64,000 nt of DNA, from NCBI RefSeq assembly GCF_900103365.1, contig NZ_LT629703.1:2914001-2978000 (forward strand), read 5' to 3'. The notes beneath the pieces were generated by a model. The model saw only the letters and a list, made by a program, of their open reading frames with translations, did no database searches and was not told the origin of the DNA. Origin of the DNA: Afipia sp. GAS231. Lineage in GTDB: Bacteria > Pseudomonadota > Alphaproteobacteria > Rhizobiales > Xanthobacteraceae. How positions within the stretch are numbered: position 1 is the stretch's first letter; the number at the start of each line of letters is the position of its first letter. This document shows, piece after piece, positions 1 to 64,000 of the stretch. Position numbers and translations under genes: made by a program.

Positions 1-719
1 CCGACCGCACCGAGGCGCTGATGATCGGGAATCACGACGTCGGTGAAATAGACCTCGTTGAATTCCTGCATGCCGTTGGCCTGCTTGATCGGCCGCACCT
101 CGACGCCCGGGCTCTTCATGTCGAGGAAGAACATCGTCAGGCCCTTGTGCTTCGGCACATTGGGGTCGGTGCGCGTGATCAGCAGACCGTAATCCGAATA
201 GTGCGCGCCGGAGGTCCAGATCTTCTGGCCGTTGACGACCCAGTTGTCGCCTTTCTTCTCGGCGCGGGTACGAAGCCCCGCGACGTCGGAGCCGCCGGCC
301 GGCTCGGAGAACAACTGGCACCAGATATGTTCACCGGAAGCGAGCTTCGGCAGATAGTGGCGTTTGTGCTCCTCACTGCCGAACGCCATCACGGTCGGAC
401 CGCACATGCCTTCGCCGATCTGGAACGGTTGCGTCAGCTTGCCGTAGACGCCCTCTTCCTGCTGCCAGATCACCTTCTCGATCGGGGTGGCGCCGCGGCC
501 GCCATATTCCTTCGGCCAGTGCAGGCAGGCCCAGCCGCCTTCGGCCTTCTTCTTCTGCCAGGCCTTGCCGACGTCGACGATCTCTTCCTTCTCGAGCCGG
601 ATGCGGCCGAGTGAGGATTTGGAAAGCTCGGCCTCATATTTTTTCGGCGCGTTGGCCTCGACCCATTTGCGGGCGAGGCTACGGAATTCGGCTTCCTGCG
701 GGGTGTCGTCGAAGTTCAT
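1..719 (-). CDS. Acyl-CoA dehydrogenase, large-subunit type (C-terminus cut by window edge)
   Basis: Flavin-dependent alpha,beta-dehydrogenation of an acyl-CoA. About 239 codons are visible from the ATG at 719; the frame is open to base 1, so the C-terminal helical domain lies outside the window. The N-terminus (MNFDDTPQEA) and the middle (WCQLFSEPAGGSDVAGLRTR, then GQKIWTSGAHYSDYG) match the next gene (835-2082) almost residue for residue, so the two are tandem paralogues. It is the last gene seen of a minus-strand catabolic run and is separated from its paralogue by a palindromic repeat. The substrate cannot be read from the sequence. Confidence 0.9.
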   Translation of the reverse strand, partial: MNFDDTPQEAEFRSLARKWVEANAPKKYEAELSKSSLGRIRLEKEEIVDVGKAWQKKKAEGGWACLHWPKEYGGRGATPIEKVIWQQEEGVYGKLTQPFQIGEGMCGPTVMAFGSEEHKRHYLPKLASGEHIWCQLFSEPAGGSDVAGLRTRAEKKGDNWVVNGQKIWTSGAHYSDYGLLITRTDPNVPKHKGLTMFFLDMKSPGVEVRPIKQANGMQEFNEVYFTDVVIPDHQRLGAV

Positions 720-736
720 GGCGGCTTCCTCTTTCT

Positions 737-827
737 GTCATTCCGGGGCGCGCATCGCGCGAACCCGGAATCTCGATTTACAACCTCTAGATTCCGGGTC
801 TGCGCCTGCGGCGCATCCCGGAATGAC
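737..827. repeat. Dispersed palindrome, 'GTCATTCCGG' family, copy 1
   Basis: It starts GTCATTCCGG and ends CCGGAATGAC, with an inner pair CCCGGAATCT / AGATTCCGGG. Related copies lie at 2099-2218 and 17361-17439. It fills the gap between the two paralogous dehydrogenase genes. Confidence 0.75.
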
Positions 828-834
828 GATCTTG

Positions 835-2082
835 TTACGCGCGTCCCTTGGTCGGAATCTTGTTGAACGGCACGTCCTTGTCGACCCGGATATCTCCGGG
901 CAGGCCAAGCACGCGCTCGGCGATGATATTGCGCATGATTTCGTCGGTACCGCCCTCGACGCGGGTACCCGGCGCACGCAGCAGCATCGCCTGGAATTTT
1001 CCGGCGACTTCGGCGTCTTCCGGCCCGCTCAGCACGCCTGCGGCGCCCTGCAGATCGAGCGCGTACATCGCCACGTCCTGAATCATCGAACCCGCCACCA
1101 GCTTGCCGATGGAGTTTTCCGGACCCGGACGGTCGCCCTTCGACAGCGCCGAGATCGCGCGCATCGAGGTATATTTCAACCCGCTCGCCTTTACCGCCCA
1201 GTTCGCCAGCTTGGAACGGACGCCAGGATCTTCGATCGCGGGACCATCCTCCAGCATCAGGCTGTTGCAGAACTCGAACAGCTCCGGAAAGCCGGTCGAG
1301 ACACCGGCGCCGATCGACATGCGCTCGTTCATCAGCGTGGTCAGCGACACGTTCCAGCCGTCATTGACGGCGCCGAGCCGCTGCGAATCCGGGATCTTCA
1401 CGTCGGTGAAATAGACCTCGTTGAAGTCGGAATGTCCGCTGGCCTGCTTGATCGGCCGCACCTCGACACCAGGGCTCTTCATGTCCAGGAAGAACATGGT
1501 GAGGCCCTTGTGCTTGGCAACGGTCGGATCGGTGCGCGTCAGCAGGATGCCGTAATCCGAATAGTGCGCGCCCGAGGTCCAGATCTTCTGGCCGTTGATG
1601 ATCCAGTCGTCGCCCTTCTTCTCGGCGCGCGTGCGCAAGCCGGCAACGTCGGAACCGCCAGCGGGTTCGGAGAACAACTGGCACCAGACCTTTTCGCCCG
1701 ACGCCAGCGGCGGCAGATATTTGCGCTTCTGCTCTTCGCCGGCGAACGCCATCATGGTCGGTCCGCACATGCCATGGCCGATGATGAAGACGCCGGAGAG
1801 CTTGCCGAACGGTCCCTCTTCCTGCTGCCAAATCACGCGTTCGATCGGCGACGATCCACGGCCGCCATATTCCTTCGGCCAGTGCAGACAGGCCCAGCCG
1901 GCGTCAGCCTTCTTCTTCTGCCAGACTTTTGCGACTTCGAGAATGTTGACGTCCTTGAGTGCGGAGCGACCGAGCGAGGATTTGCGTAGTTCATCCTCAT
2001 ACTGCTTCGGCGCATTGGCGCCGATCCAGGCTTTCGCCTCGGCGCGGAACGCGGCTTCCTGCGGGGTGTCATCGAAGTTCAT
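835..2082 (-). CDS. Acyl-CoA dehydrogenase, large-subunit type
   Basis: FAD enzyme of 415 aa that oxidises an acyl-CoA to the 2-enoyl-CoA. The start chosen is the ATG at 2082 (MNFDDTPQEA), matching the paralogue upstream; a seven-codon extension is possible. Visible marks are the FAD/substrate segment WCQLFSEPAGGSDVAGLRTR (about 130-150), the KIWTSGAHYSDYG strand, and the C-terminal GGTDEIMRNIIAERVLGLP. Next upstream is a smaller dehydrogenase (2228-3355) of the beta-subunit look. Adjacent large/small dehydrogenase genes are typical of the alpha2-beta2 enzymes of steroid and side-chain catabolism. That quaternary structure is inference. Confidence 0.93.
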   Translation of the reverse strand: MNFDDTPQEAAFRAEAKAWIGANAPKQYEDELRKSSLGRSALKDVNILEVAKVWQKKKADAGWACLHWPKEYGGRGSSPIERVIWQQEEGPFGKLSGVFIIGHGMCGPTMMAFAGEEQKRKYLPPLASGEKVWCQLFSEPAGGSDVAGLRTRAEKKGDDWIINGQKIWTSGAHYSDYGILLTRTDPTVAKHKGLTMFFLDMKSPGVEVRPIKQASGHSDFNEVYFTDVKIPDSQRLGAVNDGWNVSLTTLMNERMSIGAGVSTGFPELFEFCNSLMLEDGPAIEDPGVRSKLANWAVKASGLKYTSMRAISALSKGDRPGPENSIGKLVAGSMIQDVAMYALDLQGAAGVLSGPEDAEVAGKFQAMLLRAPGTRVEGGTDEIMRNIIAERVLGLPGDIRVDKDVPFNKIPTKGRA

Positions 2083-2098
2083 GACGTTGTCCTTGCTC

Positions 2099-2218
2099 GT
2101 CATTCCGGACGATCCGCCTTTGCGGATCGATCCGGAATCCAGAAGTTATTATCTCGAGATTCTCAGATGTGCAGTTGCACATCATAGTTCGCGGCGTACC
2201 GCCGCGCCCCGGAATGAC
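2099..2218. repeat. Dispersed palindrome, 'GTCATTCCGG' family, copy 2
   Basis: Ends are GTCATTCCGG and CCGGAATGAC, as in copy 1, with a different centre. It fills the gap between two dehydrogenase genes. Confidence 0.75.
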
Positions 2219-2227
2219 TCGTAACAA

Positions 2228-3355
2228 TCAAGCCGCGTTGCGTTTGCGCATGTGGTCGATCAGCGCGTCTTCCCAGTACGACAGGCTGCCGAGCGTCAGC
2301 GCGGTGGCGTTGGCGCGGCGGTAGTACATATGGCAGTCGAACTCCCAGGTGAAACCCATGCCGCCATGAACCTGGATGTTGTTCTTGGAGCAGTGCTGGA
2401 ACGCCTGCGTCGCGCTGATGCGCGCGGCGGCCGCCGCTTCCGGCAATTCCGAGGCGTTGGTCGAGAGCGCCCAGGCGCCGTAATAGCAATTGGAACGCGC
2501 CAGCGTCGCCGAGACATACATGTCGGCGAGGATGTGCTTCACCGCCTGGAACGAACCGATCGGACGGCCGAAGGCGATACGATCGAGTGCGTAATCGCGG
2601 CCCATCTCCAGCGCGCGGTCGGACCCGCCGACCTGTTCGAACGCCAGCAAGACCGCGGCGCGGTCGAGCACCTGCGTGACAACGCTCCAGCCTTCACCGG
2701 CCGCGCCGAGCGGCTCGGCCTTGCAGTTCTTGAAGGTGAGTTCAGCCTGACCACGGGTCGGATCGAGATTGGTCAGCGACTTTACCTCGACGCCGCCGGC
2801 CTTGAGATCGACAATGAACAGCGAGATATCGGAATCGCGTCCCGACGATCCCGTGCGCGCCGCGACGACGGCGAAATCGGCAATCGCGCCATCCGGCACC
2901 GGCTTCTTCGTGCCGTTCAGCGTGCCGCCGGCAGCGGACAGCTTGATCGCCGCCGGTGACGGATTACCCTTGCCTTCGAACAGCGCCAGCGTGCCGATCG
3001 CGTCGCCCGAGGCAATCTTCGGCAGCCACTTCTGCTTTTGCGCGTCGCTTCCTGCGATCATCAGCGCTTCAGCGGCGAGATAGACCGTGGAAGAAAACGG
3101 CACCGGCGCCAGCGCGCGGCCCATTTCTTCGGCGATCACGCAGAGTTCGAGATGGCCGGCGCCCGCGCCGCCGAACGCTTCGGGGATTGCAATGCCGAGG
3201 AAACCCATTTCGGCGAGGCCTTTCCACAGCTCCTTGTCGTACGGCGCCTTGCCGTCCAGCACCGCGCGCACGGCCTTCGGCGGGCACTTCTCGGCGAGGA
3301 ACTTCCTCGCTTCGTCACGCATCTGCTTTTGTTCGTCGGAGAAATCGAAATTCAT
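2228..3355 (-). CDS. Acyl-CoA dehydrogenase, small-subunit type
   Basis: Protein of 375 aa starting MNFDFSDEQKQMRDEARKFL. It has the acyl-CoA dehydrogenase fold: an N-terminal helical domain, a middle domain, and a C-terminal segment with IQVHGGMGFTWEFDCHMYYR (about 330-350). The middle domain is less conserved than in the large-subunit genes and lacks their EPAGGSDV motif. Low conservation of the flavin/substrate loop is usual for the beta subunit of heterotetrameric dehydrogenases. It lies between the large-type gene and the CoA ligase in one minus-strand run, so probably acts on the CoA ester made by that ligase. Confidence 0.9.
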   Translation of the reverse strand: MNFDFSDEQKQMRDEARKFLAEKCPPKAVRAVLDGKAPYDKELWKGLAEMGFLGIAIPEAFGGAGAGHLELCVIAEEMGRALAPVPFSSTVYLAAEALMIAGSDAQKQKWLPKIASGDAIGTLALFEGKGNPSPAAIKLSAAGGTLNGTKKPVPDGAIADFAVVAARTGSSGRDSDISLFIVDLKAGGVEVKSLTNLDPTRGQAELTFKNCKAEPLGAAGEGWSVVTQVLDRAAVLLAFEQVGGSDRALEMGRDYALDRIAFGRPIGSFQAVKHILADMYVSATLARSNCYYGAWALSTNASELPEAAAAARISATQAFQHCSKNNIQVHGGMGFTWEFDCHMYYRRANATALTLGSLSYWEDALIDHMRKRNAA

Positions 3356-3382
3356 GGCGCTCTACTCGCGTTGGTGTGCGTT

Positions 3383-5254
3383 TCAGTTCAAAACAATGAC
3401 GTCTTCGCCGGGACGATCGGCGTACAGCTTCTCGACCAGCGCGGCGCGGCGTTCGAGGCCGGCGCGCTGGTTGATGTAGCCCTTGTCGGTGAGTTCGTTG
3501 CCGTCGATCGACGGCGGCTCGGCCATCAGCATCGCGCGGGCGACCCGCATGCTGCTGCCCTTGCAAGCCGTGTTGTGCGCTTCCAGACCGCGTTTGACGC
3601 AGGCGATGACGTCGGGATGCTTGATCACTTCCTCGAACGTTGCATCGGCATTGCCGACGATCTGGCGGCAGGCATGCAGATTGGGCCAGGCCAGAAGCCC
3701 GACGAATTCGCGATCCTGTCCCGCGACCAGCGCATCATGCACCGCCGGCGTGGCGGCCGCGATCGCGTCGGTGCGCAGCGAGCCGACATGGACGAAGGTG
3801 CCTGTTGTGAGCTTGAAGTCCTCGACCACGCGGCCGGCAAAGATGATGCCCTGCAGCGGGTCGCTGTCGTCGACGAACACGCCGGCGTCTCCGATGCAGT
3901 AGAAGCCTTCCTCGTCGAACATTTTCTTCGTCAACTCAGGCTGACCGAAATAGCCGGGCGTGACGTTGATGCCGCGCAGCCGCAGCTCGTATTTCGAACC
4001 GCACGGCACCAGCTTCAGTTCGACGCCGGGAAACGGCAGGCCGATCAGGCCGACGCGCTCGGTGTCCCAATAGGTGCCGGTCGCGGTTGGCGCGGTCTCG
4101 GTTGAACCCCAGCCGGTATAGAACACGATGCGCTCGCCGGTGGTCTTCACCGCCAGCGCCTGCATGCGGTCGTAGAGATCGTCCGGCAGCCGCGCGCCGC
4201 CATAGGCCATGATGCTCAGGTTCTTGAAGAAGCTGCGGCAGAGCGCGTCGTCCTTTTCCATCGCCGCGGCGAGCGCGGCGTAACCAGCGGGCACGTTGGC
4301 ATAATAGGTCGGCGAGACGTCACGGAGATTCTTCAACGTCTCCTCGAAAAGACCCGGCATCGGCCGGCCATCGTCAATATAGAGTGTGCCGCCATCGACC
4401 AGGATCGGATGGAACGCGGCATTGCCGCCCATGGTGTGATTCCACGGCATCCAGTCGAGCATGGTGGCGATCGGCCCGTTCGGATCGCGCGGGCGCACCT
4501 GCATCATCATCGCCGCATTGGCGCACATCATCTCCTGGGTGTTGATGACGGCCTTGGGCATACCGGTCGAGCCCGAGGTGAACAGCAGCTTGCCGACGCT
4601 ATCGGGCGTGATCTTCGCAATCGACTCCTCGACTGCGTTGGTCACTGAGGTCCCCGCGAGATCGGCAAACGACACGCTTTCGATGCCGTCGCAGGGCCGC
4701 ACGACATGCACGACGGTGACGCCGGCGAGATCGAGCGCCTTCAACGCCTTTTCGAAAGTCGGGCCGTCCTGAACCATCACGACCGCAGGCTTGATCAGGT
4801 TGAAGAGGTATTTGAGCTTCAGATGATCCTGGCTCATCAGCGAATAGGCCGGCGACACCGGTGCCGCCGGCAGGCGCGCCTGCATCGCGGCCTGCGTCAT
4901 CAATGCATGTTCGATCGAATTGCCGGAGAGGATCGCAACCGGACGGCCGTCCGCAATGCCGAGATTGAGCAGGCCTTGCGTCAGCGCGTCGACGGTGCCC
5001 TTGGCTTCACCGTATGAAACCTTGCGCCATTGCCGCTCAGTACCGCCGCGCTGCGCCAGCCAGGTACGGTCGGGCGCTTGCTTCGCCCACTTCGCCAATG
5101 ATGCCGGGATATGCGTCTCGTAAGCCTGCAGCGGAATTCGCGATTTCAGAACGACGACGCCGTCGGGCCGACGTTCGACGTCGATGTCGCGCTTCAGCCA
5201 TTCGATCTTGCGAAAGCCGGGCTTGGTCAGCACCTCGGCTGCATTCCCACTCAT
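3383..5254 (-). CDS. Feruloyl-CoA synthase-like acyl-CoA ligase
   Basis: ANL-superfamily ligase of 623 aa that adenylates a carboxylic acid and transfers it to CoA. The ATG at 5254 is preferred; a 36-codon upstream extension has no family support. The P-loop LLFTSGSTGMPKAVINTQ, the A5-like region GWGSTETAPTATG and the late FAGRVVEDFKLTTG motif are all present. Overall layout and length resemble feruloyl-CoA synthases, which activate hydroxycinnamates. With the hydratase, SDR and thiolase next door, a CoA-dependent beta-oxidative shortening of an aromatic side chain is plausible, but specificity is not proven. Confidence 0.85.
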   Translation of the reverse strand: MSGNAAEVLTKPGFRKIEWLKRDIDVERRPDGVVVLKSRIPLQAYETHIPASLAKWAKQAPDRTWLAQRGGTERQWRKVSYGEAKGTVDALTQGLLNLGIADGRPVAILSGNSIEHALMTQAAMQARLPAAPVSPAYSLMSQDHLKLKYLFNLIKPAVVMVQDGPTFEKALKALDLAGVTVVHVVRPCDGIESVSFADLAGTSVTNAVEESIAKITPDSVGKLLFTSGSTGMPKAVINTQEMMCANAAMMMQVRPRDPNGPIATMLDWMPWNHTMGGNAAFHPILVDGGTLYIDDGRPMPGLFEETLKNLRDVSPTYYANVPAGYAALAAAMEKDDALCRSFFKNLSIMAYGGARLPDDLYDRMQALAVKTTGERIVFYTGWGSTETAPTATGTYWDTERVGLIGLPFPGVELKLVPCGSKYELRLRGINVTPGYFGQPELTKKMFDEEGFYCIGDAGVFVDDSDPLQGIIFAGRVVEDFKLTTGTFVHVGSLRTDAIAAATPAVHDALVAGQDREFVGLLAWPNLHACRQIVGNADATFEEVIKHPDVIACVKRGLEAHNTACKGSSMRVARAMLMAEPPSIDGNELTDKGYINQRAGLERRAALVEKLYADRPGEDVIVLN

Positions 5255-5303
5255 ATTGCGTCTCCCGGAATACGGTCCTTTGCGGATCCTTTGTCTTGTT
5301 TTC

Positions 5304-6110
5304 CTACCGCCTGATATAGACAGGCTTTCGCTTTTCGAGAAAGGCCCTGATGCCTTCGCCAAAATCTTCCGAGCGGCTGCACAGCACCTGATTGCGGTCT
5401 TCCATCGCGATCACGGCTTCGATGGATCCGGCATCGACGCTCATATTGAGGCATTCCTTGGACAGCCTCAAACCTGTCGGCGAGGCCGTCATCATCGCAT
5501 CGACGTAAGGTTCCGCCGCGGCATCGAGCCCGCCTTCCTCGACCACTTCGGAAACGAGACCGACGGCAAGCGCCCGCTCGGCGCCGATGAAGCGTCCGGT
5601 CAGGATCAGTTCCGACGCAACCGACACGCCGACCAGGCGCGGCAGGAAATAGCTGGTGCCGATATCGCAGCCGCCAAGGCCGAGCTTGATGAAGGCACAG
5701 TTCATCCGCGCGGATTTGGTCGCGATCCTGATGTCGGCGGCAAGCGCCAGCGCAAATCCGCCGCCGGCCGCCGCGCCCTGCACCAGCGCAATGATCGGCT
5801 GCGGACAGCGCCGCATCAGCATCACGATATCGGCGATCCGTCGCTGCGAATCCAAGGACTCGGTGACGCCGGGCGGCTCCTGCTGCCCGGCCCGGCGCGC
5901 CATCGCATGTTTGAGGTCGAGGCCGGCACAGAACGCGTTGCCTGCGCCCTTCAGCACCACGACGCGGGTCGAACGATTACGCTGCAGGCCCTGGAAATAG
6001 GTGTTCAACGCGTCGATCAGTTCGGGGTTGAGCGCGTTGAGGCTGTCCGGGCGATTGAGCGTCACCCGGTCGACCCCGTCGTCGTGTTCGATCAGCAGCG
6101 GTTGAGTCAC
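5304..6110 (-). CDS. Enoyl-CoA hydratase/isomerase family protein
   Basis: Crotonase-fold protein of 268 aa. The oxyanion-hole segments are visible: NAFCAGLDLKHA (about 58-69) and the second GAAAGGGFALALAADIRIA (about 110-128). It would hydrate a 2-enoyl-CoA; some family members act as hydratase-lyases on feruloyl-CoA to give vanillin. It sits 49 bp upstream of the feruloyl-CoA synthase-like gene on the same strand, so its substrate is probably that ligase's product after dehydrogenation, or directly if the acid is a cinnamate. Confidence 0.9.
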   Translation of the reverse strand: MTQPLLIEHDDGVDRVTLNRPDSLNALNPELIDALNTYFQGLQRNRSTRVVVLKGAGNAFCAGLDLKHAMARRAGQQEPPGVTESLDSQRRIADIVMLMRRCPQPIIALVQGAAAGGGFALALAADIRIATKSARMNCAFIKLGLGGCDIGTSYFLPRLVGVSVASELILTGRFIGAERALAVGLVSEVVEEGGLDAAAEPYVDAMMTASPTGLRLSKECLNMSVDAGSIEAVIAMEDRNQVLCSRSEDFGEGIRAFLEKRKPVYIRR

Positions 6111-6127
6111 GCGTCACTCCCCATCAC

Positions 6128-6245
6128 CGTCGTCCCCGCGAACGCGGGGACCCATACGCCGTGCCATTTCGTGATGGCACGGTCGCAGAGACCTTCAGAA
6201 CAACAACCGCCGCGGAGTATGGGTCCCGGCGTTCGCCGGGACGAC
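6128..6245. repeat. Dispersed palindrome, 'CGTCGTCCC...GGGACCCATA' family, copy 1
   Basis: The outer arms are CGTCGTCCCCGCGAACGC and GCGTTCGCCGGGACGAC, and the inner arms include GGGACCCATAC and GTATGGGTCCC. Related copies are at 9148-9306, 17478-17505 (half) and 51198-51318. Confidence 0.8.
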
Positions 6246-6272
6246 TCGCTGGGGGTTCTCCGCAAACAACAA

Positions 6273-7031
6273 CTACCGCGGCGCCATGCGAATCGCGCCG
6301 TCGAGACGGATGGTCTCGCCGTTGAGCATCGGGTTCTCGACGATATGAACCGCGAGGTTGCCGTACTCAGAGGCATCGCCGAGGCGGGCCGGATGCGGCA
6401 CCTGGGCGCCGAGGCTCTTGCGGGCTTCTTCGTTCAGGCCCATCAGCAGCGGCGTCAGGAACAGGCCCGGCGCGATGGTGTTGACGCGGATCTTGAGGCT
6501 GGCGAGGTCGCGCGCGGCCGGCAGCGTCAGGCCGACGACGCCGCCCTTCGAGGCGGAGTAGGCGATCTGGCCGATTTGGCCTTCATAGGCCGCGACGCTG
6601 GCGGTGTTGATGGCGACGCCACGCTCTTCGCCGATCGGGGCCTCGGTCGCCAGCCGTTCGGCGAACAGGCGCAGCACGTTGAAGGTGCCGATCAAGTTGA
6701 CGTTGATGATGCGGACGAACTTCGCCAGCGGATAGACGCCGTCCTTGCCGACGATACGCTGCGATCCGCCGATGCCGGCGCAGTTCATCAGCACGCGGGC
6801 GATGCCGTGGGCGGCTTCCGCCTTGGCAATCGCGGCTTTGATGGCTTCCTCGTCGGTGACGTCAGCGTGGAGGGCAACGCCCTTCACTTCGGCGGCGACC
6901 TTTTCGGCATTTTCCTTGTTCTGGTCGATCACGCCGATCTTCGCACCCTTGGCCGCCATGGCGCGGGCGGTGGCGGCGCCGAGGCCGGAGCCACCACCGG
7001 TGATGAGAACGGCAACGTCTTTCAACTGCAT
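6273..7031 (-). CDS. Short-chain dehydrogenase, 3-hydroxyacyl-CoA dehydrogenase type
   Basis: NAD(P)-dependent SDR of 252 aa. The cofactor motif TGGGSGLG is at about 11-18, NCAG at about 83-86, and the active site is Ser in NTASVAAYEG followed by YSASK. Sequence and length resemble type-2 3-hydroxyacyl-CoA dehydrogenases (HSD10-like). In this cluster it would oxidise the 3-hydroxyacyl-CoA made by the hydratase and hand a 3-ketoacyl-CoA to the divergent thiolase. It is on the same strand as, and probably cotranscribed with, the hydratase and ligase. Confidence 0.88.
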   Translation of the reverse strand: MQLKDVAVLITGGGSGLGAATARAMAAKGAKIGVIDQNKENAEKVAAEVKGVALHADVTDEEAIKAAIAKAEAAHGIARVLMNCAGIGGSQRIVGKDGVYPLAKFVRIINVNLIGTFNVLRLFAERLATEAPIGEERGVAINTASVAAYEGQIGQIAYSASKGGVVGLTLPAARDLASLKIRVNTIAPGLFLTPLLMGLNEEARKSLGAQVPHPARLGDASEYGNLAVHIVENPMLNGETIRLDGAIRMAPR

Positions 7032-7083
7032 CTTGATAACCTTTCCTTGGGGCGTTTCTTCTCTAGACTTGTTTGGCGAGTAG

Positions 7084-7136
7084 CTGACGGTGAATAGCGA
7101 ATGGCTTTACAATTCCATACGCTATTCACCGTCAGC
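7084..7136. repeat. Short inverted repeat overlapping the 3' end of the TetR gene
   Basis: A perfect 16-bp inverted repeat, CTGACGGTGAATAGCG and its complement, encloses about 20 bp. The right arm encodes the last residues and stop of the TetR protein. It may act as a transcription end between TetR and the SDR, but there is no clear T-run. Confidence 0.6.
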
Positions 7137-7796
7137 CATTCGCCCCTTCTTCTCTTGCAGCATTCCGCCACAGATCAGCGCTTCCATGTGCTTGATGTAC
7201 TGGCGGCATACTTCATCCGTGACCGGACCCACGCCGGTCGCACGCGACATTGCGTGGCGGCCGAAGAACAGGTGATCGCAGGCGCCGACCAGGCTGGTGT
7301 AGAACATGACCGGATCGATATCGCGAAACTCGCCGGCCTTGACGCCTTCGGCGAGCAGCCGGCGCTGAAAATCCAGCAGCGGCGCCACGAAGAATTTCGA
7401 GACTTCGTCGGCGGCCTCCGCGCTGCTTTCATGCAGCAGATAATGGATCAGCCGGTTCATGTAGGGGAACTGGTGATAGGCGCGAATGATGCCGCCGATA
7501 TGCAGGCGCAGTTTTGCGGCCGGAGCGATCGGCTGGCTGATCAAATATTCAAGCTGGCTCATTTCGGTGGCGGCGTCGCGCGCCAAAAGCGCCAGCAACA
7601 GCCCGTCCTTGTTGCCGAAATGGTATTTCACCAGGGCTGCGTTGACGCCGGACTTCTGCGCGATGTCGGAAAGCGAGACTTCGATCGAGGCACGCTCGAT
7701 CATCAGCTCGCTGGCCGCGACAAGCAGCTTCTCGGCGGTGGAATTTTTTCCGCCCGGAAGCCTCGTCGGTACGCTGGTATTCAACTGTGATCCCAT
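7122..7796 (-). CDS. TetR-family transcriptional regulator
   Basis: DNA-binding repressor-type protein of 224 aa from the ATG at 7796 (MGSQLNTSVPTRLPGG); a 17-codon extension is possible. The helix-turn-helix is SLSDIAQKSGVNAALVKYHFGNKDGLLLAL, at about 40-70, and the rest is an alpha-helical ligand domain. It lies between the minus-strand ligase/hydratase/SDR genes and the divergent thiolase, so it most likely controls both sides in response to an acyl-CoA. A candidate operator is at 7853-7872. Its last codons lie inside a short inverted repeat. Confidence 0.9.
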   Translation of the reverse strand: MGSQLNTSVPTRLPGGKNSTAEKLLVAASELMIERASIEVSLSDIAQKSGVNAALVKYHFGNKDGLLLALLARDAATEMSQLEYLISQPIAPAAKLRLHIGGIIRAYHQFPYMNRLIHYLLHESSAEAADEVSKFFVAPLLDFQRRLLAEGVKAGEFRDIDPVMFYTSLVGACDHLFFGRHAMSRATGVGPVTDEVCRQYIKHMEALICGGMLQEKKGRMADGE

Positions 7797-7852
7797 CACT
7801 GCCTGGTCCGAAATCCGGCCGCACATAAGCGCATGCCGCGGCTGCACTCAAG

Positions 7853-7872
7853 AGTTAATTGATTGATTGACT
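7853..7872. promoter_or_regulatory. Candidate TetR operator in the tetR/thiolase intergenic region
   Basis: AGTTAATTGATTGATTGACT is an AT-rich imperfect palindrome (7 of 10 half-site positions match) in an otherwise GC-rich gap between the divergent regulator and thiolase genes. The site is inferred from position and symmetry only. Confidence 0.35.
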
Positions 7873-7940
7873 AAATCCCGGACCACCCCTTAAATCCGGC
7901 CCAACTTTTCCATCCAACAAACAATTCAGGGAGAACAGAC

Positions 7941-9113
7941 ATGGCCGAGGCCTATATCGTCGCCACCGCACGTACCGCAGGCGGCCGCAAGGGGGGACGT
8001 CTCGCCGGCTGGCATCCGGCCGACCTCGCCGCGTCCGTGCTGGATTCACTGATTGAGCGCACCGGCGCCGATCCCGCCCAGGTCGAAGACGTCATCATGG
8101 GCTGCGTGATGCAGGCCGGTGAACAGTCCAACAATATCGCCCGCAACGCCGTGATGGCCTCGAAACTGCCGGAGAGCGTGCCAGCCACCTCGATCGACCG
8201 CCAGTGCGGCTCCTCGCAGCAGGCGCTGCATTTCGCGGCGCAGGCCGTGATGTCTGGCACCATGGACATCGTGATCGCCGCCGGCGTGGAATCGATGACC
8301 CGGGTGCCGATGGGCCTCGCCTCGTCGCTGCCGGCCAAGAACGGCTTTGGCCATTACAAGAGCCCGGGCATGGAGAAGCGCTATCCGAACATCATGTTCA
8401 GCCAGTTCACCGGCGCGGAAATGATGGCGGAGAAATACGGTCTCTCGAAGGACCAGCTCGACGAATACTCCTACAACAGCCATCAGCGCGCGATCGCGGC
8501 GACCCAGGCCGGCGCCTTCAAGGACGAGATCGTTCCGCTGCAGATCACCCGCGCCGACGGCTCGACCGACACCCACCACATCGATGAAGGCATCCGCTTC
8601 GATGCCACCCTCGACGGCATCAAGGGCGTCAAGCTGATCGCCGAAGGCGGCAAGCTCACCGCCGCCAGCGCCAGCCAGATCTGCGACGGCGCCTCCGGCG
8701 TGATGATTGTCAACGAACGCGGCCTGAAGTCGCTCGGCGTCAAGCCGATGGCGCGCATCCATCACCTGACCATGATGGGCGGTGATCCCGTGATCATGCT
8801 GGAAGCGCCGCTGCCGGCGACCCAGCGCGCGTTGCAGAAGGCCGGCATGTCGATCGACGACATCGACCTGTTCGAGGTCAACGAGGCCTTTGCCTCGGTG
8901 CCGACCGCCTGGCTGAAGACCACCGGCGCCGATCCGGCACGGCTCAACATCAACGGCGGCGCCATCGCGCTCGGCCATCCGCTCGGCGGCTCCGGCACCA
9001 AGCTGATGGCCACGCTGGTCAACGCGCTCAAGCAGCGCAACAAGCGCTACGGCCTGCAGACCATGTGCGAAGGCGGCGGCATGGCGAATGTGACGATCGT
9101 CGAGCGGCTGTAA
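7941..9113 (+). CDS. Acetyl-CoA acyltransferase (thiolase)
   Basis: Thiolase of 390 aa that cleaves a 3-ketoacyl-CoA with CoA to release acetyl-CoA, or the reverse. The nucleophile Cys89 is in DRQCGSS, the catalytic His346 in GGAIALGHPLGGSG, and the second Cys376 in MCEGGGMA. A good ribosome site (AGGGAGAA) precedes the ATG. It is divergent from the TetR gene and probably carries out the last step of the side-chain beta-oxidation encoded on the other strand. Confidence 0.95.
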   Translation: MAEAYIVATARTAGGRKGGRLAGWHPADLAASVLDSLIERTGADPAQVEDVIMGCVMQAGEQSNNIARNAVMASKLPESVPATSIDRQCGSSQQALHFAAQAVMSGTMDIVIAAGVESMTRVPMGLASSLPAKNGFGHYKSPGMEKRYPNIMFSQFTGAEMMAEKYGLSKDQLDEYSYNSHQRAIAATQAGAFKDEIVPLQITRADGSTDTHHIDEGIRFDATLDGIKGVKLIAEGGKLTAASASQICDGASGVMIVNERGLKSLGVKPMARIHHLTMMGGDPVIMLEAPLPATQRALQKAGMSIDDIDLFEVNEAFASVPTAWLKTTGADPARLNINGGAIALGHPLGGSGTKLMATLVNALKQRNKRYGLQTMCEGGGMANVTIVERL

Positions 9114-9147
9114 GTTCAGCAACAGCTGACGCAGTACCAACAACGGT

Positions 9148-9306
9148 GTCGTCCCGGCCTTGATGCGCAATTGCGCATCAGGAGTCGGGACCCATAACCC
9201 CAAGCGGAAGTGTTAGCACTCAGAACTAGCACCGCGCTTCTCTCATCACCATTGGCGGTTATGGGTCCCGGCTCCCGTGCGCAATTGCGCACTAGGCCGG
9301 GACGAC
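9148..9306. repeat. Dispersed palindrome, 'CGTCGTCCC' family, copy 2
   Basis: The outer arms are GTCGTCCCGGCC and GGCCGGGACGAC. Each half contains the small palindrome TGCGCAATTGCGCA, a nested symmetry not seen in copy 1. It fills the gap between the thiolase and the acyl-CoA synthetase. Confidence 0.75.
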
Positions 9307-9332
9307 GACGATATTTTGCCCTAGGAAACGCC

Positions 9333-10874
9333 ATGACCCATCCGTCCATCTACGCCCGCACCGTGCCGAACAAGATCGCCTATCAGATGGCGGGCACCGG
9401 CAAGGCGATCACCTATCGCGAACTCGACGAGCTTTCGAACCAGGGCGCGCAACTGTTTCGTTCGCTCGGCCTCAAGGCCGGCGACCACATCGCCTTCCTG
9501 ATGGAAAACCGTCTGGCGTTCATGGAGATCTGCTGGGCGGCGCAGCGCGCGGGGCTCTATTACACCGCGATCAGCCGTTACCTGACCCAGGACGAGATCG
9601 CCTATATCGTCAAGGATTGCGGCGCCAAGGCCTTCATCACCTCGCCGAAATGCGCCGAGCAGGTCAGGAGCCTGGTCAAGGGCGAAGCGGGCGAGCCGCT
9701 ATTCTTCATGGTCGACGAACCCGAAGCTGGCTTTCGCTGCTGGGACAGAGAAGCGATCGCGATGCCGACGACGCCGATCGTGGACGAAGTCGCCGGCTAC
9801 GACATGCTGTATTCATCGGGCACCACCGGACGGCCCAAGGGCATCAAGCGGGCATCGGAGAACAATCCGATCGATCTGCCGAACCCGTTCCTGAAAGTTC
9901 TCTGCGCCGACATGTGCGGCATGACCTCCGACAGCATCTATCTGTCGCCGGCGCCGCTCTATCACGCGGCTCCGCTGCGCTTCAACATGATGGCGATCAC
10001 GCTCGGCGGCACCTCGATCATCATGGAGCATTTCGACGCCGAGGAATTTCTAAAACTGGTCGAGAAGTACAAGATCACCCAGTCGCAGCTGGTGCCGACC
10101 ATGTTCGTGCGCATGCTGAAGCTCCCGGAAGACGTCCGCACCCGCTACAACGTCTCCTCGCTGAAGGGCGCAATCCACGCCGCCGCGCCCTGCCCGATCG
10201 ACGTCAAGGCCAGGATGATCGAATGGTGGGGGCCGATCCTGATCGAGTACTACGCCGGCTCCGAAGGCAACGGCGTCACGGTCTCCACCTCGCAGCAATG
10301 GCTGACCCATCGCGGCACCGTCGGCCGCGCCGTGGTCGGCAAGATCAAGATTCTGGACGAGAACGATGCTGAGATGCCGGTGGGCCAGATCGGCACGGTG
10401 TATTTCGCCGACGCACCGGTTTTCACCTATCACAACGATCCCGAGAAAACGAAACGCGCCTACAACGATAAAGGCTGGTCGACGCTCGGCGACGTCGGCT
10501 ATCTCGACGACGAAGGCTATCTCTACCTCACCGACCGCAAGTCCTACATGATCATCTCCGGCGGTGTGAACATTTACCCGCAGGAGACCGAGGACGTGCT
10601 GATCACCCATCCCGGCGTTGCCGACGTCGCGGTGTTCGGCGTGCCGAACGAGGAGATGGGCGAAGAGGTCAAGGCCGTGGTGCAGCCGCACGACATGGCC
10701 AAGGCCGGCAAGGAGCTGGAGGCCGAACTGATCGTGTTCTGCCGCAAGCACCTGTCGCCGATCAAATGCCCGAAGAGCATCGATTTTGAGGCTGAACTGC
10801 CGCGCACGCCAACGGGGAAACTGGTGAAGCGGCATCTGCGCGACAAGTATTGGCCGAAGGCCGCGAAGGCGTGA
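9333..10874 (+). CDS. Acyl-CoA synthetase (AMP-forming)
   Basis: ANL-family ligase of 513 aa from the ATG at 9333 (MTHPSIYARTVPNK), preceded by AGGAAA; the in-frame extension upstream runs through a repeat and is rejected. The P-loop is MLYSSGTTGRPKGIKRA (about 158-174), the adenylate motif YYAGSEGNG, and the hinge YLTDRKSYMIISGGVNIYPQE. The C-terminal Lys is in PTGKLVKR. It activates a fatty or aromatic acid; it follows the thiolase and precedes an epoxide hydrolase, and is a second ligase for this island. Confidence 0.92.
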   Translation: MTHPSIYARTVPNKIAYQMAGTGKAITYRELDELSNQGAQLFRSLGLKAGDHIAFLMENRLAFMEICWAAQRAGLYYTAISRYLTQDEIAYIVKDCGAKAFITSPKCAEQVRSLVKGEAGEPLFFMVDEPEAGFRCWDREAIAMPTTPIVDEVAGYDMLYSSGTTGRPKGIKRASENNPIDLPNPFLKVLCADMCGMTSDSIYLSPAPLYHAAPLRFNMMAITLGGTSIIMEHFDAEEFLKLVEKYKITQSQLVPTMFVRMLKLPEDVRTRYNVSSLKGAIHAAAPCPIDVKARMIEWWGPILIEYYAGSEGNGVTVSTSQQWLTHRGTVGRAVVGKIKILDENDAEMPVGQIGTVYFADAPVFTYHNDPEKTKRAYNDKGWSTLGDVGYLDDEGYLYLTDRKSYMIISGGVNIYPQETEDVLITHPGVADVAVFGVPNEEMGEEVKAVVQPHDMAKAGKELEAELIVFCRKHLSPIKCPKSIDFEAELPRTPTGKLVKRHLRDKYWPKAAKA

Positions 10875-10879
10875 ATTCG

Positions 10880-10970
10880 TAGGGTGGGCAAAGCGAAGCG
10901 TGCCCACCATTGAGAACACAGCACGAGGATAGATGGTGGGCACGGCGCGATGCGCCTTTGCCCACCCTAC
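10880..10970. repeat. Dispersed palindrome, 'TAGGGTGGGCAAAGCG' family, copy 1
   Basis: It starts TAGGGTGGGCAAAGCGAAGC and ends GCGCCTTTGCCCACCCTA. Copies are at 22272-22360 and, in a divergent form, 32911-33000. Confidence 0.8.
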
Positions 10971-10983
10971 CGACCTCACCGCC

Positions 10984-11098
10984 GTCATGCCCGGGCTTGT
11001 CCCGGGCATCCACGTCTTTACAGTCCACGACATAAGAAGACGTGGATGGCTGGGACATCCAGTAAAGACGCGCTTCGCGCTTTCGTCCGGCCATGACG
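10984..11098. repeat. Dispersed palindrome, 'GTCATGCCCGGGC' family, copy 1
   Basis: GTCATGCCCGGGCTTGTCCC at one end and a CCGGCCATGACG end, with AGACGTGGAT / ATCCACGTCT inner arms. It directly abuts the previous repeat family. A related copy is at 57787-57943. Confidence 0.65.
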
Positions 11099-11108
11099 AG
11101 GAAACGAA

Positions 11109-12269
11109 ATGACCACCCCCCTCCCCGACATCCCGCTCCCCGCCACCATCCGCTCGCGCTATGTCGACAACATCAACGGCCTGCGCATGCATGTGCTCGA
11201 GGCCGGCTTCGAGACGCCGGGCCGGCCCTGCGTGCTGCTGCTGCACGGCTTTCCCGAACTCGCGTTCTCCTGGCGCAAGGTGATGCCCACGCTTGCGGCC
11301 GCCGGCTATCACGTGATCGCGCCGGACCAGCGCGGCTATGGCCGCACCACCGGATGGAGCGCCGATTATGACGGCGACCTGAGCCCGTTCCGGCTCACCA
11401 ACCTGGTGCGCGACGCGCTCGGGCTGGTGTCGGCGTTTGGTTATAAGCACGTCGACGCCGTGTTCGGCCATGATTTCGGCTCGTCGGTCGCGGCCTGGTG
11501 TGCGTTGATCCGGCCGGATGTGTTTCGCTCGGTCGCGCTGATGAGCGCGCCGTTCGGCGGCGTGCCGCCACTGCCGTTCAACACCGCTGATGGGCCGGCC
11601 AAGCCGGCCGCAGAAGATCCCGTGCATCGTGACCTCGCAGCGCTGCCGCGGCCGCGTAAGCACTACCAGTGGTACTATTCAACGCGCCCGGCCAATGCCG
11701 ACATGCAGCACGCGCCGCAAGGCGTGCATGATTTCCTGCGCGGCTATTACCATCACAAGAGCGCGGACTGGAAAGCCAACACGCCTTATCCGCTGCAATC
11801 ATGGTCGGCGGGCGAACTGGCGAAACTGCCGACCTATTACGTGATGGATCTCGCCAAGGACATGGCCGCGACCGTTGCGGCGGAAATGCCTTCACCTGCC
11901 GAAATCGCCGCCAACCGCTGGCTGCCCGACAGCGAGCTTTCCTTTTACAGCGCCGAATATGCCCGCACCGGCTTCCAGGGCGGCCTGCAATGGTACCGCT
12001 GCGGCACCTCAGGCGCGTTCCTGCCGGAATTGCAGACCTGGTCGTCGGGGCGGACCATCGACGTGCCCTCCGCTTTCATCTCTGGCAAGCAGGACTGGGG
12101 CACCTATCAGCGCCCCGGCGTCTACGAGGCGATGCAATCCAAAGCCTGCACCAACATGATCGGCTGCCATCTCGTCGACGGCGCCGGCCACTGGGTGCAG
12201 CAGGAGCAGCCCGCCGAAGTGAGCCGGTTGTTGCTGCAGTTCCTGCAACAGGCCAAACCGGCCGGCTAA
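11109..12269 (+). CDS. Epoxide hydrolase-type alpha/beta hydrolase
   Basis: Soluble alpha/beta hydrolase of 386 aa. HGFPE (46-50) is the oxyanion-hole loop, DQRGYGRT follows, and the nucleophile is Asp122 in GHDFGSS; the His is in GAGHW (about 361). An Asp nucleophile with HGFPE is the epoxide hydrolase pattern. It would open an epoxide to a diol, with a detoxifying or catabolic role. It follows the acyl-CoA synthetase after two repeats. The cap domain (about 150-290) is where the lid tyrosines should lie. Confidence 0.88.
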   Translation: MTTPLPDIPLPATIRSRYVDNINGLRMHVLEAGFETPGRPCVLLLHGFPELAFSWRKVMPTLAAAGYHVIAPDQRGYGRTTGWSADYDGDLSPFRLTNLVRDALGLVSAFGYKHVDAVFGHDFGSSVAAWCALIRPDVFRSVALMSAPFGGVPPLPFNTADGPAKPAAEDPVHRDLAALPRPRKHYQWYYSTRPANADMQHAPQGVHDFLRGYYHHKSADWKANTPYPLQSWSAGELAKLPTYYVMDLAKDMAATVAAEMPSPAEIAANRWLPDSELSFYSAEYARTGFQGGLQWYRCGTSGAFLPELQTWSSGRTIDVPSAFISGKQDWGTYQRPGVYEAMQSKACTNMIGCHLVDGAGHWVQQEQPAEVSRLLLQFLQQAKPAG

Positions 12270-12306
12270 ACGATTTGACCTCGGAAATGCGGTGCTCTAT
12301 ATCAAT

Positions 12307-12321
12307 TTAGAATAGTTCTAA
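12307..12321. promoter_or_regulatory. Iron control element (Irr box) upstream of mbfA
   Basis: TTAGAA-N3-TTCTAA is a perfect inverted repeat that fits the ICE motif bound by Irr in Bradyrhizobium and relatives. It ends 21 bp before the GTG start of the mbfA-like gene. In this family Irr represses mbfA under low iron, so the position suggests iron-inducible export. Confidence 0.85.
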
Positions 12322-12342
12322 GTTGATCATTGGAGCCCCGCC

Positions 12343-13314
12343 GTGAAGAATTTCGCCGACCTGACCGAGCGCGAGGTGCTGGCGGTTGCGATCTCCTCGG
12401 AGGAAGAGGACAGCCGCATCTATATGAGCTTCGCGGAGGATCTGGCCGAGCGCTATCCGGATTCGGCCAAGGTCTTCGAGGAAATGGCCGAGGAGGAACG
12501 CGGCCATCGCCACCGCCTGCTCGAAATGTACGAGCAGCGCTTCGGCCCGCATCTGCCGCCGATCCGCCGCGAGGACGTCCGCGGATTCCTGCGCCGCCGC
12601 CCGATCTGGCTGACCAAGAACCTGCCGCTCGACACCATCCGCAAGGAGGTCGAGACCATGGAGCTGCAGGCCGAGCAATTCTACATCAAGGCTGCCGAGA
12701 GGGCCGAGGATGTCGGCGTGCGCCGGTTGCTCGGCGACCTCGCCGAGGAGGAAAAGGGCCACGAGAAGCTTGCCGTGAAGCTGACCGACAAGATCCTCAG
12801 CCCCGACGTGCGCGCCGAGGAAGACAAGACGCGCCGGCGCATGTTCGTGCTGCAATATGTCCAGCCCGGCCTCGCCGGGCTGATGGACGGCTCCGTCTCG
12901 ACGCTGGCGCCGTTGTTCGCCGCGGCCTTCGCCACGCATCACAACTGGCAGACCTTTCTGGTCGGCCTCGCCGCCTCGATCGGCGCCGGCATCAGCATGG
13001 GGTTTGCCGAAGCGCTGTCCGATGACGGCTCGCTAACCGGGCGCGGCTCGCCCTGGCTGCGTGGAATCACCTGCGGCCTGATGACGACGCTCGGCGGCCT
13101 CGGCCACACCATGCCTTATCTGGTCCCGGACACGTGGGCGAACGCGTTCTGGATCGCGACCGCCATTGCCGGCATCGTGGTGTTCTTCGAATTGTGGGCG
13201 ATTGCCTATATTCGCGCGCGCTACATGGACACGCCGTTCCTGCAGGCGGTGTTCCAGATCGTGCTCGGCGGCGCCATCGTGCTCGCGGTCGGCATTCTGA
13301 TCGGGGCCGCCTAG
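12343..13314 (+). CDS. mbfA: Membrane-bound ferritin / iron exporter MbfA
   Basis: Protein of 323 aa with an N-terminal ferritin-like (rubrerythrin) domain fused to a VIT1-type membrane domain. Diiron ligands visible are Glu20, Glu52-x-x-His55, Glu107 and Glu137-x-x-His140. The membrane part starts near 170 ([21 protein letters not shown]), the VIT/CCC1 signature, with about four to five further hydrophobic segments. MbfA of Bradyrhizobium and Agrobacterium exports iron and protects against iron and peroxide stress. The start is the GTG at 12343 after GGAG, and the upstream ICE box supports Irr control. An outer-membrane-like gene follows after 10 bp. Confidence 0.93.
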
Positions 13315-13324
13315 CGGGGCGGCC

Positions 13325-14194
13325 ATGAAACGAAGCTTCAAACGCGGTGACCGCTTCCGACTTGGCGTCCTGGCGGGGGCGGCTTTCTCGCTGATGCTGG
13401 CCCAACCCGCTTGGGCCGTCGACGAAATCCAAGTCTACAACGCCGGAATCGCGGCGCCCGGCCAGTTCACGATTCAGCAGCACCTCAATTACGTCGCGCT
13501 CGGGCAAAAGGATCCGCCGTTTCCCGGCGGCCTCGTTTCCAACGGCAGCCTCAACGGGACGCCCGAGTTTGCCTATGGTGTCACCGACTGGTGGGAGGTC
13601 GGGCTTTATCTGCCATTCGCGGTGCAGAATCAGCAATTCCTGTCCGACTCTTTCAAGCTGCGGACATTGTTCGTCTCGCCCAATGCCGAGCAGCGCAACT
13701 TTTTCTACGGCGTCAATTTCGAGTTGTCGAACTCGACACCGAAATTTTCGCAGACCCGGTTCGGGCTGGAGATCCGGCCCATCATCGGCGTTCGCCAGGG
13801 CGACTACGAGTTCATCGTCAACCCGATCGTCGATATCGGCTTCGGAAAAAACGGCGAGGCTGACTTCGCCCCGGCGGCGCGGCTGGCGAAAAAGCTCGGC
13901 CCGGATTTCTCTATCGGGCTCGAGCACTACGCCGATCTCGGCGAGATCGGGAATTTCAAGAAGCTCAGCGATCAGCAGCACACGCTGTTTGCCGTTACCG
14001 ATTTCAAGCTCGGTGCTTTCGACGTCAATTTCGGCGTCGGGTATGGCCTGACGCCGGCGTCCGACCGCCTCGTCATCAAGACGATCGTCGGCTACGCCTT
14101 TCCGGTTCCGGACAGCAAGTCCGGCGCAAGCGACCCCGTCAGGGTGCCCGTCAATCCGATGCCGCACGCCTCCGCGCGGCCATACCAGCCCTGA
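13325..14194 (+). CDS. Putative outer-membrane beta-barrel protein, cotranscribed with mbfA
   Basis: Exported protein of 289 aa. A signal peptide runs to about residue 31 (LAQPAWA then VDEIQV). The mature part shows alternating amphipathic strands and paired short turns (FAYGVTDWWEVGLYLPFAV, FEIRPIIGV-type strands), as in transporter-like barrels of the phenol meta-pathway group. No enzyme motif is seen. It begins 10 bp after the mbfA stop with no terminator between, so it is probably under the same Irr control. A role as an outer-membrane outlet for iron is a hypothesis only. Confidence 0.75.
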   Translation: MKRSFKRGDRFRLGVLAGAAFSLMLAQPAWAVDEIQVYNAGIAAPGQFTIQQHLNYVALGQKDPPFPGGLVSNGSLNGTPEFAYGVTDWWEVGLYLPFAVQNQQFLSDSFKLRTLFVSPNAEQRNFFYGVNFELSNSTPKFSQTRFGLEIRPIIGVRQGDYEFIVNPIVDIGFGKNGEADFAPAARLAKKLGPDFSIGLEHYADLGEIGNFKKLSDQQHTLFAVTDFKLGAFDVNFGVGYGLTPASDRLVIKTIVGYAFPVPDSKSGASDPVRVPVNPMPHASARPYQP

Positions 14195-14209
14195 CGCAAC
14201 AGGCTCGGC

Positions 14210-15208
14210 TCAACTCCCGTTCAACCCGCCGATCTCCGGGAAGAACATCTCCTTCCACGACGCCGGCTCGTGTTTGGTGGTGCCGACCTTGCGCATGAAT
14301 TTGGCGAACTTCATCGTCGCCGCCGGCGTCATGGTCCATTCGACGCTCGGGCCCATCACGACCCTGGTCACGGTCTCCAAAGGCAGCTTGGAGCCGGTAT
14401 CGTCGATCCAGCTTTGCGCGGTGCCTTTGGGGTCGGCGGCAATGATCGCGGTCGCTTCCTTTACGGCATCGAGAAACGCGGCATAGAGCTCAGGATTGTC
14501 CTTGCGGAAGCGCGCCGAGGTCCACGCCACCGTAAAGGAGTGCGGGCCCAGCACGTCGAACGATGACAACACGGTGTGGATGTTCTTCTGCTCCAGTTGC
14601 TGGAACTGGAACGGCGGCACGCTGAAAGCCGAATTGACCCCGCCTGCCCCGCTCAGCATCGCAATCGTCGCGTCCGGCGGCGACATCGACACCGTCAGCG
14701 GATCCAGCTTGGCATAGTTTTCCTCGCCGAAGGCGGCGGCTGCCGCCATCTGCAACACCACCGCCTGCACCGAAACTTTGATGGAGGGCACGCCGATGCG
14801 GTCGCGCTCGCCAAAATCCTTGATCGACTTGATATCCGGATTGGCGGTGTTGAGCAGAAACGGTTGCGAGCTCAGCGCGCAGATACCCTTGACCTCGAAC
14901 GACGTGCCCTGGGTCTTGTCCCACAGCGTGATCAGGCCCGGCACGCCGCCGCTGACGATGTCGGTCGAATTCGACAGCAGCGCCTCGTTCATCGCCACCG
15001 GCCCGTTGAAGCGCTGCCACGATACCTTGAAATCCTTCAGGCCACGCTGCGTGGCGTATTTCTCGATCAGTCTGTCCCGCTTCATGACGTTGAATTGCAG
15101 GTAGCCCATCGAGAACTGTTCGGCGAGCCTGATCTCGGCCGCATTAGCCATGGTTGCGCCGCCGATGGCAATCGCGAATGCAGCACCCGCCACCTGAGCC
15201 AGTCTCAT
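14210..15208 (-). CDS. ABC transporter substrate-binding protein, NitT/TauT type (orphan)
   Basis: Periplasmic binding protein of 332 aa. The ATG at 15208 is preferred because GGGAGGTG lies just before it; upstream ATGs at 15229 and 15223 have none. The signal peptide is MRLAQVAGAAFAIAIGGATM, cleaved after ANA. The mature protein resembles the aliphatic sulfonate/nitrate/taurine or pyrimidine-precursor binding family (NSTDIVSGGVPGL, DRIGVPSIKVSVQA). No permease or ATPase gene is near. It is divergent from an amidase gene, so it could feed an amide or nitrogen compound, but the ligand is unknown. Confidence 0.85.
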   Translation of the reverse strand: MRLAQVAGAAFAIAIGGATMANAAEIRLAEQFSMGYLQFNVMKRDRLIEKYATQRGLKDFKVSWQRFNGPVAMNEALLSNSTDIVSGGVPGLITLWDKTQGTSFEVKGICALSSQPFLLNTANPDIKSIKDFGERDRIGVPSIKVSVQAVVLQMAAAAAFGEENYAKLDPLTVSMSPPDATIAMLSGAGGVNSAFSVPPFQFQQLEQKNIHTVLSSFDVLGPHSFTVAWTSARFRKDNPELYAAFLDAVKEATAIIAADPKGTAQSWIDDTGSKLPLETVTRVVMGPSVEWTMTPAATMKFAKFMRKVGTTKHEPASWKEMFFPEIGGLNGS

Positions 15209-15392
15209 GACACCTCCCGCCATTTTCATTTTTTGTTGATCGAGAGACTAGCGTGTACGCGGCGCTTTCGCCAATAGCCTAGCTGCATGACTGACGCGCC
15301 GCTGTACAGCCATTGCTCTTGCAGCGATGATGCAAACTGAGCATCATTCGCCGCATTCAATGACAAAACATCTGCAGACCCGGGAGCACGCC

Positions 15393-16865
15393 TTGGCCAA
15401 ATCGGAATGGAGCTTCAAGACCGCCGTCGAAACATCGGCGGCGCTGGCTGCGAGGAAAGTCAGCGCGGTCGAACTGGCGCAGGACGTCATCGGCCGCATC
15501 GAGCGACACGACGCCAAGGTCAATGCGATCTGTGTGCGCGATTTCGAGCGCGGTCTCGACGCCGCCCGCGCCGCCGACGCCGAACTGGCGCGCGGGGTGA
15601 AGAAGCCGCTGCTCGGCATCCCGCTGACCGTGAAGGAATCCTACAACATCGCGGGCCTGCCGACGACCTGGGGTAATCCGGTTTACAAGGACTTCATCGC
15701 CAAGGAAGATTCGCTGCCGATCACGCGCGTCAAGGAAGCGGGTTGCGTCATTCTCGGCAAAACCAACGTGCCGATCGCGCTCGCTGACTGGCAGAGCTAC
15801 AACGAGATTTACGGCACCACCAACAATCCGTTCGACCTCGGCCGCACGCCGGGCGGCTCCTCCGGCGGATCGTCGGCGGCGCTGGCCGCGGGCTATGGTC
15901 CGCTGTCGATCGGCTCCGATATCGGCGGCTCGCTGCGCGTGCCGGCATTTCATTGCGGCGTCTACGCCCACAAGCCGACCTTCGATCTCGTTGCGATGCG
16001 CGGTCACGTGGCGCCGCCTATACCGCCGCTGCCATCGAACCGCGACCTCAGCGTGATCGGGCCGATGGCGCGCGGTGCTGCCGATCTCGCTTTGCTGCTG
16101 GACGCGATGGCGGGACCCGACCCGCTTGACGCCGGCATCGGCTACCGACTGGAACTGCCGGCCGCGCGCCACACCGAACTGAAGAATTTCCGCGTGCTGC
16201 TGATCGATACCGATCCGGTGTTGCCGACCGACAAGGCGGTACGCGGGACGCTGGAAACACTGGCCGCAAATCTTGCCAAGGCCGGCGTCAAGGTCGACCG
16301 CAGCAGTCCGTTGTTGCCCGACTTTACCGCCTCGACCCGGCTCTACATGCGAAGGCTGATGTCGTTCCTGGGCGCATCCTTCCCGCCGGAGATCTATGCC
16401 GGGGCGAAGGCCGCCGCCGCGGCGCTGCCCGCCAGCGAGACCAGCCTCGGCGCCGAGCGTCTGCGCGGCATCGCACAGAGCCATCGCGACTGGCTGATGG
16501 ACGACGGCGGCCGTTCGCGCCTGCGGGCGCAATGGCGCGAGCTGTTCAAGACTTACGACGCGGTGATCTGCCCGGTCATGCCGACACCGGCCTACCCACA
16601 CGATCATTCCGCCGACCAGGAACAGCGCCGCATCAGCATCGACGGCAAGGACTACGTCTATCCCGACCAGCTCGCCTGGCCCGGCATCGCCACGCTGCCC
16701 GGCCTGCCCTCGACCGCGATCCCGACCGGCTTCGCGCCCGATGGACTTCCGGTCGGCGTGCAGATCGTCGGCCCGTGGCTGGAGGATCGGACGCCGCTGA
16801 AATTGGCCGAGCTGATCGAACGCGAATTCGGCGGCTTCGTGCCGCCGAAGATGTTTGATGATTAG
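15393..16865 (+). CDS. Amidase (amidase signature family)
   Basis: Ser-cisSer-Lys amidase of about 490 aa that hydrolyses a carboxamide to acid and ammonia. Lys is in GIPLTVKESYNIAG, the Gly/Ser-rich signature is GRTPGGSSGGSSAALAAGYG, and the nucleophile Ser is in GSDIGGSLRVPA. The start is uncertain: a TTG at 15393 has GGGAG six bases upstream and gives MAKSEWSFKT, while ATGs at 15327 and 15360 lack a good site. It is divergent from the orphan binding protein. Confidence 0.9.
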   Translation: MAKSEWSFKTAVETSAALAARKVSAVELAQDVIGRIERHDAKVNAICVRDFERGLDAARAADAELARGVKKPLLGIPLTVKESYNIAGLPTTWGNPVYKDFIAKEDSLPITRVKEAGCVILGKTNVPIALADWQSYNEIYGTTNNPFDLGRTPGGSSGGSSAALAAGYGPLSIGSDIGGSLRVPAFHCGVYAHKPTFDLVAMRGHVAPPIPPLPSNRDLSVIGPMARGAADLALLLDAMAGPDPLDAGIGYRLELPAARHTELKNFRVLLIDTDPVLPTDKAVRGTLETLAANLAKAGVKVDRSSPLLPDFTASTRLYMRRLMSFLGASFPPEIYAGAKAAAAALPASETSLGAERLRGIAQSHRDWLMDDGGRSRLRAQWRELFKTYDAVICPVMPTPAYPHDHSADQEQRRISIDGKDYVYPDQLAWPGIATLPGLPSTAIPTGFAPDGLPVGVQIVGPWLEDRTPLKLAELIEREFGGFVPPKMFDD

Positions 16866-16887
16866 AACTGGGCACAGAACCTAAACC

Positions 16888-16969
16888 CGTCATTGCGAGC
16901 GAAGCGAAGCAATCCATCTTTCCACTCGAAGAATGGATTGCTTCGTCGCTTCGCTCCTCGCAATGACGG
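16888..16969. repeat. Dispersed palindrome, 'CGTCATTGCGAGCGAAGCG' family, copy 1
   Basis: The left arm is CGTCATTGCGAGCGAAGCGA and the right arm CGCTCCTCGCAATGACG, with inner arms GCAATCCATC / GATGGATTGC-like. A second copy is at 55403-55521. Confidence 0.8.
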
Positions 16970-16994
16970 AGAGGGCGAATAACGGGAGGAATCA

Positions 16995-17348
16995 ATGTCC
17001 AGCGACCTCGACCAACTCACCGCGCTCAACCGAGACTACGTCGCCTCGGTGCAGAACTGCGACGTCAAGCGCTTCGACGAAATCCTGGCGCCGGAGTTCT
17101 ATTGCTCCAATCCCGACAAGTCGCTGGTCGACCGCGCCGGGTTTCTCAAGCAAACGGCCCTGCCGGTCACGATCAGGAATCTGAAAGAGCACGACGTGAA
17201 GATCCGCGTCCTCGGCGACTTCGCCATCATCCACGCCACCACCAGCTATACGACGGCGGATGGTACAAAGGCCCACGGGCGCTACACCGATTGCTGGGCG
17301 AAGCAGAACGGCAAGTGGCTGGCGGTGTCGGCGCACGTGTCGCGGTAG
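16995..17348 (+). CDS. NTF2-like (DUF4440/SnoaL-type) protein
   Basis: Small cytoplasmic protein of 117 aa with the cone-like NTF2 fold pattern: N-terminal helices (DQLTALNRDYVASVQNCDVKRFDEIL), then APEFYCSNPDKS and strands ending GRYTDCWAKQNGKWLAVSAHVS. The family includes isomerases, cyclases and binding proteins, so no reaction is assigned. A strong ribosome site (GGGAGGAA) sets the start. It follows the amidase after a repeat and may be transcribed with it. Confidence 0.8.
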   Translation: MSSDLDQLTALNRDYVASVQNCDVKRFDEILAPEFYCSNPDKSLVDRAGFLKQTALPVTIRNLKEHDVKIRVLGDFAIIHATTSYTTADGTKAHGRYTDCWAKQNGKWLAVSAHVSR

Positions 17349-17360
17349 GGTCTAACACCG

Positions 17361-17439
17361 TCATTCCGGGGCGATGCGAAGCATCGAACCCGGAATCTCG
17401 AGATTCCGGGTCTGGTCCTTCGGACCATCCCGGAATGAC
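17361..17439. repeat. Dispersed palindrome, 'GTCATTCCGG' family, copy 3
   Basis: GTCATTCCGGGGCGATGCGA at the left end and CATCCCGGAATGAC at the right, with a central CCCGGAATCTCGAGATTCCGGG palindrome written here as CCGGAATCT / AGATTCCGG arms. Confidence 0.8.
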
Positions 17440-17477
17440 AGCCGTCTCCCATTGTGCCGCTTACATCGGCCGCGGCG

Positions 17478-17505
17478 TATGGGTCCCGGCCTTCGCCGGG
17501 ACGAC
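17478..17505. repeat. Half copy of the 'CGTCGTCCC' palindrome family
   Basis: Only the right half (GTATGGGTCCCGG ... GCCGGGACGAC) is present, lying after a 'GTCATTCCGG' copy. Two families thus abut in one convergent gap. Confidence 0.65.
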
Positions 17506-17518
17506 GGCTGTCTATCCA

Positions 17519-18607
17519 TCAGCTATCAAACATGATCACGCTGCGCAGCGTCTTGCCGGCCTTCATGTTGGCAAAGCCCTCGTTGATCTCGGAAAGCTTC
17601 AACTTGGCCGAGATCCAGTCTTCCAGATGCAGCTTGCCGCGCATGTAGAATTCGATAAGGCGGGGCATGTCGACACGGAAATGGTTGGAGCCCATCGACG
17701 AGCCCTGGATCCGGCGCTCGCGCAAGAAATCGAAGCCGTGCAGCTCGATCTTCTGACCGAACGGAATCATGCCGACGATGGTCGCGGTGCCGCCGGGCGC
17801 CAGCATGGCGAACGACTGTTCCGCGGTGTCTTTCCGTCCCAGCACTTCGAACGAGTGCTGCACGCCGCCATTGGTGAGATCGCGGACCTGCTGCACCACG
17901 TCGCCGTTGCGGGGATCGACGACGTCGGTGGCCCCTAACTTGGTGGCCAACTGCAGCTTGGCCGGATTGGTGTCGATCGCGATGATGCGGCCGGCACCGG
18001 CAATCGCCGCACCGTTGATCGCCGCCATGCCGACGCCGCCGCAGCCGATCACGGCTACGGTTTCGCCGGCGGTGACCTTGGCGGTGTTCACGACAGCCCC
18101 ATAGCCGGTGATGACGCCGCAGCCGATCAGCGCCGCCAGTTCCAGCGGCATGTCCTTGCGGATTTTGACGATGGCGTTTTCGTGCACCAGCATCTGCTCG
18201 GCGAACGACGACAGGTTGAGGAACTGGTTGAGCTTCTCCGAACGCGCCCAGGACAGCCGGTTGGAAGCGCCCGGCAGCATCTTCACGGTGGTGTCGGTGC
18301 AGAGCACGGTGCGGCCGGTGGTGCAGTTGTCGCAGGTGCCGCAGAACACCGACAGGCACGTCACGACGTGATCGCCGGGCTTCACATAGGTCACGTCCGA
18401 GCCGACCTTCTCGACGACCCCGGCGGACTCATGGCCGAGCACCGCGGGCAGCGGGTGCGGATACAGCCCTTCCATGAAGTGCAGGTCGGAGTGACAGAGG
18501 CCGGCGACGCGGGTACGGATCAGGACTTCGCGCGGGCCGGGATTCGGCACGCTGACATCCTCGATCTGCAGCGGCTTGTTGACTTCGAACAGTACGGCGG
18601 CCTTCAT
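17519..18607 (-). CDS. Zinc-dependent alcohol dehydrogenase (MDR superfamily)
   Basis: NAD-dependent alcohol or aldehyde oxidoreductase of 362 aa. The catalytic zinc ligands are Cys38 (GLCHSD) and His59-Glu60 (GHESAG); the structural zinc site is Cys89, Cys92, Cys95, Cys103. The Rossmann motif is GCGGVG at about 190. The ATG at 18607 is chosen because GGGAG lies five bases before it; a GTG two codons earlier overlaps that site. It resembles class III-like and fatty-alcohol dehydrogenases. The gene is followed downstream by repeats and sits next to the AidB-like dehydrogenase. Confidence 0.93.
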   Translation of the reverse strand: MKAAVLFEVNKPLQIEDVSVPNPGPREVLIRTRVAGLCHSDLHFMEGLYPHPLPAVLGHESAGVVEKVGSDVTYVKPGDHVVTCLSVFCGTCDNCTTGRTVLCTDTTVKMLPGASNRLSWARSEKLNQFLNLSSFAEQMLVHENAIVKIRKDMPLELAALIGCGVITGYGAVVNTAKVTAGETVAVIGCGGVGMAAINGAAIAGAGRIIAIDTNPAKLQLATKLGATDVVDPRNGDVVQQVRDLTNGGVQHSFEVLGRKDTAEQSFAMLAPGGTATIVGMIPFGQKIELHGFDFLRERRIQGSSMGSNHFRVDMPRLIEFYMRGKLHLEDWISAKLKLSEINEGFANMKAGKTLRSVIMFDS

Positions 18608-18660
18608 GGGCACTCCCTTTATTTTATGTTTCTTGAACCAGAACCTTGCGTGGCCACAGC

Positions 18661-20439
18661 CTACGCTGCCGAAAGCAATTCGCCAACCTCGGCCATGCCG
18701 ATCGCGCGCTCGCCGAGCAGGTGTCCGGTAATTGCACGTTGCGCGGCACTTTCCGTGAGCTGGAACGGATCGCCCGGCGACACGCGATGGTCGATGACCA
18801 TGCGCGACAGCAGCAGCCGGCGCGCGTCGCCGCGCATCTCGTGAATCCGCCCGCCTTCCCAGGCCAGCGCCACCGCGCTGGCGACATGGTAAAGCAGGCT
18901 CGTCGCACGCCGCGCGTCCCCTTCATTGTCGGATTTGGCGGCGACCTGTCGCGCAAAGCCGATGGCGCGATCGGCAAGATCGCCGAGACGCTTGCGCCAG
19001 GTCTGCGGCACATTGGCGCTGTCGTCGAGCCGGGCGTGCAGGTCGGCGGCGAGCGCGCCATCTGCGCCATGGCGGCCGACCGCGCGCTTCAACGCATCGA
19101 TCGCGACGATGTTGCCGGTGCCTTCCCAGATCGAACCGAGATGGGCATCGCGCAACAGCCGCGCGGTGGCGAATTCCTCGATGTAACCGATGCCGCCGCG
19201 CATCTCCAGCGCATCGCCGCACACCTTGCGGGCGTCGCGGGTGGCGCGGAATTTCAGGGTCGGGGTCAGGATCCGCAGCAGCGCCGCCGCATCCTGGCTG
19301 CCGGCCTCGGCACGATCCAGCGCATCGGCGGTGAGAAAACTCATCGACAGCGCCTGCTCGGTCGGCAACATGATCTTCATCAATTGCCGCCGCGCCAGCG
19401 GCAGGTCGATGATGCGCTGGCCGAACACCACGCGGTTTCGCGCCACCGTCATCGCGTCATGATACGCGCGCCGCATCAGCGCGGTGGATTTGACGCCATT
19501 GGAAAGCCTGGACGAATTGACCATCTCGGCCATCTGCACGAAGCCGCGATCGAGCTTGCCGACCGCATAGGCAATCGCGCCTTCCAGTTTGATCTCACCC
19601 GAGGCCATCGAGCGGGTGCCGAGCTTGTCCTTTAGCCGCACGATCCGGTAGTGGTTTTGCGAGCCGTCCTCCAGCCGCCGCGGCATTAGGAACAGGCCGA
19701 CGCCCCGGGTGCCGGGGCCGGCGCCTTCCGGCCGTGCCAGCAGCATCACCACCTCGGCGTCCGCATTGGAGCAGAACCATTTCTCGCCATGCAGACGCCA
19801 GTGATCGCCTTCCTGCACAGCCGTTGTGGTCAGCGTGCCGACGTCGGAGCCGCCTTCCTTCTCGGTCATGAACTGGCCGCCCTGGGTCAGCTTGCTCATG
19901 TCGGTCTGGGTCAGGCCGTCGAGATAGCGCGCCTTCAAGGCGTCGCTGCCGAAATTGTTCAAGAGCTTGGCGCAACCGTCGGTGACGTTGATCGGGCAAC
20001 CCATGCCGAATTCGGTCTGGTTGAACAGGAACGTAAAGGCGTGCTTGGCGACGACGGGATATTTGTCCGGCCAGCCCATGATGCCCTTGCGGATCGACAT
20101 CGCGTGAATGCCGAACTCGCCGAACGCGGCCTTCTCCAGCTCGCGATAGGCCGGATGATATTCGATGTATTGCGAATCGCGCCCGAAGCGGTCGCGCTGG
20201 TGCAGCACCGGCGTGTGGCGGTCGGCCAGCCGTGCGCATTCGTCGAGATAGCCGCCCGCGAGCCCGCCGAGGCGATCGAGATGCGGCTCGATGTGCCGGA
20301 ACAGCGCTTCGGGAAGATGCAGCTTGAGCAAATCCGTCAGCGCCGGATCGGCCCGGTAGAAATTCATCCCCGTCGTGTCCGGTGCCAGCAATCCCGGCTG
20401 GTTGGCCGCGCCTGCGCGTTCCTGCTTGAGTGGCTGCAT
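18661..20439 (-). CDS. AidB/FadE-like acyl-CoA dehydrogenase
   Basis: Long acyl-CoA dehydrogenase-family protein of 592 aa (ordinary members have about 380). The N-terminal extension (about 1-130) is followed by FNQTEFGMGCPINVTDGCAK, the FAD-site segment MTEKEGGSDVGTLTT (about 190), and EMRGGIGYIEEFATARLLRD late in the protein. A C-terminal helical tail of about 150 residues follows. This layout matches AidB-type proteins; AidB binds DNA and limits alkylation damage, but many relatives are catabolic. The start at 20439 has AAGGG upstream; a 12-codon extension is possible. It is divergent from a GST gene. Confidence 0.88.
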   Translation of the reverse strand: MQPLKQERAGAANQPGLLAPDTTGMNFYRADPALTDLLKLHLPEALFRHIEPHLDRLGGLAGGYLDECARLADRHTPVLHQRDRFGRDSQYIEYHPAYRELEKAAFGEFGIHAMSIRKGIMGWPDKYPVVAKHAFTFLFNQTEFGMGCPINVTDGCAKLLNNFGSDALKARYLDGLTQTDMSKLTQGGQFMTEKEGGSDVGTLTTTAVQEGDHWRLHGEKWFCSNADAEVVMLLARPEGAGPGTRGVGLFLMPRRLEDGSQNHYRIVRLKDKLGTRSMASGEIKLEGAIAYAVGKLDRGFVQMAEMVNSSRLSNGVKSTALMRRAYHDAMTVARNRVVFGQRIIDLPLARRQLMKIMLPTEQALSMSFLTADALDRAEAGSQDAAALLRILTPTLKFRATRDARKVCGDALEMRGGIGYIEEFATARLLRDAHLGSIWEGTGNIVAIDALKRAVGRHGADGALAADLHARLDDSANVPQTWRKRLGDLADRAIGFARQVAAKSDNEGDARRATSLLYHVASAVALAWEGGRIHEMRGDARRLLLSRMVIDHRVSPGDPFQLTESAAQRAITGHLLGERAIGMAEVGELLSAA

Positions 20440-20530
20440 TTTTAGCCCTTGTTCGTTCCGCCCGATATTGATCATCTACCGATAACGCAGGCGATCAAGC
20501 CGTCAACAAGCAACATTGGAGGACCGCCCC

Positions 20531-21529
20531 ATGGCGGACGGATATCGCGTTATCGGCGCAGAAATGTCGCCCTACTCCGTCAAGGTCCGCTCTTATTTCC
20601 GCTACAAGGGAATTCCGCATCAATGGGTGTTGCGCAATGCGGCAAGCCAGCCGGAATTCGAGAAATACGCCAAAATGCCGATCATCCCGCTGGTGGTCAC
20701 ACCCGGCGGTACTGGCATCCAGGATTCCACCCCGATCATCGACCTGGTCGAGAAACATCACCCTGAACCCTCGATCCATCCTGGCGAGCCCGTCACGCGG
20801 TTCATCTCCGCGCTGATCGAGGAATTCGGCGACGAGTGGGGCAACAAATGGATGTTTCACTACCGCTGGGCCCGCGACGTCGACCAGATCTCCTCGGCCG
20901 GACGCATCGCGCGGATGCGCGCGCCCGGCGCCAGCGAGCAGGAACATGATGCGTTCACGGCGCAAGTGCGCGCGCGCATGGTCGACCGGGTCTGGTTCGT
21001 TGGCTCGAACGCCACGACCGCACCGCAGATCGAGTCTGGATTCCAGGAAATCCTTGATATGCTCGACGCGCATCTGGCAACGCGTCCCTATCTATTTGGC
21101 GGACGACCGGCGTTCGGCGATTTCGGACTCTGGGGCCAGTTCTACGAGATGTGGACCGATCCAACGGTGGGCGGCTTGATCGGCGGCGGCGCACCACACG
21201 TGCTCGACTGGGTACACCGCATGCTGTGGCCGCGGAACGAAGGCGCGTTCGAAACATGGACCGCGCTGGCGCCGACCCTGATGCCGATTCTGACCAAGCA
21301 GGTCGGGCGGCAATTCTGGACCTGGACGCTCGCCAACGAAAAGGCGCTGATGGAGGCCAAGGACGAGTTCAGCGTTACCCTTGGCGACAAGGTCTGGGTT
21401 CAGAAGCCGCAGAAATATCACGCCCGTTCGCTCGGCATGCTCCGTGCCAAATATGCCGAGATCGCCGACAAGCGCGATCTCGACCTGATCCTCGCTGCCG
21501 CGGGTTGCCTCGCGGGATTGCGCGCTTAG
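20531..21529 (+). CDS. Glutathione S-transferase family protein
   Basis: Protein of 332 aa, longer than the usual 200-230. It opens with a thioredoxin-like N-domain (YRVIGAEMSPYSVKVRSYFRYKGIP), the cis-Pro segment MPIIPLVV and the DSTPIIDLVEKHH motif, then a helical C-domain with RPAFGDFGLWGQFYEMW. A further C-terminal stretch of about 90 residues is specific to this subgroup. The catalytic residue is probably Ser14 or Tyr15 (MSPYS). GGAGGA sets the start. It leads a plus-strand run with an SDR and an enoyl-CoA hydratase. Confidence 0.85.
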   Translation: MADGYRVIGAEMSPYSVKVRSYFRYKGIPHQWVLRNAASQPEFEKYAKMPIIPLVVTPGGTGIQDSTPIIDLVEKHHPEPSIHPGEPVTRFISALIEEFGDEWGNKWMFHYRWARDVDQISSAGRIARMRAPGASEQEHDAFTAQVRARMVDRVWFVGSNATTAPQIESGFQEILDMLDAHLATRPYLFGGRPAFGDFGLWGQFYEMWTDPTVGGLIGGGAPHVLDWVHRMLWPRNEGAFETWTALAPTLMPILTKQVGRQFWTWTLANEKALMEAKDEFSVTLGDKVWVQKPQKYHARSLGMLRAKYAEIADKRDLDLILAAAGCLAGLRA

Positions 21530-21563
21530 ATACCCAGTCCCCGACCATTTGAGGACCGCGCCG

Positions 21564-22265
21564 ATGGACATCCCGAAATACAAGAACGCCCTGATCGTCG
21601 GCGCCGGAGAAGGCCTGAGCGCATCGCTGGCGCGGCTGTTCGCTCGCGAAGGCATCAAGGTCGCGCTGGCCGCCCGCAAGATCGAGAAGCTCGGCGCGCT
21701 CTGCACCGAGACCGGCGCCAAGGCCTTTGCCTGCGACGCCACCAACGCGGAGGAGGTCGAGCGGCTGTTCGGCCTGGTCGAGCGTGAAATCGGCGTGCCC
21801 GACCTCGTCGTCTACAACGCCAGCGGGCGCGCGCGCGGCGCTTTTACCGACCTGGTGCCGGCGGACGTCGCCCAGGCGATCGCAGTCTCGGCGTTCGGCG
21901 GCTTTCTGGTGGCGCAGCAGGCGGTGCAGCGCATGCTACCCAACAAGCATGGCGCCATCCTGTTCACCGGCGCCTCCGCCAGCGTCAAGGGCTACGCGCA
22001 GTCGGCGCCGTTCGCGATGGGCAAGTTCGCGTTGCGCGGGCTCGCCCAGAGCATGGCGCGCGAATTGTCGCCGCACGGCATCCACATCGCGCATTTCGTC
22101 ATCGACGGCGGCATCCGCAGTGCGGCGCGGACGGAACCTGCCGACAGACCGGACTCGATGCTCGACCCCGACGCCATTGCGCTGAGCTACTGGAATGTGC
22201 TGCAACAACCACGCAGCGCCTGGACCTGGGAACTGGAACTGCGTCCGTGGGTGGAGAAGTTTTAG
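21564..22265 (+). CDS. Short-chain dehydrogenase-like protein with catalytic Tyr replaced by Phe
   Basis: SDR-fold protein of 233 aa from the ATG at 21564, with GAGGA upstream. The nucleotide site is GAGEGLSAS (13-21) instead of the usual TGxxxGIG; NAS is at 85-87 and the Ser region at TGASAS (135-140). Where SDRs have YxxxK, this has Phe150-Ala-Met-Gly-Lys154, so the general acid/base Tyr is missing. It may have lost classical reductase chemistry or use another residue. It lies 34 bp after the GST gene, suggesting cotranscription. Confidence 0.85.
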   Translation: MDIPKYKNALIVGAGEGLSASLARLFAREGIKVALAARKIEKLGALCTETGAKAFACDATNAEEVERLFGLVEREIGVPDLVVYNASGRARGAFTDLVPADVAQAIAVSAFGGFLVAQQAVQRMLPNKHGAILFTGASASVKGYAQSAPFAMGKFALRGLAQSMARELSPHGIHIAHFVIDGGIRSAARTEPADRPDSMLDPDAIALSYWNVLQQPRSAWTWELELRPWVEKF

Positions 22266-22271
22266 GCTGCC

Positions 22272-22360
22272 GTAGGGTGGGCAAAGCGAAGCGTGCCCAC
22301 CGTTGACGACTGCGCATGAACTTGGTGGGCACGGCGCCAGCGCCTTTGCCCACCCTACGG
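22272..22360. repeat. Dispersed palindrome, 'TAGGGTGGGCAAAGCG' family, copy 2
   Basis: GTAGGGTGGGCAAAGCGAAG at the left end and GCGCCTTTGCCCACCCTAC at the right, nearly identical to copy 1. It separates the atypical SDR from the hydratase. Confidence 0.8.
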
Positions 22361-22400
22361 AATTGCCACAAGAACGAACAACAAGGGCATGGGGAACGAA

Positions 22401-23231
22401 ATGACCACCGAGACCAAGATCGACACCGGCACCGACGAATTGCTGTGCGTGATCCGCGACCGCGTCGCCATCATCACGTTGAACCGCCCCGAAGCGCGCA
22501 ACGCGATGTCGGATAATCTGACGCCGGCCTTGCGCAACATGATCAAGGCCTGCGGCGAGAATCCCGAAGTCGGCGCGCTGCTGCTGACCGGCGCCGGGAC
22601 GGCGTTCTGCGCCGGTGGCAACGTCAAGGGCATGGGCGCCAACCGCGACAAGAGCAAACTCGCAATGTCGCATGACGAGCGGGTCGCCGATCTGCAGGAG
22701 CGACAGCGCCTGCTGACCGGCGCGCTGGTCTCGGTGCGCAAGCCGACCATCGCGGCGCTGCCGGGCGCAGCCGTCGGTGCAGGTTTGGCGCTGGCGATGG
22801 CCTGCGACATGCGGATCGCCGCGCAGTCGGCCTTCCTTTCCACCGGCTATCTCAAGGTCGGCCTCAGCGGCGACTACGGCATCGCCTGGCTGCTGACCCG
22901 ACTGGTCGGCACCTCGCGGGCACGCGAATTGATGTTCACCAGCGAGCGGGTCGAGGCTGCGCGCTGCGAGACGATCGGCCTCGTCAACCGCGTGGTCCCG
23001 GATGACCAATTGCAGGCGGAAGCCTTCGCGCTCGCCAAATCGATCGCGGACGGACCGACGATTGCGATCCGCTACATGAAGGACAATCTCGACGAAGCCC
23101 TGATGTTCGACTTCGCCACCGCGCGCGACCACGAAGCCGAACGCATGGTCCGCTGCCAGGTGACATCGGATCACAAGGAGGCCGTGCAGGCGTTTGTCGA
23201 GAAGCGCAAGGCGGTGTTCAGGGGGGCTTGA
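22401..23231 (+). CDS. Enoyl-CoA hydratase/isomerase family protein
   Basis: Crotonase-fold protein of 276 aa, starting at the ATG at 22401 after GGGGAACGA. The oxyanion-hole segments are TAFCAGGNVKGMG (about 66-78) and LPGAAVGAGLALAMACDMRIA (about 120-140), and YLKVGLSGDYGIAWLL carries the acidic position. It follows the GST and SDR on the plus strand after a repeat. The substrate is unknown; it could serve the beta-oxidation genes elsewhere in the window. Confidence 0.9.
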   Translation: MTTETKIDTGTDELLCVIRDRVAIITLNRPEARNAMSDNLTPALRNMIKACGENPEVGALLLTGAGTAFCAGGNVKGMGANRDKSKLAMSHDERVADLQERQRLLTGALVSVRKPTIAALPGAAVGAGLALAMACDMRIAAQSAFLSTGYLKVGLSGDYGIAWLLTRLVGTSRARELMFTSERVEAARCETIGLVNRVVPDDQLQAEAFALAKSIADGPTIAIRYMKDNLDEALMFDFATARDHEAERMVRCQVTSDHKEAVQAFVEKRKAVFRGA

Positions 23232-23233
23232 GT

Positions 23234-23403
23234 TCTTCTCCTTCTCCCCGCTTGCGGGGTCGAGACAAGCGAAGCTCGCTCTTAGAAGGTCGGGATGAGG
23301 GGCTTTATCCGCGAGCACGCTGTTAATCGATAGACCTGTACCCCCTCATCCGGATCGCATCTGTCGATGCGATCCGACCTCTCCCCGCAAGCGGGGCGAG
23401 GTG
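23234..23403. repeat. Dispersed palindrome, 'TTCTCCCCG...CGGGGAGA' family, copy 1
   Basis: Left arm CTTCTCCCCGCTTGCGGGG and right arm CTCTCCCCGCAAGCGGGGCG, with an inner pair GGGATGAGGGG / CCCCCTCATCC. It lies between convergent genes. A relative is at 63531-63676. Confidence 0.75.
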
Positions 23404-23414
23404 AAGCAAGCGCC

Positions 23415-23819
23415 CTAGCCGATCGGATTCTGCTCGAATAGCCGCGCCACCATCACCGAATCGAGGTAGGCGCGGACGCGCACGATGCTGTCGTTGCTGA
23501 AGTAGCAGACCCAACAATAATGGTTGTCGAAGCGAAAGCCGTTTTTAGCGACAGCTTCGGAATGCAGTTCTACAATCGCAACGTCGTCGTCAATGATCAG
23601 GTTATCGACGTGCAATTGCGCGCCGTTCGGCAGCACCCTGCCGAGCTTTGCGAATGTGCCGGCGATGAAATCGGCTTTCGATTTGTAATGTCCGCCAAGC
23701 GGATGGGTGCCCATCACGATCCAGTCGACGTCATCGGCGACATGGGTGAAGAACCCGGCGCCGTCGCCATGCTCGAGGTCGGCGAAGATTTTTCGAACGA
23801 ATCCGGCATCGACCGCCAC
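23415..23819 (-). CDS. NTF2-like / ketosteroid isomerase-type protein
   Basis: Protein of 134 aa with the SnoaL/NTF2 pattern: helix DAGFVRKIFADLEHGDGAGFFTHVADDVDW, then GTHPLGGHYKSKADFIAG and the strand FDNHYCWVCYFSNDSIVRVRAYLDSVMV. The GTG at 23819 is chosen because GGGAGGGAG lies just before it; an ATG 20 codons earlier has no such site. Function is unknown; members bind small hydrophobic ligands or act as isomerases. It is the neighbour of a LysR regulator on the same strand. Confidence 0.8.
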   Translation of the reverse strand: MAVDAGFVRKIFADLEHGDGAGFFTHVADDVDWIVMGTHPLGGHYKSKADFIAGTFAKLGRVLPNGAQLHVDNLIIDDDVAIVELHSEAVAKNGFRFDNHYCWVCYFSNDSIVRVRAYLDSVMVARLFEQNPIG

Positions 23820-23897
23820 GGCGCTCCCTCCCCTGAATGCGTCAGCCGGTACTTTAGCGATCGGCGACGCAAAGGCCATACACAGCCTGTGCGACGT

Positions 23898-24785
23898 TTA
23901 GTTGCCCGCCCGCGCGAAATCGACGAATGCACGGAGTGCCGCCGGCAGTTGCCGGCGGCTCGGGTAGTACAGGAAGAAGCCGGGATAGGCCGGACACCAG
24001 TCGGCCAGCACGCGCACCAGTTTCTTTTTCGCTATCAACGCCTCGACCTGCGCCTCGAACACGTAGGCGAGCCCTGCCCCGTCCAGCGCCGCATCGACCA
24101 TCAGGTCCTGATCGTTCATCGTCAGCGGCCCTTCGACATCGATATCGACCTCGATGCCGCCGCGTTCGAATTCCCAGCGATAGACCGCACCACTGGTGAA
24201 TCGATAGCGGATGCACGGCATGCCTTTCAGGTCGTGCGGCGTCACCGGCGGTTTGCGCGCTTTGAAATACGCGGGCGAGCCGACCACCGCGAAGCGATGC
24301 CGCGGGCCGATCGGGACCGCGATCATGTCGGCGGCAATGGTCTCGCCGAAACGTACACCTGCATCGAAGCCGGCCGAGACCATGTCGATCAGAGCATCGT
24401 TGATCATGATCTCGACGCTGACGTCGGGATAGTTCTTGAGGAAGCGCGTCACGATCGGCAGCAGCACCAGCTGCGCCGATTGCCGCGCGGCGCTGAAGCG
24501 TAGCGTGCCGGCCGGCTTGCCGCGGAAATTGTTGAGGTCTTCCAGCGCGTCGTCGATATCCCGAAACGCCGGGCTGATGCGCGCGAACAGCCGCTCACCG
24601 GCTTCGGTCAGCGCGACGCTTCGGGTGGTGCGGTTGATCAGCCGGACATCGAGCCGCTCCTCGATATTGCGGAGCGCGTGGCTCAGCGCGGACGCGGACA
24701 CGCCGAGTTCGGTCGCCGCGGCCCGAAAGCTGCGGTGACGGGCGATGGCCAGGAAGGTCGCGAGGTCGGATGGGTCGATCCGCAT
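23898..24785 (-). CDS. LysR-family transcriptional regulator
   Basis: Regulator of 295 aa. The winged helix-turn-helix is at 5-65 (DLATFLAIARHRSFRAAATELGVSASALSHALRNIE), followed by the linker and a periplasmic-binding-like effector domain. It is divergent from the SDR gene at 24907 with a 121-bp gap, the usual layout for a LysR protein and its target. Close family members often control aldo/keto or SDR genes. The effector is unknown. Confidence 0.92.
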   Translation of the reverse strand: MRIDPSDLATFLAIARHRSFRAAATELGVSASALSHALRNIEERLDVRLINRTTRSVALTEAGERLFARISPAFRDIDDALEDLNNFRGKPAGTLRFSAARQSAQLVLLPIVTRFLKNYPDVSVEIMINDALIDMVSAGFDAGVRFGETIAADMIAVPIGPRHRFAVVGSPAYFKARKPPVTPHDLKGMPCIRYRFTSGAVYRWEFERGGIEVDIDVEGPLTMNDQDLMVDAALDGAGLAYVFEAQVEALIAKKKLVRVLADWCPAYPGFFLYYPSRRQLPAALRAFVDFARAGN

Positions 24786-24906
24786 TGATGAATTCTGCTC
24801 AGTAGCTTGTAAAATATGTAGCGGATTATCTCATCTATGGCGAGCCGCTAGGTTTTGCCCATCAGCCCGGCGAGAGCGCCGGGCCACATCAGGAAAGGGC
24901 AACACC

Positions 24907-25746
24907 ATGCGTGTCTGGTTCATCACAGGAGCTTCCCGGGGTTTTGGCGCCTTGATCGCGGAGGCCGCGCTCGCCGCGGGCGATGCGGTGGTCGCCACCG
25001 CGCGCGATCCCTCCACCATCACCGCTCGCCTCGGTTCGCATGAGCGGCTGCTGGCCACGCGGCTCGACGTCACCAGCGAGGCCGAGGCGCATGAGGCGGC
25101 GGGCCAGGCGGTGAAGAAATTCGGCCGCATCGATATCCTGGTCAACAACGCCGGCTACGGCCTCTTGGGTGCGATCGAGGAAGCCAGTGCGGCGGAGACG
25201 AGCAGGCTGTTCGCCACCAATGTGTTCGGCCTGCTCGGTGTGACCAGAGCCGTGCTGCCACATATGCGCCGCCAGCGCGCAGGCCATGTCATCAATGTCT
25301 CCTCGGTCGGCGGCTATGCCGGTTATCCCGGCTGGGGCGTCTATGGCGCCACCAAATTCGCGGTCGAAGGTATCACCGAGGCGCTGGCGGGCGAAGTAGC
25401 ACCCCTCGGTATCAAGGTGACCGTGGTCGAGCCCGGCTTCTTCCGCACCGATTTTCTTGACGAGACCTCGCTGTCGCGCACCGCGCAGCATATCGAGGAT
25501 TACAGCGAGACCGTAGGCCGAACCCGCGCGCACGCCGCCGACGTCAACCACGGCCAGCGCGGCGATCCGCGCAAGCTCGCCAGCGCCTTCATCGCGCTCG
25601 CAAACGCCGAGAATCCGCCGCTGCGGCTGCCGCTTGGGAGCGACACGGTGGCGCGGATCGAGGCCAAGAATGCCTTTGTGGCGGAGGAGTTGGCTACCTG
25701 GCGAGAGATCGCGACGTCGACGGATTTTACGGCAGAGGCCGCGTGA
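24907..25746 (+). CDS. Short-chain dehydrogenase/reductase
   Basis: Classical SDR of 279 aa, starting at the ATG at 24907 with AGGAAAGGG upstream. TGASRGFG (7-14), NNAG (about 83-86), Ser in INVSSVGGYAG, and YGATK are all intact, followed by VEPGFFRTDF. The family includes oxidoreductases for sugars, steroids and retinoid-like compounds. It is divergently paired with a LysR regulator, which probably induces it. A small GC-rich hairpin (GCCCGGC / GCCGGGC, 24865-24884) lies in its leader. Confidence 0.9.
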   Translation: MRVWFITGASRGFGALIAEAALAAGDAVVATARDPSTITARLGSHERLLATRLDVTSEAEAHEAAGQAVKKFGRIDILVNNAGYGLLGAIEEASAAETSRLFATNVFGLLGVTRAVLPHMRRQRAGHVINVSSVGGYAGYPGWGVYGATKFAVEGITEALAGEVAPLGIKVTVVEPGFFRTDFLDETSLSRTAQHIEDYSETVGRTRAHAADVNHGQRGDPRKLASAFIALANAENPPLRLPLGSDTVARIEAKNAFVAEELATWREIATSTDFTAEAA

Positions 25747-25755
25747 GAAGAAAGC

Positions 25756-25787
25756 AGCCCGGTTCCGGTTACCGCCAGAACCGGGCT
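25756..25787. terminator. Probable bidirectional terminator hairpin
   Basis: AGCCCGGTTC and GAACCGGGCT form a 10-bp stem between the convergent SDR and acetyltransferase genes. The T-run is weak, so efficiency is uncertain. Confidence 0.55.
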
Positions 25788-25796
25788 TAGTTCCTG

Positions 25797-26420
25797 TCAG
25801 CTTGCAAGAGGAGGGATTGCAAGCTGGCGGGAGGCGGCGGCGAGTTTCCAGCTTGCGCAGGGAATATCGCGCGGCTGGAGTTCGATCTGCTTTTCGAAGC
25901 GAACCAGCTTCCAATCGCCGGGGCTCGCCGTGAAGGCGTAGCCGGCCTTGCGGGCCAGCGCGATCATCTGGTCATTGGAGCGCAGCGTGTCGCCGAAGAT
26001 CCGCTCAGCGCCGAACGAGGCCGCGCGGCATTCGAGATTCTTCAGCAGCGCCTTGCCAATGCCATGCCCCTGCCAGCGGTCGTCGATCGACAGGCCGAAC
26101 TCGATGCTGGAAGTTTCGGTGTGGAAGGCGTAGCGGACTTCGCCGACGATGGTTTCGTAACCGTCGAACATCATGGTCGCGACCGCGCTGAACTGCTCCG
26201 CCTCGCCGACATGCATGAAGTGCTCGAGCAGGGTCGGCGGCAATTCACGCATCGCGCCGAGGAAGCGGTTGTAGCGGGAGCGGGTCGTCAGCGAGCGGAA
26301 ATAGGCCTGCAGTGGTTCGGCATCGCGCGGCTCGACGAAGCGCACGTTCACCGCCTCGCCGCTACGCGAGCGCAGCGTATCGGAATATTGCTTCAGATCG
26401 TCGAAACGTAATGTGGTCAT
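25797..26420 (-). CDS. GNAT-family acetyltransferase
   Basis: N-acetyltransferase-fold protein of 207 aa from the ATG at 26420, with GGGGAG upstream; the longer in-frame extension has no family similarity. The acetyl-CoA binding loop is DRWQGHGIGKALLKNLE, at about 119-135, and FGLSIDD is the preceding strand. A C-terminal tail of about 40 residues follows the domain. The acceptor is unknown. The gene is convergent with the SDR. Confidence 0.87.
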   Translation of the reverse strand: MTTLRFDDLKQYSDTLRSRSGEAVNVRFVEPRDAEPLQAYFRSLTTRSRYNRFLGAMRELPPTLLEHFMHVGEAEQFSAVATMMFDGYETIVGEVRYAFHTETSSIEFGLSIDDRWQGHGIGKALLKNLECRAASFGAERIFGDTLRSNDQMIALARKAGYAFTASPGDWKLVRFEKQIELQPRDIPCASWKLAAASRQLAIPPLAS

Positions 26421-26483
26421 GGCACGCTCCCCTCGATCTCCAGCAATCTTGAATCTTCGAGAATTCCGGACCTTCAAGAAATT

Positions 26484-26514
26484 GCCGGCGTCCCCCTGAT
26501 GAGGCGACGCCGGC
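26484..26514 (-). terminator. Probable terminator of the DUF1127 gene
   Basis: GCCGGCGTC and GACGCCGGC form a 9-bp stem ten bases beyond the DUF1127 stop; on the minus strand it is followed by AATTTCTT. Confidence 0.5.
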
Positions 26515-26523
26515 TTGGCTGCC

Positions 26524-26727
26524 CTAGGCCTGCCAGAACGGTTTTGAGGCTTCGTAGATCGCATCGCCCGAGGACAGGCCGATGTCGTGAAGATCGCGGT
26601 CCGACCACTGGGCCAGCTCACGGCGCGCCTCGTAGCGCTGCCGCCAGACATGAACGGTGTCGGCCAGCTGGGCCAATACGCCCTGTCCATGATGATTTAT
26701 CATCGAGTCATGTGTGCAAGTGGACAT
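26524..26727 (-). CDS. DUF1127 small protein
   Basis: Basic protein of 67 aa. The C-terminal half (WRQRYEARRELAQWSDRDLHDIGLSSGDAIYEA) is the DUF1127 (YjiS-like) motif. Small Arg-rich DUF1127 proteins in Agrobacterium affect RNA turnover and phosphate and carbon metabolism; here the role is unknown. AAAGGAG precedes the ATG. It is divergent from the LysR gene of the tricarballylate locus. Confidence 0.88.
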   Translation of the reverse strand: MSTCTHDSMINHHGQGVLAQLADTVHVWRQRYEARRELAQWSDRDLHDIGLSSGDAIYEASKPFWQA

Positions 26728-26841
26728 TTGAAACTCCTTTAGCTAACCTGTTGACGCTAATATCTGCGCTAACTGGCCCTTTCACAAACGACACTTTGTA
26801 CCGCTTCGCATGATATAAGCTCATGCATTTGGGATGCGGAA

Positions 26842-27741
26842 ATGACCGCCAGGCTACCCTCGCTGAATGGATTGCGCGCCTTCGAGGCTGCGGCCCGGCA
26901 TTTGAGCTTCACCCAGGCGGCTTCCGAGCTGAATGTGACGCAGACCGCGATCAGCCATCAGATCAAGCGGCTGGAGGAGGAACTCGGAATCCCGCTGTTC
27001 GTGCGCCAGAACCGGGCCCTGACCTTGACGCCGCAGGCCAAGGATTACCTCCCCGGCATCCGCGCCGCGTTCAACGATCTCAGGCTCGCCACCGACCGCC
27101 TGCTGCGCAAGGACGACGACCACGTGCTGACGGTCTCGACCCTGGCCTCGCTCGCCGCCAAATGGCTGCTGCCGCGGCTGACCGCGTTCCAGGAGGAACA
27201 CCACGGCATCGACGTGCGCATCACCACCTCGACCAGCCTGGTCGATTTCCAGCGCGACAATGTCGACGCCGCGATCCGCTACGGCCGCGGCCAATGGCCG
27301 GGGCTGCGCGCCGACTGGCTGATGGCGGACGAATTGTTCCCGGTGTGCAGCCCGAGCCTTTTGAAAGGCAACAAGTCGCTGAAATGCCCTGAGGACCTCC
27401 GCGACCATGTGCTGCTGCACACCTCCAACGCCAACAGCGACGACTGGCGGCTGTGGCTGTGGGCGGCCGGTCTGCCGGCGGATTTCTCCAAACAGCCGGG
27501 CGTGACCTTCGACATGATCTTCATGACCGTGCAGGCCGCGATCGACGGCCTCGGCGTCGCGATGGGCCGCACCGCGTACGTGCAGGAAGACATCGCCAAA
27601 GGCCGCCTCGTGGTTCCCTTCAAGATCACGCTGCCGGTCGACGCCGGCTTCTATCTGGTCTCGCCGGCCGGGCGAACCGATCCGCCAAAGCTGTCGGCGT
27701 TCCGGCAGTGGCTGGTGGCCTCGGCGCAAGCCAAGCCCTGA
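26842..27741 (+). CDS. LysR-family regulator (GcvA type), probable regulator of the tcu genes
   Basis: Regulator of 299 aa. The HTH covers about 5-62 (LPSLNGLRAFEAAARHLSFTQAASELNVTQTAISHQIKRLE), and the effector domain starts near 93. The opening and VDAAIRYGRG mark the GcvA subgroup. It is the first gene of the run tcuC-tcuA-esterase-tcuB, with a clear dyad between it and tcuC. In Salmonella the tcu genes are also controlled by a LysR protein (TcuR) encoded beside them, so the same role is proposed. Confidence 0.88.
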   Translation: MTARLPSLNGLRAFEAAARHLSFTQAASELNVTQTAISHQIKRLEEELGIPLFVRQNRALTLTPQAKDYLPGIRAAFNDLRLATDRLLRKDDDHVLTVSTLASLAAKWLLPRLTAFQEEHHGIDVRITTSTSLVDFQRDNVDAAIRYGRGQWPGLRADWLMADELFPVCSPSLLKGNKSLKCPEDLRDHVLLHTSNANSDDWRLWLWAAGLPADFSKQPGVTFDMIFMTVQAAIDGLGVAMGRTAYVQEDIAKGRLVVPFKITLPVDAGFYLVSPAGRTDPPKLSAFRQWLVASAQAKP

Positions 27742-27841
27742 AGACAAGCCAAGTCCTGAAAACAAGTTTTTCCCTGAACATCCGGTATTCCCCGTCGTCA
27801 GGGCCGCGCCCGCGATTTGCGGTTGGTCGGGCCGCGCAGGC

Positions 27842-27856
27842 GTGGCAGATTGCCAC
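27842..27856. promoter_or_regulatory. Candidate LysR binding site upstream of tcuC
   Basis: GTGGCA-GAT-TGCCAC is a perfect 15-bp interrupted dyad, ending 68 bp before the tcuC start. Length and position suit a LysR recognition site, but no footprint is known for it. Confidence 0.45.
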
Positions 27857-27924
27857 ACCAAGGCAGGATAACTGTCTCGGCCGGCGGAATTTTCGCCGCA
27901 GTGCAAACGGGGGAAACAGCCGAC

Positions 27925-29235
27925 ATGTCGCAGACGGATAATTCGGAAACACCGCAGATCAAATCGCGCATCGGCGCCATCCTGCGCGCCACCAGCGGCA
28001 ATTTCCTCGAGCAGTTCGACTTCTTCCTGTTCGGTTTCTACGCATCCTACATCGCCAAGGCGTTCTTCCCTTCCGAGAACGAGACCGCCGCCCTGCTCAA
28101 CACCTTCGGCGTGTTCTGGCTCGGCGCGCTGATGCGCCCGGTCGGCGCGATCGTGCTCGGCGCCTATATCGACCGCATCGGCCGCCGCAAGGGCCTCATT
28201 GTCACGCTGGCGATCATGGCGCTCGGCACGGTAACGATCGCCTTCTGTCCGACCTATGCGACTATCGGTGTGGCCGCCCCGGCCATCGTGCTGGTCGGCC
28301 GCCTGCTGCAGGGCTTCTCTGCCGGCGTCGAGCTTGGCGGCGTGTCGGTCTACCTCGCGGAGATTTCCACCCCCGGCAACCGCGGCTTCTATACCTCGTT
28401 CCAGTCCGCCAGCCAGCAGGTCGCGATCTTCGTCGCCGCGATCATCGGCTTCGCGTTGAGCGAGGCCATGCCGGCGGCAACCGTGGCGGCATGGGGATGG
28501 CGAATCCCGTTCTTCATCGGCTGCCTGATCATTCCCTTCATTTTCTTCCTGCGGCGGACGCTTGAGGAAACGCCGGCGTTCCTGGCGATGAAGAAGCATC
28601 CGAGCACGTCGGAAGTCTTCAGTTCGGCGGCGGTCAACTGGAAGATCATCGTGCTCGGCATGATGATGGCCGTCCTGACCACCACGACCTTCTACTTCGT
28701 CACCGTCTACACGCCGACCTTCGGCAAGACGGTGCTGAAGCTCTCGACGCAGGAGGCCCTGATCGTCACCCTTCTGGTGGCGGTCATGAATTTCATCTGG
28801 AATCCGGTCGGCGGCGCGGTATCCGACCGTATCGGCCGCAAGCCGGTGCTGCTGACGATTGCCTGCCTCGCGCTTGTGACAGCCTACCCCGCGCTCAACT
28901 GGCTTGTCGCAGCACCTACCTTCGGCAAGATGCTGGCGGTCGAAATGATGTTCTCGTTCTATTTCGGCGTCTACAGCGGCACCATGCTGGGTGCGCTGGT
29001 CGAGGTGGTGCCGGCGCATGTCCGCACCACCTGCTTCTCGCTGGCCTTTGCGCTGGCCGCCGGCCTGTTCGGCACCTTTACGCCGTTTGCCGCGACCTGG
29101 CTGATCGACCACACCGGCGACAAGGCCTCGCCCGGCTACTGGCTGATGTGCGCCGCAGCGCTTGGCATCGTCGCAGCCCTCGTGATCTATCGCGGCGGCA
29201 AGACCATCGCGACGCGAGACGTCGTGCCCGCCTAA
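27925..29235 (+). CDS. tcuC: Tricarballylate/citrate-proton symporter (MFS)
   Basis: Inner-membrane transporter of 436 aa with 12 expected membrane spans; the ATG at 27925 follows GGGGGAAA. The N-terminus ([26 protein letters not shown]) and the loop [13 protein letters not shown] are typical of the metabolite:H+ symporter branch, to which the citrate and tricarballylate carriers belong. With tcuA and tcuB downstream, tricarballylate import is the best call. Dicarboxylate or citrate uptake is the alternative. Confidence 0.88.
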
Positions 29236-29251
29236 CCCCCGCGCGCAATCG

Positions 29252-29277
29252 CCGGGCAAGCCGACAGGCTTGCCCGG
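29252..29277 (+). other. Strong hairpin between tcuC and tcuA
   Basis: CCGGGCAAGCC and GGCTTGCCCGG form a perfect 11-bp stem with a GACA loop. It lacks an immediate T-run, so it may stabilise or process the tcuC message rather than end it. Confidence 0.6.
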
Positions 29278-29319
29278 TGGCACGTTTGATTTCCATGCAA
29301 ATGAAGATAACAAGAGCGC

Positions 29320-30720
29320 ATGGTCGATTTTAATCGCAAATTCGATGTGCTGGTGATCGGCGGCGGTAACGCCGCGCTGTGCGCCGCGATCAGCGCCCGG
29401 CGCTCCGGCGCTTCGGTGCTGGTGCTGGAGGGCGCGCCGAAATTCTACCGCGGCGGCAATACCCGCCATACCCGCAACATGCGCTGCGCCCATGACGCGG
29501 CGACCGAGATCCTCACCGGCCCCTACACCGAGGAGGAGTTCTGGCAGGACCTGCTGCTGGTGACCGGCGGCCAGACCGATGAGGAACTGGCGCGCTTCAT
29601 GATCCACGAGTCCAAGGATATCCTGAACTGGGTCGTCGAACAGGGCGTGCGCTGGCAACCCTCGCTCGGCGGCACGCTCAGCCTCGGCCGCACCAACTCG
29701 TTTTTCCTCGGCGGCGGCCGGGCGATGCTGAACGCGCTGTATCTCACCGCCGAGAAACTCGGCGTCGAGATCGTCTACGACGCCGAGGTGACCAATCTGC
29801 AGATCGAGGACGGCATGTTTCTCGGCGCCACCTTGAAGCAGCCGATCAATGGCGCCGCCGAAATCCGTGCCTCGGCGCTGGTCGCGGCCGCCGGCGGCTT
29901 CGAGGCCAATATCGAATGGCTGAAGCAATATTGGGGCGATGCCGCCGACAATTTCCTGATCCGCGGCACGCCGTATAATCGCGGTTCGATTCTCAAGATG
30001 CTGCTCGACAAGGGCGTGCAGGACATCGGCGATCCCACCCAGTGCCACGCGGTGGCAATCGACGCACGCGCGCCGAAATTCGACGGCGGCATCATCACCC
30101 GCCACGACTCGGTCGTGTTCGGCATCGTCGTCAACAAGCACGCCCAGCGTTTCTACGACGAAGGCGAGGACATCTGGCCGAAGCGTTATGCGATCTGGGG
30201 CCGGCTGGTCGCGGCGCAACCCGACCAGATCGCCTACATCATCTTCGACTCCAGCGTCGTCACCAGCTTCATGCCGACGCTGTTCCCGCCGATCGGCGCA
30301 CCGACGATCGCCGAACTCGCGGTGAAGCTCGAACTCGATCCGGCGGCGCTGGAAACGACCATGGCCGACTTCAACGCCGCGGTGCAGCCCGGCACCTTCG
30401 ACCACACCATTCTCGATGACTGCCGCACCGAGGGCCTGACGCCAGCGAAGACGCATTGGGCGCGCAAGATCGATGCGCCGCCTTATCTCGCCTATCCGGT
30501 GCGGCCCGGCATCACCTTCACCTATCTCGGCACCCGCGTGAACAAGCAGTCGTGCATGCTGATGAAGGACGGCAAGCCTTCCGCCAACATGTTCGCGGCC
30601 GGCGAGATCATGGCCGGCAACGTGCTCGGCAAGGGCTACGCCGCCGGCATCGGCATGACCATCGGCAGCGTGTTCGGACGGGTGGCGGGACGGGAAGCGG
30701 CGAAGAATGCCAAGAATTAA
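29320..30720 (+). CDS. tcuA: FAD-dependent tricarballylate dehydrogenase
   Basis: Flavoprotein of 466 aa of the fumarate reductase/succinate dehydrogenase family. The FAD-binding motif VLVIGGGNAALCAAISAR is at 10-27, TRHTRNMRCAHD follows, and the C-terminal flavin motif is FAAGEIMAGNVLGKGYAAGIGMTIG. TcuA oxidises tricarballylate to cis-aconitate, which enters the TCA cycle. It is soluble or membrane-peripheral and passes electrons to TcuB. The translation site upstream is weak. It sits between tcuC and the esterase gene. Confidence 0.93.
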   Translation: MVDFNRKFDVLVIGGGNAALCAAISARRSGASVLVLEGAPKFYRGGNTRHTRNMRCAHDAATEILTGPYTEEEFWQDLLLVTGGQTDEELARFMIHESKDILNWVVEQGVRWQPSLGGTLSLGRTNSFFLGGGRAMLNALYLTAEKLGVEIVYDAEVTNLQIEDGMFLGATLKQPINGAAEIRASALVAAAGGFEANIEWLKQYWGDAADNFLIRGTPYNRGSILKMLLDKGVQDIGDPTQCHAVAIDARAPKFDGGIITRHDSVVFGIVVNKHAQRFYDEGEDIWPKRYAIWGRLVAAQPDQIAYIIFDSSVVTSFMPTLFPPIGAPTIAELAVKLELDPAALETTMADFNAAVQPGTFDHTILDDCRTEGLTPAKTHWARKIDAPPYLAYPVRPGITFTYLGTRVNKQSCMLMKDGKPSANMFAAGEIMAGNVLGKGYAAGIGMTIGSVFGRVAGREAAKNAKN

Positions 30721-30741
30721 ATTTCGCCTATGGGAGGGTTC

Positions 30742-31773
30742 ATGCCACGCCTTGCGATCGTTTCCACCGCGGCCCTGCTGATGGCATCGACTTTGGCCAA
30801 TGCCGCCGAGCCGATCGCGTTGCGCGACATGGGCTCGTTCCATGTTGGCGGCCGGCTGGTCGAAATCACCGGTAAGCCGGTCAAGGAAGTCACCTTCACG
30901 CTGGGCGGCGTGCCCGCGAAGGTCGATCCCAACGGCACCTACCAGGTCGAGCAGATGTACGTTCAGTATTTCCTGCCCGCCAACGAGAAGGGCGCGTATC
31001 CGCTCTTGATGTGGCACGGCGGCGGGCTGACCGGTGTCACCTGGGAAACCACGCCCGACGGCCGCGAAGGTTTCCTGAATTATTTTCTGCGCAAGGGCTG
31101 GAGCGTCTACAATTCCGACGCGGTGGAGCGCGGGCGCGCCGGCTGGGCACAATATCCGGACATCTTCAAGGGCGAGCCGGTGTTTCTCACCACCGCCAAT
31201 CCGTTCCAGCGCTTTCGCATCGGCGACGGCCCGGACTCCTACGATCCGGATCCAGCCAAACGCAAATTGATGCCCGGCAGCCAGTTCCCGAACGACGGCT
31301 ACGAGAACTTCGTCAAGCAGAACGTGCCGCGCTGGACCACGACCGATGACGCCATCGTCGCGGCCTATATCGCCGAGATCGACCGCGTCGGCCCGTCCAT
31401 CATCATGTTCCACAGCCAGGCCGGCAGTTTCGGCTTCAAGGTGGCGCAGGCGCGGCCCGACAAGGTCAAGGCGCTGATTGCGCTTGAACCGGCCGGTGTC
31501 GGCGATCCCGACAAGGCCGACGTGCTGAAGAACATTCCGACGCTGATCGTCTATGGCGATTACATCGAGAAAGATTCGCGCTGGCCGAAGATCCGCGCCA
31601 CCGGCATCGCGTTCGGCGACAAGATCAAGGCCGCCGGCGGCAGCGTCGATGTCGTCGACCTGCCGCAGGCCGGCATCAAGGGCAATTCGCACATGATGAT
31701 GATGGACAAGAACAACGCCGAGGTCGCCGCCCTGATCCAGAAATGGCTCGAAGGCAAGGGGCTGACGAAGTAA
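30742..31773 (+). CDS. Secreted alpha/beta hydrolase (esterase 713-like) inside the tcu operon
   Basis: Esterase-type hydrolase of 343 aa from the ATG at 30742, after GGGAGGG. A signal peptide ends near residue 22 (LANAAE), so it acts in the periplasm or outside. The oxyanion loop is WHGGGLTG (91-98), the nucleophile is Ser225 in FHSQAG, the acid is probably Glu249 (ALEPAGVG) and the base His317 (GNSHMMMM). HSQxG with a Glu acid is the esterase 713 pattern. It starts 21 bp after tcuA and ends 33 bp before tcuB, so it is part of the operon and may release tricarballylate from an ester. Confidence 0.85.
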   Translation: MPRLAIVSTAALLMASTLANAAEPIALRDMGSFHVGGRLVEITGKPVKEVTFTLGGVPAKVDPNGTYQVEQMYVQYFLPANEKGAYPLLMWHGGGLTGVTWETTPDGREGFLNYFLRKGWSVYNSDAVERGRAGWAQYPDIFKGEPVFLTTANPFQRFRIGDGPDSYDPDPAKRKLMPGSQFPNDGYENFVKQNVPRWTTTDDAIVAAYIAEIDRVGPSIIMFHSQAGSFGFKVAQARPDKVKALIALEPAGVGDPDKADVLKNIPTLIVYGDYIEKDSRWPKIRATGIAFGDKIKAAGGSVDVVDLPQAGIKGNSHMMMMDKNNAEVAALIQKWLEGKGLTK

Positions 31774-31806
31774 CAAGGCCCGGTCTCGGGCAGGAAGCAA
31801 CGCAAG

Positions 31807-32913
31807 ATGCACGGAACGCGAATTCTCGAAGAGGCCGACCGCCTGATGACGGTCTGCAATTCCTGCCGCTATTGCGAGGGCCTCTGCGCGGTGTTTCCGG
31901 CGATGGAAATGCGACGCGCGTTTTCCGACGGCGACCTTAACTACCTCGCCAACCTCTGCCACTCCTGCGGCGCCTGCTACACCGACTGCCAGTTCTCGCC
32001 GCCGCATGAATTCAACGTCAATGTGCCGCAGACGCTGGCGGTGGCGCGCAACGAATCCTACGCTGCGTATGTGTGGCCGCGCGCTTTTGCCGGTGCGTTC
32101 GCGCGCAACGGGCTCGTCATCAGCCTCGTGGCCGCGCTCAGCGTCGCCGCTTTCATTTTCGGTTTTGCCGCGTTCACCGATCCTTTGGTGCTGCTTGGCG
32201 TCCATACCGGCCCGGGCGCGTTCTACAAATTGATGCCGCATAACGCGATGGCGGCGCTGTTCGGCGCCGCCTTCCTCTACGCGATCGTAGCCCTGGTGAT
32301 GGGCGTCGTTGCGTTCTGGCGCGACATCGGCGAGCCCGTCGGTATGAAGACCGACTTCAAGTCGCTGCTGCAGGCGATGCGCGATGCCGGCGAGTTGCGC
32401 TATCTCGATGGCGGCGGGGTCGGCTGCTTCAACGAGGACGACAAGCCGACCGATCGCCGCAAGCTGTATCACCACCTCACCTTCTATGGTTTCGGGCTGT
32501 GCTTTGCCGCCACCTGCGTCGCGACGCTGTATCATTACCTGTTCGCGCGCGAGGCGCCCTATGCGTGGTGGGATCTGCCCGTCGTGCTCGGCACGCTCGG
32601 CGGCATCGGGCTTCTGATCGGACCGATCGGCCTGCTCGCCGAGAAATGGAAGCGCGATCCCGTGCTGGTCGACGGGACCAGGACGGGAATGGACGTTGCC
32701 TTCATCGCCATGCTGTTCCTGACCAGCCTGACCGGCATCGCGCTGCTGCTGTTCCGCGATACGGCCGCGATGGGCCCGTTGCTGGCGCTGCATCTCGGCG
32801 TGGTGTTCTCGCTGTTCGTCACCATGCCTTACGGCAAGTTCGTGCACGGGATTTATCGGTTCGTCGCACTGGTGCGGTATGCGCGGGAACGGCAGATCAT
32901 GCACACATCGTAG
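31807..32913 (+). CDS. tcuB: Tricarballylate utilisation protein B, iron-sulfur membrane protein
   Basis: Membrane electron carrier of 368 aa. Two 4Fe-4S motifs lie at the N-terminus: Cys17, 20, 23, 27 and Cys51, 54, 57, 61. Six or so hydrophobic segments follow from about residue 100, with candidate haem histidines in KLYHHLTFYG and LYHYLF. TcuB reoxidises the flavin of TcuA and feeds electrons to the membrane pool. Its stop codon TAG is the first three bases of a dispersed repeat. This layout is also called CitB. Confidence 0.93.
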   Translation: MHGTRILEEADRLMTVCNSCRYCEGLCAVFPAMEMRRAFSDGDLNYLANLCHSCGACYTDCQFSPPHEFNVNVPQTLAVARNESYAAYVWPRAFAGAFARNGLVISLVAALSVAAFIFGFAAFTDPLVLLGVHTGPGAFYKLMPHNAMAALFGAAFLYAIVALVMGVVAFWRDIGEPVGMKTDFKSLLQAMRDAGELRYLDGGGVGCFNEDDKPTDRRKLYHHLTFYGFGLCFAATCVATLYHYLFAREAPYAWWDLPVVLGTLGGIGLLIGPIGLLAEKWKRDPVLVDGTRTGMDVAFIAMLFLTSLTGIALLLFRDTAAMGPLLALHLGVVFSLFVTMPYGKFVHGIYRFVALVRYARERQIMHTS

Positions 32914-33000
32914 GGTGGGTTAGCGACGCGTAACCCACCGAGGGTCTCTCAACGCGGATAGTTGGGCCGGTGGGTTACGGCTTCGCCTAACCCACCCTAC
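32911..33000. repeat. Dispersed palindrome, 'TAGGGTGGGTTAGCG' form
   Basis: TAGGGTGGGTTAGCGACGCG at the left and CGCCTAACCCACCCTA at the right, related to the 'TAGGGTGGGCAAAGCG' copies but with AACCCACC arms. It starts on the tcuB stop codon. Confidence 0.8.
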
Positions 33001-33029
33001 AAACGCGGCTTCGCGTTCTCGCGGCATCA

Positions 33030-33530
33030 TCTGCCCGAAGTTTTGCAATCAACCTTGCCCCCGAAATCAGAGGGCACAGGGAAGACCGGGTGCGCGCCGC
33101 ACCCGCGGTCTCATGTGCGATAGTTGCAACAAGATGCTGCACATGAGCATACAGGTTTGGCGGAAGCCTCCGGCCTTCCCTGCGCAATGGCTTTACGGCT
33201 TATACGAGATCGTCCTGGTGACCCTGCGTTTCGTGACACCATCGCTCTGGGGCAGCGTTGGCTGCCTTCGAACTTGACGCCTGCATCGGGGCGTCCGACC
33301 CAAACGATTTCACCGTACGCAAGTGCCGCGCTCGTCAGTCGCGACCTTACGTCCACCGCTCCCTGTCCCTCGTTTGCGACGATGGCCCACGCCCCTCTGG
33401 CGGGACAGGATGGCGGGAGTCCTAGATCTGATTTGCCCGACGGCTCAACGGAAATATTTTTATCCGAAGGGCTGGACAGACTTTTGGTGATTTGCCCGTC
33501 GGGTTACTTTGTCGCAGCCGTTGCCTTCAC
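33030..33530. other. Structured dispersed element, possible ncRNA or relic; no convincing gene
   Basis: This stretch has no supportable gene. Bases 33077-33182 can fold as a three-way junction: an outer 13-bp stem (33077-33089 with 33170-33182, one mismatch), a hairpin GGGTGCG/CGCACCC (33088-33104) and a hairpin CTCATGTGC/GCACATGAG (33110-33147). From memory, similar sequence is common between genes in Bradyrhizobium and gives spurious short protein entries; this needs a BLASTN check. Orientation is unknown. Confidence 0.4.
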
Positions 33531-33604
33531 TTTGCTCTTGCAGGCGCGGCGACTCAACTGTCGCGGCTCTCGCAATTCCGGCCGGAACTCCCTAAATAGG
33601 CCGC

Positions 33605-34627
33605 ATGAAAAACATCGGATTTTTGTCGTTCGGGCACTGGACGCCCTCCTCGCAATCGCAGACCCGCACCGCCGGCGACACGCTGCTGCAATCCATCGAG
33701 CTTGCGGTCGCGGCCGAGCAATTGGGCGCCGATGGCGCCTATTTTCGCGTGCATCACTTTGCGCGCCAGCTTGCCTCGCCGTTCCCGCTGCTGGCCGCCG
33801 TCGGCGCCAAAACCAGCCGGATCGAGATCGGCACGGCTGTCATCGACATGCGCTATGAGAACCCGCTCTACATGGCCGAAGACGCAGGCTCAGCCGACCT
33901 GATCTCACAGGGGCGCCTGCAACTCGGCGTCAGCCGGGGATCGCCCGAGCAGGTCATCGATGGCTGGCGCTATTTCGGCTATCAACCGGCCGAGGGCGAG
34001 AGCGATGCCGATATGGGCCGGCGCCATACCGAGGTCTTCCTCGACCTGCTGCGCGGCCAGGGTTTTGCGCAACCGAATCCGCGCCCGATGTTTCCGAACC
34101 CGCCGGGCCTGCTGCGGCTCGAGCCGCATTCCCAGGGCTTGCGCGACCGTATCTGGTGGGGCGCCGGCTCGAACGCCACCGCCATATGGGCGGCGAAGCT
34201 CGGCATGAACCTGCAGAGCTCGACGCTCAAGAACAACGAAACCAACGAGGCTTTCCACATCCAGCAGGCGGCCCAGATCAAGGCGTATCGCGCGGCCTGG
34301 AAAGAGGCCGGCCATACCCGCGAGCCGCGGGTGTCCGTCAGCCGCAGCATCATCGCCATCATGAACGATCGCGATCGGAGCTACTTTGGCCACGGTGGCC
34401 AGGAGGATGACCAGATCGGCTTTATTTCCCCGGAAACCCAGGCGATCTTCGGGCGCGGCTATTCGGCCGAGCCGGACGTCCTGATCGAGCAACTCAGGAA
34501 GGACGAGGCCATCGCCGAGGCCGACACCCTGCTATTGACCGTCCCGAACCAGCTCGGGGTCGACTATAATACCCATGTCATTGAGTCGATCCTGACACAC
34601 GTGGCGCCGGCGCTCGGGTGGCGCTAA
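33605..34627 (+). CDS. LLM-class flavin-dependent oxidoreductase (luciferase-like)
   Basis: TIM-barrel flavin oxidoreductase of 340 aa. N-terminal FLSFGHWTP, then AVAAEQLGADGAYFRVHHFARQLASPFPLLAAVGAKTSRIEIGTAV and LGVSRGSPEQ are the family pattern. Such enzymes use reduced FMN (two-component) or F420 to oxidise aldehydes, sulfonates or other small compounds. The upstream ribosome site is poor, and the start abuts the structured repeat. No flavin reductase gene is near. It is followed after 54 bp by a GreA-like gene. Confidence 0.87.
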   Translation: MKNIGFLSFGHWTPSSQSQTRTAGDTLLQSIELAVAAEQLGADGAYFRVHHFARQLASPFPLLAAVGAKTSRIEIGTAVIDMRYENPLYMAEDAGSADLISQGRLQLGVSRGSPEQVIDGWRYFGYQPAEGESDADMGRRHTEVFLDLLRGQGFAQPNPRPMFPNPPGLLRLEPHSQGLRDRIWWGAGSNATAIWAAKLGMNLQSSTLKNNETNEAFHIQQAAQIKAYRAAWKEAGHTREPRVSVSRSIIAIMNDRDRSYFGHGGQEDDQIGFISPETQAIFGRGYSAEPDVLIEQLRKDEAIAEADTLLLTVPNQLGVDYNTHVIESILTHVAPALGWR

Positions 34628-34681
34628 GGAACGTTTTCAACGGCCGACCATTTTACAGGTGTCGCCCGAAGGAGTTCGATC

Positions 34682-35164
34682 GTGAGCGTTGCCTTCACCA
34701 AGGAAGACAGTGCCGAGACGGCATCAGAAACGCTGCTGCCCGACCGCCCGGTTTCGCCGCATCCGAACCACGTGACGGAGGCCGGACTGAAGGCGCTGCA
34801 ATCCGCACTCGACCAGGCGCGCGAGGCCTACGAGACGGCACAGAAGATCGAAGACGTCAACGAACGACGGCGGCAGGCCGCAGCGCCGTTGCGTGATGCG
34901 CGCTACTTTGCGGCGCGGGTTCGGACGGCGCAGGTCATCGCCAGTCCTGCATCACACGACACGGTAGCGTTTGGCAGCACGGTGACGTTCAGGCGCGCCG
35001 ACGGGCGCGTGCAGACCTATCATATCGTCGGAGAGGACGAAGCCGACCCCAAGGCTGGCTCGATTTCCTTCGTATCCCCCGTGGCAAGGTCGCTGATGGG
35101 CAAAGCCGTCGGGGATGTCGTCGGTGCACCGGGTCAGGAACTCGAGATCATGGCTATCTCGTAG
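34682..35164 (+). CDS. GreA/GreB-family transcription elongation factor-like protein
   Basis: Protein of 160 aa starting at a GTG after AAGGAG. The N-terminal part is a helical hairpin (TEAGLKALQSALDQAREAYETAQKIED) and the C-terminal part an FKBP-like fold (DTVAFGSTVTFRRADGRVQTYHIVGEDEADPKAGSISFVSPVARSLMGKAVGD), as in GreA. The coiled-coil is shorter and the acidic tip of GreA is less clear, so it may be a GreA-like regulator or anti-GreA type factor. Binding to RNA polymerase is inferred from the fold. Confidence 0.85.
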   Translation: MSVAFTKEDSAETASETLLPDRPVSPHPNHVTEAGLKALQSALDQAREAYETAQKIEDVNERRRQAAAPLRDARYFAARVRTAQVIASPASHDTVAFGSTVTFRRADGRVQTYHIVGEDEADPKAGSISFVSPVARSLMGKAVGDVVGAPGQELEIMAIS

Positions 35165-35204
35165 CATCGAACCGATTTTCGGCCGTCGCCTCTTCACAAA
35201 CATC

Positions 35205-36212
35205 TCAGCCAAGGATCGATCGGTACAAGGCCAAATATCGATCGGCCATCAGGTCCACCGTGAACCGCGCGGATACCGCGGCACGGCAAGCCGCGCGATC
35301 GATCTCGTCGATGCGCCCAATCGCTTCTACCGCCGCATCTGGGCTGTCGACCAGAAATCCGGTCACGCCATGCTCGATCAGCTCGGGCATCGATCCCCGG
35401 TTGCAGGCGATGACGGGCGTTCCGCAGGCGAGCGCTTCCACCACCGACAGGCCGAACGGCTCGTCGAAATTGATGAGGTGAAGCAGCGCGCGTGCGGAGC
35501 CCAGCGTCTTCGCGCGCATCGTTCCGCCAACCGGGCCAAGATAGGTCACCGATCCGCCGTCGAGTACGGGCGCAACATGCTGGTCATAATAATCCCGGTC
35601 CTGGACAATACCGGCAATGGTCAATTTCCGCCCGGTTCGATGGGCCGCCGCGATCGCTTCGGCGGCTCCCTTGTCCGGGTGAATGCGGCCGAAGAACAGC
35701 AGATCTTCGCCGCCGAGCGGGTCGAACGGGAAATCCTGAAGCGGGATGCCATGGTGGATCGTTGCGGCATAGCGCAGGTCCGCATGGCGATCGGCATCGC
35801 TGATCGCGACATAGTGGACACGCGCTTCGTATTCCTTGTAGGCGGGCAGAATGCGCATCGACGAGAAACCGTGGATCGTCGTCACGACAGGGGTTTCGAC
35901 CAGACGCGAGAACGCGAGCGGTACGAAATCGGCTTGATTGTGAATAAGGTCGAACTGACCGGCCTGCTCGAAGACATGCGCGACGTGAAGCATCTCCCAC
36001 ACTTTTGCATCGATCGTGGGATCTTCGGAATAGGGCGCCGGACAGACGGCATCGAGCCTCGCGTTCGTCAGGCTGTCCTTGGTGGCGAACAAGGTGACAT
36101 CGACGCCGCGGGCCACCAGCTCCTCGGTCAGGAGACTCGTCACCTGCTCCCAGGGGCCGTAATGGCGCGGCGGTGTCCGCCAGGAGATCGGCGCCAGCAT
36201 GGCGATGCGCAA
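35205..36212 (-). CDS. Glycosyltransferase family 4 protein
   Basis: GT-B fold sugar transferase of 335 aa. A TTG start at 36212 (MRIAMLAPISWRTPP) with GGAGGAA upstream is preferred. The N-domain begins PRHYGPWEQVTSLLTEELVARGVDV, and the donor site is FGRIHPDKG then FDEPFGLSVVEALACGTPVIA with the conserved EPFG...E. The donor is a nucleotide sugar. It lies 25 bp downstream of a GH13 gene on the same strand, so a shared role in a glucan or glycoside is likely. Confidence 0.9.
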   Translation of the reverse strand: MRIAMLAPISWRTPPRHYGPWEQVTSLLTEELVARGVDVTLFATKDSLTNARLDAVCPAPYSEDPTIDAKVWEMLHVAHVFEQAGQFDLIHNQADFVPLAFSRLVETPVVTTIHGFSSMRILPAYKEYEARVHYVAISDADRHADLRYAATIHHGIPLQDFPFDPLGGEDLLFFGRIHPDKGAAEAIAAAHRTGRKLTIAGIVQDRDYYDQHVAPVLDGGSVTYLGPVGGTMRAKTLGSARALLHLINFDEPFGLSVVEALACGTPVIACNRGSMPELIEHGVTGFLVDSPDAAVEAIGRIDEIDRAACRAAVSARFTVDLMADRYLALYRSILG

Positions 36213-36237
36213 GGTATCGTTCCTCCTCTGCCTGGTG

Positions 36238-37839
36238 CTATCGGGCCTCGAGCACGACAGCTTCATTCGACCGTAACAGCAGGACGCCGGCTTCCACCGG
36301 TGCTGTATCCTCGACTGAGGACAGCAGCAGCTGGCTCCCGCGCGCCCAGTCCGGCAGCTCAAGCCGGTGCTGTTGCCCCCCGAAATTGAGCGCCACAATC
36401 ATTCGCTCCGCGCCGTGCCGGCGCGCGTAAACCAGTATCTCGTCTTCCACGTTCAACAGCACGAAATCACCGATCGACAGTGCCGGGCAATCGCGCCTGA
36501 GCGCAAGCAACCGGCGATAAAGCGTCAGGATCGAGTGAGGTTGTTGCGTCATCCGCATCACATTGCGCGTCGGCCAGTCGGCATGGAGCGGCAGCCACGG
36601 CTTGGCCGTGCTGAAGCCGGCATTCTCGCTGTCATCCCACGGCATCGGCGTGCGCACGGGGTCGCGGCCCAGGGCCAGGCCAGGCTCACGCAACTCGCGC
36701 GGATCGCGCACCTGCGACGGCTCGATCGCGACATCGTTCAGACCCAGTTCGTCACCATAATAAAGCGTTGGCGTGCCGCGGAGCGTCAGCAACAACACCG
36801 CCGCGACGCGCGCCTGGGCCTGCCCGCGCCTGGCCGCAACGCGCGGCCTATCATGGTTGCCGAGCACCCAGTTGGGCCAACCACCAGGCGGCAGCGCTGC
36901 CTCATAGCCGGTGATAACAGCAGCCACGGCGCGCGCCCGCCATGGCGTATCGACCAGCTGGAAATTGAAAGGCAGGTGCACCCCGCGGCGTTCACCGCCG
37001 TAATAGTGCATCAGCCGGTCGACCGGCAGGTAGATCTCGCCGATCAGAACCCGCTCACCCTGTCCCCCGGCGCCATAGCCGTCAGCGATGTCGCGCATCT
37101 CGGCTGCGATCAGATGCACCTCGGGCTGGTCTGTTGAATGCAGTTGAAGCAGGCGGTGCATTTCACCCATCCCGGGCCGATAGGCCGGGTTGGGTGGATT
37201 GTCCGGAAAATCCGCGGCCTTCAGCATGTGCCACAGCACGTCGATGCGAAAGCCATCGACGCCGCGGTCGAACCAGAATCGCATCACGTCGTACATCGCC
37301 GCCTGCACGCCTGGATGACGCCAGTTGAGGTCCGGCTGCTCCTTCAGGAAGGCGTGATAATAATACTGTCCGGTGGCCTCGTCCCATTGCCAGGCTGAAC
37401 CACCGAAATCGCTGATCCAGTTATTGGGCGGTCCGCCGTCGGCCGCAGCGTCGCGCCAGATGTACCAGTCTCGCTTCTGATTTTCTCGCGAGGCGCGGCT
37501 CTCGACGAACCATGGATGCTGGTCGGAGCTATGGTTGGGCACGAAGTCGAGCAGAACCTTGAGCCCGCGCCGATGGGCTTGCTCGAGCAGATCGTCGAAG
37601 TCAGCCAGCGTGCCGAAGCGTGGATCGACGTCGCAATAGTCGGCAACGTCATAGCCGAAATCAATCATCGGCGACGGGTAAATCGGAGAGATCCAGATCG
37701 CGCCGACGCCAAGGCCGGCAAGATAATCGAGCCGCCGCGCTATTCCCTTGAGGTCGCCGATGCCGTCGTCGTCGGTGTCCTGAAACGAGCGCGGGTAGAT
37801 CTGATAGATCGCACAACTCTGCCACCAGGGCGCACCCAT
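36238..37839 (-). CDS. GH13 alpha-glucosidase / oligo-1,6-glucosidase
   Basis: Alpha-amylase-family hydrolase of 533 aa from the ATG at 37839 (MGAPWWQSC); a GTG at 37884 is possible and neither has a good ribosome site. Conserved regions, numbered from the GTG, are DFVPNH (113-118), nucleophile Asp215 in GFRIDVL, acid Glu283 in IGEIYLP, and Asp345 in LGNHDRPR. QIYPRSFQDTDDDGIGDL is the calcium/domain-B marker of oligo-1,6-glucosidases. No signal peptide is seen, so it acts on intracellular alpha-glucosides, such as isomaltose or trehalose-like sugars. Confidence 0.92.
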   Translation of the reverse strand: MGAPWWQSCAIYQIYPRSFQDTDDDGIGDLKGIARRLDYLAGLGVGAIWISPIYPSPMIDFGYDVADYCDVDPRFGTLADFDDLLEQAHRRGLKVLLDFVPNHSSDQHPWFVESRASRENQKRDWYIWRDAAADGGPPNNWISDFGGSAWQWDEATGQYYYHAFLKEQPDLNWRHPGVQAAMYDVMRFWFDRGVDGFRIDVLWHMLKAADFPDNPPNPAYRPGMGEMHRLLQLHSTDQPEVHLIAAEMRDIADGYGAGGQGERVLIGEIYLPVDRLMHYYGGERRGVHLPFNFQLVDTPWRARAVAAVITGYEAALPPGGWPNWVLGNHDRPRVAARRGQAQARVAAVLLLTLRGTPTLYYGDELGLNDVAIEPSQVRDPRELREPGLALGRDPVRTPMPWDDSENAGFSTAKPWLPLHADWPTRNVMRMTQQPHSILTLYRRLLALRRDCPALSIGDFVLLNVEDEILVYARRHGAERMIVALNFGGQQHRLELPDWARGSQLLLSSVEDTAPVEAGVLLLRSNEAVVLEAR

Positions 37840-38154
37840 GCCACCAGCGATCTGGCCTGCGTGCTGACTTTCTTTACCGATCACGTGAGGTCGTCAAAAC
37901 ACTTCCATCCACTCTTTCGCGTCAACACGGGGACTGCGCGCATCCTGGCCGCTGCAGACGACCCTGTTCCTGTTGCGATCGGAAGTCGACGGCTTTCTCA
38001 GGTTCCCCTGATGGCGGATCAAGGCCAGATCTCGCGAATTCATAAACCATCAGCGCCGGTCAGCTTTGGTTTACCAGCCCCCTTAAGCTTTCCCGTCCGA
38101 GCGCGTGTCATGGTGGCTGTAGATCGAGAACAAATCTCGACAGGGAAAGCGTCA
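37840..38154. other. Gap without a gene upstream of the small membrane ORF
   Basis: No supportable gene. A small hairpin TCGAGA-ACAAA-TCTCGA is near 38122-38140. The stretch is less GC-rich than the flanks and probably holds the promoter of the GH13/GT4 pair. Confidence 0.4.
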
Positions 38155-38181
38155 GGGTCAGGCCGCCAGGCGGCCTGACCC
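38155..38181 (+). terminator. Perfect GC-rich hairpin upstream of the small ORF
   Basis: GGGTCAGGCCGCC and GGCGGCCTGACCC pair perfectly around a single A. No T-run follows, and it ends 19 bp before a small ORF, so it could be an attenuator, a terminator or a protein site. Confidence 0.5.
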
Positions 38182-38200
38182 GCCATCTCCGGGGAATGCA

Positions 38201-38377
38201 ATGTCGGCGAAGACAACGCCAAAAAAGGCGAAGCCCAAAAAATCAAGGACGGGCCCGCCGCTTGCCCAGGCTGCATCAACGATCTCGATGGCCAGGCAAA
38301 ATCTGATCAATATGATGGTGGTGTCTACCGTCTCAGGCACTGTCCTGTTGGGGCTTTTAGCCGCCAGACATTTTTAG
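38201..38377 (+). CDS. Small basic membrane protein, 58 aa
   Basis: Open frame of 58 codons from the ATG at 38201, with GGGGA seven bases upstream, to a TAG at 38375-38377. The first 17 residues are Lys-rich (SAKTTPKKAKPKKSR), and residues 38-54 form one hydrophobic segment (MMVVSTVSGTVLLGLLA). A basic head with one membrane helix at the C-terminus suggests a small inner-membrane protein. Function is unknown. Good start signal and skewed composition make it more than a chance frame. Confidence 0.6.
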   Translation: MSAKTTPKKAKPKKSRTGPPLAQAASTISMARQNLINMMVVSTVSGTVLLGLLAARHF

Positions 38378-38416
38378 TCCGGCAGCATTCCAAAACATTC
38401 CCGGACGAAGCGCCGG

Positions 38417-39025
38417 TCAGCGACCGGCAAACGGCGAGGTTGTGAGCGACTTGATATCGTTCGCAGGATTGACCGGCTGTTGCGTATAGCTCATCCCGAG
38501 CGACAGGCTGACGTTCGGCGCCGGCTGGAATTCGACACCGCCATGCATCCGGTACCCCGACTGGTTGTTCTGATTGTCGAAGGACGAAAACGGACCGCCG
38601 CCGACGCCGTTATTGTATTTCAGGGTGTCGAGACCGCCGAACAGCGTGAGCGGTCCGGAAGACGCATTCTGGAATTTGTAGCCGAACTGCACGCCCTGAT
38701 AATCGAGCGCACCAAAATTGCCGAGCCCGCCGATCTGGCTGAAGCTGTTCACACCCAAACCGACGCGGCCGCTGTCGCCGCCGACGAACCAGCCGCTTGG
38801 AAGATTGTAGCGCGCGGCCAACGAGCCACCGCCTCTGCCGTCAAAGCTCGGAAAATTACCGTAAGCATTCACGCCTTGGCCGTCGTCCAGACCGCCGCCG
38901 AAGCCGAACGGGCCGCCGGGGATCCAGTACGTCACCGGTGCCGACTGGGCATGGGCCGCCCGCCCGCCGAAACAAAGCGCCGCCAGCACCAATCCGAGAG
39001 CCAATTTAGGTGAGAGAATCGACAT
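38417..39025 (-). CDS. Exported glycine-rich, probable outer-membrane protein
   Basis: Protein of 202 aa from the ATG at 39025 (MSILSPKLAL); a TTG five codons earlier is possible. A signal peptide ends at AAHAQ (about 27). The mature part is rich in Gly, Asn and aromatic residues (GGLDDGQGVNAYGNFPSF, FGYKFQNASSGPLTLFGGL) and ends with barrel-like strands (YRMHGGVEFQPAPNVSLSLGMSYTQ). It resembles small porin-like or OmpA-type barrel proteins of rhizobia. No ligand or partner is evident. Confidence 0.65.
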   Translation of the reverse strand: MSILSPKLALGLVLAALCFGGRAAHAQSAPVTYWIPGGPFGFGGGLDDGQGVNAYGNFPSFDGRGGGSLAARYNLPSGWFVGGDSGRVGLGVNSFSQIGGLGNFGALDYQGVQFGYKFQNASSGPLTLFGGLDTLKYNNGVGGGPFSSFDNQNNQSGYRMHGGVEFQPAPNVSLSLGMSYTQQPVNPANDIKSLTTSPFAGR

Positions 39026-39133
39026 CCGCGCTACCGCCAATTTCGCCTGAAATTATACGGTCTGGCGACCCGGAAGGCTAGGGTTCTCAACGGCGAGCGG
39101 ACCGCCTTGCGCACCATGGGAACCGGGTCCGGC

Positions 39134-39436
39134 TTACTTCACGCGCTCGTTATCGACCCACCATGTCTTGCCGCGATACGTCACCACGGTATAGCCGTCG
39201 TCGTCTTCGTTGGTGACATCGACCGATGCGCCCTTCGATATTCGGATCGGGCAATTCTTGTTCATCTGCCCGCCTGTCGGCCGCAGCGACTGCAAGGTGT
39301 ATTCATGCGCCGCAGCCCAGCTCGTGCACGCATAGGTTTCGGCGCTGATCACCCCGGGCCGCGCTTCGGCCGCGGCCACCACGCCCATGGCGATGATGGC
39401 TGCGAGCACGCCGGTTTTCAAAAATGTTCTGATCAT
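39134..39436 (-). CDS. Small exported protein with SH3-like C-terminus
   Basis: Protein of 100 aa from the ATG at 39436; longer in-frame starts lack support. The signal peptide is MIRTFLKTGVLAAIIAMGVVA, cleaved near AEA. Two Cys residues (YACTSW, KNCPIRI) may form a disulfide. The C-terminal strands DVTNEDDDGYTVVTYRGKTW resemble a bacterial SH3 fold. The name is descriptive only; function is not known. Confidence 0.65.
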   Translation of the reverse strand: MIRTFLKTGVLAAIIAMGVVAAAEARPGVISAETYACTSWAAAHEYTLQSLRPTGGQMNKNCPIRISKGASVDVTNEDDDGYTVVTYRGKTWWVDNERVK

Positions 39437-39634
39437 GATGGTTCCCAACGTTTTCCTCCGAAGCAGTGTCTGGAAACCGCTGTTTGGTTCAATCGAATTC
39501 GTCAGCTCACAAGCCCATGCTTGCCGGTATTTCAAAACCGACGTCGCGCCACCGCTCCGTTTTGTGCGAAAGCGGACTTGCGGTCCGGAAGCTTGATCCC
39601 AATGTTTGGAAAATGGCATTCGGAGCAGGGAGCG

Positions 39635-39928
39635 ATGGGTGACACCGACAGGTCGGCAACGGTCAAAGTGCTGTTATTGAACGACGACGAGACGACAATG
39701 GAATTCGTTGTTGATGTGCTTGAGGGCGTCTTTGGGAAGACACGCGACGAGGCAATCAAGCTGATGCTCATCGTCCACCGTGACGGACGCGGCGAATGCG
39801 GAGTCTATACGTCAGAACAGGCGTCAGACATCATTGCGCAGGTAGCCGAGTTGGCCGGAGCAATGGCTATCCTCTGCGCTGCATCACCGAGCCCAACTCG
39901 AGGGTTTGAGCTTACGGCTCATCACTGA
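39635..39928 (+). CDS. clpS: ClpS-like N-end rule adaptor with unusual C-terminus
   Basis: Adaptor of 97 aa that delivers N-degron proteins to ClpAP. The start at 39635 follows GGGAGCG. Conserved positions are NDDETTMEF (16-24; the usual form is NDDYTPMEFV), DEAIKLMLIVHRDG (38-51, with His48) and CGVYTSEQASDIIAQV (55-70). After about residue 72 the family's small-residue/Leu-Cys end is replaced by AMAILCAASPSPTRGFELTAHH, so the tail is divergent. It lies 80 bp before the IS30 element. Alphaproteobacteria often carry a second ClpS, and this may be that form. Confidence 0.82.
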   Translation: MGDTDRSATVKVLLLNDDETTMEFVVDVLEGVFGKTRDEAIKLMLIVHRDGRGECGVYTSEQASDIIAQVAELAGAMAILCAASPSPTRGFELTAHH

Positions 39929-40009
39929 TGCTCGATCGGCCAAAGTCCGCCTTGGGTCAAAAACATTCGCCCTGACATACCATGCCAGTGTCTGCTTTGT
40001 CGCGGTGGT

Positions 40010-41223
40010 CTCAACCGGTCGACGCAACACTTTATCTTAGAGGGAAAAGATGGAGTGTGGGATGGAACGAAGATTTCATAGAGGTTTTACTGCGGCAGAG
40101 AAAACGGAGTTATGGGATCGCTGGAAGCGCGGGGAGTCATTGAAGGCGATAGGGCGAGCTTTTGGTAAGCAGTCATCGTCGATCTATTTTCTGGTTGCCC
40201 CGCATGGAGGGTTTCGTCCTGCGGAGCGGCGTCGCTCCAGGTTGGCATTGACGCATGCGGAACGCGAGGTGATTTCCAGAGGTGTTAGCGCACGTCGATC
40301 GGCCCGGTCTATCGCCAAACTGCTTGGCCGCTCACCCTCGACGGTGAGCCGGGAAATGAGCCGCAATGGCGGCTGTGATCGCTACCGGGCGACAGTTGCG
40401 GACGAGAATGCCTGGGCACGATCGCGTCGTCCAAAATGTTGTAAATTGGCGATCAATTCGCGGCTTCGGCAGGCCGTGGCAGGGAAGCTCAGATTGGATT
40501 GGTCACCCGAGCAGATAGCCGGTTGGCTGAAGAGAACGCATCCTGAAGACGAGTATAATCAGGTGTCACACGAGACCATCTATCGCAGCCTGTTTGTCCA
40601 AGCGCGCGGCGTGCTCAAGAAAGAGCTGCTTTGCCATCTCCGATCGAAGCGCTCGATGCGTCGCTCCAGGCCGGTTGATCCGAATGGCGATAGACGGGGG
40701 CATATGAAGGATGCCGTCTCAATCCGTCAGCGACCGGCTGCGGTTGAAGATAGGGCGGTGCCTGGCCATTGGGAGGGCGATCTGCTGTCCGGGCCGAACA
40801 ACACCTACATCGCGACCTTGGTCGAGCGTCAAACGCGTTACGTGATGTTGGCCAAGGTGGCAGGCAAGGACACCCGGACGGTAGTCACCGCACTCATCAA
40901 GCAGGCGAAGAAGCTACCAAAGGAGCTGTATAAGTCCTTGACCTGGGACCGGGGCAAGGAACTGACGGCTCATCGTCGATTTACGTTGGCGACCAACATC
41001 GACGTCTATTTTTGCGATCCGCAAAGCCCGTGGCAGCGCGGGTCGAACGAGAACACCAATGGCCTGTTGAGACAGTACTTCCCTCAGGGCACCGACTTGT
41101 CGGTGCATTCGCAAGCCCATCTGAACAAAGTGGCTCGTCAACTAAACGAACGGCCACGTGAGACCTTGCAATTTGAAACCCCAGCAGAGAGATTTAACGC
41201 CTGTGTTGCGTCGACCGGTTGAG
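40010..41223. mobile_element. IS30-family insertion sequence
   Basis: The ends are 21-bp perfect inverted repeats at 40010-40030 and 41203-41223 (inner end GTCGACGCAACAC / GTGTTGCGTCGAC). The whole element of about 1.2 kb holds one transposase. No clear target duplication is visible beside the ends. The stop of the transposase lies inside the right repeat. Confidence 0.85.
40050..41222 (+). CDS. IS30-family transposase
   Basis: DDE transposase of 390 aa. The N-terminal HTH is FTAAEKTELWDRWKRGESLKAIGRAFGK (about 12-39), with a second at SARSIAKLLGRSPSTVSREMSRN (about 84-106). The catalytic core starts with PGHWEGDLLSG (first Asp) and includes LTWDRGKEL (second Asp) and RGSNENTNGLLRQYFP (Glu), all intact. 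The ATG at 40050 follows AGAGGG; a second ATG is four codons in. It appears complete and could be active. Confidence 0.95.
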   Translation: MECGMERRFHRGFTAAEKTELWDRWKRGESLKAIGRAFGKQSSSIYFLVAPHGGFRPAERRRSRLALTHAEREVISRGVSARRSARSIAKLLGRSPSTVSREMSRNGGCDRYRATVADENAWARSRRPKCCKLAINSRLRQAVAGKLRLDWSPEQIAGWLKRTHPEDEYNQVSHETIYRSLFVQARGVLKKELLCHLRSKRSMRRSRPVDPNGDRRGHMKDAVSIRQRPAAVEDRAVPGHWEGDLLSGPNNTYIATLVERQTRYVMLAKVAGKDTRTVVTALIKQAKKLPKELYKSLTWDRGKELTAHRRFTLATNIDVYFCDPQSPWQRGSNENTNGLLRQYFPQGTDLSVHSQAHLNKVARQLNERPRETLQFETPAERFNACVASTG

Positions 41224-41279
41224 CCGGCACGCCAGTAACGGACATTGGACCGGTTGTTCGATGACACCAGCCACCGACC

Positions 41280-42494
41280 CTACGCGGGCTCGCGCGCGTA
41301 TTTCTGCGCGGTCGCCACCAACCTTAGCGACAGGCTGAACGTCAACGCGACGACACTGCCGGCAATCATCGCCGCCGGCATCGCCGAATAGATTGAACCG
41401 CCGATCAATGCGACCATCGACGCGCCGATCGTGCCGCCGATGGACTGGATGGCGCCCAGCAATGCCGATGCCGCGCCCGCTCTGTCGCCAAAATCCGTCA
41501 TCGCCATCGCGACCGTAACCGGCAAGGCAAGGCCACACCCCAGGCAAAAGAACGTGATGGTTCCCAGCAGATAGGGAGCCGAGACCGGAATCCATGCCAT
41601 CGCGATCGAACTCGCCAGCGCAATCAGCGAACCAACACGCACGATCGTCGCCGGCTGAACGCGCGTTGCGGTCCACCTCGCCAGCGAGGCGCCCAATATC
41701 GTGCCGCACACGGCCACGGCCGGAAAACATCCGACCAAAGCCGGGCTCAATTGAAGCCCTTTCACGAAGATCGGAGCGACACTCACCAAAAATGCAAACA
41801 TCGATGCGATCAGGGCTGCCGCCACCAGGTTCGGGACAATGAAACTCCGTGAAGTCAGGATATTTTTATAGGTCGCGAAGATAGCCTTGACGTTGATCGG
41901 CGCTGCCGGCGTCGTTTTCGTTTCCGGCAGAAGCAGCATGCCGGCGAATACGACGCAGCCGTAACTGGCGGCGAATGCGAAGATCGCGCGCCATCCAAGC
42001 CACGCGGCCAGCAGCCCTCCGAACAGCGGCGCAACTGCCGGGGCCAGCGAAAACACCAGTGTTACGGCACTCAACAATCGCGTGAGCTGCGAACCGGAAT
42101 GGAGATCGCGGGCGATGGCGCGACTCAATATGATTCCCGCGCAGGCCCCGACGGCCTGACATACCCGACCGATGAACAACCAGGCGATCGAGGGCGCCGC
42201 GGCAGCGAAGATGCTGCCCACGATGTAGAGCCCCAGCGCCGGGAAAAGCAGTTGACGGCGTCCCATCGAGTCGGCGATGGCGCCAACGACCAGCCCGGCC
42301 AGCGCGCCCGTTACCAGCCCCAATGAAACGGTGGTCTGAACGATCTCGGTCCGGACGCCCAGGCCATCGGCGATGATCGTGATCGCCGGGATATAGGCCG
42401 TGACCGCAAACTCGCTCAGCGCGACCAGCCCGGCCAGCAGGAACGGGGTCACCTTTGGCGCTGAAGGAGGGGCCGTTGCAATGGCATCTGTCAC
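41280..42494 (-). CDS. MFS exporter, Bcr/CflA type
   Basis: Inner-membrane proton antiporter of 404 aa with 12 expected spans. The opening (PFLLAGLVALSEFAVTAYIPAITIIADGLGV), the loop GAIADSMGRRQLL and the RAIARDLHSG segment are typical of the Bcr/CflA drug efflux group. The likely role is export of a toxic small molecule. It is next to the IS30 right end but intact. No regulator is adjacent. Confidence 0.88.
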   Translation of the reverse strand: MTDAIATAPPSAPKVTPFLLAGLVALSEFAVTAYIPAITIIADGLGVRTEIVQTTVSLGLVTGALAGLVVGAIADSMGRRQLLFPALGLYIVGSIFAAAAPSIAWLFIGRVCQAVGACAGIILSRAIARDLHSGSQLTRLLSAVTLVFSLAPAVAPLFGGLLAAWLGWRAIFAFAASYGCVVFAGMLLLPETKTTPAAPINVKAIFATYKNILTSRSFIVPNLVAAALIASMFAFLVSVAPIFVKGLQLSPALVGCFPAVAVCGTILGASLARWTATRVQPATIVRVGSLIALASSIAMAWIPVSAPYLLGTITFFCLGCGLALPVTVAMAMTDFGDRAGAASALLGAIQSIGGTIGASMVALIGGSIYSAMPAAMIAGSVVALTFSLSLRLVATAQKYAREPA

Positions 42495-42901
42495 GACTTC
42501 AACCCTTCAAATGGCCGGAATGATCAGCGGAGGCGGCGACGGCGAGAATCGCGAAGGCCTCGATCATCGCCTTCTTGAGTTACGGGACAACCCGCGAACA
42601 CACCTTCCGGCCAGCACTCGCGGAATATCGCGCCTTTAGATTTCTTGTTCGTTACACCGCAATCACAAGGATACTTTTGAGCGATTGTACTTGAGCAAGA
42701 ATGCGCTTGTGCGAGTACCGGTTTACCTCCCCTTCAGGAATGTCCCGTATATCTACGGCCGAGGCGCTTCATCCCCTGAGCAGGAGGTGTGTTGCGGCTC
42801 TCCACTCCCGTGCACCCGAGGTCGCGAATGACCGAGGAGCTGCCACCAAGCTGACAGAGATCAGCGGCCGCTCAATCGTTCCCCGCGCTCCAGGATCTTC
42901 C
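42495..42901. other. Gap between the exporter and the PilZ gene
   Basis: About 400 bp between divergent genes. An open frame extends upstream of the PilZ start here but has no similarity to PilZ proteins and no ribosome site. I see no other feature; it should hold the promoters of both genes. Confidence 0.4.
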
Positions 42902-43609
42902 GTGCCCGTTCAGGATTTTCTCAACCAGCGTGCGGTCAACGTCACCGTTGACGGCAGCTATACGCTGCCCAACTGGTATGACCCGCAAGGCAGGCTTCGC
43001 ACCTTTGCCTGCCGCACCACGCGCGTATCGCCATTCCGGATGATCGTCGACGTCCCTGTCGTCGGCAAGGTCGGCGACCGCCTGACTTCCTATTTCCGCG
43101 ACTTCGGAAAATTCGAGGGCCGCATCAGCGACACGATGGAGCGCAGTTTCCTGCTCGAGCTGGAGATGAGCAGAGCCCGACGCGAAAAACTCTCGGACAT
43201 GCTGGTCTGGCTGGAGAAGAAGCAAAAGGATTCGGCCATCAAGTGCGTCAGGAAGCACGCGCGCTTCGTGCCGCCCAACCAGCATTCGACGCTGACCCTG
43301 GCGGACGGGTCGGTCCATCCCTGCTTCATCATCGATGTTTCGGCCTCCGGTGTCGCGGTGTCGTCACCGGAGGCCTCCGGTGTCGCGGTGTCGTCACCGG
43401 TGCAGCCGCCGGTCGGCATGCCGCTCGCGGTCGGCGCGTGCATCGGCCGCGTGGTCCGGCTGCTGCCCAACGGCATCGCCATCAAGTTCGTCGAGCTGCA
43501 GAATTCCAGGGCGCTCGAACGCCTGAGCGTGAAGGTGGGTCAAATGGTGGCCCCGGCCGATTCCGGCTCGCCCGAACCAGCTGCGTCCGGTGACTTTGTC
43601 GCAGTGTGA
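42902..43609 (+). CDS. PilZ-domain protein with a 30-bp internal tandem duplication
   Basis: Cyclic di-GMP receptor-type protein of 235 aa. The GTG at 42902 is preceded by AGGA. The N-terminal part (QDFLNQRAVNVTVDGSYTLPNWYDPQGRLRTFACRTTRVSPFRM) is a PilZ-like fold, and the second PilZ domain has RKHAR (117-121) as RxxxR and DVSASG (145-150) as DxSxxG. Ten residues ASGVAVSSPE (148-157) are repeated as ASGVAVSSPV (158-167), directly in the binding loop. This may alter ligand binding. Confidence 0.85.
   Translation: MPVQDFLNQRAVNVTVDGSYTLPNWYDPQGRLRTFACRTTRVSPFRMIVDVPVVGKVGDRLTSYFRDFGKFEGRISDTMERSFLLELEMSRARREKLSDMLVWLEKKQKDSAIKCVRKHARFVPPNQHSTLTLADGSVHPCFIIDVSASGVAVSSPEASGVAVSSPVQPPVGMPLAVGACIGRVVRLLPNGIAIKFVELQNSRALERLSVKVGQMVAPADSGSPEPAASGDFVAV
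43343..43402. repeat. Tandem direct duplication, 2 x 30 bp, in the PilZ gene
   Basis: GCCTCCGGTGTCGCGGTG... is repeated with a period of 30 bp and only one or two differences at the unit ends. The frame is kept. Confidence 0.9.
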
Positions 43610-43682
43610 GGGGCGCTTCGTCGGTTCTCCGTCGGTGGTGGTCGGCCAAATCCCGGGATATTCTTTTGACGGTTCGACCCGC

Positions 43683-43712
43683 CTGGTTCAAATCCAGGTA
43701 CGGCACGACCAT
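43683..43712 (+). other. tRNA T-arm-like fragment ending in CCA
   Basis: CCTGG-TTCAAAT-CCAGG is an exact T-stem/loop with the GTTCAAATC consensus, followed by 13 bases ending ACCA. No matching 5' acceptor strand, D-arm or anticodon arm lies upstream. It could be a tRNA 3' remnant left by integration, or chance. Confidence 0.3.
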
Positions 43713-43747
43713 GGAGCCAAGCGATCGTATTTTGAGGAGTGGCAACG

Positions 43748-44419
43748 ATGGCGACTTATTCGATAGACGATCTCAGCCGCCGTGAAATCTTGAGGATGTC
43801 CGCGGTGCTCGGCCTCGCGAGCGCTGCCTCAACCAGGCTTGCAATTGCGCAAACGGCCGGGCAGCGCACGCCAGAGCAGATACTGGGTCCGTTTTTCCCG
43901 CTGAAAGCGCTGGGTCGGAATGCCGATCTGACAAAGGTGCCCGGCCGGCCGGGCCGCGCGGCGGGCCTCGTCCTCAATGTTACGGGGCGAGTGCTCGATC
44001 TGAAGGGAGAGCCCGTTCGCCACGCGAAGGTTGAAATATGGCAGGCCAACACGCATGGACGCTATACCCATCCAAGCGATCACAATCCCGCGCCTCTCGA
44101 TCCGAACTTTGAAGGGTCGGCCCTTCTGACGACCGACAACGATGGCCGGTATCGCTTCAAGACGATCAAGCCCGCCGCATATCCTGCGGGGCCCAACAGA
44201 ATGCGACCAGCACACATTCACTTCCAGGTTTCGGGGCGGCAGGACAGACTTGTGACCCAGATGTATTTTGAAGGTGACCCTTACCTCGAACCAGACCGCT
44301 TTTTTCAGACCGCATTGGAGCAAAAGGATCTGCTTGTCGCCAAGCTATTGCAGCCAGCCTCGGAGATGGAGCCAGACTCGAAATTGGTGGTGTTCAACAT
44401 CGTGCTGAATGCAGGCTAG
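43748..44419 (+). CDS. Tat-exported intradiol ring-cleavage dioxygenase
   Basis: Non-haem Fe(III) dioxygenase of 223 aa. A twin-arginine signal (Arg11-Arg12 in DLSRREILRMSAVLGLASA) precedes the enzyme. Iron ligands Tyr106 (HGRYTHPSD), Tyr145 (KPAAYP), His156 and His158 (RPAHIHFQV) match the family's Tyr2-His2 set. The ATG at 43748 follows GAGGAG. Cytoplasmic catechol and protocatechuate dioxygenases lack a Tat signal, so this acts in the periplasm on a catechol-type compound. No beta-subunit gene adjoins it. Confidence 0.88.
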   Translation: MATYSIDDLSRREILRMSAVLGLASAASTRLAIAQTAGQRTPEQILGPFFPLKALGRNADLTKVPGRPGRAAGLVLNVTGRVLDLKGEPVRHAKVEIWQANTHGRYTHPSDHNPAPLDPNFEGSALLTTDNDGRYRFKTIKPAAYPAGPNRMRPAHIHFQVSGRQDRLVTQMYFEGDPYLEPDRFFQTALEQKDLLVAKLLQPASEMEPDSKLVVFNIVLNAG

Positions 44420-44499
44420 CCGAGGGACGTCGAAAGCGTCCCGGACCGGGTTCCCAGAATCAACGGGGGTTGACACCTCCCCGAACGACAAACAACAGC

Positions 44500-44585
44500 G
44501 GCGCGTCTCGCGCCTGCGAGACGCCTGCATCTTTCGACTAACGCGACCACTCCTCAGGGAACGCTTGTTTCGCCACGGCGTTCCA
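44500..44585 (+). repeat. Two hairpins in the leader of the SH3 gene
   Basis: GCGTCTCG / CGAGACGC (about 44503-44524) and GGAACGC / GCGTTCC (about 44558-44584) lie in the 187-bp leader. The second ends about 20 bp before the start codon, close to the ribosome site. Confidence 0.4.
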
Positions 44586-44606
44586 ACTCAAGAGGAGGAA
44601 TTTGCC

Positions 44607-45554
44607 ATGAAACTGAGAGGATTGTTTATCGCAGCGGCCGTGCTGCTGATGCCGACCGCCGCACTGGCGGCGCAGGGCATCGTCACCACCACAGTCAGCC
44701 TGAGGGCAGGGCCCGGTGAAGGCTTTCCGACGGTCGACCGCATTCCCGGCGGCGCCCGGGTCAACATCCATGGGTGCCTCAGAGGCACCGCCTGGTGCGA
44801 TGTGAGCTGGTCGGATGATCGTGGCTGGGTGTCGTCGCAATATCTCGAATATCTCTACCGCAACCGCTATGTCTATCTGCCCGACTATGTCGACGAGATC
44901 GATGCGCCCGTTGTGCCGTTCGTGCTGACCTCGTACTGGTCGAGCTACTATGCGGGGCGTCCCTGGTATCATCGTCGTGCCTACTGGAGCGGCTACTGGC
45001 AATCGCATGAGCGCTTCGCGACGCGATTGACCATCGACCGCTCGGCGGCCCGGATCGGCCGGGCGGCCGCAGCGCGCGACGCTACGCTCCCCGAGGCAAA
45101 GGCGCGTGTCGGTGTGACGGAGCGCGTGACGCGGGAGAAAGACATTGCTACGCGTAGCGCGCGCGAAGGGCAGGAACGCGCGGTGCAAGCTCGCATGACG
45201 CGCGAAAACGCGCGGGTGACGCGTGAAAGCACAAGAGCAGCCGTGCGCGAGCAGCCGATGGCCCGCGTCCGCACGCAGACGCCGCCGATCATGGCCCGCG
45301 GTCATGATGAACCGCGCGCGGCTGCGCCGCGGATCGAGCGTGCCACACCCCACATGGCACAGCCTAATGCGGCGCGCGGCGGCGGTGGCCCGCCGATGAA
45401 CGCACGCGCGCAGATGCCGGCCCCGGCCGCCCCGCGCGCGGCAGCGCCCGCGATGCCGCAGGGCGGCGGCGGCGCGCCGCACATCAACGCCGCACCGCGC
45501 GGTGGCGGCGGACCGGGCGGTGGTGGAGGCCACGGCCAGGACAAGCATCAATGA
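44607..45554 (+). CDS. SH3-domain secreted protein with long Arg/Ala and Gly/Pro tail
   Basis: Exported protein of 315 aa, with AGAGGAGG before the ATG. A signal peptide ends near ALAAQ (about 23), then a bacterial SH3 domain (VSLRAGPGEGFPTVDRIPGGARVNIHGCLRGTAWCDVSWSDDRGWVSSQYL, to about 80). A Tyr/Trp-rich segment follows (YWSSYYAGRPWYHRRAYWSGYW), then a Thr-Arg-Glu-rich part and a low-complexity Gly/Pro/Met end. SH3 domains of this type bind cell wall or envelope targets. A terminator follows. Confidence 0.82.
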   Translation: MKLRGLFIAAAVLLMPTAALAAQGIVTTTVSLRAGPGEGFPTVDRIPGGARVNIHGCLRGTAWCDVSWSDDRGWVSSQYLEYLYRNRYVYLPDYVDEIDAPVVPFVLTSYWSSYYAGRPWYHRRAYWSGYWQSHERFATRLTIDRSAARIGRAAAARDATLPEAKARVGVTERVTREKDIATRSAREGQERAVQARMTRENARVTRESTRAAVREQPMARVRTQTPPIMARGHDEPRAAAPRIERATPHMAQPNAARGGGGPPMNARAQMPAPAAPRAAAPAMPQGGGGAPHINAAPRGGGGPGGGGGHGQDKHQ

Positions 45555-45559
45555 ACGAA

Positions 45560-45587
45560 AAGCCCGGCCTTGAGCCGGGCTTTTTTG
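45560..45587 (+). terminator. Rho-independent terminator after the SH3 gene
   Basis: AGCCCGGC-CTTGA-GCCGGGCT followed by TTTTTT, starting six bases after the stop codon. Confidence 0.85.
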
Positions 45588-45649
45588 CTCGACGAGTTGC
45601 TGGCGACTTACTGTGCTGCCGGCCCAGCACCGTCATTCCACGCCGGACC

Positions 45650-46711
45650 TCAACCAATGGTCCGAGCGAGCACAGCGAGCCAATTGGCCGTGCCCAGCTT
45701 CTGCAATAATGGCTCTGAGTAACCATTTTTTCGCAGAGCGTCGATTAGCACCGGCAATCCGGCCGCCGAGCCGATCTTTTCCGGGATCATGGCGCCATCG
45801 AAATCCGATCCGAACCCGACGTGATCCTCGCCGAGCTTTTCGATGAGATGGTCGAGGTGACGCACCATCAGCTCGATTTCGGTATCGCGCTGCATGCTGC
45901 CGTCGGGACGAAGAAAGCCGGTGGCGAAGTTGAGGCCGACCATGCCCTGGGTATCGCGGATCGCTGCCAGTTGCCGGTCCGTCAGATTTCGCGGCGAAGC
46001 ACACAGCGCATGCGCATTGGAATGGGTCGCCACCAGCGGCGCCTTCGAGACGCGCGCGACATCCCAAAAGCCCTTCTCGGTGATGTGCGAGAGATCGACG
46101 AGAATCTTCATCTCGTTGCAGGCGCCGACCAGCCTTTCGCCTGACGCCGTCAGGCCATCGCCGGTATCGGGTCCGCCGGGAAACGCGAACGGAACGCCAT
46201 GGCCGAAAATGTTGTTGCGGCTCCAGACCGGGCCCAGCGAACGCAAACCCGCCGCATACAGTATTTCGAGAAAATTCAGATCGTCGTCGATGGCCTCGCA
46301 TCCCTCGAGGTGAAGCACCACCGCGAGAGTCCCGCGTTCGATTGCCGCCTTGATCTCGGCCGTCGTCCTGCAGATCGCGACCGCGCCTTGCGACGCACGC
46401 ACGATCCTCAGCAGGATCGCGAGTTCTCCGGAGAGGGATTTTCGCGCCTCGTCGATGCTGAGCGGCGGCGGCAGCGGCAACGCGTATTGTCCACCGGACA
46501 TTTGCTTGCCCAACGCTGCAAAGTTGCCGGGCGACGGGCAGAACATCGCGAAGAAGCCGCCGACCAGCGAGCCGGCCTTGGCCTTCTTCAAATCGATATG
46601 GCCGGCCTCTTCGCCATCAAGGAAATCGGACACCACGTCGCCGGAAGCCGACTTGTACAGGCGCAGCAGCACATCGTTGTGGCCGTCAAAAACTGAAATG
46701 CTTGATGTCAT
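45650..46711 (-). CDS. Membrane-dipeptidase family (peptidase M19) protein
   Basis: Zinc dipeptidase-fold protein of 353 aa. Metal-binding marks are DGHND (9-13), the bridging Glu in VVLHLEGCEA (about 129-138), His in LVDLSHITEKGFW and HSNAHAL, and Asp in GFGSDFDG. Members cleave dipeptides, including D-amino acid ones; some act on other amides. It precedes a Rieske gene and two amidohydrolases on the same strand, so it may belong to a small catabolic operon. Confidence 0.9.
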   Translation of the reverse strand: MTSSISVFDGHNDVLLRLYKSASGDVVSDFLDGEEAGHIDLKKAKAGSLVGGFFAMFCPSPGNFAALGKQMSGGQYALPLPPPLSIDEARKSLSGELAILLRIVRASQGAVAICRTTAEIKAAIERGTLAVVLHLEGCEAIDDDLNFLEILYAAGLRSLGPVWSRNNIFGHGVPFAFPGGPDTGDGLTASGERLVGACNEMKILVDLSHITEKGFWDVARVSKAPLVATHSNAHALCASPRNLTDRQLAAIRDTQGMVGLNFATGFLRPDGSMQRDTEIELMVRHLDHLIEKLGEDHVGFGSDFDGAMIPEKIGSAAGLPVLIDALRKNGYSEPLLQKLGTANWLAVLARTIG

Positions 46712-46757
46712 TGATCCTCGGCGAGCGGCGGCAGTGATTCCGGATTTTCGAAGTTCG

Positions 46758-47171
46758 CTACAGATCCACCACCACGTAGTCGCTCTCGACCGACACGGCG
46801 AGCGTCTCAGCGATGTACGGCCCCTTCACGACGCTCGATCCCGGCTCGACATTGACCGGATAGGCACGGGCGCGAAAGCGTTTGGGGTCGCAGTAGGATT
46901 GGCCGGTGCGGATATCGAACTCCCAGCCGTGCCAGGGGCAGCGGATGATCTCGCCGAGCCTGGTGTATTCGATCTCGCCGGGATCGGAGGATTGCGCCAG
47001 CCCGATCAGCGGGCCCTCGCACAGCGCCGCGCCCTGGTGCGGGCAGCGGTTCAACAGGCCGAAGAACTCGCCCTTGATGTTGAAGATCGCGATCGGCCGC
47101 TCGTCGATGGTGAGGAATTTTCGCGTCCCCGGCGGAAGTTCATCCACCGGGGCAATGACGTGACGAGTCAT
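46758..47171 (-). CDS. Small Rieske [2Fe-2S] protein with an extended cluster loop
   Basis: Soluble protein of 137 aa from the ATG at 47171. The cluster ligands are Cys43-Pro-His45 (NRCPHQGA) and Cys78-Pro-Trp-His81 (CPWHGWEF). The gap between His45 and Cys78 is 32 residues, about twice the usual 15-17, because of an insert GPLIGLAQSSDPGEIEYT. It may be an electron carrier for an oxygenase not encoded here, or part of the amidohydrolase pathway on either side. Confidence 0.85.
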   Translation of the reverse strand: MTRHVIAPVDELPPGTRKFLTIDERPIAIFNIKGEFFGLLNRCPHQGAALCEGPLIGLAQSSDPGEIEYTRLGEIIRCPWHGWEFDIRTGQSYCDPKRFRARAYPVNVEPGSSVVKGPYIAETLAVSVESDYVVVDL

Positions 47172-47185
47172 TTTAAGTCCGCATG

Positions 47186-47227
47186 ATCTGATTCGAAAAA
47201 CCGGCACCCACTTTTTCGGATCATGCT
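47186..47227. repeat. Dispersed palindrome, 'CCGAAAACCGG...CGGATCATG' family, copy 1
   Basis: ATGATCTGATTCGAAAAACC and ACTTTTTCGGATCATG arms. A second copy lies at 48356-48400. Confidence 0.65.
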
Positions 47228-48329
47228 AGGCAATCCCGTACAGCTTCTTCGCGTTGTCGAGATAGAACGCCTGCTTGTTGGCGTCGCTGACGCCGGCCGG
47301 CAGCACGCGCGACGGCTCGTCGAAATCCCAATGCGGGTAGTCGGTGGCGAACAAGAGCTTCTCCCATCCGATCCACTCGATCATCTCAAACAGATGCTCG
47401 CGCCGCTCCGGGTCTTCCATCGGCTGCGTAGTCCACCAGATGTGGTCGCGGATATATTCCGACGGCTTGCGCTTCAGGTGCGGCACCTCGGAGTGCAAAC
47501 GCTCGAAATTCTTGTCGAGCCGCCAGGTCAGCGACGGCGCCCAGCCAAAGCCGGCCTCGATCATCACCATCTTCAGTTTCGGAAAGCGCTCGAACACGCC
47601 TTCCAGCACCAGGCTCGCCAATGCGGTCTGCTGGCACTGCGAGTGGCCGACCATTTCCTCGATGTAAAAACTCGGCCAGCCCGACGCCGTGATCGGATTG
47701 CCGCCGAAGCCGAACGCGTGGACGCCGACCGGCAGCCCGATCTCCTGCGCCGCTTCGTAGATCGGCCAGTAGCGGCGCTGGCCGAGCGGCTCGACGTTGC
47801 GGCTCAGGAGCAGCACCTGGACGAAATTCGGATCGCCGGCGCGCTTGCGGATTTCGGCGGCCGCGGTCGGGCCGTCCTCGTTGCCGACGACGATCGACCC
47901 CTTGAGGCGGGAGTCTTTGCTCGTCCACTTGTCGATCTGCCAGTCGTTGACCGCGGTCGCCAGCGCGGCGCTGAGGTCGTGGTTGCGCAGGCCCTGCCCG
48001 GTGGCGAGCGGATTGAGTACGCCCAGCGCCACGTTGTGCGGATCGAGCAACTGCTTCTGCATGAACGACAGCGACGAGCCCTGCGGGCCGCCTTCCGGAG
48101 GATAAGCATCGCGGCGCGAGGCGTTGGGCTGCGCCTTCGGATAGGGCGGGCCTTCCATCATGCCCTGATAGGCCTGCTTGCCGTAGGTTTCGAGATGCGA
48201 GTGCCAACGCTTGGCGAGGAACGGGTACAGCTCGGTCGCGGTCGCGCGCGCCGGATGGATGTCGCAATCGGCGATCGCGGTCTTGACGCTGACGGACGCG
48301 GATGGCTCGGGACGAAACTGGACGTTCAT
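47226..48329 (-). CDS. Amidohydrolase family 2 protein (ACMSD-like), paralogue A
   Basis: Metal-dependent TIM-barrel protein of 367 aa of the amidohydrolase-2 (ACMSD-related) family, which includes decarboxylases of aromatic acids and hydrolases. The first metal motif is reduced to DCDIHP (21-26) where many have DxHxH. Others are His in LPVGVHAFGFGG, and Asp in LLFATDYPHWDFD near the end. It shares the order and many motifs of the next gene, its paralogue. The reaction is not determined. Confidence 0.9.
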   Translation of the reverse strand: MNVQFRPEPSASVSVKTAIADCDIHPARATATELYPFLAKRWHSHLETYGKQAYQGMMEGPPYPKAQPNASRRDAYPPEGGPQGSSLSFMQKQLLDPHNVALGVLNPLATGQGLRNHDLSAALATAVNDWQIDKWTSKDSRLKGSIVVGNEDGPTAAAEIRKRAGDPNFVQVLLLSRNVEPLGQRRYWPIYEAAQEIGLPVGVHAFGFGGNPITASGWPSFYIEEMVGHSQCQQTALASLVLEGVFERFPKLKMVMIEAGFGWAPSLTWRLDKNFERLHSEVPHLKRKPSEYIRDHIWWTTQPMEDPERREHLFEMIEWIGWEKLLFATDYPHWDFDEPSRVLPAGVSDANKQAFYLDNAKKLYGIA

Positions 48330-48355
48330 GGCGTCGTCTCCTTATCATCTTGGGG

Positions 48356-48400
48356 CATGATCTCTCCCGAAAACCGGATTCCACTTTTCGGGATCATGCC
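48356..48400. repeat. Dispersed palindrome, 'CCGAAAACCGG...CGGGATCATG' family, copy 2
   Basis: CATGATCTCTCCCGAAAACC and CACTTTTCGGGATCATG arms between the two amidohydrolase genes. Confidence 0.7.
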
Positions 48401-49467
48401 CGTACTGGCTGCTTGAGCCGACCGTAGGTCGCGAGCGGATTGTCGATCATGATCTTGCGCACGAGATCGGGCGAGATCCCGTCAGGCAGCACAGAATCAC
48501 CTTCGAACTGCCAGTGCGGATAGTCGGTCGAGAATAGAAGCAATTCGTCCGACTGCATATGGTCAAACAAGCGGTTCAGGGTCGCGGGATCCGGCGGCGC
48601 ATCGATCGGCTGCAGCGAGAATCGGATGTTGCTACGCACAATTTCGGCTGGCGCGCGGTCGACCCAGGGGGTTTCCATCCGCACCCCGCGCCAGAACTTG
48701 TGCAGCCGCCATAGAAACGCCGGCAGCCAGGTGAAGCCAGATTCCAGCATCACCATCTTCAGGTTCGGATGCTTTGCGAATACACCCTCGACGATCAGGC
48801 TGGTGAGCTGGGTCTGGAACGCCTGCGCCTGGGCGACATAATCCTCGATGTGATAGGAACCCCAGCCGACCGAGGTCGGCGGGTTGTGATAGGCGCTGCC
48901 GGCATGGATGCCGATCGGCAGCCCAAGCCGCTCGGCCGTGGCATAGATCGGCCACAGCGCGCGCTTTCCCAGCGGCACGTCGCCCATGACCAGCATCAAG
49001 ACCTGGACGAAGCGCTTGTCCTTGGCGCAGCGCTCGATCTCGGCGACGGATTTTTCGACGCTCTGGGTCGGGATCACGATCGAGCCGCGCAGCCGCGCGT
49101 CCTTGTCGAGCCACTCCTTCACCAGCCAGTCGTTCAGCGCACGGCAGAACGCGTCCTGCATGTCCTCGGAAAACACCATCTGCACGCCGTACAGCGGGTT
49201 GCAGATGCCGAACTTGGTCTGAAACGGATCCAGCGCCTGTTTCTGCATGTCGGCGAGGCTGGAGCCCGGCTTGCCTTGCGCCGGCCGCCAGTCCGGACGC
49301 GCGCTAATCGGCGAATTGACCGGATAGGACTGCGAGACCAGATCGGTCATGCCGCGCGTCGTCACCTGGTCGCGCCAGTAATCGTTCATATAGGGCAGCA
49401 AAGTGGTGAGATGAGGAACGGCGGGATGCAGATCGCAATCCACGCCGCCTGCGATCGGCGACGTCAT
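48394..49467 (-). CDS. Amidohydrolase family 2 protein (ACMSD-like), paralogue B
   Basis: Metal-dependent barrel protein of 357 aa from the ATG at 49467, with AGGAAAC upstream. VDCDLHP (9-15), LPIGIHAGSAYHNPP and LLFSTDYPHWQFEGD are the metal-site segments and match paralogue A. SSLADMQKQALDPF is also shared (SSLSFMQKQLLDPH in A). Two paralogues side by side may form a heteromer or act on successive intermediates. They are separated by a repeat, so tight coupling is not proven. Confidence 0.9.
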   Translation of the reverse strand: MTSPIAGGVDCDLHPAVPHLTTLLPYMNDYWRDQVTTRGMTDLVSQSYPVNSPISARPDWRPAQGKPGSSLADMQKQALDPFQTKFGICNPLYGVQMVFSEDMQDAFCRALNDWLVKEWLDKDARLRGSIVIPTQSVEKSVAEIERCAKDKRFVQVLMLVMGDVPLGKRALWPIYATAERLGLPIGIHAGSAYHNPPTSVGWGSYHIEDYVAQAQAFQTQLTSLIVEGVFAKHPNLKMVMLESGFTWLPAFLWRLHKFWRGVRMETPWVDRAPAEIVRSNIRFSLQPIDAPPDPATLNRLFDHMQSDELLLFSTDYPHWQFEGDSVLPDGISPDLVRKIMIDNPLATYGRLKQPVRA

Positions 49468-49674
49468 GATGTTTCCTGAGCTTCCTCGTGCGGCCTGCGT
49501 ATACGCGCTCAATTCCGCAAGTCATGCTTCACGGTTATTTCAGGCATTCAAGCAGGCTGGCCCGGGTACCGCAACTCGGCAAACGTGGGCCTCCTGTGCT
49601 AGGAGCACATGGGTACAAGGTTTGGGTGCCAAAACTTGGTGCTCCAAGAGAGATTCGGCAGCCGGGAGACTTTC

Positions 49675-50694
49675 ATGATTTGGACAGCGCGCGCAGCGAT
49701 CACCCTCACTTTGCTATTGGCCGGCAGCGCGCTCGCCCAGCAAACGCCACCTGCAACCCAGCCCGCGACGCCGCCCGCAGCACAACCGGCAGCGCCGCCC
49801 GCCGCCCCGCCCCCGATCGATTTCTCCAAGGTCGAAATCAAGACCACCGACCTCGGCGACGGTGTCTATATGCTCGAAGGTGCCGGCGGCAACATCACCG
49901 TGGCGCTGGGCACCAGCGGCATCATCATGGTCGACGGCCAGTACGCGCCGCTGCACGACAAGATCAAGGCGGCGATCGCCGTGATCTCGAACCTGCCGGT
50001 GAAATACCTGATCAACACGCATTATCACGGCGACCACACCGGCGGGAACGAAGGCTTCGCCAAGGACGGCGCCACCATCGTCGCGCACGTCCATGTGAAG
50101 AGCAGGTTGGCTGCCGGCACCACCAACGGCCTGACCGGGGCCAAGACGCCGCCGGCCGCTCCCGGCGCGCTGCCGACCGACACCTATGAGGTGTTTTCAA
50201 AGGTCCGGGTGCCCGGCCGCGTCGCCGACCTCAAGCACATCCGCAACGCCCACACCGACGGCGACACCTATGTCTGGTTCAAGACCGCCAACGTGCTGGC
50301 GACCGGCGACACCTTCACCAACGGCCGCTATCCCAACATCGACTTCGCCAACGGCGGCAACATCAAGGGCATGATCGCGGCAGCCGACACCTATCTCAAG
50401 CTGACCAACGCCAAGAGCCGCATCGTGCCCGGCCACGGGCCAATCGCCGACAAGGCCGTGCTGACCGAGTACCGCGCGATGCTGGTCACCGCCCGCGACC
50501 GGATGGCGAAGCTGGTGAAGGACGGCAAGAGCGAGGCCGACGTCATCGCGGCAAAGCCGTTCGCCGACCTCGACAAGAAGTGGGCGCCGACCGACCTCGC
50601 CTCGACCAACTTCATTCGCGTGGTCTACAACTCGCTGGTTACGCCGCCGGCAGAGAAAAAGTCGCTGCTCAAGCGCATCCTGAAACGGAGCTGA
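49675..50694 (+). CDS. Exported metallo-beta-lactamase-fold hydrolase
   Basis: Zinc hydrolase of 339 aa from the ATG at 49675, after GGGAGA. A signal peptide (MIWTARAAITLTLLLAGSALA) is followed by a Pro/Ala-rich linker (about 22-48). The zinc site is His116, His118, Asp120 and His121 (THYHGDHTGG), then His in RNAHTDGDT, Asp in LATGDTFTNG and His in VPGHGP. It may hydrolyse a lactone, thioester or similar bond in the periplasm. True beta-lactamase activity is less likely. CinA follows after 5 bp. Confidence 0.9.
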   Translation: MIWTARAAITLTLLLAGSALAQQTPPATQPATPPAAQPAAPPAAPPPIDFSKVEIKTTDLGDGVYMLEGAGGNITVALGTSGIIMVDGQYAPLHDKIKAAIAVISNLPVKYLINTHYHGDHTGGNEGFAKDGATIVAHVHVKSRLAAGTTNGLTGAKTPPAAPGALPTDTYEVFSKVRVPGRVADLKHIRNAHTDGDTYVWFKTANVLATGDTFTNGRYPNIDFANGGNIKGMIAAADTYLKLTNAKSRIVPGHGPIADKAVLTEYRAMLVTARDRMAKLVKDGKSEADVIAAKPFADLDKKWAPTDLASTNFIRVVYNSLVTPPAEKKSLLKRILKRS

Positions 50695-50699
50695 AGTCC

Positions 50700-51182
50700 A
50701 TGAAAGACCTTGTTGGCGTCGCCGAACAGATCGCGGCGAAACTGATCGCGCGCAAGCAGACCATTGCGATTGCGGAATCCTCGACCGGCGGGCTGATTTC
50801 GGCCGCGCTGCTCTCGGTGCCGGGCGCGTCGGCGTATTTTCTCGGCGGTGCCGTGGTCTACACCCGCGATGCGCGGCGGCTGTTGATGGATATCCCCGAT
50901 GACGCGATGAAGGGCATCCGCTCGGCGTCCGAACCCTACGCCAAACTGCTGGCAAGCCAGATTCGCCAGCGTTTTGCGACCGACTGGGGCCTGTCGGAAA
51001 CCGGTGCCACCGGTCCGACCGGCAACCGCTACGGCGACGCCGCCGGCCATAGCTGCATGGCGGTCGCGGGCCCCGCGCAGGCCGTGTTCACGCTGGAGAC
51101 GGGAAGTGGCGACCGCGCGGCGAATATGCAGGCATTCGCAAAGACTGCGCTGGAGTTGTTGCTGAAGAATTTGGCGGGGTGA
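50700..51182 (+). CDS. CinA C-terminal-domain protein (NMN amidohydrolase type)
   Basis: Protein of 160 aa, which matches the stand-alone CinA C-terminal domain (PncC). It would deamidate nicotinamide mononucleotide in the pyridine nucleotide cycle. AESSTGGLISAALLSVPGASAYFLGGAVVY (24-53) and SETGATGPTGNRYGDAAGHS are the family motifs. Its start lies 5 bp after the MBL gene stop with GGAG inside that gene's end, so the two are cotranscribed. Confidence 0.9.
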   Translation: MKDLVGVAEQIAAKLIARKQTIAIAESSTGGLISAALLSVPGASAYFLGGAVVYTRDARRLLMDIPDDAMKGIRSASEPYAKLLASQIRQRFATDWGLSETGATGPTGNRYGDAAGHSCMAVAGPAQAVFTLETGSGDRAANMQAFAKTALELLLKNLAG

Positions 51183-51197
51183 TCCTGCAATATCGGC

Positions 51198-51318
51198 CGT
51201 CGTCCCGGCGAACGCCGGGACCCATACGCCGCGGCCTATCGTTCAAGAAAGCTGTTCGACGACTTTGTCGTAACCACAACCGCCTGTGGTTATGGGTCCC
51301 CGCGTTCGCGGGGACGAC
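51198..51318. repeat. Dispersed palindrome, 'CGTCGTCCC' family, copy 3
   Basis: CGTCGTCCCGGCGAACGCCG on the left and CGCGTTCGCGGGGACGAC on the right, with GGGACCCATAC / TATGGGTCCC inner arms. It lies between convergent cinA and the HlyD-type gene. Confidence 0.8.
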
Positions 51319-51323
51319 AAAAC

Positions 51324-52646
51324 TCACTTCTCCCGGAACGAGCGCATCAACTGGTCGCTCAGCGGCTTCATCAGATAGGAAAACATGGTGCGGTCGCCGG
51401 TCTGCACGAAGGCTTCGACCGGCATGCCCGGGATGATCTTGTTTTCGCCGCCGAGGCGGGCGACTTCGGCCGGCGGCATCGAGACGCGGATGGTGTAGTA
51501 GGCCTGCCCGGTGCGCTGGTCGGTGGTGACGTCGGCGGAGACGCGGGTAACCACACCATTGAGCTCCGGCGTGGTGCGCTGGTTGAAGGCCGACAGCCGC
51601 AGCAGCGTCTTCTGGCCGATCTGCAGCTTGTCGATGTCCTGTGGATTGACCTTGGCCTCGACCGACAACGCGTCGGCCTGCGGCACAATCATCATGATGG
51701 CGTCGCCGGCGGTGATGACGCCGCCGACGGTATGCACCGTCGACTGCAGCACCATGCCGTCCTGCGGCGCGCGGATGTCGATGCGGCGCAATTGGTCTTC
51801 GGCGGTGACCTTGCGCTCGACGAACTCGCCGATCTTGTCGTTGGTCTCGCGCAAGTCCTTGGAGACCTCGCTGACCATGTCCTTGTCGACCTGGATGATC
51901 TGCAGTTCGGTCTCGGTGATCTTGCCCTTGGCCTGCGCGCGCGAGGCGATGTACTGCGCCCGCTCGCCCGACAGCCGGGCCTGATCGCGTTCCAGCGTGG
52001 TCAGGCGCGAGATCTGCACCAGATGCTGATCGTAGAGCTGACGCACGCCGATCAGTTCCTTTTCGACCAGCGCGATTTCCTTGTCTTTCGACTGCTCCTG
52101 GGCCGTGAGACCCGCGATTTCCTCGTTGAGCTGGGTGACCCGCTCGCGCAACTGCGCCTTCTGCCCGGTGCGGCCGTTGACGCGGACCTCGAACAGTTTG
52201 GTTTCGCTCGCCATCACGTCCCGCACGTCGGGATCGCTGACCTGGTCGAGCAGTTGCTGCGGAAACTTGATCTTGTCGACGCCGCGCTGCTCGGCCTCGA
52301 GCCTTGCGGCGCGTGCCCACAACCCGTTCAGCGTCTTGACCACGATGGCAAGGCTCGCCTTCACCACGGTCTCGTCGAGACGCACCACGACGTCGCCGGC
52401 CTTGACAGTATCGCCGTCGTGCACGCGCACCTCGCCGACCACGCCGCCGGTCGGATGCTGCACTTTCTTGACGTTGGAATCGACCACCACCGCGCCCGGC
52501 GCGATCAGCGCGCCCGAGATCGGCATGGTCGAGGCCCAGCCGCCGAAGCCGCCGGCCAGCACCAGCATCACCGCGAGACCGACGATCATGTGCGCGCGGA
52601 TCGAGCGCCGCGCGCCCTTCAGTTCGCTGTTCGGCGCAAAGATCAT
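51324..52646 (-). CDS. Type I secretion periplasmic adaptor (HlyD/PrtE type)
   Basis: Membrane-fusion protein of 440 aa. One N-terminal membrane span (MIVGLAVMLVLAGGFGGWAS, about 20-40) is followed by a lipoyl/barrel part (GGVVGEVRVHDGDTVKAGDVVVRLDE), a long coiled coil (about 110-290), and a beta-barrel domain ending KPLSDQLMRSFREK. It joins an inner-membrane ABC pump to a TolC-like channel. It overlaps the ABC gene by 4 bp, so translation is coupled. No TolC or secreted substrate gene is seen nearby. Confidence 0.92.
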   Translation of the reverse strand: MIFAPNSELKGARRSIRAHMIVGLAVMLVLAGGFGGWASTMPISGALIAPGAVVVDSNVKKVQHPTGGVVGEVRVHDGDTVKAGDVVVRLDETVVKASLAIVVKTLNGLWARAARLEAEQRGVDKIKFPQQLLDQVSDPDVRDVMASETKLFEVRVNGRTGQKAQLRERVTQLNEEIAGLTAQEQSKDKEIALVEKELIGVRQLYDQHLVQISRLTTLERDQARLSGERAQYIASRAQAKGKITETELQIIQVDKDMVSEVSKDLRETNDKIGEFVERKVTAEDQLRRIDIRAPQDGMVLQSTVHTVGGVITAGDAIMMIVPQADALSVEAKVNPQDIDKLQIGQKTLLRLSAFNQRTTPELNGVVTRVSADVTTDQRTGQAYYTIRVSMPPAEVARLGGENKIIPGMPVEAFVQTGDRTMFSYLMKPLSDQLMRSFREK

Positions 52647-54385
52647 GATTTGGCTCCCGCGTCGGAGACGATCTTGATCGGCGGCGGCGGCGCCACGCGC
52701 TGCAACACCTGGCCGAGCACGGTTTCCTTCGGACCGAAGGCCTGCATGCGGCCGTCCTTCAGCACCAGCAGTTGATCGACCGCCTCGATGCCGATCGGCC
52801 GATGCGCCACCACGACCACGATAGCGCCACGTTCGCGGGCGCCGCGCACCGCGCGGGTCAGCGCCTCGTCGCCCTCGGTATCGAGGTTGGAGTTCGGCTC
52901 GTCGAGCACGATCAGGAACGGATTGCCGTACAGCGCCCGCGCCAGCGCCACGCGCTGCGCCTGCCCTGCCGACAACGAAGTGCCCTGCTCGCCGATCGGG
53001 CTGTCATAGCCTTCGCGCATCTTGATGATCATGTCGTGCACGCCGGCTTCCTTGGCCGCGGCGATGATCCCTTCCGAACTGGCGTCGGGATCGAAACGGC
53101 AGATGTTCTGCGCTACCGAGCCCGCGAACAGTTCGACGTCCTGCGGCAGATAGCCGATATGGGCGCCGAGCACGTCCGACGACCACTGGTCGAGCGCAGC
53201 GCCATCGAGCCGCACCTTGCCGCGGAACGGCGTCCAGACGCCGACCAGTGCGCGCACCAGCGACGACTTGCCGGATCCGCTCGGCCCGATGATGCCGACG
53301 CCGCTGCCGGCCTCGACGGCGAAGGTAACGTCCTGCACGATGATGCGCTGGTCGCCGGGCGGCACGATGGTGACGCCCTCGACCGACAGCCGCTTCGACG
53401 GATTCTGCAGCAGGGTTTGCGTGCCCGACGCCGGCATCTGCAGCAGCAGCTTGTTGAGGCGATGCCAGCTCTGGCGGGCGGCGACGAAACCCTTCCAGTG
53501 CGCGATCGCGAGATCGACCGGCGCCAGCGCCCGCGCGCTCAGGATCGAACCGGCGATGATGATGCCGGCGGTAGCTTCCTGGTGAATCACCAAATAGGCG
53601 CCGACGCCGAGCACCGCCGACTGCAGCATCATGCGCAGGACCTTGGCGACCGCGCCGAGACCGCCGGCGACGTCGCTGGCGCGCTGATTGCCGGCCAGAT
53701 AGGTCTCGTTGGCCTCGGTCCAGCGCCTGGTCAGCCGTCCGGACATCCCCATCGCGACCAGCACTTCGGCGTTGCGCCGGCTGGTGGCGGCGAGATCGTT
53801 GCGCCGCGCCGCCAGCGTCATCGCATCGCGGGCGGGCTGGCGCGACATGAATTCGGTGATCAGGGTCAGGGTCACCAGAATGATGGCGCCGACCAGCGCG
53901 GTGGTGCCGAGCAGCCAGTGGAATGCGAAGCAGATCGCGAGATAAAACGGCAGCCAGGGCAGATCGAAGAACGCGCCCGGTCCCATGCTGCCGAGGAACG
54001 ACCTGACATTGTCGAGATCGCGCAGCGGCTGCAGCCCCTCGTTGCGGCTGCCGACCAACAGCGGCAGGCGAACCACGGTCTCGAACACCCGGGCGTTGAT
54101 GGCTTCGTCGAGCGAGGTGCCGACACGTCCGAGAATGCGGCCGCGGAGCAGATCGAGGAAGCCTTGCGCGATGTAGAGGCCGGCGGCGAGAATGACCAGG
54201 CCGACCAGGGTCGGCACGCTGCGGCTCGGCAGCACGCGGTCGTAGACTTCGAGCATGAAAATCGAGCCGGTCAGATACAGCAGATTGATCATGCAACTCA
54301 TGACGCCGACGCCGATGAATGCGTCGCGACAGGCGCGCAGCGCTTCAACGAGTTCGGAACGCCGGACGCCGGGAGCGGCTGCCAT
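52643..54385 (-). CDS. Type I secretion ABC transporter (permease-ATPase, PrtD type)
   Basis: Protein of 580 aa with an N-terminal membrane domain (six spans, about 20-300) fused to an ATPase. Walker A GPSGSGKSS is at about 367-375, the signature LSAGQAQR, and Walker B LIVLDEPNSNLD. The fold is that of PrtD/AprD exporters of proteases and RTX proteins. The ATG at 54385 is preferred; a TTG six codons earlier is possible. The substrate gene is not adjacent. Confidence 0.93.
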   Translation of the reverse strand: MAAAPGVRRSELVEALRACRDAFIGVGVMSCMINLLYLTGSIFMLEVYDRVLPSRSVPTLVGLVILAAGLYIAQGFLDLLRGRILGRVGTSLDEAINARVFETVVRLPLLVGSRNEGLQPLRDLDNVRSFLGSMGPGAFFDLPWLPFYLAICFAFHWLLGTTALVGAIILVTLTLITEFMSRQPARDAMTLAARRNDLAATSRRNAEVLVAMGMSGRLTRRWTEANETYLAGNQRASDVAGGLGAVAKVLRMMLQSAVLGVGAYLVIHQEATAGIIIAGSILSARALAPVDLAIAHWKGFVAARQSWHRLNKLLLQMPASGTQTLLQNPSKRLSVEGVTIVPPGDQRIIVQDVTFAVEAGSGVGIIGPSGSGKSSLVRALVGVWTPFRGKVRLDGAALDQWSSDVLGAHIGYLPQDVELFAGSVAQNICRFDPDASSEGIIAAAKEAGVHDMIIKMREGYDSPIGEQGTSLSAGQAQRVALARALYGNPFLIVLDEPNSNLDTEGDEALTRAVRGARERGAIVVVVAHRPIGIEAVDQLLVLKDGRMQAFGPKETVLGQVLQRVAPPPPIKIVSDAGAKS

Positions 54386-54535
54386 TAATGCGTGTCTCTT
54401 CAAATGAAATCGGGTGACGTGTAACGGGCTGGTTTTACCGATGTTTTCGGCCAGCGTCTATTTAAGTCACGTTAACCTGAATCCATGTGAACCAGATCAC
54501 CAGGCGATGACACCCGGAAGTGACGTGAATGACGG

Positions 54536-55354
54536 TTAATCCGATGCCGGTACCGGCTTTGGCGCGCCTTCGGCCGCAACCTTGTCCGCTCCTTTGGGAA
54601 ACGGCACCAGGATCACGGACATCGAGACCCGGCCAATCTCGCCATGGATATCGAGCAGCACGCGGCTGCCGGCCCCGAGGCCGGCCGCCGGACGCCACCG
54701 GGTTTCGGCACGGACGCCGACCCACGGGCCGGACGGCGGCCGGAACAACTGCACGGTCAGGTTCGGGTTCGGGTCGGCGACCACGTTCTGGACCGGCCTG
54801 GCGATGCCGTGGGTCCAGTCCGCCGGGCCCAGCACGGACGACAGCGGCAGGGATCCGGCGCCGTCGATGATGGCATGGTCGAGCCGGAACCAGGCGACGC
54901 CATCGCCCTCGCGCGCCTCCATGGCATCCATGAACCATGGTTTTCCGTGCGCCGCGCGCCGGTTGCGGACCGGAAACCGCGTGGGATCGGCGGTCGCGCC
55001 AACGGAGTCGGCAAAACCTCCGATTTCGACGGCGCGTTCGCGCGACAGCGTCACCCGGACGGTGGCGCAGGGCTGATCTTCGTCGGCAGGCCACAGCGTG
55101 TTGTCGATCACGCTGACCCGGCCGCCTTCGCTCACCACCGAAAGCTGCGTTCGCAAATCTGTCATCGGCGTCGGCCTCAGGAACCAGGCCGAGGCCGAAA
55201 TCGCCGTGCCCCATTTCCGTATCCCCGCCTGCGCCTCGATCTCCGCGGTCAGGAGACTGGCGACCGCGCCGCCCTGCAACCCCGCGAACGGCCCGGCGGC
55301 CAGTGCGGAGGGGGTCCAGCGATGCGGATGACCGGAGGGTTCGAAGATCGGCAT
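54536..55354 (-). CDS. Acyl-CoA thioesterase-like protein
   Basis: Protein of 272 aa with the two-hotdog thioesterase (4HBT_3-like) layout. GPFAGLQGGAVASLLTAEIE (about 21-40) is the first hotdog helix, and SLPLSSVLGPADWTHGIARPVQ and RVLLDIHGEIGRVSMSVILV belong to the second. It should hydrolyse an acyl-CoA, probably to regulate free CoA. The ATG at 55354 is used; longer frames run through a repeat. The gene is divergent from a LysR regulator. Confidence 0.78.
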   Translation of the reverse strand: MPIFEPSGHPHRWTPSALAAGPFAGLQGGAVASLLTAEIEAQAGIRKWGTAISASAWFLRPTPMTDLRTQLSVVSEGGRVSVIDNTLWPADEDQPCATVRVTLSRERAVEIGGFADSVGATADPTRFPVRNRRAAHGKPWFMDAMEAREGDGVAWFRLDHAIIDGAGSLPLSSVLGPADWTHGIARPVQNVVADPNPNLTVQLFRPPSGPWVGVRAETRWRPAAGLGAGSRVLLDIHGEIGRVSMSVILVPFPKGADKVAAEGAPKPVPASD

Positions 55355-55402
55355 GGACGGGAGCCCTGTAATTTGAAGTGGGGTCGACAAGCAAGGCACC
55401 GC

Positions 55403-55521
55403 CGTCATTGCGAGCCAACGGGTCGCGCGAATGCGCGCCCGATGACAGGCTCCGCGAAGCAATCCAGCGCCGCGACAAGGAAGACTGGATTGCTTCGTCG
55501 CTGCGCTCCTCGCAATGACGG
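55403..55521. repeat. Dispersed palindrome, 'CGTCATTGCGAG' family, copy 2
   Basis: CGTCATTGCGAGCCAACGGG on the left and CGCTCCTCGCAATGACG on the right, with AGCAATCCAG / CTGGATTGCT inner arms. It lies between divergent genes, upstream of the LysR promoter. Confidence 0.8.
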
Positions 55522-55611
55522 AGCGGGTTGCTTTTGCGGTGAGCCATATTGAATGCTCGTTGTTTTTGAACGAGACTGACGACTTCAACAAAAGGGATAT
55601 TGTCACCTCAG

Positions 55612-55626
55612 ATGAATATTATTCAT
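55612..55626. promoter_or_regulatory. Candidate LysR autoregulatory dyad over the start codon
   Basis: ATGAATATTATTCAT is a perfect 15-bp palindrome that begins on the ATG of the LysR gene. It is strikingly AT-rich for this genome. Length and symmetry suit LysR binding. Confidence 0.35.
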
Positions 55627-56547
55627 CCTTTGGACGTCCCCGGATCCGCCCTGCGCGCGATCCCGCCCTTGACCGCGCTGCTGGCGTTCGAGCGCGCCGC
55701 CACGCAGTTGAGCTTTCGCCGCGCCGCGCGCGACCTGTCGCTCAGCCCGTCGGCGATCAGCCACCAGATCCGCGGACTGGAGGAGCAGTTCGGCACAAAA
55801 CTGTTCGTGCGCGGCGCGCGGTCGGTGCGGTTGACCGCCGACGGCGAGCGCTATCTGGCAAAGGTCTCCGCAGCGCTGGCGACGCTGCAGGATGCCGGCC
55901 GCGACATGCTGCAGCAACGCCGCGGCGCGACGAGCGAACTCTGGATCAGTTCGCTGCCGTTTTTCACTTCCGCCGTATTGTTGCCGGCCCTGCCGGATTT
56001 CAAGCGGCGCCATCCCGATCTGACGCTGCGCATCGAAGCCACGCATCAATATGCCGACTTCAATGCGTCACGCGTCGACGTCGCCATCCGCTATGGCCGC
56101 GAACATTCGACCGGGCTGAAATTCGAACCGCTGGTGACGGTGAAGGGATTGCCGGTCTGCGCGCCGGCGCTAGTCCGGCAGGGCTTGCGAGCGCCGGAAG
56201 ATTTGTCGCGCCAGGTGCTGATTCATCTCACGACACAACCGCGCTCGTGGCCGGCCTGGCTCAAGGAAGCCGGCCTGTCACATCTGGTTCCGCGCGGCCA
56301 TCTCTGGCTCGACAGCGTGCCGGCGATGCTGGAGGCCGCCGAACACGGGCTCGGCGTCACGCTGGCGATGGCGCCGCTGATCAAGACGCGTCCCGGCTTC
56401 GGCAAGAAACTGGTCGCGCCGTTTGCGTTCGAGGGCGCCTATCACGAGACGATCTATCTGGTCTCCCGCACCGAACAGGCGCGCGACCGGCGCATCGGCG
56501 CGGTGCGGAAGTGGATCATGGAAGCGGTCGCGCGCGCGAAGGACTGA
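55612..56547 (+). CDS. LysR-family regulator (GcvA type)
   Basis: Regulator of 311 aa. The HTH is at about 16-76 (IPPLTALLAFERAATQLSFRRAARDLSLSPSAISHQIRGLEEQ), followed by an effector domain with VDVAIRYGREH. A TTG four codons upstream (55600) has AAGGG before it and is an alternative start. The target is not clear: the divergent thioesterase gene is the nearest candidate. Repeat sequence lies between them. Confidence 0.87.
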   Translation: MNIIHPLDVPGSALRAIPPLTALLAFERAATQLSFRRAARDLSLSPSAISHQIRGLEEQFGTKLFVRGARSVRLTADGERYLAKVSAALATLQDAGRDMLQQRRGATSELWISSLPFFTSAVLLPALPDFKRRHPDLTLRIEATHQYADFNASRVDVAIRYGREHSTGLKFEPLVTVKGLPVCAPALVRQGLRAPEDLSRQVLIHLTTQPRSWPAWLKEAGLSHLVPRGHLWLDSVPAMLEAAEHGLGVTLAMAPLIKTRPGFGKKLVAPFAFEGAYHETIYLVSRTEQARDRRIGAVRKWIMEAVARAKD

Positions 56548-56615
56548 GGTCGGATGGAACCTTATCGGCTCCCGTCCGTTGTGTTGTCACCTCAGCCAAC
56601 ATCACTGGAGATATC

Positions 56616-57032
56616 ATGATCCGCCGCGCTATCGGAATTACCGCCCTTGTTGCCGTCGTAGCGCTTCCCGTCGTGGCGCAAGCCCAGGGTGTTCCTGGCG
56701 GCGTGGAACGAGGTTCTCGGGAAGGCGAACGGGCCGCGGGTCCGGTGGGCGCCGTGGTCGGTGGCGTCATCGGCGGCGTGGTCGGTGGCGTGAATGGCGT
56801 GCTTGGTGTCGACCAGCGCCCGCGCTTCCACAGCTACGTGGTCGAGCGGCATCATCCTTCCTACGAATATCAGGGCGATTTCCGCGTCGGCACGGTGCTG
56901 CCCGAAGCGGGCGTCACTTACTACGACGTACCGCAAGAATACAATCAGCCAAGCTATCGCTATACGGTCGTGAACGGTCGCACGGTTCTGGTCGAACCGC
57001 GTACCCGCCGTGTCGTCGAAATCGTCGAGTAA
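56616..57032 (+). CDS. DUF1236 small exported protein
   Basis: Protein of 138 aa, with CTGGAG before the ATG. A signal peptide (MIRRAIGITALVAVVALPVVAQAQ) is followed by a Gly/Val-rich low-complexity part (GPVGAVVGGVIGGVVGGVNG) that could lie in a membrane. The C-terminal half (RVGTVLPEAGVTYYDVPQEYNQPSYRYTVVNGRTVLVEP) is the DUF1236 motif common in Bradyrhizobiaceae. Function is unknown. A strong terminator follows. Confidence 0.85.
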   Translation: MIRRAIGITALVAVVALPVVAQAQGVPGGVERGSREGERAAGPVGAVVGGVIGGVVGGVNGVLGVDQRPRFHSYVVERHHPSYEYQGDFRVGTVLPEAGVTYYDVPQEYNQPSYRYTVVNGRTVLVEPRTRRVVEIVE

Positions 57033-57056
57033 AACTTCACAGGACCAAGCTTGCCA

Positions 57057-57088
57057 ACGGGGCCGTCTGCAAAGACGGCCCCGTTTTT
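57057..57088 (+). terminator. Rho-independent terminator after the DUF1236 gene
   Basis: ACGGGGCCGTCT-GCAA-AGACGGCCCCGT followed by TTTTT. It may also end the convergent membrane-protein gene. Confidence 0.92.
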
Positions 57089-57122
57089 GTGTTCGGACAG
57101 CAACGTTGGCGTGTTGGCGGCG

Positions 57123-57386
57123 CTACATCCGGCCGCGAACCAGCCGCACGATCAGAAGCAGCACGACGGCGCCGATCGCGGAATAGATGATCTCCGAGAC
57201 GAGGCCACTGCCGATATGAAGGCCGAGTTTTGGAAACAGGAAGGTGGCGACCAGCGCGCCGGCGATACCGACCAGGATGTCGCCGATGATGCCAAAGCCG
57301 GTGCCGCGCACGATCTTGCCGGCGAGCCAGCCCGCTACCAGACCGACGAACAGAACAACGAGAATGCTTTCATTGGATATGTACAT
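57123..57386 (-). CDS. GlsB/YeaQ/YmgE-family membrane protein
   Basis: Transglycosylase-associated protein of 87 aa from the ATG at 57386, with GGGGGGA upstream. Three hydrophobic segments (ESILVVLFVGLVAGWLAGKI, GIIGDILVGIAGALVATFLF, EIIYSAIGAVVLLLIVRLVRG) and GTGFGIIGDILVGIAGA are the family pattern. These small inner-membrane proteins are stress-induced in many bacteria; the mechanism is not known. Confidence 0.88.
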   Translation of the reverse strand: MYISNESILVVLFVGLVAGWLAGKIVRGTGFGIIGDILVGIAGALVATFLFPKLGLHIGSGLVSEIIYSAIGAVVLLLIVRLVRGRM

Positions 57387-57532
57387 TTGAATCCCCCCGG
57401 ATTGCGCGGCGCCATGCCGACACCACATGATACCCTAACTGTAATCGAACGGCGTGACGACCCACAATCTTTTCGCGGCGTCCCCGTTCCGGGCAGCGTG
57501 AAACTTTTTTGCACCATTGGCGTTGGTTCGGC

Positions 57533-57772
57533 ATGGCCCAGGGCGATATTTGGTATGTTACTTTTGGTCCGGATAAGACGGACGAAGACGCGACCAGCAT
57601 GGTCCGCACCACCCGTACCTTCAAATCGGAAGTCGATGCCAGGCTGTTTGCGATGCAGATCCTGGCCAAGGGCTGGGTCGCGAGCGCCGGCACGCTCAAT
57701 CCCCACCAGCCCAAGCAGGTGATCGGGCCTTCCCAGATCGAACATTGGGCCGATCCGGGGTTGGGTGGCTGA
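57533..57772 (+). CDS. Small hypothetical protein
   Basis: Protein of 79 aa starting MAQGDIWYVTFGPDKTDEDATSM, ending QIEHWADPGLGG. No domain is recognised. It has an acidic N-half and a hydrophobic middle (DARLFAMQILAKGWVASAG). No strong ribosome site is visible; a TTG eight codons upstream is possible. Composition and codon use look like a real gene of this genome. Confidence 0.6.
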   Translation: MAQGDIWYVTFGPDKTDEDATSMVRTTRTFKSEVDARLFAMQILAKGWVASAGTLNPHQPKQVIGPSQIEHWADPGLGG

Positions 57773-57786
57773 GTTTTCAAACCTGC

Positions 57787-57943
57787 ATCATGACCGGGCA
57801 TAGTAGTCTGCCTTGCGCAGACTACGTAAACTTGTCTGCGCTCCCGGCCATCCCCGTCTTAAGCCACGAAAGAAACCAACTCGTGGATGCCCGGGACACC
57901 TAGCGCGAAGACGCGCTTCGCGCTTCTGCCCGGGCATGACGAA
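57787..57943. repeat. Dispersed palindrome, 'GTCATGCCCGGGC' family, copy 2
   Basis: TCATGACCGGGCAT at the left and CGCTTCTGCCCGGGCATGAC at the right, with CGTGGATGCCCGGGACA near the centre. It ends the peptide-transporter operon. Confidence 0.6.
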
Positions 57944-57967
57944 GAGAAAGTCCAGGTCTTTGGAAAG

Positions 57968-58948
57968 CTAAGTCGCAGCCACAGCCGCCGGCTCCGCCAG
58001 CACGCAGCGCGCGGTGTGGCCTGCCGATATCGCCACATTTGATGGCAACTGCTCGGTGCAGCGCGGCTGCGCCTGGCTGCAGCGCGGCGCAAAGGAGCAG
58101 CTAACGGGCGCTTTGTCGAGCGACGGCGGCGTGCCCGGGATGGTCTCCAGCCGCTGCCCGCGCTTGGCGCCGTGGACGGTCGAAGCCAGCAACCCCTTCG
58201 GATAGGGGTGAACCGGCGAACGCACGATCTGGCCGAGCGTGCCCTGCTCCACGATCTGGCCGGCATACATGACGGCGACGCGATCGCAGATTTCGATCGC
58301 CACACCAATGTCATGTGTCACGAAGATGACGGACATGCCGAACTCGCGCTGCAATTCGCGCAGCAGCAGCAGAATCTGGATCTGCACGGTGGCATCCAGC
58401 GCGGTGGTCGGCTCGTCGGCCAGCAGGATTTTCGGTTTGCAAGCCAAAGCCAGCGCTATCATCGCGCGCTGCCGCATGCCGCCGGACATTTCGTGCGGAT
58501 AGGCTTCGAGGCGGCGTTTGGCGGACGGAATCCGCACCACTTCCAGCATTTCCAGCGCCCGCGCCATCGCGTCGCGCTCGCTCTTGCCCTCATGGCGGAT
58601 CACGCTTTCCGCGATCTGCCTGCCGATGGTGTAAACCGGATCGAGCGCCAGCGCCGGCTCCTGAAAGATCATCGAAACGGTCTGACCGCGAAAATCAGAC
58701 AATTCCTCGTCGTCGAGCGCCAGCACGTCGCGTCCGAGCACGTTCACGCGTCCGGAAATCTGCGTGCGCTTTTTTGGCAACAGCCGCATCAGCGCGCGCA
58801 GGGTCACACTCTTGCCGGAACCGGACTCCCCAAGCAGGCCAAGGACCTCGCCCTCGCCGAGCGTCAACGAGAGATCGTTGACGGCATGCACCGTGCGCTC
58901 GCCGGTGAAGCGGATGTTGAGGTTATCGATCTCGACGAGGTTGGTCAT
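57968..58948 (-). CDS. Peptide-type ABC transporter ATP-binding protein (OppD/DppD type)
   Basis: ATPase of 326 aa. Walker A GLLGESGSGKS is at about 37-47, the signature MSGGMRQRAMIALAL, and Walker B KILLADEPTTALD; the C-terminal oligopeptide-transporter extension with Cys-rich CSFAPRCSQAQPRC is present. That Cys-rich end binds an iron-sulfur cluster in some relatives. It is the last gene of the operon, starting 4 bp inside the amidase gene's end. Confidence 0.93.
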   Translation of the reverse strand: MTNLVEIDNLNIRFTGERTVHAVNDLSLTLGEGEVLGLLGESGSGKSVTLRALMRLLPKKRTQISGRVNVLGRDVLALDDEELSDFRGQTVSMIFQEPALALDPVYTIGRQIAESVIRHEGKSERDAMARALEMLEVVRIPSAKRRLEAYPHEMSGGMRQRAMIALALACKPKILLADEPTTALDATVQIQILLLLRELQREFGMSVIFVTHDIGVAIEICDRVAVMYAGQIVEQGTLGQIVRSPVHPYPKGLLASTVHGAKRGQRLETIPGTPPSLDKAPVSCSFAPRCSQAQPRCTEQLPSNVAISAGHTARCVLAEPAAVAAT

Positions 58949-60366
58949 GCGAGCTTTGGCACCCGTGCGTGGAAATCGGTGGCGCGCTGGAACGCCGCGC
59001 CGATACGGATCAGCATTGCCTCATCGAAGGCGCGGCCGACCAGTTGCATGCCGACCGGCAGGCCGGTCTTGGTGAAACCGGTCGGGATCGAAAGCGACGG
59101 CAGGCCGAGATAGTTGATCGGGCGGGTGAATTTCGTGATCCGCTGGATCACCGCTTCCGCATTGATGCTGTTGCCGACATCGCTTTCGGCAATGGTCGGC
59201 GCCGGCATCGGCGCCACCGGGGCCAGCACGGCGTCGGTGCCGGTGACGGCTGTGAGATACGCGGCCAACGCCGGACCTCGCCAGCGCATCGCTTCGAGAT
59301 AGGATACCGCGGGGATCGCGAGCCCGTTCTGCAGCCGCATCAAGACTTGCGCGCCGTAATCCTGCGGCCGCTCGATCAGCCAGCGCTTGTGAAATGCCGC
59401 AGCTTCGGTCGCGAGCACGATCTGGCAAGCCGCGGTGAGCTGGCGCTGATCCGGCAATTCGACCTTGACGATCTCGGCGCCTTCTTTTTGGAGCGTCGCA
59501 ATGGTCTCGTCGAGCACATCAGCGACTTCCGCATCGAGATCGTCGACATAGAACGCGGTGGGCACGCCGATCCTGAGGCCTTTGAGCGAACCTTTGGTGG
59601 CCGCCATGTAGTCCGGCACCGGCCGCGTCGAAGCCGTGAGATCCTCAGGGTCCGCGCCCGCCATCAATCCGGTCAACAGCGCGCAATCTTCCACGGTTTG
59701 CGCCAGCGGGCCGACCGTATCGAGCGACTGCGACAGCGGCATCGCGCCGGCGCGGCTGACGCGGCCGACCGTGGTCTTCAGGCCGGTGACGCCGCAGAAA
59801 TGCGCGGGCATCCGGATCGAGCCGCCGGTATCCGATCCCAGCGCCGCAAAGGTCAGCCGCGCCGCGACCGCCGAGCCGGAGCCCGACGACGAACCGCCGG
59901 TGATGTGATCGACATTCCAGGGATTATGCACCGCGCCATAATGCGGGTTATGGCCGGTCGGGCCGTATGCGAATTCCACCATCTGCAGCGAACCTGATCG
60001 AACCGTGCCGGCGTCCTTCAGCCGCTGCAGCGCGGTCGAGGTCGTCGTCGCGACGAAATCGCGACGGATTTTTGAGCCGCAGGTCACCACCTTGCCGGCG
60101 TCGTAGTACATGTCCTTGTGCGCCAGCGGCACGCCATGCAGCGGGCCACGGCTCTTTCCGTTGGCGAGAGCGGCATCCGCGACGTCGGCGGCAGCGAGCG
60201 CGCTTTCCGCCTCGATCGCCATGAAGGCGTTAAGGCGCGGCTGCCACTCCGCGATCCGGTTCAGGCAGGACTGCGTGACTTCACGTGAGGAAAACTTCTT
60301 CTCCGCGATCGCCTTGGCGACGGCGACGAGCGACATCAGGGCCGGCTCAGAGCTGTGCTTGTTCAC
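58945..60366 (-). CDS. Amidase of the AtzE type
   Basis: Amidase-signature hydrolase of 473 aa. Lys84 is in LAHKDMYYDAG, the cis-Ser in GGSSSGSGSAVAAR (158-171), and the nucleophile Ser183 in GSDTGGSIRMPAHFCG. The small AtzG-like gene overlaps its start by 4 bp, and it overlaps the OppD gene by 4 bp. AtzE hydrolyses 1-carboxybiuret with AtzG as a needed small subunit; here the substrate is probably an imported amide or peptide-like compound. Confidence 0.92.
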   Translation of the reverse strand: MNKHSSEPALMSLVAVAKAIAEKKFSSREVTQSCLNRIAEWQPRLNAFMAIEAESALAAADVADAALANGKSRGPLHGVPLAHKDMYYDAGKVVTCGSKIRRDFVATTTSTALQRLKDAGTVRSGSLQMVEFAYGPTGHNPHYGAVHNPWNVDHITGGSSSGSGSAVAARLTFAALGSDTGGSIRMPAHFCGVTGLKTTVGRVSRAGAMPLSQSLDTVGPLAQTVEDCALLTGLMAGADPEDLTASTRPVPDYMAATKGSLKGLRIGVPTAFYVDDLDAEVADVLDETIATLQKEGAEIVKVELPDQRQLTAACQIVLATEAAAFHKRWLIERPQDYGAQVLMRLQNGLAIPAVSYLEAMRWRGPALAAYLTAVTGTDAVLAPVAPMPAPTIAESDVGNSINAEAVIQRITKFTRPINYLGLPSLSIPTGFTKTGLPVGMQLVGRAFDEAMLIRIGAAFQRATDFHARVPKLA

Positions 60367-60560
60367 TTCGACACCTCGGCATTCTGGACCAGCAAATAAC
60401 TCGCCGGCTCGAGATCGAACGGCAGCGTGCCGGCGACCGGCGCAAAGCCTTCAAAGGCGGGGCCAATGGAATTGGCGATGCGTGAGGCGGCTTCGCTGTC
60501 TACGGGCACGCCCGCGGTAGCGGTGATCGCCATCACGTCCTTGGGACCGGGTTTCGTCAT
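60363..60560 (-). CDS. AtzG-like small amidase partner (DUF4089-type)
   Basis: Protein of 65 aa with helical pattern: KDVMAITATAGVPVDSEAASRIANSIGPAFEGFAPVAG and FDLEPASYLLVQNAE. Small proteins of this type bind AtzE-like amidases and assist Glu/Gln-linked assembly. Both its ends overlap neighbours by 4 bp, and such linkage to the amidase supports a stable complex. Sequence alone is short, so the call rests much on context. Confidence 0.75.
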   Translation of the reverse strand: MTKPGPKDVMAITATAGVPVDSEAASRIANSIGPAFEGFAPVAGTLPFDLEPASYLLVQNAEVSK

Positions 60561-61651
60561 GCGGCGTTGGCTCCCATATTATTTTCCTTGTTATTTTCTT
60601 TGGCCGGTGCGCGGCTGTGCCCCGAGCCTGGAATGGCCATGTAGCACGCCGCTTGATGACCCATTGTATCGAGGTCTGAGAGTTTTGGTGTCGCATTTGC
60701 GCAGAGCGGCTCCGCAAACGGGCAGCGGGTGTGAAAGCGGCAGCCGGACGGCGGGTCGATCGGATTGGGCGGATCGCCGGAAATCGGCGGCGTCTCGGTG
60801 CGCTTGTCCGGATCGGACGACGGCATCGCGGCCAAAAGCGCCCGCGTATAGGGATGCGCCGGCTGGTCCCAGACCTTGTCGACCGGGCCGAGTTCGACGA
60901 CTTCACCGAGATACATCACCAGCACGCGGTCCGAGATGTAACGCACCACGTTGAGGTCGTGGCTGATGAAGAGATAGGTCAGGCCGAATTCGCGCTTCAG
61001 GTCGGCCAACAGGTTGAGCACCTGGGCCTCGACCGACTTGTCGAGCGCCGAGACCGCCTCGTCGAGGATCACCAGCCGCGGCGACAGCGCCAGCGCACGC
61101 GCGATATTGACGCGCTGGCGCTGGCCGCCGGAAATCTCGTGAGGATAGCGGTTGGCGAAATTTTCCGGCCGCAGGCCGACCTTGCCGAGGAGTTCGCGGG
61201 CCAACACGCGCGCCGCGGCGTCCGCCATGCCGTGGACCTTGGGCCCGAACGCAATCGACTCTTCAATGGTCAGGCGCGGATTGAGCGAGGCGTAGCTGTC
61301 CTGAAACACCATCTGCATGCCGCGGCGCAATTCGCGCAGCGACAAGGCGCGACCGACCTGCAGGCCGTCATAGACGATATCGCCGGCATCGCGCTTCATC
61401 AGGTGCATCAACAGCCGCGCCGTGGTCGACTTGCCGCAGCCGGATTCGCCGACGATCCCGACGGTCTCGCCCTTGGCGATCGCAAACGAGACGTTATCCA
61501 CCGCGCGCACGGTCTTGCGCGGGCTGAACAGGTCGCCCCGCACCGGGAAATGTTTGGTCAGGCCGGAGACCTGCAACAGCGGCTGCGCCGCGCCGCCGAT
61601 GTCCTCGATCGGCTCCATGAGTTCGACAGTTTCTTTTTTCAGTTCCTGCAT
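60557..61651 (-). CDS. Peptide-type ABC transporter ATP-binding protein (OppF/DppF type)
   Basis: ATPase of 364 aa. Walker A is GIVGESGCGKSTTAR (about 62-76), the signature ISGGQRQRVNIARAL, and Walker B LVILDEAVSALD; GCRFHTRCPFAEPLC is the C-terminal Cys-rich site. An N-terminal extension of about 25 residues precedes the domain. It pairs with the OppD-type ATPase. It ends in a 4-bp overlap with the AtzG-like gene and starts 4 bp after the permease gene. Confidence 0.93.
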   Translation of the reverse strand: MQELKKETVELMEPIEDIGGAAQPLLQVSGLTKHFPVRGDLFSPRKTVRAVDNVSFAIAKGETVGIVGESGCGKSTTARLLMHLMKRDAGDIVYDGLQVGRALSLRELRRGMQMVFQDSYASLNPRLTIEESIAFGPKVHGMADAAARVLARELLGKVGLRPENFANRYPHEISGGQRQRVNIARALALSPRLVILDEAVSALDKSVEAQVLNLLADLKREFGLTYLFISHDLNVVRYISDRVLVMYLGEVVELGPVDKVWDQPAHPYTRALLAAMPSSDPDKRTETPPISGDPPNPIDPPSGCRFHTRCPFAEPLCANATPKLSDLDTMGHQAACYMAIPGSGHSRAPAKENNKENNMGANAA

Positions 61652-61655
61652 CGCG

Positions 61656-62543
61656 TCAGTTCCTGATGTCCATGGCGCTGCGCATGCCGTCGCTGAGCAG
61701 GTTGAAGCAGATCGAGACCGCGAAGATCATGGCGCCGGGCAGCGCCGCCACCCACGGATTGACATAGATCGCGGTGCGCAGCGTGTTGAGCATCAGGCCC
61801 CATTCCGGCTCCGGCGGTTTTGTTCCGAGGCCAAGAAACGACAGGCCGGCGGCCAGGATCATCGACACCGAAATCAGCCCGGTGGCGTAGACGAAGATCG
61901 GCCCGAGCACGTTGCCGAGCATGTGCACGCGCATGATGGTGAAGGCGCCAGCGCCCGAGGCGCGCGCGGCCTCGACGAAATCCATGTTGCGCACGCCTGT
62001 CGTGACGCTTTCCGCGACGCGCGTAATCTGCGGCACGAACACGATGGTCAGCGAGACGATGGAGTTGACGATGCCGGCGCCGAGCGCGCCGGAAATCGCA
62101 ATCGCCAGCAGCACCGAGGGGAAAGCGTAGAACACGTCCACCGTGCGCATGATCGCGGTATTGAGCTTGCCGCCGACATAGCCGGCGACGAGGCCCAAGG
62201 ACGTGCCGATCCCGAAGGCGAGGATCACAGGCAGAATGCCGATGATCAGCGACAGCCGCCCGCCATAGACCAGCCGCGCCAGCATGTCGCGGCCGAGCTC
62301 GTCGGTGCCGAGCGGATAATTCGGGGTGCCGATATGGCGAAGCCTGCGGATCATCGAACCGGCATAGGGATCGGCGAGGCCGAGCCACGGCGCGCACAGC
62401 GCCGACAGGAAGATCAATGCCAGAACCAGCGCGCAGGCCATGCTGACCTTGTCTCTGACAATACGGCGGCCGACGGTGGCCCAATAGCCGCGCGCCTTGG
62501 TGGCGGGCGCGGCCTGCAGGGCGGTATCTGACATCACGCTCAT
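61656..62543 (-). CDS. Peptide-type ABC transporter permease (OppC/DppC type)
   Basis: Inner-membrane permease of 295 aa with six expected spans and the N-terminal region VSMACALVLALIFLSALCAPWLGLADPYAG. The EAA loop VEAARASGAGAFTIMRVHMLGN faces the ATPases. A second ATG three codons in (MSDTAL) is an alternative start. It forms the channel with the OppB-type subunit encoded 18 bp upstream. Confidence 0.92.
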   Translation of the reverse strand: MSVMSDTALQAAPATKARGYWATVGRRIVRDKVSMACALVLALIFLSALCAPWLGLADPYAGSMIRRLRHIGTPNYPLGTDELGRDMLARLVYGGRLSLIIGILPVILAFGIGTSLGLVAGYVGGKLNTAIMRTVDVFYAFPSVLLAIAISGALGAGIVNSIVSLTIVFVPQITRVAESVTTGVRNMDFVEAARASGAGAFTIMRVHMLGNVLGPIFVYATGLISVSMILAAGLSFLGLGTKPPEPEWGLMLNTLRTAIYVNPWVAALPGAMIFAVSICFNLLSDGMRSAMDIRN

Positions 62544-62561
62544 GGGCGGATCTTCATTATG

Positions 62562-63515
62562 TTAGCTTCTTTTGATACGTGGGTCGATCGAGGCTTGCGC
62601 GATATCGACCAGCAGATTGAGGGCGACGAAGAACAGCGCCAGCACCAGGATGGTGCCTTGCAGCAGCGGCAGGTCGCGCTGGAAGATCGCCGAATTCAGT
62701 AAGAGCCCCGAACCCGGCCACGAAAACACGGTCTCGATCAGAATCGAGCCGCCGAGCATGTAGCCCAATTGAAGTCCCATCACCGCAAGCGCCGTCGGCG
62801 CCGCGTTCTTAATGACGTGACGGAACACATCGGTTTCGCGCAGGCCCTTGGCGCGCAACGCCTCGACGAAATCCTGGCTGAGGATATCGCCGGTCAGCGC
62901 CCGCACGGTGCGGGTGACGATACCCATCGGGATCACCGAGGTCGTGATCGCGGGCAGCACCAGATATTTCATGTGCTCCCAGTCCCAGGCCCACGAACCC
63001 GAGCCGCCGGGACCGGCGCCGACCGCGGGCAACCAGTTGAGCTGCACCGAGAAGATGATGACCAGCACCATGCCGAGCCAGTAATGCGGCACCGAGACGC
63101 CGGCGATCGCGATTGAGGTCGCGACCTTGTCAACCCAGGTGTCGCGGAAATAGCCGGCGATCAGGCCGAAGAACAAGCCGAGCGTAAAGCCGATCAGGGC
63201 GGCTGCGATAGCGAGTGTCACGGTGTTGCCGACCGCGCGCAGCACTTCGGTCAGCACCGCGCGGCCGGTGGCGATGGAGTTGCCGAGGTCGCCATGGACC
63301 GCGCGCCACAGCCAGAGCCCGAATTGCACCGGCAGCGGACGGTCGAAGCCGTAGGCGACGCGCAGTTGCTGTGCCAGTTCCTGCGACGCATCCGCCGGCA
63401 GTACCGCGACGAGGGGATCGCCGGGCGTGATGTGCACCAACAGGAAGCACACCAGCGCCACGCTGATCACGATCGGGATGACGTAGACGATACGCCTGAC
63501 GATATAGACGAGCAC
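62562..63515 (-). CDS. Peptide-type ABC transporter permease (OppB/DppB type)
   Basis: Inner-membrane permease of 317 aa with six expected spans. The opening MLVYIVRRIVYVIPIVISVALVCFLLVHITPGDP and the EAA loop VEALRAKGLRETDVFRHVIKNAAP are typical. It partners the OppC-type gene. A palindromic repeat separates it from the binding-protein gene. Confidence 0.93.
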   Translation of the reverse strand: MLVYIVRRIVYVIPIVISVALVCFLLVHITPGDPLVAVLPADASQELAQQLRVAYGFDRPLPVQFGLWLWRAVHGDLGNSIATGRAVLTEVLRAVGNTVTLAIAAALIGFTLGLFFGLIAGYFRDTWVDKVATSIAIAGVSVPHYWLGMVLVIIFSVQLNWLPAVGAGPGGSGSWAWDWEHMKYLVLPAITTSVIPMGIVTRTVRALTGDILSQDFVEALRAKGLRETDVFRHVIKNAAPTALAVMGLQLGYMLGGSILIETVFSWPGSGLLLNSAIFQRDLPLLQGTILVLALFFVALNLLVDIAQASIDPRIKRS

Positions 63516-63530
63516 GGATCACCTTGAACT

Positions 63531-63676
63531 TTCCTTCTCCCCTTGTGGGAGAAGGTGGCGCGGACGAAGTCCGCGCCGGATGAGGGGTTCTTTCGGGTGG
63601 AGAGAAACCCCTCACCCGTCTCAATCGCGCGGCTCGCGCGATTGATCCACCCTCTCCCACAAGGGGAGAGGGAAGA
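63531..63676. repeat. Dispersed palindrome, 'TTCTCCCC' family, copy 2
   Basis: CTTCTCCCCTTGTGGGAGAA on the left and CTCTCCCACAAGGGGAGAGG on the right, with GATGAGGGGTT / AACCCCTCA inner arms. It lies between the binding-protein and permease genes. Confidence 0.75.
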
Positions 63677-63684
63677 AAGCAACC

Positions 63685-64000
63685 CTACGGCGCGATCGAT
63701 ACCGGCGAGAAGTCGACGAACCAGCTCTTCGGCTGCACAAAGCCCTTGATCTTCGGGCTCATCGCGCGCGGGGCGACGTCGTGGGCGACGTAGAGGAATG
63801 CCGCGTCGTCGACCGAGGCCGCGTGCAGTTCGGCCAGCGCCGCGTCACGCGCCGCCGGCTCGAAGGTCTGGCGCGCCCTGGTCACCAGTTCGTCGAACTT
63901 GGGGTTGTTGTTGAAACCCCAGTTGTTCGACACCGGGGGCGCCATCGACGACTGCAGGAATCGCACCAGAGCGAAGAACGGATCCATCGCCGCATAGGTG
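63685..64000 (-). CDS. ABC transporter substrate-binding protein, family 5 (C-terminus only)
   Basis: The last 105 or so codons of an extracellular solute-binding protein; the frame stays open to base 64000, so the rest is outside. NNWGFNNNPKFDELVTRARQTFEPAARDAALAELHA and DDAAFLYVAHDVAPRAMSPKIKGF are typical of the family 5 C-terminal region. It supplies substrate to the permease/ATPase genes downstream on the same strand. Confidence 0.85.
   Translation of the reverse strand, partial: TYAAMDPFFALVRFLQSSMAPPVSNNWGFNNNPKFDELVTRARQTFEPAARDAALAELHAASVDDAAFLYVAHDVAPRAMSPKIKGFVQPKSWFVDFSPVSIAP

Follow-up and report, generated by a model that had tools for sequence, protein, structure and literature searches.

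To our knowledge, the breakdown of tricarballylate is known as use of the free acid. In the accessible parts of the respective papers, the tcu operon of Salmonella is described as tcuA, tcuB and tcuC (PMC10468695), tcuAB are reported without a link to an esterase (PMC3669393), and FumD is described as freeing tricarballylate from an ester (PMC10204369). The esterase 713/SulE family includes esterase 713 of Alcaligenes sp. (PDB 1QLW, 2WKW) and SulE, the sulfonylurea-herbicide esterase of Hansschlegelia zhihuaiae (PDB 7Y0L, 8GOL and others). The available text on these two enzymes has them cutting methyl or ethyl carboxylate esters in which the acid is the bulkier part, and SulE taking herbicides into a large pocket of 2210 cubic angstroms (PMC10356948). 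The window, that is, the whole 64,000-nt stretch of Afipia sp. GAS231 DNA analyzed here, has the TcuA, TcuB and TcuC families in common with the Salmonella operon. However, tcuC comes first in the window, and an esterase gene lies between tcuA and tcuB. Among the open-licence papers listed, no title or abstract opening deals with such an esterase-bearing tcu operon.

Gene order and transcription

Read directly from the sequence, tcuC, tcuA, the esterase gene and tcuB all lie on the + strand, with a LysR-family gene 5′ of tcuC (26842..27741, +; Pfam HTH_1 and LysR_substrate; GcvA subfamily by NCBIfam, NF008352 at 397 bits with a cut-off of 288). The products of the three tcu genes are assigned by family models, and all three families are present together in the window. 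TcuC (27925..29235) belongs to the MFS tricarballylate/proton symporter family (NF011656, 661 bits, cut-off 445), and TcuA (29320..30720) to the FAD-dependent tricarballylate dehydrogenase family (NF006130, 718 bits, cut-off 369; TIGR02485, 593 bits, cut-off 373). TcuB (31807..32913) belongs to a family of 4Fe-4S membrane proteins that take electrons from TcuA (TIGR02484, 442 bits, cut-off 247), although it scores 462 bits with a second TcuB model, NF011607, below the cut-off of 524. The esterase gene (30742..31773) encodes 343 aa. The spacers are 84 bp between tcuC and tcuA, 21 bp between tcuA and the esterase gene, and 33 bp between the esterase gene and tcuB, so the coordinates agree with the one-strand order and the two short spacers reported in the initial annotation. 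There is an alternative in-frame ATG for the esterase at 30730, but a putative ribosome-binding site, GGGAGGG (30732..30738, +), fits the start at 30742.

The tcuC-tcuA spacer (29236-29319) folds with −36.9 kcal/mol (z −3.58; none of 200 shuffles reached so low a value), including a hairpin with a 14 bp stem, a 4 nt loop and no T run (29249..29280, +). No terminator-like site was called at this hairpin. Given this strong hairpin, transcription may not run unbroken from tcuC through tcuA-esterase-tcuB. A consensus scan of 27700-33150 found no sigma-70-type promoter, the consensus being of little weight for this bacterial group. The LysR gene is a candidate regulator of the cluster; a LysR gene whose product is 76% identical to that of the window precedes tcuC-esterase in STM 3843.

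Family, residues and export of the esterase

By sequence and predicted fold, the enzyme, a serine esterase, groups with esterase 713 and SulE. It matches 1qlw over nearly its full length (E 7e-52, query 22-336), and its predicted alpha/beta hydrolase fold is close to 1QLW, SulE and 4Q34. The nucleophile motif, FHSQAG, is without the first Gly of GXSXG, a trait of the esterase 713/SulE family according to the accessible text of PMC10356948. The Ser225/Glu249/His317 triad named in the initial annotation was found at those positions (codons 31414..31416, 31486..31488 and 31690..31692, all +) and aligns with S206/E230/H298 of esterase 713. Strands 27-42 and 65-79 of the predicted monomer could form the hairpin of a SulE-like lid loop; SulE is described as a dimer in which a domain-swapped lid loop lies over the partner’s active site. 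Arg157 (codon 31210..31212, +) aligns with Arg150 of SulE, whereas esterase 713 has Ile144 at this position. This residue is present in at least 95% of 57 tcu-linked orthologues and in 29 of 29 unlinked orthologues, and in none of 11 paralogues of ~44%–51% identity. The R150A variant of SulE is described as inactive (PMC10356948, in the part available).

The N-terminus of the esterase, MPRLAIVSTAALLMASTLANA-AEP, reads by inspection as a Sec-type signal (30742..30804, +), with likely cleavage after Ala21 (ANA-AEP). A strict signal-sequence pattern occurs in 49 of 56 tcu-linked orthologues, and a lipobox pattern occurs at 14 of 17 loci outside the genus, 13 of them convincing by eye. The esterase is apparently exported by a Sec-type signal. 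A tcu-specific cationic pocket was also looked for, in a comparison that left out a number of the esterase loci fetched (L064, L130, L135, L136 and L145 included), and none was seen: the unlinked orthologues share most of the cationic residues found in tcu-linked copies. Five columns separate the two sets at the chosen threshold, two of them cationic; at one of these, R215, 28 of 29 unlinked copies have Lys, and the other, K343, is the final residue. Hence, the pattern reveals no pocket newly fitted to tricarballylate.

Linkage within and beyond the genus

Among 146 genomes of the window’s genus, Bradyrhizobium, 54 of the 59 loci with an esterase orthologue (≥83% identity) have exactly the order tcuA-esterase-tcuB; in four the esterase adjoins tcuB while tcuA is on a different contig, and in one it lies behind tcuC. 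By contrast, none of 40 remoter relatives in the same genomes (9 at 50%–52% and 31 at 33%–38% identity) has tcuA or tcuB within 10 kb. These tallies omit four TcuA places of 48%–52% identity, half of a tcuB gene that is split in genome G078 and two second pieces of esterase matches. In a second collection, which shares species with the first, the best 80 of 235 include 61 loci at ≥82% identity, of which 58 have the same order, two are truncated and one lies behind tcuC. This conservation, together with the absence of linkage for the remoter relatives, rules out a chance neighborhood. The patchy presence of the gene counts against the reading favored below: 88 of the 146 genomes have no esterase orthologue, while TcuB matches occur in 144 and TcuA matches in at least 144. 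Also counting against it, tcuC is directly upstream at only 12 of the 54 complete tcuA-esterase-tcuB loci. Across 31 TcuC places on a contig with tcuA or the esterase, tcuC is directly upstream of tcuA at 18 loci without an esterase on that contig and at 12 with one.

In a tree of 72 rows, the 20 tcu-linked esterases included (of 57; L064 was omitted as the same locus as L036) form one clade with a fork support of 92. That the esterase gene entered the tcuA-tcuB junction a single time is well supported by the trees, and this entry seems to date from an early stage of the genus. Over 66 pairs of 12 loci, the esterase has a median dN/dS of 0.128, which indicates purifying selection, and median dS values are 0.57 for the esterase, 0.54 for tcuA and 0.66 for tcuB. 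The gene has probably been lost repeatedly within the genus; 35 of the 88 esterase-free junctions were fetched, L029 being omitted as its contig carries no tcuA.

In a phylum survey of 398 genomes, the esterase (E 1e-15) was found in 20 and TcuB (E 1e-25) in 36, with adjacency only in the window’s genus; three genomes outside it carry both, in each case on separate contigs. At the family level, TcuB occurs in 12 of the 29 genomes with the esterase, compared to 10.4 expected (41 TcuB genomes of 114), so their co-occurrence does not exceed chance. In two family genomes of one genus, both genes lie on the same contig with other genes between them, at distances of 9.4 kb in G640 and 17.4 kb in G602; these cases were not counted as linkage. 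The initial annotation named a hydrolase without tcu linkage in other genomes as a refuting result; the linkage holds within the genus, and beyond it no tcuAB adjacency was found in the genomes searched.

The esterase does have other neighbors outside the tcuA-tcuB junction, with functions assigned from one or a few scanned members per gene cluster. Counting the best match per locus only, a TctC-like gene lies within 4 kb of the esterase at 18 of 76 such loci, several of which end within that distance, and at 17 of the 18 it is on the esterase’s strand; all six of these genes that were scanned are Pfam TctC. No such gene was seen within that range at the other 58 loci, which counts against the favored reading. 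TctC/Bug receptors are very common in Betaproteobacteria, and related loci do not count independently. One locus, L111, has an additional TctC-like gene on the other strand. The esterase neighbors a TRAP permease in Thalassospira marina and MmgE/PrpD in Roseomonas, and in a betaproteobacterium a TcuA-like dehydrogenase gene lies ~0.6 kb downstream of it (NF006130, 523 bits, above the cut-off of 369; TIGR02485, 241 bits, below that of 373). At 3 of 54 outside-context loci (L057, L115 and L145), and likewise at L306, a simple gene finder called no esterase.

A role for the esterase and its alternatives

The position of the esterase exactly between tcuA and tcuB suggests that it may free tricarballylate or a close relative from an ester. 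The explanation that we favor, while giving it slightly less than an even chance, is that a captured, exported esterase feeds TcuAB with the acid of a small-alkyl ester. Gene order, conservation, family, catalytic residues and selection are its established part. An esterase 713/SulE-family enzyme would have been captured once into the tcuA-tcuB junction in early Bradyrhizobium, and then kept or lost as an optional module. Co-transcribed with the tcu genes and exported by its putative Sec-type signal, it would cut, in the periplasm, a small-alkyl (e.g., methyl or ethyl) ester of the acid used by the pathway, the likeliest candidates being tricarballylate and close tricarboxylates, for instance aconitate. 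Once released, this acid would be taken up by TcuC where tcuC is present, and elsewhere by another carrier, and would supply the TCA cycle after oxidation by TcuA and TcuB (tricarballylate to cis-aconitate). What points to tricarballylate as the freed acid is solely the TcuA, TcuB and TcuC family models. The route in outline, with an ester cleaved outside and its acid oxidized inside by TcuAB, had been proposed in the initial annotation, and it remains sound given the tcu linkage in the genus and the carboxylate-receptor and catabolic neighbors of relatives elsewhere; it finds no echo outside the genus in tcuAB adjacency or excess co-occurrence. A self-made aconitate methyl ester was rejected as the source, as the organism’s own genome has no trans-aconitate methyltransferase over the cut-off (the model exceeds it in 1 of 14 control genomes), making an internal source unlikely here.

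The linkage could be functional and the acid a different one, with Bradyrhizobium TcuAB oxidizing a carboxylic acid other than tricarballylate that the esterase frees. We consider this unlikely, if far from negligible. Betaproteobacterial relatives of the esterase lie beside sulfatase, TctC-type receptors, and CCG, MR_MLE and Ldh_2 proteins, and Thalassospira relatives beside TRAP genes, a 3-hydroxyacyl-CoA dehydrogenase and a BKACE-type gene. Moreover, the name TcuA comes from family models alone, and 42 of the 54 complete esterase-bearing loci are without tcuC directly upstream (the two examined have HupE/UreJ-type and tRNA-editing-type genes there instead, one with a divergent GntR/FCD gene). 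Nevertheless, the window combines TcuA, TcuB and TcuC, with TcuA far above both tricarballylate-dehydrogenase cut-offs, TcuB above one of two and TcuC above its own. A broad-range esterase with no metabolic tie to tcu, carried in the operon for expression, has a similarly low probability. It would fit the varied contexts of relatives beyond the genus (e.g., upstream of a PEPCK-family gene at 10 of 54 loci), the residue pattern common to linked and unlinked copies, and the lack of excess co-occurrence with TcuB in the family. It does not readily explain why the junction position has been held through genus divergence under purifying selection, or why no esterase at ≥82%–83% identity was seen away from a tcu gene (146 genomes; best 80 of 235 in the second collection).

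Not all alpha/beta hydrolases built in this way cleave the same type of bond, and a SMP-30/gluconolactonase-type gene lies near a 55% relative in Variovorax. The hydrolase might therefore cut another acyl bond (a tricarboxylate lactone, anhydride or thioester) or remove a toxic ester rather than feed the pathway, but this is very improbable, since the two characterized family members considered here are described as carboxylesterases (PMC10356948). Least probable, and very unlikely indeed, is a natural substrate of the fumonisin or AAL-toxin type, which the initial annotation had put forward. TcuA of Salmonella is described as acting on tricarballylate (PMC10468695), and certain bacteria are described as releasing tricarballylate from fumonisin (PMC4843849, PMC10204369). 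In two order-mates (L143 and L144), a class I/II aminotransferase gene, encoding an enzyme type that also takes part when bacteria degrade fumonisin, is directly upstream of 50% relatives; none was found among the eight window genes scanned. FumD, which we take to be a type-B carboxylesterase (PF00135), resembles the window esterase in the role proposed for the latter, whereas the window esterase has no Pfam match at E 0.001, and so no COesterase match; the two are set apart by family assignment alone. FumD is therefore at best a functional analogy. In addition, known relatives of the esterase act on small-alkyl esters whose acid part is the bulky one (PMC10356948), and fumonisins, with tricarballyl groups on a long aminopentol (PMC4843849), are the reverse, as far as the available texts go. 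The toxin substrate thus found no specific support, and was dropped as the leading reading on the Pfam result and the family chemistry.

Returning to the captured esterase that feeds TcuAB, a wider claim is more tentative still: that Bradyrhizobium has a dedicated tricarboxylate-ester route, in which alkyl esters of tricarballylate or aconitate are cut in the periplasm, and that release of organic acids is a natural role of the esterase 713/SulE family, evolved beside uptake and oxidation systems. The substrates described for this family in PMC10356948 are man-made, namely a drug intermediate and herbicides. If the proposal is true, the acid would reach many Bradyrhizobium species as an ester, given the conserved, apparently exported esterase of the operon. 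This would indicate that soil or the surroundings of roots contain a class of esters not recognized so far, and would suggest which class of substrates the esterase 713/SulE family has in nature.

Linkage of the esterase to tcu genes

The initial annotation proposed that the exported hydrolase belongs with the tcu genes, and in the Bradyrhizobium genomes searched this linkage is borne out. The esterase, TcuA (E 1e-90) and TcuB (E 1e-20) were each searched separately in 146 genomes of the genus, and their coordinates were then compared. TcuA was present in 144 of the 146 genomes (among the matches listed), as was TcuB, and esterase orthologues with at least 83% identity were found at 59 loci in 58 genomes. 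At 54 of these 59 loci, the order is exactly tcuA-esterase-tcuB on the same strand, with gaps between matched ends of 12–244 bp and 7–179 bp. Four others (genomes G033, G077, G090 and G131) have tcuB immediately 3′ of the esterase, with the tcuA match at the edge of a different contig; at the last (G098), the esterase follows LysR and tcuC, and tcuAB are absent there. None of the more distant relatives in the 146 genomes (9 at 50–52% identity, 31 at 33–38%) lies within 10 kb of tcuA or tcuB.

A second collection, in which the best 80 of 235 esterase loci were considered with flanks of up to 4 kb, gave tcuA-esterase-tcuB at 58 of 61 loci with at least 82% identity. Two more are esterase-tcuB ending at a contig edge, and one, from STM 3843 (contig identical to that of G098), has the esterase behind tcuC. 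The 19 loci at 66–79% identity among these 80 have no tcuA, tcuB or tcuC orthologue in flanks of up to 4 kb. The two collections are not independent because they have species in common.

Individual genomes show further variation. Bradyrhizobium sp. STM 3843 (G098; loci L063, 1–12500, and L281), with LysR-tcuC-esterase and no tcuA or tcuB at that place, carries a divergent tcuAB pair (59% and 52% identical) on a separate contig. G111 (loci L069 and L070; L270, B. niftali) has two tcu operons, only one with the esterase. The tcuB match is split into two or three pieces at G078:C1:3272064-3273151 and G474:C1:1583212-1584300, and the tcuA match is short at G133:C1:1687867-1689036; these are perhaps broken genes or assembly errors.

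The genes upstream vary. Of the tcuA loci with the esterase, 12 have tcuC immediately 5′ of tcuA; so do 18 whose contig lacks the esterase, although two of these genomes (G077, G131) carry it on a different contig. tcuC is absent upstream in the two esterase operons examined from the second main clade (L064, L070), where HupE/UreJ-type and tRNA-editing-type genes come next, followed in L070 by a molybdopterin enzyme gene; L064 has a divergently oriented GntR/FCD gene. Thus, what stays constant is tcuA-esterase-tcuB; the LysR-tcuC layout of the window is one among several. Within the window, a strong hairpin between tcuC and tcuA (29249–29280; z −3.58, T run absent) may act in processing, in attenuation or as a partial stop. 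Immediately 3′ of tcuB is a palindromic intergenic element (32910–33000) with arms GTAGGGTGGGTTAG and CTAACCCACCCTAC separated by 63 nt; the arm has 86 exact copies genome-wide (40 forward, 46 reverse; reversed control 0), often in facing pairs ~65–80 bp apart.

History of the tcuA-tcuB junction

Among the 72 esterases of one tree, those linked to tcu (20 were used) group in a single clade (support 92), requiring one label change. In a second tree, built from TcuA and TcuB with 93 rows (55 esterase-bearing, 35 esterase-free, 3 outside), esterase presence changes at least 14 times, a count that does not separate gain from loss, whereas 500 label shuffles average 27.9 changes and never fall below 19; 40 of the 90 inner branches of this second tree have support below 80.

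tcuB starts 14 nt within the end of tcuA in 21 of the 35 esterase-free operons. Three genomes from the family but not the genus (L158, L159, L160) share the identical overlap, as does L155 provided that its tcuB starts at the conserved Met. The overlap is therefore likely to be the ancestral state. In the 15 esterase-bearing operons inspected, a copy or near-copy of the overlap closes tcuA, and tcuB starts with its own; of the 14 other esterase-free operons, 13 have the same ends and the 14th (L222) is divergent. Our reading is that the esterase was inserted once, duplicating the overlap in the process, and was then lost repeatedly, in some cases with a spacer left behind. In the remaining esterase-free operons, deletion between the short repeats may have restored the overlap exactly, or lineages may have exchanged operons; either would account for the pattern. 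The esterase evolves as its neighbors do: over 66 pairs from 12 loci, median dN/dS is 0.128 versus 0.112 for tcuA and 0.151 for tcuB, and median dS is 0.57 versus 0.54 and 0.66.

Relatives beyond the genus

Among 119 family genomes, the esterase (E 1e-80) occurs in 31 and TcuB (E 1e-25) in 46. With the five genus genomes left out, the two co-occur in 12 of 114, versus 10.4 by chance, and they adjoin in none of those 12. Across 398 phylum genomes, esterase-tcu adjacency is confined to the genus. Clustering, with one member scanned, placed esterase relatives upstream of a PEPCK-family gene at 10 of 54 loci, all in the family but outside the genus (L119, L121, L122, L124–L129, L132), with one or two tandem relatives; at 8 of the 10, these are preceded by a response-regulator/kinase pair that we label ChvGI-like. 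An MFS carrier is present at three of the four genus paralogue loci read. In two order-mates (L143, L144; one member scanned), an aminotransferase class I/II gene lies immediately 5′ of a 50% relative.

Other relatives lie near carboxylate-uptake and catabolic genes. Those of betaproteobacteria sit in clusters with sulfatase, TctC receptor, CCG, MR_MLE and Ldh_2 proteins. At five such loci (L302–L304, L308, L309), the cluster recurs, although not identically, with sulfatase, TctC receptors, CCG and Ldh_2, and sometimes an MR_MLE or TcuA-like enzyme; most of the esterase relatives there have a lipoprotein-type signal, and the cluster is possibly an uncharacterized catabolic operon. One betaproteobacterial locus has a TcuA-like dehydrogenase ~0.6 kb downstream (NF006130 score 523, over the cut-off of 369; TIGR02485 score 241, under 373), and another has a similar neighbor on the opposite strand, below both cut-offs (344 and 213). 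A TctC-like gene lies within 4 kb at 18 of 76 loci outside the tcuA-tcuB junction, with the best match on the strand of the esterase in 17 of the 18. TctC/Bug receptors abound in betaproteobacteria, neighbors often share a strand and many of the loci are related, so this proximity is a trend rather than proof.

Relatives on plasmids (48–59%) neighbor MmgE/PrpD in Roseomonas, a tricarboxylate-type receptor in Variovorax and TRAP genes in Thalassospira. On the Thalassospira marina plasmid (L314), the 48% relative comes immediately after the TRAP transporter genes; a gene for a 3-hydroxyacyl-CoA dehydrogenase follows it, and the opposite strand carries a BKACE-type gene. We take this neighborhood to resemble carnitine breakdown, and by analogy the ester there might therefore be an acylcarnitine.

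Substrate and role of the esterase

What does the esterase act on? According to PMC10356948, the two characterized relatives cleave methyl or ethyl esters to release an acid, the substrates being a lotrafiban intermediate for esterase 713 and sulfonylurea herbicides for SulE. SulE requires Arg150, with which Arg157 of the window esterase aligns. In our alignment, Arg157 is kept in both tcu-linked and unlinked orthologues and in none of 11 paralogues. Five columns separate linked from unlinked orthologues at our threshold, with no new cationic pocket apparent among them; at R215, 28 of the 29 unlinked copies have Lys, and K343 is the final residue. Because Arg157 is common to both groups and the separating columns show no new pocket, the pocket type seems, as judged from the alignment, to be older than the linkage.

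The initial annotation suggested release of tricarballylate outside the cytoplasm, for example from a fumonisin-like ester; fumonisin is a conceivable but unlikely substrate, as no specific evidence in favor of it was found. On the simplest reading, members of this orthologue group release polar organic acids from small-alkyl esters, and Bradyrhizobium has brought its own member under tcu control. Salmonella TcuA converts tricarballylate to cis-aconitate, as stated in the title of a reference in PMC10468695. An operon of this kind was not remarked on in the literature found by our searches. The esterase-tcu arrangement is real and conserved, and the predicted role of the esterase in freeing an acid for the tcu pathway is plausible. 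The arrangement is made of known parts, giving the tcu operon a new form.
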